Origin: an uncultured Bacilli bacterium
GTDB lineage: Bacteria > Bacillota_I > Bacilli_A > RF39 > UBA660
Assembly (NCBI GenBank): GCA_944371905.1
Contig: CALVYA010000013.1
Coordinates: 1-32,105, forward strand
DNA: 32,105 bases
Direction: 5' to 3'
The first letter of the stretch is position 1, and each line of letters starts with the position of its first letter. The position numbers were made by a program, and so were the translations under genes. Below, piece after piece: positions 1 to 32,105 of the stretch. The notes beneath the pieces were generated by a model that worked only from the letters and a program-made list of their open reading frames with translations, was not told where the DNA came from and ran no database searches.

Positions 1-7
1 TGTACAA

Positions 8-51
8 AAAAGATGAATCTGTGGATAAAACAAATTCATCTTTTCTTTTTT
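8..51 (+). terminator. Rho-independent terminator at the left edge, possibly bidirectional
   Basis: An 11-bp stem (8-18 with 34-44) is followed on the plus strand by a T-rich tail to 51. The minus strand also has a run of T after the stem, so it may work both ways. On the plus strand it would end a gene lying left of the window; on the minus strand it would back up the terminator of surface paralog A. Confidence 0.5.
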
Positions 52-85
52 TATAAAATTTTACCGGAACTCAAATTTCATAAAT

Positions 86-114
86 GTTAAAAAAGTACTA
101 CTAGTTAGTACTTT
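86..114 (-). terminator. Rho-independent terminator of surface paralog A
   Basis: A perfect 9-bp stem (92-100 with 106-114) with a 5-nt loop is followed on the minus strand by six T (complement of 89-94). It lies about 60 nt past the stop codon of the gene starting at 2662. Confidence 0.8.
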
Positions 115-175
115 GTTTCAAATGTAACCAATGATTTCTCTATTATGTATTACAAACCAAAATTTATCTTCTATT

Positions 176-2662
176 TTATTTTATAGTATAAGGTCTAGAA
201 GTAGTGCCATTTCCTGTGGTAATTTTTACAGAAGAACTTAAGTTAATAACCGGACGAATATATTCTACGTATGAGGCAGTAGTTGTATTTAATACACCTC
301 CCGAAGAAATAGTACCTACAGCAACATAATTACCATTAAAACTAGAAGGACTAATGGCCCAACAAGTAACATCTCCAATATTCAAATAATAATCATTATT
401 ATAATTATAAAGCAATCCTCCTGCATATGACACTTCATCTAAAGATATTAATCCGATCGGATAATCTAACGCTTTATTTCCTTTACTACTACTTGATGTA
501 GTATATAAATCATTACTTTGTGGACATGAAAATTGTGGTGTAGCAGGATTTTCTAATCTGTTAGGAGAAGCATATCCTGTAGCATTACTATATCCATTTC
601 CAGCAGTACCTTCTGCTAAAGTCCTATCTCCACAAAAACCTGCATCTGCTAAATAAGAAGCATAATCCAATAGATTTTCTTCATACCATGTATCTACTGC
701 TTGTTTTACTGTACTACTATTCGTATTAGCATGCGTTGCAACATAACTACTACTTCCATTGGTTCCATACATGTATCCTACATAGGCATTCCCCAAATAA
801 CTAGCATTAAACTTGCTTGTTCCTATCGTTGCAGCTTCTCCCGTAGCATCTGGTGTTGTTCCTTGATAAATTAATCTAATGCTTCCATCTTCATTGATTC
901 TTATAATCCTCCAGTAAAATCCTGCAAATTCTACATAGTTATTTTCTACTGCTCCCCTAAAATAATAGGTGGTTTTATTATCTTCTGTATTTGTATTCGT
1001 ATAATATAATCCTTGTCCATTAGTACTACTACTTATTTGACTAAAGTCGATATTACTATCACTTTGTTCATTATTATCTTCTAATATTTGATCTTTTAAA
1101 TAAACTGTTGGCTTTAGATTACTCTTTAATGTCGTTATGACTGGCCTTACTCGATAATACGAAGTTGGCGTTGCTTGCGATAAACTACTCCCATTAAAGT
1201 AATATACATTACTTCCTACTTTCGTCATCAACCAATATCCATACCCATTGGCTACTTTTACCCAACTTGGTATTTCACTCCCCTTCTTCGTTATTTTATC
1301 GTATTCTTCTTTGGTTAATAACCTAGCTTTCGTACTGGCTTCTTTTCCTCCATTATTTTTTATACTATTCTTAATATAACTTTCTACGGTATTCTTTACA
1401 TAATATCCTATATTATTACTATCATAGGGATCATATTCATTGGTATTATTACTATCAAAAGACCTCCCTGCTACTGATGGTGGTACTGCTACACTCCCAT
1501 TACTTGCTGCTAAATTCTCACTCATTAATGTTACCATCGCATTTCCTGTCCCACTATCTTTCGTTACATACCATATCGTTCCATCTATTAGTTCTACTTT
1601 CTCTCCTACTTCGTATCTTTCATATTTTTCTAAGTTCGTTTTTGCTACTGTGATTACTGGTCTAATTCCTCCACTTTGACTTCCTGTTGCTTGGGTTATG
1701 GTTCCACTACCTCCCGCATTAATCATAATATAGTAATTACTTCCCTTCATTGTACTAGTTAAAGTGGTTGTTCCTGCTTTACTTCCTATTAACCATTCTG
1801 CTATAGTAAACTTCTCACTAGAAGCAGAGTAATCTTTATTTGCATCATAGGCTATCCCTGATAACTTTGCTATCTCTTCCATCGTTGGTAATCTTTTTGT
1901 TAATACTTTACTTTTGTTATAGTATACATTTGCATAGTTATTTAAGGCGGTTTGGGCTCCACTGGCTGTCGATGTCGTTACGGCTTCATCTGCTATCATT
2001 TGTACTGTAGTAGCACTTGTTGTGTCATTCGTGGTTACTATGTAATATAATTTCTCTCCATTCCCTGCATTATACATCACTGCTTCTCCTGGTTGATATA
2101 CTACATTTTCTGTATCTGATGTGGAATCTCCTGAATTTCCTCCTGTTGTCCCACTATTTTCTACATAAATAAAGGTTAGCATTAATTCTTTTTTTGTTTC
2201 ACTGATATTCGTTACTCCATTTTTATATTTAATTGTTACTTTGGCTGTATTGGTTTCTCCTGGGGCTAAGGTCGTTACTTCTTCTAATACCCCACTAATT
2301 TCATAGGTGATATTACTATTCTCATCTTCAATTATTTCAATGTCATTTAATTTGGCTGGAATATTCCCTTGATTAGATAAAGTAATAGTATAAGTGATGG
2401 TAGAACTTGACGTTGGTAAGTTAGCATTTAAGGTTACTGTATTACTTACATAGTTACTACTGATACTTGTAGCACTATTCGTTACCGTATTTGTTACCTT
2501 TGTTACTTTTACTATCCAACTTCTATCGATACTTGCTATTCCGTCTAGTTCTATATATTGACTTAAGGCGGCATACCCTAGACTCATGACAAATACCACA
2601 AGACACAAGGACAATACTAGTATTCTTTTCTTATTAAAAAATCCTTTAAAATTCTTTTTCAT
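176..2662 (-). CDS. Surface paralog A: exported protein with Ig-like domain and three RPVI (DUF6273/lectin-like) modules
   Basis: Large protein of about 829 aa. Residues 13-38 form a positively charged then hydrophobic export segment ending in GYAALSQ, reminiscent of signal peptides of TasA/CalY-like proteins (inference). Residues about 45-170 look like an Ig-like/NEW3-type beta sandwich, followed by a Gly/Ser/Thr linker. Three tandem modules follow, each ending in RPVI; the middle one has the layout of DUF6273 (YDKI...YWLMT...VRPVI). The last module (FRGAVENNY...YWRI...RPVINL...G-GT..PYTIK) is shared with the other three family members in the window and has Cys residues in GFCGD and FSCP. 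Function is unknown; a cell-surface adhesin or binding protein is likely. The ATG at 2662 is preferred over the in-frame GTG at 2665 because it aligns with the start of paralog B. No sortase motif is visible. Confidence 0.85.
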   Translation of the reverse strand: MKKNFKGFFNKKRILVLSLCLVVFVMSLGYAALSQYIELDGIASIDRSWIVKVTKVTNTVTNSATSISSNYVSNTVTLNANLPTSSSTITYTITLSNQGNIPAKLNDIEIIEDENSNITYEISGVLEEVTTLAPGETNTAKVTIKYKNGVTNISETKKELMLTFIYVENSGTTGGNSGDSTSDTENVVYQPGEAVMYNAGNGEKLYYIVTTNDTTSATTVQMIADEAVTTSTASGAQTALNNYANVYYNKSKVLTKRLPTMEEIAKLSGIAYDANKDYSASSEKFTIAEWLIGSKAGTTTLTSTMKGSNYYIMINAGGSGTITQATGSQSGGIRPVITVAKTNLEKYERYEVGEKVELIDGTIWYVTKDSGTGNAMVTLMSENLAASNGSVAVPPSVAGRSFDSNNTNEYDPYDSNNIGYYVKNTVESYIKNSIKNNGGKEASTKARLLTKEEYDKITKKGSEIPSWVKVANGYGYWLMTKVGSNVYYFNGSSLSQATPTSYYRVRPVITTLKSNLKPTVYLKDQILEDNNEQSDSNIDFSQISSSTNGQGLYYTNTNTEDNKTTYYFRGAVENNYVEFAGFYWRIIRINEDGSIRLIYQGTTPDATGEAATIGTSKFNASYLGNAYVGYMYGTNGSSSYVATHANTNSSTVKQAVDTWYEENLLDYASYLADAGFCGDRTLAEGTAGNGYSNATGYASPNRLENPATPQFSCPQSNDLYTTSSSSKGNKALDYPIGLISLDEVSYAGGLLYNYNNDYYLNIGDVTCWAISPSSFNGNYVAVGTISSGGVLNTTTASYVEYIRPVINLSSSVKITTGNGTTSRPYTIK
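982..1217. repeat. 236-bp block identical to 11854-12089 (paralogs A and B)
   Basis: Direct base-by-base comparison shows no difference over 236 bp between the two surface genes, including synonymous positions. The block covers the end of module 2, the linker and the start of module 3. The flanks diverge at once on both sides. Confidence 0.95.
2319..2491. repeat. 173-bp block identical to 13215-13387 (Ig-like domain of A and B)
   Basis: No difference over 173 bp between the two genes. The surrounding N-terminal coding region (about 2090-2620 versus 12990-13515) differs only at scattered, mostly synonymous bases. Confidence 0.95.
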
Positions 2663-2701
2663 CACTTAATTCACTCATTTCTTCACACCTATTATAAATT
2701 C

Positions 2702-2731
2702 ATTATACCCCTATCTTCTACCTTATTACAA
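2702..2731 (-). promoter_or_regulatory. Promoter of surface paralog A, with G4 next to the -10 box
   Basis: Minus-strand -35 TTGTAA (2726-2731), 18-bp spacer, -10 TATAAT (2702-2707). The spacer ends in four G touching the -10, the same arrangement (GGGGTATAATG) as at paralog C, where the run is 11 G. The -35 is a 4/6 match, so the promoter rests mainly on the perfect -10. Confidence 0.6.
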
Positions 2732-2732
2732 T

Positions 2733-2761
2733 AAAAAAAGTAACTAATTTTTAGTCACTTT
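2733..2761 (-). terminator. Rho-independent terminator of the phosphohexomutase gene
   Basis: Minus-strand stem AAGTGACTAA/TTAGTTACTT (one G-U pair) with a 3-nt loop, followed by seven T. It starts about 10 nt past the stop codon and separates this operon from the promoter of paralog A. Confidence 0.85.
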
Positions 2762-2770
2762 ACAAGTCTA

Positions 2771-4132
2771 TTATTTATTATATTGATTTATCAAATCTAT
2801 AAACTCTTTTTGTAGTTCTTCTAATCTCACTTCACTATTTGCTTCAAATCTTGCTGTGATATTTGGTCCAGTATTACTAGCTCTAACTAAAGCCCAACCA
2901 TCATCGAAATTCACTCTTACTCCATCTATTGTTAATACTTGATACCCCTTTTTTACACAATAATCTTTAATTTTATCAATCACTAAAAATTTCTTATCAT
3001 CTGGAGAAGTAAATTTCAATTCTTCTGTTGATACATAATTAGATATACCGTCTAATAAAGAACTTAATGGCTTATCCGTTTTAGATAATATTTCCAATAA
3101 TCTTAATCCTGCATAAATTCCAGAATCAAATCCTGGCCATTTATCTCTAAAATAAACATGTCCCGATAATTCTCCACCAAATGGTAAATTATCCTCTTTC
3201 ACTTTAGCTTTGGTATAAGAATTACCTGTTCTATAACAAATTCCTTCGCCACCTAATTTTTTTATTTCATCTTCTACTGCTTTAGAGCATTTAACATCAT
3301 ATAAAAACTTTTTATTTTCTACTTTATGAATGATATCTCTAATAATAATAATCATATATTTATCGGTAGCGATATAATTTCCCTTTTCATCCACAACACC
3401 TAGCCTATCTCCATCTCCATCAAAGGCAAGTCCAACATCAGCACCTACTTCAATCACTCTTTTCTTTAAAGCTTCTAAATTAGACTCCACGCAAGGATCT
3501 GGATGATGATTAGGAAATGTTGGATCACTTTCTCCAAACAAGATATCCAAGCTAAGAGGAAATTTACTATAAATATCTTTAGCAATACAAGTAGTAGTAC
3601 CATTACCTAAATCTAATACTACTTTTAATTTTCTATCTCCTAGATTAATTCCTTCCTGCATTAATTGGATATATTCTTCTCTTATATCATAGGTAGATAA
3701 TGTCCCAACTCCAGTATCAAATTCTCCTTTTAAGGTAAAATCTCTAAATTCTTCGATCATTTCTCCTCTAGCATTACCACGTTCATCAAAAGCAAATTTA
3801 AAACCATTATCATCTTTGGGATTATGACTAGCAGTTATCATAATACCACTTGGGATGTTTTTTAAAATACAAGCGTAATAATACATTGGTGTAGTAACTA
3901 GCCCTAAATCTATCACATCTATTCCGGTAGATAATATTCCTCGAATTAAATTAGTAGAAAGTTCCAAAGAAGAATATCGATTATCTCTACCAACAATACA
4001 TATCTTTTTATGAAATTTTTTAATATAAGTTCCAAAACTCTTACCTATAATATAGGCTACTTCACCATTAATATCTTTAGGATATACTCCCCTTATATCA
4101 TACCCTCTAAATATATATTTATTTATTTCCAT
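2771..4132 (-). CDS. manB: Phosphomannomutase/phosphoglucomutase (alpha-D-phosphohexomutase family)
   Basis: Interconverts hexose 6-phosphate and 1-phosphate, feeding nucleotide-sugar synthesis for cell-surface polymers; cytoplasmic. The 453-aa protein has all family hallmarks: FRGYDIRG at residues 8-15, the phosphoserine loop TASHNP (Ser102), the Mg-binding loop DGDGDR (238-243) and the sugar-specificity loop GGELSGH. Length is normal. The ATG at 4132 is chosen because it follows GGAGG by 4 nt and gives the family-typical N terminus; a longer frame to 4177 would overlap the upstream gene. It lies 10 nt after that gene and shares its transcript. Substrate (mannose versus glucose) cannot be decided from sequence, so the symbol is tentative. 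Confidence 0.9.
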   Translation of the reverse strand: MEINKYIFRGYDIRGVYPKDINGEVAYIIGKSFGTYIKKFHKKICIVGRDNRYSSLELSTNLIRGILSTGIDVIDLGLVTTPMYYYACILKNIPSGIMITASHNPKDDNGFKFAFDERGNARGEMIEEFRDFTLKGEFDTGVGTLSTYDIREEYIQLMQEGINLGDRKLKVVLDLGNGTTTCIAKDIYSKFPLSLDILFGESDPTFPNHHPDPCVESNLEALKKRVIEVGADVGLAFDGDGDRLGVVDEKGNYIATDKYMIIIIRDIIHKVENKKFLYDVKCSKAVEDEIKKLGGEGICYRTGNSYTKAKVKEDNLPFGGELSGHVYFRDKWPGFDSGIYAGLRLLEILSKTDKPLSSLLDGISNYVSTEELKFTSPDDKKFLVIDKIKDYCVKKGYQVLTIDGVRVNFDDGWALVRASNTGPNITARFEANSEVRLEELQKEFIDLINQYNK

Positions 4133-4142
4133 AGTTCCTCCT

Positions 4143-4646
4143 TTATTGTATCTTTGTAGTTTCGCACTCAAAACCATTATCTGAATAAACTACCATTTGA
4201 TCTACAATTACTTTTCTATGATTTTCCAATAATGGTTCATTAGAGTAATCAAATTGATCGTAATTAATATTTAACGTATATGTAGTTTCTTCTTCGGAAA
4301 AATCAACATTATCTAATTTCTTTAAATTTTCATATTCTTCAATTAAAATCCCTTCTGGTTGTAGACTATTATCTACAATATTGACTTGATAAGTAAATGT
4401 CGATGTACTAATTTTATCATCTACATAATCAGTATTAATTGTAGTATTCAATTTATAATCTACAAAGTCCTCTTCCTTACTACAAGTTAATCTCATAATC
4501 GTTGGTTTTTGTTCTTCATTAGGCGTTACCACTTCTTCTTCCTCAGGGAATAATACTCTAAACAAAGGAGGAAGAACAATAAAAATCAACAATACAAAGA
4601 TTCCTAAATAACAAAGGATCTTCATTGCTCCACTTTCTTTTTTCAT
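4143..4646 (-). CDS. Membrane-anchored protein of unknown function
   Basis: 167 aa: a short basic N terminus, one hydrophobic segment (about residues 8-32), an acidic stretch EEEEVV and an extracytoplasmic domain rich in Asp/Glu/Asn. Two Cys (in LTCSKEE and FECETTK) could form a disulfide if exported. I do not recognise the family. It is the first gene of a two-gene unit with the phosphohexomutase, 10 nt apart. Its first ATG follows a GGTG-type ribosome site; a second ATG at residue 8 has GGAG too close to be used well. No convincing promoter was found in the 67 bp upstream; TAGAAT near 4660 is a weak candidate. Confidence 0.75.
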   Translation of the reverse strand: MKKESGAMKILCYLGIFVLLIFIVLPPLFRVLFPEEEEVVTPNEEQKPTIMRLTCSKEEDFVDYKLNTTINTDYVDDKISTSTFTYQVNIVDNSLQPEGILIEEYENLKKLDNVDFSEEETTYTLNINYDQFDYSNEPLLENHRKVIVDQMVVYSDNGFECETTKIQ

Positions 4647-4690
4647 TAAGCACCATCCTATTCTAGAAATATCTTATCACATTTATAACT

Positions 4691-4715
4691 AAAAAAAAAG
4701 TCCAAAGACTTTTTT
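4691..4715 (-). terminator. Rho-independent terminator of tig
   Basis: Minus-strand stem AAAAAGTC/GACTTTTT with a 4-nt loop (4695-4714) runs into a T tract (complement of the nine A at 4691-4699). The hairpin overlaps the stop codon. Confidence 0.85.
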
Positions 4716-5976
4716 ATTTATTGAATTCTTTTAATAAATCAATTACTTTACGCATTTCTAAATCATATTTAATCATTTCTAATCCACCAAACATTTTTAA
4801 GAATTCTTCTTTTTCCATTTGATATTTACTAGCTAAATTATCTGCTTCTTTATCCGCTTCTTCATCAGATATTTCAATCTTTTCAAGATTTGCTACTTCT
4901 TCTAGCATTAAACGATATAAAACATGATTATAAGCTTCTTTCTCTAATTGATTTCTTAAATCTTCTTCTTTAGAATTTGTAAATTGATAATATAAATCTA
5001 AAGTAATTCCTTGCATTTTGATTTGTTCTTCAAATCTTTTTAATAATCTATCTACTTCTTCTTCTACCATTTCTTCTGGAATGTCTACTTCTGTATTTTT
5101 ACCAACAGCTTCTAATAATTCATCAACATGTTTGTTTTCAGCATCCATTTCTTTGTGAGCTTTAATTGTTGCTTCAATTTCTTTTTCTAAAGCTTCTTTG
5201 GTATTTACTCCTTCCATACCAAGATCTTCAAATAATTCTTCATCAAAGTCACGTTCTATTTTTTCTTTAATCTCATTAACTTTTACTTTAAATGTTACTT
5301 TTTGTCCTTTTAATTCTTCACTAGGATACTCTTCTGGGAAAGTAACTTCGATTTCTTTTTCTTCTTGTTGTTTCATTCCAATTAATTGCTCTTCAAAACC
5401 AGGAATAAACGTATGACTTCCAATTTCTAATTCATAGTTTTCTCCTTTTCCTCCATCGAACGCTACTCCATCTTTAAATCCTTCAAAATCAATAATAGCA
5501 ACATTGCCTTCTTCTACAGTTCCATTTTCTTTTACTCTTAATTCACTATAACGTTCTAAAATATGATGAATTTCATGTTCTATTTCTTCTTTCGTAACTT
5601 TAACTTCATCTTTTGCTACTTTTAATCCTTTATATTTTTTAACATTAACCTCTGGTTTTGTAGTAATAGTAAAGACAAGTTCTACTCCAGATTCATCTAC
5701 TTTTTTAATCTCCAATTTAGGTTGAACTACTGGTATTAATTTAGAATCTTCTAAAGCTTTCATATATGCTTCTTCAATCACATAGTCCACTGCAGGTAAA
5801 TAAAGTCTTTCCTTACCATATCTTTTTTCAAAAATATCTCTTGGTACCTTACCTTTTCTAAAACCATCGACATTTACTTTTTTTACTTCTTCTTTAAAAG
5901 CCTTATCTAAAGCATTATCCCATGATTTACCTTCTATTTTTACTGAGATTTCATGTTTGTTATCTTTTTTACTCAT
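4714..5976 (-). CDS. tig: Trigger factor, ribosome-associated chaperone and peptidyl-prolyl isomerase
   Basis: Binds near the ribosome exit tunnel and shields nascent chains. 420 aa with the usual order: N-terminal ribosome-binding domain with signature GFRKGKVP (residues 38-45), FKBP-type PPIase domain (about 150-235, containing DFEGFKDG and FIPGFEEQLIGM) and a long helical C-terminal domain. Length is in the normal range. The ATG at 5976 follows GGAGGG at good spacing. Monocistronic: own consensus promoter (6000-6028) and own terminator. The clpX and lon genes that often follow tig are not adjacent; lon is 18 kb away. Confidence 0.97.
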   Translation of the reverse strand: MSKKDNKHEISVKIEGKSWDNALDKAFKEEVKKVNVDGFRKGKVPRDIFEKRYGKERLYLPAVDYVIEEAYMKALEDSKLIPVVQPKLEIKKVDESGVELVFTITTKPEVNVKKYKGLKVAKDEVKVTKEEIEHEIHHILERYSELRVKENGTVEEGNVAIIDFEGFKDGVAFDGGKGENYELEIGSHTFIPGFEEQLIGMKQQEEKEIEVTFPEEYPSEELKGQKVTFKVKVNEIKEKIERDFDEELFEDLGMEGVNTKEALEKEIEATIKAHKEMDAENKHVDELLEAVGKNTEVDIPEEMVEEEVDRLLKRFEEQIKMQGITLDLYYQFTNSKEEDLRNQLEKEAYNHVLYRLMLEEVANLEKIEISDEEADKEADNLASKYQMEKEEFLKMFGGLEMIKYDLEMRKVIDLLKEFNK

Positions 5977-5999
5977 ATCATTCCCTCCAATACTTCTAT

Positions 6000-6028
6000 A
6001 TTATATATGAATAACTACTTTAATTCAA
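6000..6028 (-). promoter_or_regulatory. Sigma-A-type promoter of tig
   Basis: Minus-strand -35 TTGAAT (6023-6028), 17-bp spacer, -10 TATAAT (6000-6005). It lies 24 bp upstream of the start codon and is divergent from the plus-strand promoter at 6068-6095. Confidence 0.8.
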
Positions 6029-6067
6029 GAATTTTTACTGATTATCCAAAGATATCCGAGTTTTTAA

Positions 6068-6095
6068 TTGACTTTTTATTTTCCTATGATAAAAT
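6068..6095 (+). promoter_or_regulatory. Plus-strand promoter in the tig-downstream gap
   Basis: -35 TTGACT (6068-6073), 16-bp spacer, -10 TAAAAT (6090-6095). It is divergent from the tig promoter and the only strong plus-strand promoter in the 544-bp gap. Transcription would run through the 8-codon ORF at 6148-6174 and the 39-aa gene to the terminator at 6480-6519. Confidence 0.6.
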
Positions 6096-6368
6096 GAATT
6101 TGTAAAGTTACCTATTAGTTAACTTTGTTTTAAGAAAGAAGGTGAAAATGAAACTAATAATATATGATAAATAGATTTTATAAATTATAAATGATTAAAA
6201 CTCACTTTGATTTTTTTCTCTTTCTTAGAAATGTGCTTTCATTAATGATGGAAATTTCTTATTAAATAAAAAAATAAGTATTTTTAGGAATTTATTACTT
6301 ATTTCTCTATTTAATTATTGTCATACAAATAAACCATCGTTAAAAATTTTCTATTCAAGTGGTGATTT
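6096..6368 (+). other. Leader region with hairpin and 8-codon ORF, possible regulatory RNA
   Basis: The stretch between the plus-strand promoter and the 39-aa gene has no long ORF. It holds an inverted repeat AAAGTTA/TAACTTT near the presumed transcript start (about 6104-6126) and an 8-codon ORF at 6148-6174 (MKLIIYDK) behind a GAAGGTG ribosome site. It also holds a longer-looped inverted repeat AAATAAGTA/TACTTATTT (6272-6304) followed by T on the minus strand. Whether this is a leader, a separate small RNA or plain spacer cannot be settled from sequence. Confidence 0.35.
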
Positions 6369-6488
6369 ATGAACAAATTAATATTATTTACAAAGGTATC
6401 TTTGGATAAGTTTAATTTATTTATTATTATATTATTGTTCCTGTGTTTAATTTTATTATCTATATTATTGTTTTACAATAAAAAATAG
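6369..6488 (+). CDS. 39-aa hydrophobic single-span microprotein
   Basis: A short basic N terminus (MNKLILFTKVSLDK) is followed by about 20 almost purely Leu/Ile/Phe residues and the tail FYNKK, so a single membrane span is clear. A GGTGA ribosome site sits 5 nt before the ATG, and the stop codon lies inside the stem of a strong terminator, which together argue for a real gene. Small size and composition recall type I toxin peptides or small membrane regulators, but no family is recognised. It faces the 215-aa surface protein gene and shares its terminator. Confidence 0.5.
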   Translation: MNKLILFTKVSLDKFNLFIIILLFLCLILLSILLFYNKK

Positions 6489-6519
6489 AAGTAATCATCT
6501 GATTGCTTCTATTTTTTTT
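6480..6519. terminator. Bidirectional terminator between the 39-aa gene and the 215-aa gene
   Basis: A 14-bp stem (6484-6497 with 6500-6513, one G-U pair) is flanked by an A run on the left and a T run on the right, so it has a U tract in both directions. It ends both convergent genes. Confidence 0.85.
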
Positions 6520-6520
6520 A

Positions 6521-7168
6521 TTAAGAAGTTACTTTTTTATAGCTTACTACCATAATACCACCGATAGCTAGCGCAGCAAGTCCTATTAACCAAATATTAT
6601 CACTAGTTTCAGGAGATGGAACTTCATCTTCGCTTGTTCCTATACTTGGATCATAATTAACAACTAAATCATCATACACAGCATTCTCATCAGAAGTATC
6701 AGTAATTTTTACCCATAAATTATAATGCTTTACTTCTGTAATATTGGATGTATCAAGTTTAGTTGTACTATCACTAGATGCTACCCAATCATCTTCTACA
6801 TAAGCAGGTAATAAAGCTTGCTTACTATCTTCATACTCTGCCATTTTTTTATTATAAGCTTCGATCACATCATCTTCTGCATCATCGCTTGGTCTATTTT
6901 CTTTTTCGTAATTTCTTTGTTCTTCCAAAATAGCCATGTATTGATTATAAATTTCATCGGTCATTTCTACATATTGATAATATAATTTATATTCCCCATA
7001 ACTATCATCCACTTGAACTTTAGTACCACTATACATTTCGTCTTGTGCAGTTAATGGTATGGTAATAATGTTATCTGGATCAGTTTCTATTTCATGAGCA
7101 TAAGCAGTTGGAATCATAAAGACCATAGCTAAAACTAGTAATAAACTAAATACATTAAACTTTTTCAT
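6521..7168 (-). CDS. Exported, C-terminally anchored surface protein with an LPXTG-like tail
   Basis: 215 aa. A typical signal peptide (residues 1-24, ending PTAYA-H) is followed by an acidic, helical and Thr/Ser-rich exterior. A C-terminal anchor comprises S-P-E-T-S-D (185-190), a hydrophobic span and SYKK. The layout is that of a sortase substrate, but the motif departs from LPXTG (position 1 Ser, position 5 Ser). If it is not a sortase signal, the tail is simply a membrane anchor. The mature part resembles no family I can name. The ATG follows AAAGGAGG. Monocistronic, with promoter at 7198-7225 and a shared terminator. Confidence 0.8.
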   Translation of the reverse strand: MKKFNVFSLLLVLAMVFMIPTAYAHEIETDPDNIITIPLTAQDEMYSGTKVQVDDSYGEYKLYYQYVEMTDEIYNQYMAILEEQRNYEKENRPSDDAEDDVIEAYNKKMAEYEDSKQALLPAYVEDDWVASSDSTTKLDTSNITEVKHYNLWVKITDTSDENAVYDDLVVNYDPSIGTSEDEVPSPETSDNIWLIGLAALAIGGIMVVSYKKVTS

Positions 7169-7197
7169 ATCTATATATCCTCCTTTATCTTAATATG

Positions 7198-7225
7198 ATC
7201 ATAACATATTCATAAAAAATGTAAA
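7198..7225 (-). promoter_or_regulatory. Promoter of the 215-aa surface protein gene
   Basis: Minus-strand -35 TTTACA (7220-7225), 16-bp spacer, -10 TATGAT (7198-7203). Confidence 0.6.
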
Positions 7226-7237
7226 GAAGAACACAAT

Positions 7238-7259
7238 AAAAAAGTGTCAATCGACACTT
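7238..7259 (-). terminator. Rho-independent terminator of greA
   Basis: Minus-strand stem AAGTGTC/GACACTT (7242-7248 with 7253-7259) with a 4-nt loop, followed by six T. Confidence 0.85.
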
Positions 7260-7269
7260 AATTTGACAA

Positions 7270-7740
7270 CTATTTAATAGCTGTGATTTCTATTTTATAA
7301 ACTCCGTTAGGACTTTCTACTTCTACAATATCCCCAACTTTTTTATTCATAATTGCTTTTGCAATTGGACTTTCGTTAGAAATTTTACTCATAAATGGAT
7401 CAGCTTCTTGGCTACCAACAATTTTATATTCATCAGTCTCATCTTCATCATCACAGTATTTAATACATACAGTGGAACCAAGTTCTACTACATCACTATT
7501 TTTCTTTTCAATAATTTCTACATTTTCTAACATTTTTTCTATTCTTTTAATACGTCCCTCAATTTCAGCTTGATCATTTTTAGCTGCATCGTAATCCGCA
7601 TTTTCAGATAAATCACCTAAAGCTCTAGCCTCTTTAATTGCTTGAATATTTTCAGGACGCTTAACATTTATCAATTCATCTAATTCTTTCTTTAAATCTT
7701 CCAACCCTTCTTTAGTAAGATAGATCTTTTTCTCGCGCAT
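7270..7740 (-). CDS. greA: Transcription elongation factor GreA
   Basis: Stimulates cleavage of backtracked RNA in stalled RNA polymerase. About 156 aa: an N-terminal antiparallel coiled coil containing the signature ARALGDLSENADYDAAK with the acidic loop tip, then the C-terminal FKBP-like domain ending NGVYKIEITAI. Length is normal. Two adjacent ATG codons (7743 and 7740) lie behind AGAGGTGAT; 7740 has the better 8-nt spacing. The GTG further upstream overlaps the ribosome site and is unlikely to be used. Own promoter and terminator. In B. subtilis, greA also lies just downstream of the trhP1-trhP2 region, so this neighbourhood is partly conserved. Confidence 0.96.
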   Translation of the reverse strand: MREKKIYLTKEGLEDLKKELDELINVKRPENIQAIKEARALGDLSENADYDAAKNDQAEIEGRIKRIEKMLENVEIIEKKNSDVVELGSTVCIKYCDDEDETDEYKIVGSQEADPFMSKISNESPIAKAIMNKKVGDIVEVESPNGVYKIEITAIK

Positions 7741-7773
7741 CATTATCACCTCTTTTTTTCATATACTTTTAAA

Positions 7774-7802
7774 ATGATACTACAACAAAAGACTTTTGTC
7801 AA
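7774..7802 (-). promoter_or_regulatory. Promoter of greA
   Basis: Minus-strand -35 TTGACA (7797-7802, perfect), 17-bp spacer, -10 TATCAT (7774-7779). The -35 lies at the loop of the upstream gene's terminator hairpin. Confidence 0.75.
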
Positions 7803-7810
7803 GTCTTTTT
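7787..7810 (-). terminator. Terminator of the trhP1-trhP2-HD operon, overlapping the greA promoter
   Basis: 9-bp stem AAAAGACTT/AAGTCTTTT with a 5-nt loop. The U tract on the minus strand is short (TTTTGTTG), so termination may be partial and some greA transcript may come from the operon. Confidence 0.55.
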
Positions 7811-7823
7811 TGTTAACACCATT

Positions 7824-8948
7824 TTACTTTATTTTTTCATAACTTTTGATAAAATAATCATCAGTCATACCTGCAATAAAATCTATTACTTTTCTTTTAT
7901 TATTTGTACTATTTAAATACTTTTCATTCATATTATCAACAAATAACTGATAAATATCGCTATCTTTTTTAGTATATTCTAAATCATTAAAATATTTCCT
8001 ATATAATTGATAAAATGCGTTTTTATAATACTCTACTTTTTCTTTAGAATTTGCTTTTGCATATATATTTTTATAATTAAAATCTTTTAAGGCAAATATA
8101 GCATGATAAACATCATCACTTAATTTAATATAAGGTTTATCATAACTATTTTTTAGAATATCTAAAATGATCGTATTAATAATATCTTTATTATTATCTC
8201 CTAATACTTTAGTAATATCATCTGGAATCTCACTTCTTTTTAATAATCCTATTTGAATAGCATCTTCAATATCTCTACCAATATAAGCGATGACATCAGA
8301 AATTCTTACTACACAACCTTCTAATGTCATAGGGCGTATTTCTTTCGATGCAGCAACACTTTGATAACAGTCTTGATATTCTTTTAAAAATTCTTCCTTC
8401 GTCTTATCAAAATTAGGTTCATAAACATTATTCAACATTTCTCCATTGTGACATAGAATCCCATCTAATACTTGCACTGTTAAATTTTTTCCTAATCCAT
8501 TATTATCTATAGCTAAATATGTTCTAACACTTTGTACATTATGCATAAAATACTCATTTAATTCTTCTTTCGATATTTCATTTAAAATAGATTCTCCAAC
8601 ATGACCGATAGGAGTATGACCAATATCATGACCTAGAGCAATTGCTTCAATTAAATCTTCGTTTAAATTAAGACATCTTCCTATCGTTCTTGCTACTTTA
8701 CTTACTAGTTGTACATGAACAATTCGTTTAGAAATATGATCATTGTCTAAAAAAGAAAACACTTGAGTTTTATCCATATACCTAGTATAAGAAATACTAT
8801 GAATAATTCGATCAATATCTCTAAAGAAAGGTGGTCTAATATCATCTTGCTCCGGAATTAGTCGAATAGCACTACTGCTTTTAGTAGCATACTTTGATAA
8901 CTCATCTTCACGTTTTAATAAAACTTGTTTAATATCTTCATAATTCAT
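7824..8948 (-). CDS. HD-domain deoxyguanosinetriphosphate triphosphohydrolase-like protein
   Basis: 374 aa, family of dGTPase/YwfO-type HD phosphohydrolases that remove triphosphate from dNTPs. Metal-binding HD residues are visible: H78 in RIVHVQLV, H107-D108 in GHDIGHTPIGH, and a later Asp in RISDVIAYIGRD. The upstream Arg-rich FFRDIDRIIHS...YTRYMDKTQVF block is also typical. The start codon lies one base after the stop of trhP2, with the ribosome site (AAGAAGG) inside that gene, so translation is probably coupled. The natural substrate is not predictable. Confidence 0.88.
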   Translation of the reverse strand: MNYEDIKQVLLKREDELSKYATKSSSAIRLIPEQDDIRPPFFRDIDRIIHSISYTRYMDKTQVFSFLDNDHISKRIVHVQLVSKVARTIGRCLNLNEDLIEAIALGHDIGHTPIGHVGESILNEISKEELNEYFMHNVQSVRTYLAIDNNGLGKNLTVQVLDGILCHNGEMLNNVYEPNFDKTKEEFLKEYQDCYQSVAASKEIRPMTLEGCVVRISDVIAYIGRDIEDAIQIGLLKRSEIPDDITKVLGDNNKDIINTIILDILKNSYDKPYIKLSDDVYHAIFALKDFNYKNIYAKANSKEKVEYYKNAFYQLYRKYFNDLEYTKKDSDIYQLFVDNMNEKYLNSTNNKRKVIDFIAGMTDDYFIKSYEKIK

Positions 8949-8949
8949 A

Positions 8950-10134
8950 CTACTTTACCTTCTTTCGTAACATAGAATAACTAGTAATGTCTCCATCCAC
9001 TTTTAATTTAATAATCTCTTCCGGATGCCTCGCTACTGTAATTAGATTCATATTTTCATCATACATATCTTGAATCGTAAAAGAATATACCTCTCCATTA
9101 GGAGTAAATAGTTCTACTTCATCACCTATTTCAAAATAATTTCTCTCTACTAAAGTTACTATCTTTTCTTTTGGGTCATAAGAAGTAACTAAACCTAAAA
9201 AGTCTTGATTGGATATTTCTTGCCTTCCAGTATAATATTGATCTGTAAAATCTGCTTCATGATATAAATAATGAGCCGAAGTTTCACGATTGGCCACACG
9301 AGATAATATTTTTTCTTCTTTCCTTAATTTTTCTTCTGTTAATTGATGATTATAATGAGCATCAATAATTCTTCGATAACATCCAATAACCGTTGCCAAA
9401 TAATATAAAGAACGCATTCTTCCTTCTACTTTAAGAGAAGTAACTCCAATATCCATTAAAGTGCTAATATATCTAGATGCATTTAAATCTTTCGTTGCCA
9501 TAGTAAATTTTTGATCATTATTTTCCATTGTAAAAGCAAAACGACATACTTGGCTACATCCACCACGATTAGAATCACGGTTCGTTAAATAATTTGATAA
9601 AGTACACCTTCCACTATAAAAAGTACACATAGCCCCGTGAATAAATACTTCAACATCAATACCAGTTTTATCAATAATATCTTTAATTTCACAAATGGAT
9701 AGTTCTCGTGCTAAAACAACACGATCGACTCCCTCTTGTTTAAAAAAATTAACTGCTTCTATATTGGTAGTAGAATTTTGAGTACTTAAATGAACTTCTA
9801 CTTTTGGAAAATTAGTTTTAATATATTTAATAATAAAAGGATCACTAACAATAAAAGCATCTATTCCAGCATGCGCTACTTCTTGAATATATTTATCTAC
9901 TCCAGATATATCTTCATTATGAAAAACGATATTTAAAGTTAAATATACTTTCTTATTTAGTGCATGAGCAAAATTACAAGCTTCCTTTATCTCTTCTATC
10001 GAAAAATTATTGGCATTTGCTCTTAAACTATAATCTTGCCCACCAATATATACAGCATCCGCTCCATATAATAAAGTAACTTTTAAACGCTCTAAGTCTC
10101 CTGCAGGAGATAATAATTCAATCTTTTTTTTCAT
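8950..10134 (-). CDS. trhP2: Peptidase U32 family protein, tRNA 5-hydroxyuridine synthesis (TrhP2-like)
   Basis: 394 aa. Despite the family name, U32 proteins of this type act in RNA hydroxylation; B. subtilis TrhP1/TrhP2 (YrrN/YrrO) are needed for ho5U at position 34 of tRNA. The N-terminal TIM-barrel-like part begins with LSPAGDLERLK, and the U32 signature is complete at residues 162-180 (E-x-F-x-x-G-x-x-C-x4-G-x-C-x-x-S, with Cys170 and Cys177), followed by Cys193 and Cys197. A C-terminal beta domain covers about 300-394. It overlaps the preceding gene by 17 nt and is followed after one base by the HD gene. The assignment to TrhP rather than another U32 subgroup rests on the tandem arrangement with a shorter partner. 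Confidence 0.88.
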   Translation of the reverse strand: MKKKIELLSPAGDLERLKVTLLYGADAVYIGGQDYSLRANANNFSIEEIKEACNFAHALNKKVYLTLNIVFHNEDISGVDKYIQEVAHAGIDAFIVSDPFIIKYIKTNFPKVEVHLSTQNSTTNIEAVNFFKQEGVDRVVLARELSICEIKDIIDKTGIDVEVFIHGAMCTFYSGRCTLSNYLTNRDSNRGGCSQVCRFAFTMENNDQKFTMATKDLNASRYISTLMDIGVTSLKVEGRMRSLYYLATVIGCYRRIIDAHYNHQLTEEKLRKEEKILSRVANRETSAHYLYHEADFTDQYYTGRQEISNQDFLGLVTSYDPKEKIVTLVERNYFEIGDEVELFTPNGEVYSFTIQDMYDENMNLITVARHPEEIIKLKVDGDITSYSMLRKKVK

Positions 10135-10990
10135 CTTTCTTCACCTTAAATATTGTTTTTTTATTGAAAAAACCAGTATTATTTCCTATTAAATGACTAA
10201 TTTCTTGCATACTATTTTTACTATCATTTTCTAAAATATCATAAACTAACTTTACTAATTTCTCTAATAACGTATCTGATATATGATTACCATCTATAAT
10301 GCCATAGGAAATTCCTATATCATTCAATTCTTTTAAATAAGAAGTACCATTTATAATATTACCTTCTAAAATACAAGTACCATCTTTGGTTTCTGTAATG
10401 ATATAACTATTATCTTTTTCTTCTATTATTTTAGAAATATTATCATATTCTTGATTCATACTTTCATAGTAATTAGTTAATAATTTTCTTTTAGAATGAG
10501 CCATAATAGAATGACCTATGATATAAGTAAATAATTTCATTTTTGTATGATTTTTTATTTCGATCATTTCATCTTTCGTAATCTCGCTAGCTAAAACTGC
10601 GTACTTGACTCCCTTTTCATAATAATAATTACATGTATTATAATTCGTTACCATATGAGTTTGATGCCATACTAAATCATAATTAAATTTATGTTTATGA
10701 TAAATAGATAAAATAGACAAATCATAAAACAAAACACCTTGAATAGGAATAGAATCCAATTCTATTAGTACTTGTTCTAAAGAAGTAAGCTCTCTATTAA
10801 AAATAGTTTTATTAATACTAATAAATAATTCTACTCCAGGGTATTTTTTTACTATTTGTTTTATTTCCGTAAGTGTAATTACTGGATAATTAATAGAAAA
10901 GTTCTCTAAACCAAAAATAAAGGCTTTCGCCCCTATTTTTGTATATTTATCTAAATTTTCTATACTACTAGGAACAACTGCAATTTTCAT
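10118..10990 (-). CDS. trhP1: Short U32-family partner protein (TrhP1-like)
   Basis: 290 aa. The overall plan (KIAVVPSSIENLDKY start, barrel segments, HQTHMVTNYNTCNYY, VKYAVLASEIT) matches the shorter member of the U32 pair. At the place of the U32 signature it reads FTYIIGHSIMAHSKRK, so the signature cysteines are missing; it probably needs its neighbour for activity. ATG at 10990 follows GAGGTGG; a TTG further up overlaps the ribosome site. Ends in TGA, evidence that TGA is a stop codon here. First gene of the trhP1-trhP2-HD operon, with an extended -10 promoter at 11014-11022. Confidence 0.78.
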   Translation of the reverse strand: MKIAVVPSSIENLDKYTKIGAKAFIFGLENFSINYPVITLTEIKQIVKKYPGVELFISINKTIFNRELTSLEQVLIELDSIPIQGVLFYDLSILSIYHKHKFNYDLVWHQTHMVTNYNTCNYYYEKGVKYAVLASEITKDEMIEIKNHTKMKLFTYIIGHSIMAHSKRKLLTNYYESMNQEYDNISKIIEEKDNSYIITETKDGTCILEGNIINGTSYLKELNDIGISYGIIDGNHISDTLLEKLVKLVYDILENDSKNSMQEISHLIGNNTGFFNKKTIFKVKKDEKKD

Positions 10991-11013
10991 AATCCACCTC
11001 AATTGATATTACT

Positions 11014-11022
11014 ATTGTACCA
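11014..11022 (-). promoter_or_regulatory. Extended -10 promoter of the trhP operon
   Basis: Minus-strand TGGTACAAT: -10 TACAAT (11014-11019) with TG one base upstream. No good -35 is present, as is common for extended -10 promoters. Confidence 0.5.
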
Positions 11023-11053
11023 TAAAAGTTGCTAAATAGCATTAATAATTCAA

Positions 11054-13555
11054 TTAAGTTGTTTTAATGACATAAGGATTAGAACTTGTTCCACTACCTC
11101 CAGTTATAGTTACATCACTCTCTAAATTGATAACTGGTCGAATTCCATAAGAATTAGTAACGCGATCACCACTTAAATAACCTCCTGCAGCAACCCGATC
11201 AACATAAGTGTAAGTGCCACCAAAAGATACAGGACTAATCGTCCAATAATAGGAACCCGTATACAAATAATAAGTGGTATTAGAAGACATTCCACCTCCA
11301 GCATACATTATTTCATCTGCTGTAATTAACCCAATAGGATAAAATAGTGCTTTATTCCCTTTACTACTACTTGATGTCGTATATAAATCATTACTTCGTG
11401 GACACGAAAATTGTGGTTGATATGTAGTAGTTACTCTATTAGATGGTGCATATGTTGTTACCTGAGAACTATATCCAAGACCACTATAGATACTTCTATC
11501 TCCGCAAAATCCCGCATCTGCTAAATAAGAAGCATAATCCAATAGATTTTCTTCATACCACTGTTCTAATTCTTTTTTTACTACACTAGAAGTAGTATTA
11601 GTATGAGTTGTTGCATAACTACTACTTCCTATCTGTCCATACATATATCCTACATAAGCATTATCATTTGCTTCTTGATTAAACACACCATTTCCTATTG
11701 CTGTAGCTTCTCCTGTTGCAGTAGGAGTCTCTCCTTGGTATATTAATCTAATACTTCCATCTTCATTGATTCTTATAATCCTCCAATAAAGTCCTGCAAA
11801 TTCTACATAGTTATTTTCTACTGCTCCCCTAAAATAATATGTTGTCTTATTCCCTTCTGTATTTGTATTCGTATAATATAATCCTTGTCCATTAGTACTA
11901 CTACTTATTTGACTAAAGTCGATATTACTATCACTTTGTTCATTATTATCTTCTAATATTTGATCTTTTAAATAAACTGTTGGCTTTAGATTACTCTTTA
12001 ATGTCGTTATGACTGGCCTTACTCGATAATACGAAGTTGGCGTTGCTTGCGATAAACTACTCCCATTAAAGTAATATACATTACTTCCTGTATTTGTCAT
12101 CATCCAAAATGGCCCTGGAATCTTTAACCAACTTGGAATATTACTTCCATTCTTCGTTATTTTATCATATTCACCTTTACTTAATAATCTTGCTGTGGTA
12201 GATGCTTCATTTCCACCATTACTTTTTATGGCATTCTTGATATAACTTTCTACTGTATTCTTTACAAAGTATCCTATATTTGTACTACTAAATTGATTAT
12301 ATGTATTACTTCCACTAGTATCAAATCCTCTACTATATGTTCCATAAGTTAATACACTTCCATTACTTGATGCTCCATTCTCACTAATTAAAGTTACCAT
12401 GGCATTTCCTGTTCCACTATCTTTTGTTACATACCATTTTGAACCATCTATTAATTCTACGGAATCTCCTACTTCATACCTTAAATATTTTGATAGTTCT
12501 TCTTTATTCAGCGTGGTAACTGCTCTTAAAGATATACTTTCAGTGGTATCAACTAACTCTATTTTTACTTGGGTTTCATTTATAGTATATGCATAGTATT
12601 TGCCATCTCTCGTTGTTGATGTTAACATTTTTTTACTATTTGTAAGTGATTGTTCACCGCTTATTTTTATTACTTCTCCATCATAATTTTTATTACTATC
12701 ATATTTAAATCCTAATAAGTTTCCTATTTCTTCCATCGTTGGTAATCTTGAATTACTTGCTGTAAGTATAGTTATGTCCATGCCAGGTGGCGGAGTAGGA
12801 ATAGTATATCCTAAAGATACTTCTATATCTGAGTTCATAATTTCGCTCACAGTATTAGAGTGTCTACTAATAAAATCAGTAATAACATCTATTGTATTGC
12901 TACTAATCGTATCATTAGTCTCTATGGTATAAAATATCCTACCTAAACTTGAATATTGATTATCAGATAATGCTATAGTATCTCCTAATTGATATACTAC
13001 ATTTTCTGTATCTGATGTGGAGTCTCCTGAATTTCCTCCTGTTGTCCCACTATTTTCTACATAAATAAAGGTTAACATTAATTCTTTTTTTGTTTCACTA
13101 ATATTCGTTACTCCATTTTTATATTTAATTGTTACTTTGGCTGTATTGGTCTCTCCTGGAGCTAAGGTTGTTACTTCTTCTTCTACTCCACTAATCTCAT
13201 AAGTAATATTACTGTTCTCATCTTCAATTATTTCAATGTCATTTAATTTGGCTGGAATATTCCCTTGATTAGATAAAGTAATAGTATAAGTGATGGTAGA
13301 ACTTGACGTTGGTAAGTTAGCATTTAAGGTTACTGTATTACTTACATAGTTACTACTGATACTTGTAGCACTATTCGTTACCGTATTGGTTACCTTCGTT
13401 ACCTTTACTATCCAACTTCTATCAATACTTGCTATTCCATCTAGTTCTATATATTGACTTAAGGCAGCATACCCTAGACTCATGACAAATACCACAAGAC
13501 ACAAGGACAACACTAGGATTCGTCTTTTTGTAAAGAACCTTTTTATTCTCTTCAT
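11054..13555 (-). CDS. Surface paralog B: exported protein with Ig-like domain and three RPVI (DUF6273/lectin-like) modules
   Basis: 833 aa, same architecture as paralog A. From the export segment (RILVLSLCLVVF...GYAALSQ) through the Ig-like domain to ENVVYQ the two proteins are almost identical. Module 1 then differs strongly (only pieces such as RLPTMEEI are kept), module 2 is partly alike, the linker into module 3 is identical, and module 3 is similar. Cys in GFCGD and FSCP are conserved. The ATG at 13555 lies 9 nt behind GGAG; the TTG at 13564 overlaps the ribosome site. Two candidate promoters lie upstream. No strong terminator follows, only a small TGCTA/TAGCA hairpin near 11030, so read-through into the trhP operon is possible. 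Ligand and role unknown. Confidence 0.85.
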   Translation of the reverse strand: MKRIKRFFTKRRILVLSLCLVVFVMSLGYAALSQYIELDGIASIDRSWIVKVTKVTNTVTNSATSISSNYVSNTVTLNANLPTSSSTITYTITLSNQGNIPAKLNDIEIIEDENSNITYEISGVEEEVTTLAPGETNTAKVTIKYKNGVTNISETKKELMLTFIYVENSGTTGGNSGDSTSDTENVVYQLGDTIALSDNQYSSLGRIFYTIETNDTISSNTIDVITDFISRHSNTVSEIMNSDIEVSLGYTIPTPPPGMDITILTASNSRLPTMEEIGNLLGFKYDSNKNYDGEVIKISGEQSLTNSKKMLTSTTRDGKYYAYTINETQVKIELVDTTESISLRAVTTLNKEELSKYLRYEVGDSVELIDGSKWYVTKDSGTGNAMVTLISENGASSNGSVLTYGTYSRGFDTSGSNTYNQFSSTNIGYFVKNTVESYIKNAIKSNGGNEASTTARLLSKGEYDKITKNGSNIPSWLKIPGPFWMMTNTGSNVYYFNGSSLSQATPTSYYRVRPVITTLKSNLKPTVYLKDQILEDNNEQSDSNIDFSQISSSTNGQGLYYTNTNTEGNKTTYYFRGAVENNYVEFAGLYWRIIRINEDGSIRLIYQGETPTATGEATAIGNGVFNQEANDNAYVGYMYGQIGSSSYATTHTNTTSSVVKKELEQWYEENLLDYASYLADAGFCGDRSIYSGLGYSSQVTTYAPSNRVTTTYQPQFSCPRSNDLYTTSSSSKGNKALFYPIGLITADEIMYAGGGMSSNTTYYLYTGSYYWTISPVSFGGTYTYVDRVAAGGYLSGDRVTNSYGIRPVINLESDVTITGGSGTSSNPYVIKTT
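11854..12089. repeat. 236-bp block identical to 982-1217
   Basis: Second copy of the perfectly conserved module 2/linker/module 3 junction, in paralog B, same orientation. Confidence 0.95.
13215..13387. repeat. 173-bp block identical to 2319-2491
   Basis: Second copy of the conserved Ig-like-domain block, in paralog B, same orientation. Confidence 0.95.
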
Positions 13556-13563
13556 TGTTACCA

Positions 13564-13583
13564 ACTCCGTTTTAGTTTATCTC
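13564..13583 (-). repeat. 20-nt leader element shared with paralog C (21118-21137)
   Basis: Twenty identical bases in the 5' untranslated regions of B and C, including the CGGAG ribosome site. Paralog A lacks it. Confidence 0.85.
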
Positions 13584-13610
13584 TTATACCATTATCTCCT
13601 CTTCTTTCAA
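13583..13610 (-). promoter_or_regulatory. Proximal promoter of surface paralog B
   Basis: Minus-strand -35 TTGAAA (13605-13610), 16-bp spacer, -10 TATAAG (13583-13588) with TG one base upstream. Relative to paralog C there is no G run here. Confidence 0.5.
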
Positions 13611-13647
13611 GCAAAATTCAACTAAAATGATTAGGAAGCTTACATTC

Positions 13648-13684
13648 TTGATAGAGTATAATATTGATACATTTATTCTATCAA
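13648..13684 (-). promoter_or_regulatory. Distal promoter of paralog B framed by an inverted repeat
   Basis: Minus-strand -35 TTGATA (13679-13684), 18-bp spacer, -10 TATACT (13655-13660). An 8-bp inverted repeat TTGATAGA/TCTATCAA (13648-13655 and 13677-13684) overlaps both boxes, which would suit a dimeric regulator. Further upstream, a C6 run (13711-13716) abuts a plus-strand TATAAT. Confidence 0.5.
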
Positions 13685-13730
13685 AAATCTCTTTTCTTGA
13701 TAATACTCCTCCCCCCTATAATTTTCGACA

Positions 13731-13754
13731 AAAAAATATAGGAAAATCCTATAT
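13731..13754 (-). terminator. Rho-independent terminator of rbfA
   Basis: Minus-strand stem ATATAGGA/TCCTATAT with a 3-nt loop (13736-13754) followed by a T run. The stem includes the rbfA stop codon. Confidence 0.85.
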
Positions 13755-14096
13755 CTCATCTTTTTTATGAAGTTCTTCAATCTTTTTTTCTATTCGCTCC
13801 CCATACTCAATAGACTCATCAAATACAAATTTTAACTCTGGGGTATGCCTGATTTCTATTCTTTCACTAAGTTTTCCTCTAATAAAAGAACTAGCTCTTT
13901 CCAAAGCTTTTATTGTCTCATTTTTTCTACTAGTATCTAGTACAGTAAAATATACTTTAGCATAACTTAAATCATTAGTTATCTCACAATCTGTAATCGT
14001 TACAAATTTGATATCTTCATCCTTAATTTCAGTACTTAAAATATAACTAATTTCTTTTACAAAAGTACTATTTAATCTTTCTATTTTAACACTCAT
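13749..14096 (-). CDS. rbfA: 30S ribosome-binding factor RbfA
   Basis: Assists late maturation of the 30S subunit and processing of the 16S rRNA 5' end. 115 aa with a KH-type fold: start MSVKIERLNSTFVKEISYIL, central SYAKVYFTV, and the family motif RHTPELKFVFDESIEYGERIE near the end. Normal length. ATG behind AAGGAGG. It normally follows infB in an operon; here an unknown gene lies between, and rbfA has its own promoter and terminator. The ylxP and truB genes found around it in B. subtilis are absent. Confidence 0.95.
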   Translation of the reverse strand: MSVKIERLNSTFVKEISYILSTEIKDEDIKFVTITDCEITNDLSYAKVYFTVLDTSRKNETIKALERASSFIRGKLSERIEIRHTPELKFVFDESIEYGERIEKKIEELHKKDEI

Positions 14097-14122
14097 GTTG
14101 ATTCCTCCTTAAATATACTTAT

Positions 14123-14151
14123 ATCATACCTTTTTTTAGAATTTCTTGCAA
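14123..14151 (-). promoter_or_regulatory. Promoter of rbfA
   Basis: Minus-strand -35 TTGCAA (14146-14151), 17-bp spacer, -10 TATGAT (14123-14128). Confidence 0.55.
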
Positions 14152-14152
14152 T

Positions 14153-14183
14153 AAAAAAGCAAGATTAATTCTTTTTATCTTGC
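14153..14183 (-). terminator. Rho-independent terminator of the 266-aa gene
   Basis: Minus-strand stem GCAAGAT/ATCTTGC (14177-14183 with 14159-14165), 11-nt loop, then six T. The stop codon overlaps the stem-loop. Confidence 0.75.
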
Positions 14184-14965
14184 AAATACTTTTTCATTTT
14201 AACATCTTTTGCAACCACAAAAATATCACTAGCCATCATTTCCATATCATATTTTTTTACATCATAACTAAATCGTCTATCACTAAAGAAGTTAAGATTC
14301 TCATCAATCGTTGTATTTTCTAATGATGAAAATCTAACCGCTCTATATCCGATAGGTAATTTAGAAAAAGGTCCTAAATCACTTGAAAAATCAGTTAACA
14401 ACTGCATTGCTTTGTTACTACCTAATTCATGAGATTTCTTAAGCAAATCATCTACTAAAGAACCGTCAAATCTTTGATATTGATTATTAAAATCTACTAA
14501 GCTTTGCAAATTACTACAATGATTTTGAAAAAGATTATCTAAAACCATATGATAAACAATAATGTATCTATTGATTAATACAGTATCAGGAATGTCTTTT
14601 TTTACATTACTGTAATCTTCCCACATTCGACGAAACAAACCAGTTTCTTGTATAGCCATCATTAGTTCCTCATTTTTAAAATGATTATTACCTAACAAAC
14701 TACTATGCTGTACCAATGTGGATACATAACTAGGACTTGTTAAAAGATCTATCATAACATCTGTTATTTCAATATATTGCATATATAAAGCTTCTTCCAT
14801 TTGTCCTTTCAGCTTTACTAATTTTTCTATCTCATGAGAAGTCAATTCATTTTTTAATAAATCATGATATTCACGAGCTAATAAAACATGATTAAATATA
14901 CTATTATTATCTTTCTTGGCTAATTCTACTTTGGCTATTGCTCTTAACTCAGCAACATCTATCAT
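14165..14965 (-). CDS. Unknown 266-aa cytoplasmic protein between infB and rbfA
   Basis: No signal peptide or membrane span. Mostly helical and charged, with a long N-terminal helix-rich part and the C-terminal stretch GYRAVRFSSLENTTIDENLNFFSDRRFSYDVKKYD. No family is recognised. It interrupts the usual infB-rbfA order but has its own TTGACA promoter (14993-15021) and terminator, so it is a separate unit. The ribosome site is an unusual run of six G (14973-14978 on the plus strand as C) 7 nt before the ATG. Confidence 0.75.
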   Translation of the reverse strand: MIDVAELRAIAKVELAKKDNNSIFNHVLLAREYHDLLKNELTSHEIEKLVKLKGQMEEALYMQYIEITDVMIDLLTSPSYVSTLVQHSSLLGNNHFKNEELMMAIQETGLFRRMWEDYSNVKKDIPDTVLINRYIIVYHMVLDNLFQNHCSNLQSLVDFNNQYQRFDGSLVDDLLKKSHELGSNKAMQLLTDFSSDLGPFSKLPIGYRAVRFSSLENTTIDENLNFFSDRRFSYDVKKYDMEMMASDIFVVAKDVKMKKYLQDKKN

Positions 14966-14992
14966 TTTATTTCCCCCCAGCTGATAATTTAT

Positions 14993-15021
14993 ACAATAGC
15001 ATATCGCAATATACTTGTCAA
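14993..15021 (-). promoter_or_regulatory. Promoter of the 266-aa gene
   Basis: Minus-strand -35 TTGACA (15016-15021, perfect), 17-bp spacer, -10 TATTGT (14993-14998) with TG one base upstream. Confidence 0.65.
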
Positions 15022-15027
15022 TGATAT

Positions 15028-15066
15028 AAATAAAAGAACTAGTTATCTTTTAATTTCAACTAGTTC
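15028..15066 (-). terminator. Rho-independent terminator of the rimP-nusA-ylxR-infB operon
   Basis: 9-bp stem GAACTAGTT/AACTAGTTC (15058-15066 with 15036-15044) followed by TTTTATTTAT on the minus strand. The upstream arm is inside the last codons of infB. Confidence 0.75.
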
Positions 15067-17163
15067 GAATGATTCAATAATATCTTTTTCTTTAATATCT
15101 TGGAAATTCTCAATCGTAATTCCACAATCCATGTCTTTCTTTACTTCTTTAACCTGATCTTTTTCGTGTTGTAATGATTTAATTTTACCTGTATAAATAA
15201 CTACTCCATCACGAATAATACGACAGTCACTACCATTTTTTATAACACCACTTACAACATGACTTCCTGCAATATTTCCAACTTTAGAAAATTTAAACAA
15301 TTGTCTAACTTCAGCACTACCTAACACTTTCTCTTCATAAGTAGGATCTAATAAACCTTTCATAGAGTTTTCAATATCTTCTACCATTTTATAAATAACA
15401 TCATATAATTTTATTTCTACATTATAGTCCTTAGCAAAATCCATTGTTTTACTATTAGGTCTTACATTAAACCCAATAATAATGGCATGAGATGCATTAG
15501 CAAGAACGATATCGCTTTCTGTAATTGTTCCTACACCACCACGAATTACTTTAATATTAACGCCTTCTACTTCTATTTTAGCTAAACTTTGTTTTACTGC
15601 TTCTAAACTTCCATTAACATCCGTTTTTACTACAACATTAATCTCTTTAATTCCTTCTTTAATAGCACCAAATAAATCTTCTAGGCTCATACCTGATCGA
15701 TTTGTATCTTTTTCTTTGGCACGATTTTTTCTTTGTTCCATTACATTTCTTGCTTGTTTTTCTGTTTCGAATGCCATAAATTTATCACCTGCAGAAGGTA
15801 GTTCATTAAGACCTGTAATTTCTACTGGTGTAGAAGGAAGAGCTTCTGTTACATCCATTCCTTTATCATTTTTTAAAGTTCTTATTTTACCACAAGTAGT
15901 ACCGATTGCTATAGGATCTCCCAATCTTAAAGTCCCATTTTGAACTAAAACGGTAGCTACATTCCCAATTTGTTTATCTAATCTAGACTCTATAACAGTA
16001 CCAATGGCATATCTAGATGGATTAGCCTTTAGTTCAGCCATATCACTAACCAATAAAATATTTTCTAATAATTCTTTAATTCCAACTTTTGTTTTTGCTG
16101 ATATTTTATTAACAATAATGTCTCCTCCCCATTCTTCTGGAGTAAGACCATATTCTGCTAATTCTGTCATTACTTTCTCTACATTAGCTGCTGGTTTATC
16201 TATTTTATTAATCGCTACTATAATAGGAACTCCCGCTGCTTTCGCATGATCAATTGCTTCTTTCGTCTGAGGCATTACACCATCATCCGCTGCTACTATA
16301 ATAATTACAATATCTGTAATACTAGCACCTCTAGCACGCATTTCTGTAAATGCTTCATGTCCTGGAGTATCAATAAAGGTTACTTTTCTATTATCCACTT
16401 CTACTTGATAAGCTCCTATTGCTTGCGTAATTCCCCCTGCTTCTCCACTTGCTACATCAGAATGACGAATCGCATCTAATAAAGAAGTTTTTCCATGGTC
16501 AACATGCCCCATCACAGTAACTACTGGTGGACGTGATACTAGATCTTCTTCTTTATCTACAATTTCATAATCTTCAAAGTTACTAATATCTTGAGTTCCT
16601 TCTTTTTTCAAAGTTTTATTATAATCTACCACAAGTAGTTCCACTAAATCATAACTTAATGAATAATTTAAATTAGCCATAATTTGAAGGTTCATTAATT
16701 TTTTTATAATTTCTGTTGGTGCTACATTTAATTCTTTCGCTAAATCACTTACTGTCATCCCATCTTTATAAATGACAATATCTTCAAGAGGCTTTTCTTC
16801 ATTACTCATTAATTTTTCACGATGTTTGTATAATTTCTTCTTCTCTTTTTGAAAATTAATTTTACTATTTTCAATACGCTCAGACTTAGGCTTCAACTTC
16901 TCAATTCTATTGTCAACATCAAGATCGATATTACTATCATTTAATATTCTTTCTACTTTTTCATCTAGAACATCTTCATCAATCTCTTCTTCATCAACAA
17001 TATAATCTTCCGCATCCTGAAGCTCATTATCAAGAAGAATGATATCATCTTCTGTAAGTAATGAAGACTCGTCATCATATTTAATATCTAATTTTTGACA
17101 TAACTTCATAATTTCTTCACTACTTTTGTTTACATCTTGTGCATATTCTAAAATACTCATCAT
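15043..17163 (-). CDS. infB: Translation initiation factor IF-2
   Basis: GTPase that brings fMet-tRNA to the 30S subunit and promotes subunit joining. About 706 aa: a first IF2_N-like domain (about 1-50), a short acidic/basic linker, a second IF2_N domain (about 125-185) and the G domain with G1 GHVDHGKT (219-226), G3 DTPGH and G4 NKID. Domains II-IV complete the protein. Switch I reads [12 protein letters not shown], where E. coli and B. subtilis have His in place of the first Ala. ATG at 17163 follows AGGTGG by 5 nt; a second ATG at 17160 is equally possible, and the GTG at 17172 overlaps the ribosome site. Last gene of its operon; ylxQ, usually just upstream, is missing. Confidence 0.96.
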
Positions 17164-17180
17164 ATTAGCCACCTACTTTC

Positions 17181-17447
17181 TTAATCATTATTAATTATAT
17201 TTTCAATTTCTTCATATATACTACTAGGAACTTCTATTTCTAAATGTTTATCTAAAACTTTTGTCTTTTTAGCTTTTTCTAACACATTCAAATCCTTAGT
17301 AATATAGGCTCCTCTTCCATTACTTTTTCCTGTTAAATCTACAATTACCTTTCCTTCAGGAGTTCTAACAATTCTAAGTAAATTCTTTTTTTCTTGTTTT
17401 TCTTTAGTTACTACGCAAGTTCTTAAAGGTATTTTCTTAACTTTCAT
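17181..17447 (-). CDS. ylxR: YlxR/RnpM family RNA-binding protein (DUF448)
   Basis: 88 aa small basic protein of the nusA-infB operon. Hallmarks are RTCV at residues 9-12 and GRGAY at 44-48. The B. subtilis homologue has been described as an RNase P modulator (RnpM). Its ribosome site AGAGGTG overlaps the stop codon of nusA, indicating coupled translation. Length is normal. Confidence 0.93.
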   Translation of the reverse strand: MKVKKIPLRTCVVTKEKQEKKNLLRIVRTPEGKVIVDLTGKSNGRGAYITKDLNVLEKAKKTKVLDKHLEIEVPSSIYEEIENIINND

Positions 17448-17457
17448 ATTAACACCT

Positions 17458-18549
17458 CTAATCTTTAAAATTAATTCCCATTTCTCTTGCTTGTTCCATA
17501 TTTTTAATATCTATTTTATAATGAGTTAATTTACTAGCAAGTTTCGCATTCTGTCCTTTTTTACCGATAGCAAGGGAAAAATTTTCATCATCCGCTACTA
17601 CAATACATTCTTGCTTTTTAGGATCCGTAATAATTACATGCAAGTTTTTTGCTGGTTGTAAGCTATTCGCAATAAATATGGCTGGATCTTTATCATATTT
17701 AACAATATCAATTTTTTCACCATTAACTTCTTCAATGATTCTTGCAATTCTACTTCCTTTTTCACCAATACATGCTCCTATTGGGTCAATATTAGGCTTT
17801 TCTGAATATACTGCTACTTTACTACGTTGTCCAGCATCACGTGCTACACTGTATAAAAGTACAGATCCATCCGTGATTTCAGGAATTTCTAATTCAAATA
17901 ATCTTTTTAAGAAACCATAGTGAACACGAGATAGTAAAATAAACATTCCTTTACCTGTACCATCTACCTTACTACAATATACTTTAATTTGTTTTCCCAT
18001 CTCAATTTTTTCGCCAGGAATACATTCTTTCTTAGGTAGGATACCATTACTTCTTCCTAAATCAATAAAATAGTTATCCACATCTTCTAATGCAACTGTA
18101 CCTACTAATAATTCATCTTGTTTGTCACCAAACTCTTCCATAATAGAGTTTCTTTCTGCTTCTCTTATTTTTTGAATAATAACCTGTTTAGCAGTAGATG
18201 CTGCTACTCTACCAAAATCTTTTGGTGTAACTTCAGTATCTATAGTATCTCCAACATTTAATGTCTTATTAATCTTTCTTGCTTCTGTTAGGCTAATCTC
18301 AGTATCTAAATCAATTCCATCTGAATCTTCATCCTCTTCTTTTTCATCCGGTACTACAGTTAAATAAGAATATACTTTAATATCTCCTGTATTTCTATCA
18401 ATAAATATTTTAGAATTTGTCAAAGAATCAAAATTTTTCTTATAAGCGGAAGCTAATGCTAATTCCATAGCTTCAAATACTACTTCGCGATCAATTCCTT
18501 TTTCTTTTACAATCGCATCTACTGCTTTAATAAATTCTTTACTATTCAC
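17458..18549 (-). CDS. nusA: Transcription termination/antitermination factor NusA
   Basis: Binds RNA polymerase and nascent RNA, and controls pausing and termination. About 363 aa: N-terminal polymerase-binding domain (VNSKEFIKAVDAIVKEKGI), S1 domain (about 125-195) and two KH domains with IGACIGEKGSRI and LAIGKKGQNAKLA. It lacks the C-terminal acidic repeats of E. coli NusA, as is usual in Firmicutes. I choose GTG at 18549: it lies 9 nt behind AAGGAG and gives the usual N terminus, while the ATG in frame just upstream touches the ribosome site. This overlaps the end of rimP by 8 nt. Confidence 0.95.
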   Translation of the reverse strand: MNSKEFIKAVDAIVKEKGIDREVVFEAMELALASAYKKNFDSLTNSKIFIDRNTGDIKVYSYLTVVPDEKEEDEDSDGIDLDTEISLTEARKINKTLNVGDTIDTEVTPKDFGRVAASTAKQVIIQKIREAERNSIMEEFGDKQDELLVGTVALEDVDNYFIDLGRSNGILPKKECIPGEKIEMGKQIKVYCSKVDGTGKGMFILLSRVHYGFLKRLFELEIPEITDGSVLLYSVARDAGQRSKVAVYSEKPNIDPIGACIGEKGSRIARIIEEVNGEKIDIVKYDKDPAIFIANSLQPAKNLHVIITDPKKQECIVVADDENFSLAIGKKGQNAKLASKLTHYKIDIKNMEQAREMGINFKD

Positions 18550-18799
18550 TTTGAACATCTCCTTTTTCTTTTGCATATACATCTAAAATATAATTATCTA
18601 AGTCAATTTCTAATTGATCTAATAATGGATTTATAATTCTAGTAGCCATTACTACTGTATTAAGAGGAATAATAAAATCCGCATCAAGAGCAATTCTTAA
18701 AAAAGTATTTCCTTCTTCTTTTTCTACTGTAACACTATCGATCCAAACTTCTAATTTATCTAGTTTATTCCCGACAGCATTTTTTATTAGGTCAAACAT
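18542..18799 (-). CDS. rimP: Short RimP-like ribosome maturation protein
   Basis: 85 aa, about half the usual RimP length (near 150). It keeps the central N-terminal-domain pattern (FLRIALDAD...PLNTVVMATRIINPLLDQLEIDLDNYILDVY) and sits in the conserved place directly before nusA. The YxLEVSSPG motif and the whole C-terminal domain are absent: the protein ends KEKGDVQSE. The end overlaps the nusA start and contains its ribosome site, so the end point looks genuine rather than a frameshift. ATG behind GGAGGG. First gene of the operon, 3' of the leader hairpin. Identity as RimP rests on weak similarity plus position. Confidence 0.75.
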   Translation of the reverse strand: MFDLIKNAVGNKLDKLEVWIDSVTVEKEEGNTFLRIALDADFIIPLNTVVMATRIINPLLDQLEIDLDNYILDVYAKEKGDVQSE

Positions 18800-18822
18800 A
18801 ATTTATCCCTCCTCAATATAAA

Positions 18823-18842
18823 AAGTGGGAATCTACCCACTT
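18823..18842 (-). promoter_or_regulatory. Hairpin at the 5' end of the rimP-nusA transcript
   Basis: 7-bp stem AAGTGGG/CCCACTT with a 6-nt loop, followed on the minus strand by TTTATAT and then the rimP ribosome site. It starts only a few nucleotides after the predicted transcription start. It could be an attenuator, an operator-like target for a product of the operon, or a 5' mRNA-stabilising stem. Confidence 0.55.
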
Positions 18843-18853
18843 GATGTAATTAA

Positions 18854-18882
18854 AGTATAACATAAAATTCTTAAATTACCAA
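18854..18882 (-). promoter_or_regulatory. Promoter of the rimP-nusA-ylxR-infB operon
   Basis: Minus-strand -35 TTGGTA (18877-18882), 17-bp spacer, -10 TATACT (18854-18859) with TG one base upstream. Confidence 0.7.
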
Positions 18883-18911
18883 GAAAAATTTAATTTTATC
18901 GCAATTTATAT

Positions 18912-18937
18912 AAAAAAAGTAATCCAAAGATTACTTT
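18912..18937 (-). terminator. Rho-independent terminator of the flp gene
   Basis: Minus-strand stem AAAGTAATC/GATTACTTT with a 4-nt loop followed by a T run, about 10 nt past the stop codon. Confidence 0.85.
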
Positions 18938-18946
18938 TAATAATTA

Positions 18947-19150
18947 TTATGAACCTGTATCTTCATCTTTACAGAAACCTTTTCCAGTTCCTCCCCCATC
19001 ATCATATACTTGACCAGCAATACCACAAGAAGTCTTGGTTATAGCATCTTTCAAATAACCACCAAATGTATTAATAATACCTATAATAATTACAGATATT
19101 AATGCTATAATTAAAACATATTCTACTAACGCTTGCCCTTTTTTGTTCAT
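18947..19150 (-). CDS. Flp/Fap-type (type IVb) pilin-like protein
   Basis: 67 aa. A short leader MNKKG is followed by QALVEYVLIIALISVIIIGIINTFG, the class III prepilin pattern with cleavage after Gly5, Glu at mature position 5 followed by Tyr, and a hydrophobic stem. The C-terminal part is Gly-rich with two Cys (SCGI, GFCKD). It would be cut by a prepilin peptidase and assembled into a Flp-like pilus or pseudopilus, but no tad/cpa assembly gene lies in the window. Ribosome site GGTGAT. Own promoter and terminator; divergent from the DUF192 gene. Confidence 0.85.
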   Translation of the reverse strand: MNKKGQALVEYVLIIALISVIIIGIINTFGGYLKDAITKTSCGIAGQVYDDGGGTGKGFCKDEDTGS

Positions 19151-19181
19151 TAATAATCACCATACCCTTTTATATAATTTA

Positions 19182-19210
19182 ATTCTATAATGTTTTTTCA
19201 CTTTTGTCAA
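19182..19210 (-). promoter_or_regulatory. Promoter of the flp gene
   Basis: Minus-strand -35 TTGACA (19205-19210, perfect), 17-bp spacer, -10 TAGAAT (19182-19187). Confidence 0.7.
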
Positions 19211-19247
19211 TTCGTAGTTTTATTTTTTTAACAACATGTAGTAAAGT

Positions 19248-19253
19248 TATAAT
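19248..19253 (+). promoter_or_regulatory. -10 box of the DUF192 gene
   Basis: TATAAT 30 nt before the chosen ATG. A -35 is unclear: TTAACA is present but only 14 bp upstream. Confidence 0.4.
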
Positions 19254-19282
19254 TATTGTGCTATAGTTATCTTGGTGATAAG

Positions 19283-19603
19283 ATGAAATTAATCATAGAT
19301 AAGAAAGAAATTCCACTAAAAAAAGCTACTACTTTCTTTCAAAAGTTCAAGGGATTTATGTTCACTAAAAACATTAATTATGGACTAGTATTTAAAAATT
19401 GTAACGGCATTCATACATTCTTTATGTTAAATGAAATCGATGTTATCTTAACAGATAAAAATCACAATATTTTATATTTATATCCAAACTTAAAAAAATG
19501 GAGAATTTTATTACCAAAGAAAAATGTATATTATACTTATGAATTACCAATAAATAGTATCAATAATTTAAAAATAAATACCAAATTAAAAGTTAAAGAC
19601 TAA
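19283..19603 (+). CDS. DUF192 family protein
   Basis: 106 aa. The DUF192 pattern is visible: FQKFKGFMFTKN, then GLVFKNCNGIHTFFMLNEIDVILTDKN, then the closing beta strands KNVYYTYELP. Function of the family is not established. Unlike many members it has no signal peptide. ATG at 19283 lies behind GGTGATAAG; the longer TTG-start frame would begin at or before the predicted transcript start. It is divergent from the Flp pilin gene; whether the two cooperate is only suggested by position. Confidence 0.8.
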   Translation: MKLIIDKKEIPLKKATTFFQKFKGFMFTKNINYGLVFKNCNGIHTFFMLNEIDVILTDKNHNILYLYPNLKKWRILLPKKNVYYTYELPINSINNLKINTKLKVKD

Positions 19604-19618
19604 TCATCTTTAACTTTT
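19588..19618. terminator. Bidirectional terminator between the DUF192 gene and surface paralog C
   Basis: 12-bp perfect stem (19588-19599 with 19607-19618) with a 7-nt loop and weak T-rich tails on both strands. Confidence 0.75.
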
Positions 19619-19619
19619 A

Positions 19620-21110
19620 TTATTCATTAGTTTTTATTACATAAGGATTGGAAATTGTTCCATCGCCTTGAGTAATTTCAACATTAGAGTCCAAATTAAT
19701 TACAGGACGAATACACCTCGAACCACTGACAGAATTATCACTTAAATAACCTGTAGAATAAAGTGCGTCAACACGAGCATTAGAACCATTAAAATAATAT
19801 GGATTCATTGTCCAATAATAAGAATTAAGATACAAGTAATAACTATCATTGCTAATGCTAGGTCGTCCTCCTGCAAATACTACTTCATCTGCCGTAATTA
19901 ATCCAATTGGATAATCTAATGCTTTATTTCCTTTACTACTACTAGAAATCGTATATAAATCATCATTTTGTGAACAGACAAACTGTGGTTGATAAATAAT
20001 CGTTAGTCTATTATATATTTGATAATATGTTTCATTTTTTCCATATCCTAATCCAGTTCCTTTTCCTTCATAAATACTTCTGTCTCCACAAAAGCCACTA
20101 TCGGCTATATAACTAGCATAACTTAATAAGTTCTCTTCATACCATGTATCTAATACTGTCTTGATTGTACTATCATTAATATTGGCATGGGTTTCTTCAT
20201 AGGTGCTGCTTCCAGGTGTTCCATACATATATCCTACATAAGCATTATCATTATTATTACTATTAAATGCACTTTCTCCTATTGTGGCATCTACACCTGT
20301 TGCATCTATAGTTTCTCCTTGGTAAATTAATCTAATGCTTCCATCTTCATTTATCCTTATGATTCTCCAGTAGTATCCTGCAAATTTTACATAGTTATTC
20401 TCTACTGCTCCTCGAAAGTAATATACTGTTTTGTTATCCTCTGTATTTTTATTAGTATAATATAATCCTTTCGTTCCATCTTCTTCACTCGTCTTACTAA
20501 AATCTATATTTGCATCGCTCTGTGGTGTATTATCTTTCAATATTGCGTTTACTAATGTTGGTTTTCCTGTATCTTCATTATCAATATTAGGATCACTTGG
20601 AGTTAATTGTTGTCCATCATCTTGAATACACTCGATATTCATTATGATTTCTTTTGTAGTATCACTTGGTATACTAGTAGCTTCCCTATCAAACTCTACT
20701 ATGATTTTAAATGTCTTACTACCTTTACTTGCTAATCTCTCTTGATTCTGTATTCCTTCTACTGTGTATAAAATAACATAACTTCCTGTTGTTTTTATAT
20801 CTACTGTATTGATAATAGCATCTATACTTCCATTATTGGTAATTGTAATATTATATTCTATCTTATCTCCTGGTTTCTTTAATCCTGCATTAAAAGTTGC
20901 ATTGGTTCCACTATAGGTTGGATTTTCTATATTATAAGCTGTTCCTGTAATATTACTAGTAATAGAAGTTATTTCTATATTCCATGTACTAGTTATATTT
21001 CCTGTTCCGTTAATCGTTAATCTTGTCATAAATGCTGCATACACTACTACCATTATTAATACTGCTATACATAGTATTCCTATCACTATTTTCTTCTTAT
21101 TTCTATACAT
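19620..21110 (-). CDS. Surface paralog C: exported protein with Ig-like domain and one RPVI module, behind a poly-G promoter
   Basis: 496 aa. An N-terminal basic/hydrophobic segment (KKKIVIGILCIAVLIMVVV) ends in YAAF, again reminiscent of TasA/CalY-type export signals. An Ig-like domain follows (about 30-165, containing YNITITNNGSIDAIINTVDI), then a Pro/Asp-rich linker and a single module equal to module 3 of A and B (FRGAVENNYV...YWRIIRINEDGS...RPVINL...NPYVIK). Cys in GFCGD and FVCS are kept. It lacks modules 1 and 2. The ATG at 21110 follows GGAG by 8 nt; the GTG at 21119 overlaps the ribosome site. Transcription is expected from the promoter with an 11-G spacer tract, so expression may switch on and off. 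Confidence 0.85.
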   Translation of the reverse strand: MYRNKKKIVIGILCIAVLIMVVVYAAFMTRLTINGTGNITSTWNIEITSITSNITGTAYNIENPTYSGTNATFNAGLKKPGDKIEYNITITNNGSIDAIINTVDIKTTGSYVILYTVEGIQNQERLASKGSKTFKIIVEFDREATSIPSDTTKEIIMNIECIQDDGQQLTPSDPNIDNEDTGKPTLVNAILKDNTPQSDANIDFSKTSEEDGTKGLYYTNKNTEDNKTVYYFRGAVENNYVKFAGYYWRIIRINEDGSIRLIYQGETIDATGVDATIGESAFNSNNNDNAYVGYMYGTPGSSTYEETHANINDSTIKTVLDTWYEENLLSYASYIADSGFCGDRSIYEGKGTGLGYGKNETYYQIYNRLTIIYQPQFVCSQNDDLYTISSSSKGNKALDYPIGLITADEVVFAGGRPSISNDSYYLYLNSYYWTMNPYYFNGSNARVDALYSTGYLSDNSVSGSRCIRPVINLDSNVEITQGDGTISNPYVIKTNE

Positions 21111-21117
21111 CCTTATC

Positions 21118-21137
21118 ACTCCGTTTTAGTTTATCTC
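21118..21137 (-). repeat. 20-nt leader element shared with paralog B (13564-13583)
   Basis: Second copy of the identical 5' untranslated element with the CGGAG ribosome site. Confidence 0.85.
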
Positions 21138-21143
21138 ATATAC

Positions 21144-21173
21144 ATTATACCCCCCCCCCCAGGAAAATTTCAA
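21144..21173 (-). promoter_or_regulatory. Promoter of surface paralog C with poly-G spacer, candidate phase-variable
   Basis: Minus-strand -35 TTGAAA (21168-21173), 18-bp spacer made of TTTTCCT plus 11 G, then -10 TATAAT (21144-21149). A change of one or two G would move the spacer through 16-19 bp, around the 17-bp optimum of sigma-A promoters. Confidence 0.8.
21150..21160 (-). repeat. Homopolymer of 11 G (C on the plus strand)
   Basis: The longest G/C run in the window; the next longest are two of six. It lies wholly inside the promoter spacer of paralog C. Confidence 0.95.
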
Positions 21174-21240
21174 TAATTTTTTTAAGGATCTTACATTGCT
21201 TGACAAAATATAAGCAATTACTAATTAATTTTTTATACAT

Positions 21241-21266
21241 AAAAAAATTAGTGAATAATCACTAAT
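21241..21266 (-). terminator. Rho-independent terminator of the uppP-ZIP unit
   Basis: Minus-strand stem ATTAGTGA/TCACTAAT with a 4-nt loop followed by seven T, immediately after the stop codon. Confidence 0.88.
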
Positions 21267-21267
21267 C

Positions 21268-22002
21268 CTATATAAATACAGTTATTAATATTAATATCAC
21301 ACCTAAGATAATTCCTGATATAGCAACTTTCTTATTTTTCATTTCTAATATCTTAGGAAGTAATTCAAATACACTAATATAAATTAACATACCTAAAGTA
21401 ATGCTTAACAATACTCCAAGAATTATTTCATTAACTAAAATACCACTTAATACTGTCATAATTAATCCACCTACAAAAGTAGATAAGGATACTAATAAAA
21501 TAATTGCCCAAGTTTTTTTAGCATTATTATTTGCCTTATAGAGAGTAGATGCTATTACCATTCCTAGTGGTATATTGTGAAGACCTACTCCAATTGATAT
21601 TAAAAGTCCTGTTTCTAGCGAACTACTTACCGTAGTATAAATAGCCATACCCTCAATAATGTTATGAAGAATTAATGCAATACTAGAAATTAATCCAATA
21701 TGACTCAATTCTTCTTTTTCTTTTCCATCATGATCTGGAATGAATAAATCTAATACTTTCAAAAGAATAATTCCTGTTACTACACCTAATACTGCTAAAA
21801 AAATTCCTAAACCGAAACTAAATTCAGTAATAAAAATCTCTTTCACTTCAGGAATTAAATCAACAAACATTAACATAACCATAACAGCAAAAGCTAAACT
21901 AATAGAAAAATAAACAAAGTTTTTATTATTTTTACTTAAAAAAGTAATTAGTGCTCCAACTACAATGAATATTCCTAAGCCTAGTGTAATCAATAATTCC
22001 AT
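21268..22002 (-). CDS. ZIP family divalent metal (zinc) transporter
   Basis: 244 aa, about eight membrane spans. The metal-binding signatures of ZIP spans 4 and 5 are present: HNIIEG (113-118) and HNIPLG (142-147). A His/Asp-bearing cytoplasmic loop PDHDGKEKEELSH precedes span 4. Probably imports zinc or related metals, ZupT-like; specificity is not predictable. It starts 16 nt after uppP behind AAGGAG and shares its transcript and terminator. Confidence 0.92.
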   Translation of the reverse strand: MELLITLGLGIFIVVGALITFLSKNNKNFVYFSISLAFAVMVMLMFVDLIPEVKEIFITEFSFGLGIFLAVLGVVTGIILLKVLDLFIPDHDGKEKEELSHIGLISSIALILHNIIEGMAIYTTVSSSLETGLLISIGVGLHNIPLGMVIASTLYKANNNAKKTWAIILLVSLSTFVGGLIMTVLSGILVNEIILGVLLSITLGMLIYISVFELLPKILEMKNKKVAISGIILGVILILITVFI

Positions 22003-22018
22003 ATCAATATCTCCTTAT

Positions 22019-22819
22019 CTATATTAAAGTCCAAATAATTACTATAATTCCTAACGCTAAACGATACCACATAAATACTTGAAAATCATGTTTCTTCAAA
22101 TATTTCATTAAAAATTTAATACATAAAATTCCTACAATAAATGATACTAAAATTCCTACTGCAAAAGTGGAAAAATTAGCCATAATAGCACCAATACTAT
22201 CTTTTAGATCTAAAACAACTGCTCCTAGAATTACTGGTGCAGATAAAAAGAAAGAAAATTTAGCAGCATCTTCCCTTTTTAATTTTAAACATCTTCCAGC
22301 AGCAATCGTAGTACCGCTTCTTGAGAAACCTGGAATAAGCGCAAACACTTGACTACATCCAATTAAAAATGCATCTTTTATTGTTAAATCACTAATATCT
22401 CTTTTTGCTTTAAAATATCTATCTACTAAATAAATAATAATCCCCATTACAATTAAAGCACAAGCAATTAATATAAAATTACTTCTAATAGCATTTTCGA
22501 TAACATCTTCAAATAATACTCCAAAAATAGCAGCTGGTATAGTTGCTACTATAATATACCAGAGAATTTTTCCTTCTTTATCTTTGACCCCTTTAGTAAA
22601 TCCTTTTTTTATCATAGTAATAAAATCTTTAAAGAAATAAATTCCTATAGCTAAAAGAGTTCCAAAATGTAGTGCTATATCAAAACTCATAGCAATATCA
22701 CTACTAATATTAGAACCAATTCCAAATAAATCTCTAAAAATAATTAAATGTGCTGAAGATGAAATTGGTAAAAATTCGGCTATCCCCTGAATAAATCCTA
22801 AAATAATTACTGATAACAT
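22019..22819 (-). CDS. uppP: Undecaprenyl-diphosphate phosphatase UppP (BacA)
   Basis: Recycles the lipid carrier undecaprenyl diphosphate to the monophosphate for peptidoglycan and surface polymer synthesis; overproduction in other bacteria raises bacitracin tolerance. 266 aa multi-span membrane protein with both catalytic signatures: QGIAEFLPISSSAH (11-24) and PGFSRSGTT (163-171), plus His51. Normal length. ATG behind GGAGG at 8 nt. Works with UppS, encoded in the same window, which makes the carrier. An extended -10 element lies at 22849-22854. Confidence 0.96.
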   Translation of the reverse strand: MLSVIILGFIQGIAEFLPISSSAHLIIFRDLFGIGSNISSDIAMSFDIALHFGTLLAIGIYFFKDFITMIKKGFTKGVKDKEGKILWYIIVATIPAAIFGVLFEDVIENAIRSNFILIACALIVMGIIIYLVDRYFKAKRDISDLTIKDAFLIGCSQVFALIPGFSRSGTTIAAGRCLKLKREDAAKFSFFLSAPVILGAVVLDLKDSIGAIMANFSTFAVGILVSFIVGILCIKFLMKYLKKHDFQVFMWYRLALGIIVIIWTLI

Positions 22820-22848
22820 TTGTACATCCTCCCTATTTATACTTATTC

Positions 22849-22854
22849 AGTATA
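22849..22854 (-). promoter_or_regulatory. Extended -10 promoter of uppP-ZIP
   Basis: Minus-strand TGTTATACT: -10 TATACT with TG one base upstream. No good -35 seen. No clear terminator precedes it, so read-through from lon is also possible. Confidence 0.45.
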
Positions 22855-22873
22855 ACACATAAAAATTATTTTT

Positions 22874-23548
22874 TTACCAAAATTTTCTTATTTCCATTAC
22901 TTTTTCAGAAGTTGGATATAATTGATCTAACTCTTTTGTAATTTTCATTGCATTTTTTCTATCATTTTGATTATAAAATTTTCCTCCATTCGCAAGAATT
23001 TCTCTAGTTGTATGTAACATATCTGGATCAGAATAAAAATAAGGAAAATATTCTAGCATAAATAAGGTGGTATTTAAAAAGGTAGGATTACTAGATAAAC
23101 TAGCAATACAATTTTCACTATTCATTAAAGTATCTATATTACGATAATTAAAAACAATCATATCACTCAAAGTAATATCCGAATCTTTAATACCTAACTT
23201 ATGACGTTCTTTCTTAGTAGATGTAGTTTCTAAAGTTTCCTTACTAACCATATCATTTTGATAATAATTATCTAATTTCGTTAATAAGCTAGCTTCCCAA
23301 ATAGCAGTACAAGGTGTTAATCGTAAACGATATTCTCTACGTCCAAACACTAAAAGATCAACTAATTTTGATAAATTTTCCCCTCCTAACATGTATAAAT
23401 AATGATTATTTTTTTCTAGAAAAATGTTAAATGAGCGAATAAACTCTCCAAATTTATCTAAATTAGATAATTCACTTTCCATTTCATTACTACTTTTACG
23501 AACAAAATCATATTGATATTTTAATAAACTTAATATTTCTTCTTTCAT
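22874..23548 (-). CDS. Unknown 224-aa cytoplasmic protein in the lon operon
   Basis: No signal peptide or membrane span; helical and charged, with the Asn/Tyr-rich middle part SDITLSDMIVFNYRNIDTLMNSE and a C-terminal block containing TREILANGGKFYNQNDRKNAMKITKELDQLYP. That last part (about 180-215) could be a single TPR-like helical pair. No family recognised. It begins 3 nt after the lon stop behind GGGAGG, so it is almost certainly co-expressed with lon, and could be an adaptor or a substrate-related factor (speculative). Confidence 0.75.
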   Translation of the reverse strand: MKEEILSLLKYQYDFVRKSSNEMESELSNLDKFGEFIRSFNIFLEKNNHYLYMLGGENLSKLVDLLVFGRREYRLRLTPCTAIWEASLLTKLDNYYQNDMVSKETLETTSTKKERHKLGIKDSDITLSDMIVFNYRNIDTLMNSENCIASLSSNPTFLNTTLFMLEYFPYFYSDPDMLHTTREILANGGKFYNQNDRKNAMKITKELDQLYPTSEKVMEIRKFW

Positions 23549-23551
23549 ATG

Positions 23552-25864
23552 TTACCTCCCTTTCAACTTTTTAAAAATTTCTTGATAATTTTCAACATAA
23601 ATAATTTCTAGTTCATCTTTAACATCCTTTGGTACTTCTTTTAAATCTTTCTCATTTTGTTTAGGCAAAAATACCTTTTTTATATTAGCTCTATGAGCTC
23701 CTATTAATTTTTCTTTAATTCCTCCTATTGGCAAAACTTTACCACGAAGTGTCATTTCTCCTGTCATACTGATATTAGATGGTACTAAAGTATTAGTAAA
23801 TAAGCTAAGTAGTGCCGTAGTAATCGCAACTCCAGCACTAGGTCCTTCTTTAGGAACAGCACCTTCTGGAACATGTAGATGAATATCGATATTATCTAAA
23901 TAATTAACATCTATATGATATTCTTTACAATTTGCTTTAATATAGCTAAGAGCAATTCTTGCAGATTCTCTCATAACATCTCCTAAGGAACCAGTTAATA
24001 TTAATTCTCCTTTTCCCGGAAAAGAAGTTACTTCAATAGGTAAAATATCTCCTCCATATGGTGTATAAGCTAATCCATTAACTACCCCAATTTGTGATGT
24101 GTTTTCATTGTCGGTATAAAAATATTTTTTACTTCCTAGATATTTTTCTAAATTATTAACATCTATTTTGTAATTCTTTTTAGTATGATTCAAAACTTTT
24201 TCTTTTACCACTTTTCTTAGAATCGTAGCGATCATTCTTTCTAATTCACGAACTCCAGCTTCTTTAGTGTAATTTCTTATAATAGTGAAAATAGCTTCAT
24301 TGGTAAATGTAACTTTATCCTTTACAAGACCATGCTCTTCAATTAAATTTTTAATTAAGTAATTTTTAGCAATATCGAATTTCTCATATTCAGTATAAGA
24401 AGATAACTCAATAATTTCTAATCTATCTCTTAATTCTTCTGGAATTTGATCTAAGTAATTAGCAGTAGCAATAAACATAACATTACTAAGATCAAATTCT
24501 TCTTCAATATAATGATCAGTAAAATTTTTATTTTGTTCTTTATCTAACACTTCCAACAAACTCGAAGCTGGATCTCCTTTAATATCTTTGGTCATTTTAT
24601 CAATTTCATCGATGATAAAAACAGGATTACTCACTCCAGCTTTTTTCATTCCTTGAATAATTAATCCTGGAGCTGCCCCAATATAAGTTCTTCTATGTCC
24701 CACGATCTCCGCTTCATCATTAACTCCTCCTACAGAGATCTTAGTCCACTTTCTTTTTAAACTATCTGCAATACTTTTAGCAAGAGAAGTTTTTCCTACT
24801 CCAGGTGGACCTACTAAACATATAATAGGACTTCTTAAATTATTAGTATTTTGTTTTACCGCTAAATACTCTAAAATTCTCTCTTTCACAGAATCTAGTG
24901 CATAATGGGTACTATCTAAAATACTTTTTACTTTAGTTAGATCATTATTGTCTTTTGTAAATTTATGCCAAGGTAATTTTAATAACCAATCAATATAAGT
25001 TCGTATCATACCTAATTCTGGAGAATTAGGATTACAAGTAGAATAACGATTTAATTCATTGAATAATTTTTTTCGTACTTTACTAGGACACTCTAATTTT
25101 TCTATTTCTTCTTTTAACCGATCGATTTCATTATCTTTATCATTCACATCGCCTAATTCTTCTTTAATTACGCGAATTTTTTCACGCAAAACAAATTCTT
25201 TTTGACTATCATCTAGTTGTTTACTTACCTCTTCTTCTATTTGCTTTTCTAATTTCAAAATTTCCATATCACGATTAATATCATCTAAAATCATTTTAAC
25301 TCTAGAAGTAGAAGATATTTCTTCTAAATATTCTATTTTACGCTCTAAAGTAGTAGGAAGAAAAAGCGCTACAATATCAGTTAGTTTATCAATATCACTA
25401 ATTCCTGCAGTTTGTGACAACACTGTATTAGACATATAAGGTACTTCTTTTACATAAACCTCCACATGTTTCATTAAACTTCTTGCATAAGCCAATTCTT
25501 CTTTCAATTCTAACTCTTCCTTGGAAATATTACTAATCATGGCCTCATAAATATTATCTTCTTTATTATAAGTATGTATTTTAACTCGATTTACCCCAGA
25601 TAAAATAATTCTTGTTTTACCATTAGGCATATCTATTTTCATTTTTATATTTGCTACTATTCCTATTTTTGGCAATTCACTAATATCAGGATCTATTTCT
25701 AAATTATCTTTAGGATTTACAACTAATAAATTATTATTATAATAAGACTCTGCTAAAGATAGTAATTTCTTATCATTATCACTTTCAAATTCAAGACGTA
25801 TTTCGCTATGAGGGAATAAAACCATGTTACGTATTAAAAGTACAGGTAGATTTGTTTTAATCAT
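23552..25864 (-). CDS. lon: ATP-dependent protease Lon (LonA type)
   Basis: Degrades misfolded and regulatory proteins in the cytoplasm. 770 aa with the full LonA plan: N-terminal substrate-binding domain (1-200, start LPVLLIRNMVLFPHSE), coiled-coil region, AAA+ module with Walker A GPPGVGKTS (352-360) and Walker B VFIIDEID, and C-terminal protease with Ser676 in PKEGPSAGVA and Lys717 in GGIKEKL. Normal length. ATG behind GGAGGG; own promoter TTGCAA-17-TATAAT. Followed after 3 nt by an unknown gene. Confidence 0.97.
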   Translation of the reverse strand: MIKTNLPVLLIRNMVLFPHSEIRLEFESDNDKKLLSLAESYYNNNLLVVNPKDNLEIDPDISELPKIGIVANIKMKIDMPNGKTRIILSGVNRVKIHTYNKEDNIYEAMISNISKEELELKEELAYARSLMKHVEVYVKEVPYMSNTVLSQTAGISDIDKLTDIVALFLPTTLERKIEYLEEISSTSRVKMILDDINRDMEILKLEKQIEEEVSKQLDDSQKEFVLREKIRVIKEELGDVNDKDNEIDRLKEEIEKLECPSKVRKKLFNELNRYSTCNPNSPELGMIRTYIDWLLKLPWHKFTKDNNDLTKVKSILDSTHYALDSVKERILEYLAVKQNTNNLRSPIICLVGPPGVGKTSLAKSIADSLKRKWTKISVGGVNDEAEIVGHRRTYIGAAPGLIIQGMKKAGVSNPVFIIDEIDKMTKDIKGDPASSLLEVLDKEQNKNFTDHYIEEEFDLSNVMFIATANYLDQIPEELRDRLEIIELSSYTEYEKFDIAKNYLIKNLIEEHGLVKDKVTFTNEAIFTIIRNYTKEAGVRELERMIATILRKVVKEKVLNHTKKNYKIDVNNLEKYLGSKKYFYTDNENTSQIGVVNGLAYTPYGGDILPIEVTSFPGKGELILTGSLGDVMRESARIALSYIKANCKEYHIDVNYLDNIDIHLHVPEGAVPKEGPSAGVAITTALLSLFTNTLVPSNISMTGEMTLRGKVLPIGGIKEKLIGAHRANIKKVFLPKQNEKDLKEVPKDVKDELEIIYVENYQEIFKKLKGR

Positions 25865-25894
25865 AGAATCCCTCCTCTCAAAACCATGTTTTTT

Positions 25895-25923
25895 ATTATA
25901 ATCACTTGACAGAGAAATTGCAA
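25895..25923 (-). promoter_or_regulatory. Promoter of lon
   Basis: Minus-strand -35 TTGCAA (25918-25923), 17-bp spacer, -10 TATAAT (25895-25900). No CtsR- or CIRCE-like repeat was seen near it. Confidence 0.65.
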
Positions 25924-26001
25924 CCTATCTGACACTTTTTTACAAGTTAAAAATTACCATTTTTAAATGGATTTCATTAGCGTAGTCAATAATTTTTATG
26001 T

Positions 26002-26007
26002 TATAAT
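26002..26007 (+). promoter_or_regulatory. Extended -10 promoter of the 265-aa membrane protein gene
   Basis: TGTTATAAT: perfect TATAAT with TG one base upstream, 19 nt before the start codon. No good -35. Confidence 0.5.
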
Positions 26008-26026
26008 TTTTTTCGAGGTGTAGTTT

Positions 26027-26824
26027 ATGAATAAAAATATTAGAGAAATTATTAAAGATGCTGATAAAAAAACGGTAACTGTATATTTTGTATTACGTTT
26101 TTTAGTAATCGTATCTTTAATTGCTCAAATATTTCATCAAAATTGGCATAATGTTTTCTTATGCATTCTAACATTAATTTTATTTACCATTCCTTTTATT
26201 GTTGACAAGAAATTTAAAATTGACTTACCAACAATGTTAGAAATCATCATTTTACTATTTATTTTTTCAGCCGAAATATTAGGTGAAATTCAAAACTTTT
26301 ATGGAATTTTTAAACACTGGGACACTATTTTACATACTTTGAATGGCTTTTTAAGTGCTGCGATTGGATTTTCTATGATTGACATTTTGAATCGTACGGA
26401 ACGTTTTCATATTAAATTAACCCCTATATTTGTTTCATTAGTTGCTTTTTGTTTTTCTATGACTATTGGAGTATTATGGGAATTTTTCGAGTTTGGTGGC
26501 GACCAGTTATTCAAAATGGATATGCAAAAAGATAGAATTGTTCAAACTATTTCTACTGTAGAATTAAATAAAGAAGAAGAAAACGTTCCCATAATTATTG
26601 ATAATATTAAAACAACTACTATTTCTTATATAGATGAAAATAATAAAATGCAAGAAATAACTATCGAAAATGGATATTTAGATTTAGGGATTATCGATAC
26701 TATGAAAGACTTAATTGTTAATTTGATAGGAGCAATTGTTTTTTCAGTCATTGGATATTTATACATTGAAAATCTTGATAAATATAAAATTGCAGAGCAT
26801 TTTATACCTGTAGTCAAAGAATAA
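26027..26824 (+). CDS. Multi-span membrane protein, DUF2238/YjdF-like
   Basis: 265 aa with about six membrane spans. Conserved-looking polar residues within or next to the spans: W98-D99-x3-H103-x3-G107 (HWDTILHTLNG) and GVLWEFFEFGGDQ (148-160) followed by MQKDR (166-170). This resembles the WD..H / G-x-x-W-E-x-x-E / D pattern of DUF2238 (YjdF) membrane proteins, function unknown. An inserted soluble loop (about 170-215) separates this from DLGIIDTMKDLIVNLIGAI. ATG behind GAGGTG. One of only three plus-strand genes; convergent with the DUF1016 gene and sharing a terminator. Confidence 0.7.
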   Translation: MNKNIREIIKDADKKTVTVYFVLRFLVIVSLIAQIFHQNWHNVFLCILTLILFTIPFIVDKKFKIDLPTMLEIIILLFIFSAEILGEIQNFYGIFKHWDTILHTLNGFLSAAIGFSMIDILNRTERFHIKLTPIFVSLVAFCFSMTIGVLWEFFEFGGDQLFKMDMQKDRIVQTISTVELNKEEENVPIIIDNIKTTTISYIDENNKMQEITIENGYLDLGIIDTMKDLIVNLIGAIVFSVIGYLYIENLDKYKIAEHFIPVVKE

Positions 26825-26848
26825 AAGAGGATTACTCCTCTTCTTTTA
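26823..26848. terminator. Bidirectional terminator between the membrane protein and DUF1016 genes
   Basis: 7-bp stem AAGAGGA/TCCTCTT (26825-26831 with 26836-26842), 4-nt loop, with T-rich sequence following on both strands. The DUF1016 stop codon lies in the loop. Confidence 0.7.
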
Positions 26849-27863
26849 AATGTAAATTTTTCTTTTCTTCCTCTACTGCATCAATTAATTCTTGTTCTGT
26901 TGGTAAATGCAGTTTATAAATAGAAGAAAAAATATTTTGATTATCTTCTGGCAAAGTATATTTGACTACTGTTTTATTTTTTAAAGTAGAAAGTAAAATT
27001 CCCACCGTAGGGTTTTCATCTTCGCTTTTTATTGTTCTATCATAATAATTCACATACATTTGCATTTGTCCAATATCAGAATGAGATACTTTCCCAACTT
27101 TTAAATCTATAATAACAAAACATTTTAGTAATCTATTATACAATACCAAATCAGGATAAAAATGATCTTCTTCTAATGTTATCCTTACTTGTGAGCCAAC
27201 AAACATAAATCCTTTTCCTAATTCTAATAAAAACTCTTTTAAGTGTTCTAAAATATTCTTTTCTAAATCTGATTCTAAATAGTCCGTATTCTCTTTAATA
27301 TCCAAAAACTCAAGTACAAAAGGATCTTTTACTAAATCTTTACTAGTTTTTAATTCTTGACCTTGAGACGCTAGTTTTAATATTTTATCTTTATTCGTTG
27401 ATAATGTTAATCGTTCATATAATAAAGAAGCAATTTGTCTTTGCAGTTCTCTAACACTCCATCTTGATTGAATAGTTTCCTTTATATAAAAATTTCTTTT
27501 AGTTTCTTCTTCAATTTTTATTATTTCTAAATAATGAGACCAACTTAATTTGGAAGACACTGTCTTCCAATTTGGATATAAAACATAAAATTTTCTCATG
27601 GCCCTAAGATTCCTTGAAGAAAAACCTCTACCAAATTCATTAGTTAATTTTTCTGATAATTTTTCTAATATACTATCTCCATAACTGGCTCTTTCATCTC
27701 CTTGTTGTATATTCATAATTATTTTTCCTATATTCCAATATAAATGCAACATTTCAGTATTTATAGTAGAATAAACCTTATTTCTACTACTAACAACTAA
27801 TTCCTTAATATTATCAAATATACTATTAATTTTACTATCTTCTTCCACAAAACAATGATTCAT
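26832..27863 (-). CDS. DUF1016 (YhcG-type) PD-(D/E)XK nuclease family protein
   Basis: 343 aa. N-terminal DUF1016_N part (about 10-165) with LYWNIGKII, FGRGFSSRNLRAMRKFY and SWSHYLEII; C-terminal YhcG-like nuclease part with the PD-(D/E)XK core at residues 237-255 (PDLVLYN...FVIIDLK; the DxK carries Asp instead of the more common Glu). Members are often found with restriction systems or mobile elements, but here the gene is alone between housekeeping genes. Own promoter and terminator; ATG behind GGAGG. Likely DNA-acting; biological role unknown. Confidence 0.9.
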   Translation of the reverse strand: MNHCFVEEDSKINSIFDNIKELVVSSRNKVYSTINTEMLHLYWNIGKIIMNIQQGDERASYGDSILEKLSEKLTNEFGRGFSSRNLRAMRKFYVLYPNWKTVSSKLSWSHYLEIIKIEEETKRNFYIKETIQSRWSVRELQRQIASLLYERLTLSTNKDKILKLASQGQELKTSKDLVKDPFVLEFLDIKENTDYLESDLEKNILEHLKEFLLELGKGFMFVGSQVRITLEEDHFYPDLVLYNRLLKCFVIIDLKVGKVSHSDIGQMQMYVNYYDRTIKSEDENPTVGILLSTLKNKTVVKYTLPEDNQNIFSSIYKLHLPTEQELIDAVEEEKKNLHLKEEE

Positions 27864-27893
27864 ACTTCCTCCTATTTTTAAATATTTATCTCT

Positions 27894-27921
27894 ACTATAT
27901 ATATACTCTTTTTTTATTCAA
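27894..27921 (-). promoter_or_regulatory. Promoter of the DUF1016 gene
   Basis: Minus-strand -35 TTGAAT (27916-27921), 16-bp spacer, -10 TATAGT (27894-27899). Confidence 0.55.
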
Positions 27922-27948
27922 TTTCCTAATTTTTAATCTTTTTTGTAC

Positions 27949-27977
27949 AAAAAAAATTCTTGAATATATTCAAGAAT
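27949..27977 (-). terminator. Rho-independent terminator of the uppS-cdsA-rseP operon
   Basis: 9-bp stem ATTCTTGAA/TTCAAGAAT with a 4-nt loop (27956-27977) followed by eight T on the minus strand. Confidence 0.9.
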
Positions 27978-27981
27978 TTAA

Positions 27982-29028
27982 TTAACTAAAAAACATCCTT
28001 ACTATATCATTAAATGTAATATAAATTAATAATAACATTAATAATATAAAACCAATACTATGGAAAATATTTTCTATTTTTGGCTTTACAGGTGATCCTT
28101 TAATTTTTTCAATAATTAAGAATAAAATTCTACCACCATCAAATGCTGGAAAAGGTATTAAATTAATGAAACCTACATTAATACTAAGTAGTGCAATTAG
28201 CTGAATTACACTCTCCATTCCGGCACTTCTAGTTTGACCGACAATAGAATAAATACCAACCGGACCACTTAAACTCTCCATTCCTACAGTACCAGTAAAT
28301 AACATTTGTAAAGTAATAAACATTTGTTTAAATAAAGCTCCTGTTTTTTCAAAAGCATATTTAATAGGAGCAAAAAATCCTTTTTCATTTTCTCTTATAA
28401 ATTCAATTCCGTATTTATAACTTTTCACTCCGTCAATTTCTTCTTCTATCGGGCTAATTTCATAAGTAACCACATCTCCGTTTTCTTTTTTCATTTCCAA
28501 AGTTATATCTTCCCCTGGTTTAGCTACGGCCAAATAAAGTCTAACATCATCTACTGTCGAAATATTATGCCCATTCACTTCTAAAAATTCATCCCCTACT
28601 TCAATTCCGGCTTCTTCCATTGGATATCCTTCGGTAAGACGTACTACTACCGGATCCATGTTGGGTGATCCAAAAACTATTCCACTGAAAAGCAAAAGTA
28701 CAAAAGCTAAAATAAAGTTATTCCCTGCCCCAAAAAACATAATTAAAAATCTTTGCCAAATAGGTTTTGAATACATTTTTTTCTCTTTTGGAACATTTTC
28801 GTCATCATCAACTTCTTCACCAGCTAATTGAACAAATCCTCCAATAGGAATTGCCCTAATACAATATTCCGTTTCATCTTTTTTACTTTTTCTCGAAAAA
28901 ATTTTAGGACCCATTCCAATAGAAAATTCATACACATATACTTTGAATAATTTTGCAAAGATAAAGTGTCCAAATTCATGAACTAGAACAATAAGTCCTA
29001 ATATAATAATAAAATAAATTAATGTCAT
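27982..29028 (-). CDS. rseP: Site-2 intramembrane zinc metalloprotease RseP/RasP family
   Basis: Cleaves membrane-embedded substrates such as anti-sigma factors and signal peptide remnants. 348 aa: catalytic HEFGH at 17-21 in the first span, one PDZ domain (about 110-195, with MEEAGIEVGDEFLEVNG), and NLIPFPAFDGG with Asp297 completing the zinc site. Four spans in all. ATG at 29028 lies 6 nt behind GGAGG; the ATG at 29034 touches the ribosome site. Last gene of the uppS-cdsA-rseP operon. In B. subtilis dxr lies between cdsA and rseP; here it is missing. Confidence 0.96.
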   Translation of the reverse strand: MTLIYFIIILGLIVLVHEFGHFIFAKLFKVYVYEFSIGMGPKIFSRKSKKDETEYCIRAIPIGGFVQLAGEEVDDDENVPKEKKMYSKPIWQRFLIMFFGAGNNFILAFVLLLFSGIVFGSPNMDPVVVRLTEGYPMEEAGIEVGDEFLEVNGHNISTVDDVRLYLAVAKPGEDITLEMKKENGDVVTYEISPIEEEIDGVKSYKYGIEFIRENEKGFFAPIKYAFEKTGALFKQMFITLQMLFTGTVGMESLSGPVGIYSIVGQTRSAGMESVIQLIALLSINVGFINLIPFPAFDGGRILFLIIEKIKGSPVKPKIENIFHSIGFILLMLLLIYITFNDIVRMFFS

Positions 29029-29038
29029 AACCATCCTC

Positions 29039-29839
29039 CTATAGAACTGCTAAAAACAAGATAAATCCTAATACAATGAAAATAATACTATCTAATCTAT
29101 CTAAAATACCACCATGACCTGGAATTAAATTAGAAAAATCTTTCACATCATAATATCTTTTGATAGATGAGAAAATTAAATCTCCTAATTGACCTATTAA
29201 AGATAAACATAAGGTGACAAAAATAACAATTCCTATATCAAGTCCTGGATTAATCACTGTTGTATAGTAAATAGAGCCAATTATCACTCCCATGATCGTC
29301 CCACCAATCAAGCCTTCTATTGTTTTCTTAGGTGATATCAAAGGTGCTAATGGATTTTTACCTATATACTTACCAGTAATATATGCAAAAGTGTCTGTAA
29401 TTATTGATATTATGAATAAATATATTACATAATCCAGACTAAAATTACGTAATAAAATTAATAAATTAAAACTCAACCCCACAAAAAGTGTAGATGCTGT
29501 TAAGAAAAGAGCATCATTCAAATTATATTTTTTATTATTATTAATAAATACCATAGGAGCTAAAAAGATAAAAATCATAATTGACATTAATCGATAATCC
29601 ATTAAAAAATATAAATTTTTCGAATCATAATTATTTAAGGTAATAAATGCCACTAAAATATAAGCACATAACTCAACAAAAAAAGGAAATTCTTTTCTTG
29701 TTTTTCTGATTTTTAATAATTCATGAAGTCCTAATAATGCTATAAATAACATTAAAATAGAATAAGGTAATCCTCCAATTAATAATAATGGAACAAAGAT
29801 AGCCAACAATACAATAGCACTAATAATTCTTATTTTCAT
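29039..29839 (-). CDS. cdsA: Phosphatidate cytidylyltransferase CdsA
   Basis: Makes CDP-diacylglycerol from phosphatidic acid and CTP, the entry to phospholipid synthesis. 266 aa, about eight spans, with the conserved SPKKTIEGLIGG block and the C-terminal CDP signature GDLIFSSIKRYYDVKDFSNLIPGHGGILDRLDS in pieces (S-x8-R, KD, PGHGG, DRxD). It starts 2 nt after the uppS stop and lies 10 nt before rseP. Confidence 0.96.
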   Translation of the reverse strand: MKIRIISAIVLLAIFVPLLLIGGLPYSILMLFIALLGLHELLKIRKTRKEFPFFVELCAYILVAFITLNNYDSKNLYFLMDYRLMSIMIFIFLAPMVFINNNKKYNLNDALFLTASTLFVGLSFNLLILLRNFSLDYVIYLFIISIITDTFAYITGKYIGKNPLAPLISPKKTIEGLIGGTIMGVIIGSIYYTTVINPGLDIGIVIFVTLCLSLIGQLGDLIFSSIKRYYDVKDFSNLIPGHGGILDRLDSIIFIVLGFILFLAVL

Positions 29840-29841
29840 AG

Positions 29842-30552
29842 TTACACTCCTCCAAACCTTCTATCTCTTTTTTGATATTCTTCTAATGCTCTATCAAATT
29901 CTTTTGGTGTAAAATCAGGAAATAACGTATCAGGGAAAGTCATTTCACTATAAGCCATTTGATATAACATAAAATTACTAATTCGATATTCACCACTAGT
30001 TCTAATTAATAAATCAATTGGGGGTAAATCATTATATAAATATTTAGCAAAACTCTCTTTATTTAATGTTTCTAAATCCAATTTACCATTTTGATAATCT
30101 AATGCAATTTTTTTACTAGCATCAATTATTTCTTCTTGTCCACCATAATTTAAACAAATATTCAAAATACCTTTAGTATTATTTTTTGTATCTTTTTCTA
30201 ATTTATCCATAGCATTTAATACATCATCACGTAAAGGTTCTTTTCTACCAGAAAAAATAACTTTAATATTATTTTTTCTAAACTCTTTACACTTTTTAGT
30301 AAACATTTCAATAAAAAGATTCATCAAATAATTAACTTCTTCTTCACTTCTTTTAAAATTCTCTGTAGAAAAAGCAAATACACTAAGAATTTTGACTCCT
30401 CGATTCAAAATATGTATCCCTGTTTTTTCTAATGTTTTACTTCCTTCTAAATGGCCTATGCTTCTACTCAATCCTCTTTTAGTAGCCCATCTTCCATTAC
30501 CATCCATAATAAGGCCAACATGATTAGGGATATTCATGCAATCTTTACTCAT
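29842..30552 (-). CDS. uppS: Undecaprenyl diphosphate synthase (cis-prenyltransferase)
   Basis: Condenses isopentenyl units to the C55 lipid carrier for cell-wall synthesis. About 236 aa: catalytic Asp17 in IMDGNGRWA, FSTENFKR, and the C-terminal RTSGEYRISNF and RDRRFGG motifs. ATG at 30552 follows AAGGTGG; the longer frame to 30585 would start within the promoter region. First gene of uppS-cdsA-rseP; functionally linked to uppP in this window. Confidence 0.96.
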   Translation of the reverse strand: MSKDCMNIPNHVGLIMDGNGRWATKRGLSRSIGHLEGSKTLEKTGIHILNRGVKILSVFAFSTENFKRSEEEVNYLMNLFIEMFTKKCKEFRKNNIKVIFSGRKEPLRDDVLNAMDKLEKDTKNNTKGILNICLNYGGQEEIIDASKKIALDYQNGKLDLETLNKESFAKYLYNDLPPIDLLIRTSGEYRISNFMLYQMAYSEMTFPDTLFPDFTPKEFDRALEEYQKRDRRFGGV

Positions 30553-30573
30553 ATCTATCCACCTTACATTATA

Positions 30574-30579
30574 ATTATA
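30574..30579 (-). promoter_or_regulatory. -10 box of the uppS operon
   Basis: TATAAT on the minus strand, with a second overlapping TATAAT at 30568-30573. No good -35 at 17 bp (TTGTTT is the nearest for the 30574 box). Confidence 0.4.
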
Positions 30580-30603
30580 ATACACTTTTATTAAACAAAC
30601 AAC

Positions 30604-30626
30604 AAAAAAAGAACCATTGGTTCCTA
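30604..30626 (-). terminator. Rho-independent terminator of rpsP-khpA
   Basis: Minus-strand stem GAACC/GGTTC extended by weak pairs, 3-nt loop, followed by seven T; it touches the khpA stop codon. Confidence 0.75.
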
Positions 30627-30872
30627 AAAACTGTCAATATTAATTTTTACCTTTTTATTATCTTTCAAATAACTACTAGCTTGCACAATTGTACGAATAG
30701 AATTAGCGATTTTACCACCTTTTCCAATTACTCGTCCCATATCGTTGTTATCAATAATTACTTGAATAATAATTGTATCAGGATCCTCTGAAGGAAACTC
30801 TTTCACACTTACCATATCTTTGTTAATAGCTAAAGCTTTCACAAGTTCTTCAGTTAATAATACTAGTTCCAT
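30624..30872 (-). CDS. khpA: KH-domain RNA-binding protein KhpA (YlqC family)
   Basis: 82 aa, a single KH domain with the GKGG loop at residues 50-53 (RVIGKGGKIANSIRTIV). In other Firmicutes KhpA pairs with KhpB and affects cell division and small RNA function. It starts 2 nt after rpsP, the usual gene order. Length normal. Confidence 0.94.
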   Translation of the reverse strand: MELVLLTEELVKALAINKDMVSVKEFPSEDPDTIIIQVIIDNNDMGRVIGKGGKIANSIRTIVQASSYLKDNKKVKINIDSF

Positions 30873-30874
30873 AA

Positions 30875-31147
30875 TTAATTTCCTTTTTTAGCTTGGGCAC
30901 GTTCCATCATAATGCCTTCTTTGCTAAATAAATTTCTAACTGTATCAGTTAACTCAGCACCATTATCTAACCATTTATTAGCAAGTTCTTTGTTGATTTT
31001 TACTTCTGCTGGATTAGTTAATGGATTATATGTTCCTATTAATTCTAGATATTGTCCATCTCTTGGCCTTCTGGAATCAGTAGCAACGATACGATAAACA
31101 GGTTTCTTCTTAGCTCCCATTCTAGTTAGTCTTATTTTAACTGCCAT
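30875..31147 (-). CDS. rpsP: 30S ribosomal protein S16
   Basis: 90 aa with the typical start [21 protein letters not shown], then [22 protein letters not shown] at 31147 follows GGAGG by 8 nt; the in-frame ATG at 31162 is upstream of the ribosome site. Perfectly matched promoter upstream. The usual partners rimM and trmD do not follow; khpA does. Confidence 0.97.
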
Positions 31148-31176
31148 ATTATCTGCCTCCATTTCATTTCAATTCC

Positions 31177-31206
31177 ATTATATATTACTATTATATTTGA
31201 TGTCAA
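31177..31206 (-). promoter_or_regulatory. Promoter of rpsP-khpA
   Basis: Minus-strand -35 TTGACA (31201-31206) and -10 TATAAT (31177-31182), both perfect, spacer 18 bp. Confidence 0.85.
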
Positions 31207-31229
31207 GTAAAAAATGTTAACAGATAAAA

Positions 31230-32105
31230 TTAATCCACTTTTATTGTATAAGGAGCATCCTTGGTTCCCTCTCCATTAGAAACCAATATTGAGGTTTGCA
31301 AATTAATAACAGGTCTTATTCCATACGATTCTATATTAGTATCATTTCTTATTTCTGCATTTTCGCTATATGAATAAATATAGACATTTGCTCCGTTAGA
31401 AAATGGTGACATCAACCAATACTTAATTCCAGCATTTAAATAATTAGTTTCGTTAGCAACTGTCCACACATTACCAGCAAATGCTACTTCATCCGCTGTA
31501 ATTAAGCTAATTGGATAATCTAAAGCTTTGTTTCCTTTAGCACTACTAGAAGTCGTATATAAATCATTATTGTTAATACATTTAAAGATTGGGCTTTTAT
31601 TAACATACAATCTAATTCTTGGCTGATACATGGTATTTTCATCTCCATATCCTAATGAAGTATCCCACGTATCATAAATACCTGGTTGACTTGTCATACT
31701 TCTATCTCCACAAAAACCTGCATCTGCTAAATAAGAAGCATAACTTGATAAATTTTCTTTATACCACGTATCAATAACTTGTTTTATTGTGCTGTCATTC
31801 GCATTGGTATGAGTCTCTTCATAGGTATCACTACCTGGAGTCCCATACATATATCCTACATAGGCATTATCATTTGAATGACTATTAAAAGCACTACTTC
31901 CTATCGTTGCGTCACTTCCTGTAGCATCTATACTTTCTCCTTGATAAATTAATCTAACAGATCTGTCTTCATTGATTCGGACTATTCTCCAATAGAATCC
32001 CGCAAAATATACATAATTGTTCTCTACCGCTCCCCTAAAATAATATACCGTCTGCCCTCTTTCTGTATTTGTTGAAGTATAATATAATCCTTTCGTTCCA
32101 TCCTG
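31230..32105 (-). CDS. Surface paralog D (partial, 5' end beyond the window)
   Basis: The reading frame is open from the stop codon to the right edge: 291 residues, beginning QDGTKGLYYTSTNTE and containing YYFRGAVENNYVYFAGFYWRI when I translate past the first internal ATG. This is the module 3 of paralogs A-C. It includes the Cys pair (GFCGDR, FKCINN), NDLYTTSSSAKGNKALDYPI and the end GIRPVINL...DAPYTIKVD. An internal ATG at 31850 is not the start. No clear terminator follows before the rpsP promoter, so read-through into rpsP is possible. Its promoter, and any G run in it, lies outside the window. Confidence 0.85.
   Translation of the reverse strand, partial: QDGTKGLYYTSTNTERGQTVYYFRGAVENNYVYFAGFYWRIVRINEDRSVRLIYQGESIDATGSDATIGSSAFNSHSNDNAYVGYMYGTPGSDTYEETHTNANDSTIKQVIDTWYKENLSSYASYLADAGFCGDRSMTSQPGIYDTWDTSLGYGDENTMYQPRIRLYVNKSPIFKCINNNDLYTTSSSAKGNKALDYPISLITADEVAFAGNVWTVANETNYLNAGIKYWLMSPFSNGANVYIYSYSENAEIRNDTNIESYGIRPVINLQTSILVSNGEGTKDAPYTIKVD

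Follow-up and report, generated by a model that had tools for sequence, protein, structure and literature searches.

Poly-G tracts in the promoter spacers of surface-protein genes suggest phase variation in uncultured Bacilli

The uncultured Bacilli described here probably live in the gut, and expression of their surface proteins is probably raised and lowered through the gain or loss of single G residues in a promoter. In the window, as we call the whole 32,105-nucleotide stretch of DNA analysed here (contig C13 of an AT-rich MAG of 1.294 Mb, genome G000), a run of 11 G lies between the −35 and −10 hexamers of an exported-protein gene, paralog C, and the same layout recurs throughout this genome and in many other genera. 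The best explanation, which we regard as quite likely, is transcriptional phase variation via slippage of the G tract in the sigma-A −35/−10 spacer.

Promoter of paralog C

The minus-strand promoter upstream of paralog C occupies exactly the positions reported in the preliminary description (21144–21173), and is composed of the −35 hexamer TTGAAA (21173–21168), which is conserved among the cassettes of this genome, the non-G part of the spacer, TTTTCCT (21167–21161), which varies between genera with the tract position kept, the G11 homopolymer (21160–21150), and the −10 hexamer TATAAT (21149–21144) adjoining the tract. On the plus strand, positions 21144–21173 read ATTATA CCCCCCCCCCC AGGAAAA TTTCAA. 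A homopolymer of at least 8 residues thus stands between recognisable −35 and −10 hexamers, and the 18-bp spacer is close to the functional range, ordinary promoters having 16–18 bp. Further upstream, an A/T-rich segment (21206–21174) containing TGTCAA (21205–21200), found in most cassettes of the genus, is a candidate upstream element. A Shine-Dalgarno GGAG (21122–21119) is embedded in a conserved ACGGAG, and the start codon is likely the ATG at 21110–21108, 8 nt past GGAG, in preference to an in-frame GTG at 21119. The distance from the promoter to the start of the exported protein is 27–34 nt.

As had been remarked before, G11 is striking in such AT-rich sequence: it is the sole run of at least 8 G/C in the 32-kb window, with an expectation of 0.00 in 100 dinucleotide shuffles. 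A promoter scorer detected the promoter with 11 of 12 matches; since shuffled sequence also yields ~3.8 promoter-like hits, the consensus alone is no proof, and the comparative evidence carries the case. On the same strand, the gene upstream ends at 21268, and an AT-rich hairpin (inverted repeat) with a T-run comes next, so that the promoter serves its own unit. In a survey of inverted repeats around the promoter, no shared arm pair bracketed it, and only weak AT-rich or terminator-like pairs were seen; the flanking repeats thus give no convincing sign of an invertible promoter.

Paralogs in the window and their predicted folds

Paralog C (19620–21110, minus strand) has an N-terminal membrane anchor, an Ig-like domain (approximately residues 47–170), and a C-terminal C-type-lectin-like domain, and we infer that its family resides at the cell surface. 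The other members in the window, all on the minus strand, are paralog B (11054–13564), which has kept the cassette and lost the G tract (TTGAATTTTGCTTGAAAGAAGAGGAGATAAT), paralog A (176–2665), with a promoter without a G tract, and paralog D (31230–32105), which is truncated by the contig end with its promoter out of view. Paralogs A and B are mosaic genes, near-identical in their N-terminal halves, divergent in the middle, and with a common C-terminal domain, suggesting recombination among paralogs. Paralog D matched DUF6273 (PF19789) at 22.3 bits, below the Pfam gathering cut-off of 23.5, and weak matches were found in 6 of 36 relatives.

Modelled with 36 relatives, the C-terminal domain of paralog C folds confidently (pLDDT, 95) as a C-type-lectin-like domain. 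Among solved structures, its best match was the N-terminal domain of the Thomasclavelia ramosa IgA peptidase (PDB ID: 9qa6; Z-score, 13.5 over 199 residues), followed by many CTLDs at Z-scores of 4–6; the C-terminal domain of Lcl also shares the fold (Z-score, 6.0). The likeness to the IgA peptidase is one of the fold of its binding domain only, whereas the window protein has no peptidase region. Such a fold makes binding of glycans or proteins likely for the modelled domain. This domain is also present in proteins under poly-G control in another genus (G232 and G122). The full-length model of paralog C, based on 16 paralogs, was poor outside the Ig-like domain, and Foldseek returned only weak Ig-like matches for it.

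Poly-G cassettes across the genome

Tracts of at least 8 G occur 19 times in the genome, with TATAAT directly 3′ in 15 and the reversed pattern in none. Nearly all 15 share the cassette TTGAAA-AWTTYCT-Gn-TATAATG (n = 10–14 away from contig ends), and the following gene, wherever visible, is a member of the membrane-anchored paralog C family, which has 69 protein matches in the genome. The tract is therefore one of about 20 cassettes, and not particular to paralog C as originally presented. Alignment of the cassettes shows conservation of TGTCAA ~75 bp upstream, the −35 and −10 hexamers, and ACGGAG. Among the other paralogs, some 17 are without a G tract, 4 have A-interrupted tracts, and 1 has a degenerate tract. 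The interrupted tracts have spacers of 18, 18, 18, and 19 bp (18, 19, 20, and 20 bp in sister species), showing no clear difference from pure tracts, and were thus discarded as candidate locked-on promoters. On the opposite strand of the conserved upstream block, TTGACAGGGTATCATATTCTATAAT is found with 13-bp spacing in six cassettes (e.g. C4:50713–50737 (+) and C12:12079–12103 (+)); this spacing is too short for a promoter, and it may be a regulator site around TGTCAA.

The mutS1 gene is intact in this genome (1024 bits against a cut-off of 641.7), as is mutS in nearly all genomes checked, so that a mismatch-repair defect is rejected as the cause of slippage. At G000:C4:46468–50685 (L154), the intact mutS follows a same-strand, poly-G-controlled paralog at a distance of 183 bp. 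A possible coupling of the two genes was set aside: a promoter-like site of its own (TAGAAA-17-TATAAT) precedes mutS, although the scanner passes no terminator between them.

Distribution among relatives

A strict pattern, TTGAMA-N(6–16)-G8+-TATAAT, was searched with its reversed form as a control. It was found in 34 of 385 genomes of the family, belonging to 25 of 150 genera, with up to 20 copies per genome, and its reversed form in none; most relatives are without it. These counts are lower bounds, because the sister species G002, whose −35 hexamers are TTGCCA or TTGCAA in place of the TTGACA of most other genera, escapes the pattern: 28 of its 35 G-tracts adjoin TATAAT upstream of the same gene family. 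In a phylum-level sample, 14 of 392 genomes carried the strict layout, distributed among other families of the class. Single matches were found in Lachnospiraceae, Peptoniphilus/Aedoeadaptatus, and others, often upstream of signal-peptide proteins, and some of these may be due to chance. In 15 carrier genomes, TATAAT adjoins 153 of 286 G-tracts (chance, ~1 in 4,096) and the reversed arrangement adjoins none; poly-C was seen at the same position in a single tract, at a contig end, among 20 genomes. The flanks vary between genera with the layout constant, and one recent duplication is therefore not the source.

Most of the downstream genes encode exported, membrane-anchored, or N-methyl pilin-like proteins, and their identity varies by genus. 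They include anchored proteins with repeats (G374 and G232), exported proteins encoded in an expanded tandem array (G300), membrane anchors bearing phage-tail-like collar domains (Gp10_C; G240), and proteins with List_Bact repeats (G212). In two genera, the poly-G promoter is instead upstream of ABC-transporter ATPases (L054 in G243 and L055 in G139), and the targets are thus not only surface adhesin-like proteins. The architecture, the exported-protein target, and the parallel with Neisseria proposed earlier all hold, and the survey considerably strengthens the proposal of a phase-variable promoter.

Two further arrangements were observed. In G008, of the same family (L288–L293), all 26 tracts are CGGGGGGGG. 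Of six copies read, five have TTTCATAAATC-G8-TACTTTTAATRAGATATAATGACACTAG, or a near variant of this element, ahead of membrane-anchored proteins; n is exactly 8 in these, and the tract lies further upstream than a spacer would. It is possibly a different, fixed G-box promoter element. In the sister species G004 (L341, contig C1), the tract is down to GGG with an 11-bp spacer, and the promoter is probably dead through deep contraction.

Tract lengths and spacers

Across genera, 56 of 70 cassette types have spacers of 18–20 bp, with a mode of 19 (28 of 70). Ordinary TTGACA/TATAAT promoters of the own genome have spacers of 17 (11 cases), 16 (6 cases), or 18 bp (3 cases), and none of 19 or more, whereas its poly-G promoters mostly have 19–21 bp, only that of the window gene having 18 and only that at C20:12.1 kb having 17 (Mann-Whitney p = 3 × 10⁻⁶; 14 tracts, of which one is truncated by a contig end). 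Many copies may therefore be weak or off. The lengths fit a state in which only one or two copies of the genome are on, most being weak or off; alternatively, they fit a shift of the spacer optimum to 18–19 bp by G-tract DNA, which has fewer degrees per bp. The latter agrees with the mode of 19 across genera, and with 11G being the strongest porA variant, porA being compared by G count. Tract length and non-G spacer length show weak compensation across genera (r = −0.30, p = 0.08; permutation p = 0.04).

Length variation here refers to differences between paralogs. Among close cassette pairs, 13 of 32 differ in n, and one-G differences are found between cassettes with 0–1 substitutions in 60 flanking nucleotides (12/11 in G240, 9/10 in G374, 12/13 in G000, and 11/10 in G002), giving direct hints of instability of the tract. 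Near-uniform lengths (n = 9 in 8 of 8 cassettes of G122 and 7 of 8 in G300) count against free switching everywhere.

Mechanism and alternatives

According to the slippage mechanism that we propose, replication slippage would insert or delete single Gs, each shifting the −35/−10 spacing by 1 bp and the helical phase by ~33 degrees, and promoter strength would therefore step up or down, reversibly, in individual cells. As ~20 copies of the same cassette would drive the membrane-anchored, C-type-lectin-like family, each switching independently, a clonal population would hold many surface combinations. Slippage should be slower with intact mutS; mismatch-proficient Neisseria still switch. The expectation that slippage by one G should change transcription strongly is too strong for a single step, judging from meningococcal porA, in which going from 11G to 10G costs ~2-fold in surface expression and 9G costs 13-fold (PMC3639595).

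It is conceivable, though unlikely, that the G tract has a fixed structural or regulatory role in the spacer, acting through G-tract geometry, a non-template G-quadruplex, or a G-rich-DNA-binding regulator, with selection holding its length and no switching. The strict location of G on the non-template strand, the near-uniform n in G122 and G300, the exact G8 at another promoter position in G008, and the 18–20-bp spacers retained by interrupted tracts would all suit such an element. However, n ranges from 10 to 14 among near-identical G000 cassettes and several pairs differ by one G, and a pure homopolymer, inherently unstable from 10 G upwards, would be unnecessary for a fixed element.

The cassette might have been duplicated along with its gene family, leaving the tract a functionless passenger; this is very improbable. 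Cassettes of the genus do share ~130 bp of upstream sequence and the gene family, and decayed copies exist (a 25-bp spacer with a broken start at C1:47.9 kb, and G3 in G004), but the layout is shared by at least 25 genera whose flanks are unrelated and whose gene families differ, and the spacer remains near the functional range. Still more improbable is that the cassette serves chiefly for recombination, as a site of gene conversion among paralogs, with the tract as a by-product. Paralogs are indeed mosaic, with common N-terminal halves in A and B, and many contigs break at the cassette; the exact spacer position and the single-strand bias are left unexplained, however, and the flanks differ between copies in many genera. 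Mosaicism may well coexist with switching.

An assembly or sequencing artefact has a practically negligible probability: about half of the tracts in the genome are within ~110 bp of a contig end, as repeats by themselves can account for, but the window tract sits 21 kb inside its contig and the layout recurs in independent assemblies produced by many MAG projects, so that assembly noise is rejected for internal tracts and accepted only for those of n = 17–18 at contig ends, which, with the odd sequence beyond them, look like noise.

It is quite possible, though short of probable, that many genera of the uncultured Bacilli, with scattered members elsewhere in Bacillota, possess an undescribed promoter class, in which a non-template G8–G14 adjoins TATAAT, G-tract geometry moves the spacer optimum to 18–19, and the switch module is reused for whichever surface-protein family the lineage expanded, giving combinatorial surface variation.

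Comparison with known systems

Textbook examples of homopolymer spacer promoters come from a few pathogens and concern one gene each; here, the same device is deployed across whole genomes, in at least 25 genera of uncultured Bacilli with small genomes, where it drives lectin-like, pilin-like, and anchored protein families specific to each lineage. If the proposed switching is true, cell-surface bet-hedging would be routine in commensal-like lineages that were never suspected of combinatorial surface variation, and would be readable from existing metagenomes via G counts. The cassettes also offer a natural experiment on the effect of a G tract on the best promoter spacing.

In Mycoplasma hyorhinis, a relative of Firmicutes, the vlp system likewise comprises several surface-lipoprotein paralogs under individual switching promoters, but it uses poly-A near the −10 in a mycoplasma without mismatch repair, whereas the cassettes described here combine poly-G with intact mutS. 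The porA promoter of Neisseria meningitidis resembles them in having poly-G between −35 and −10 (n = 9–11) and an outer-surface target (PMC3639595), and differs in being that of one proteobacterial gene, against the promoters of ~20 paralogs per genome in the uncultured Bacilli; the output of porA is graded with tract length (PMC3639595), while the Bacilli cassettes are known here from sequence alone. In Neisseria fetA/frpB, poly-C between −10 and −35 varies from C10 to C14 between strains (PMC5320596); the principle of switching by spacer length is the same, but a single receptor gene is concerned and the Bacilli are nearly without poly-C at that position. Helicobacter canadensis has G13–G16 tracts upstream of exported proteins, with length ranges at the read level (PMC2823697), although their promoter position is only "possible" and most tracts are intragenic. 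In the open-access literature, we found no earlier description of such promoters in this lineage, in Firmicutes or MAGs, or as a per-genome battery. The principle itself is already known from porA and fetA; its use in this lineage, and as a per-genome battery of such breadth, would be new.
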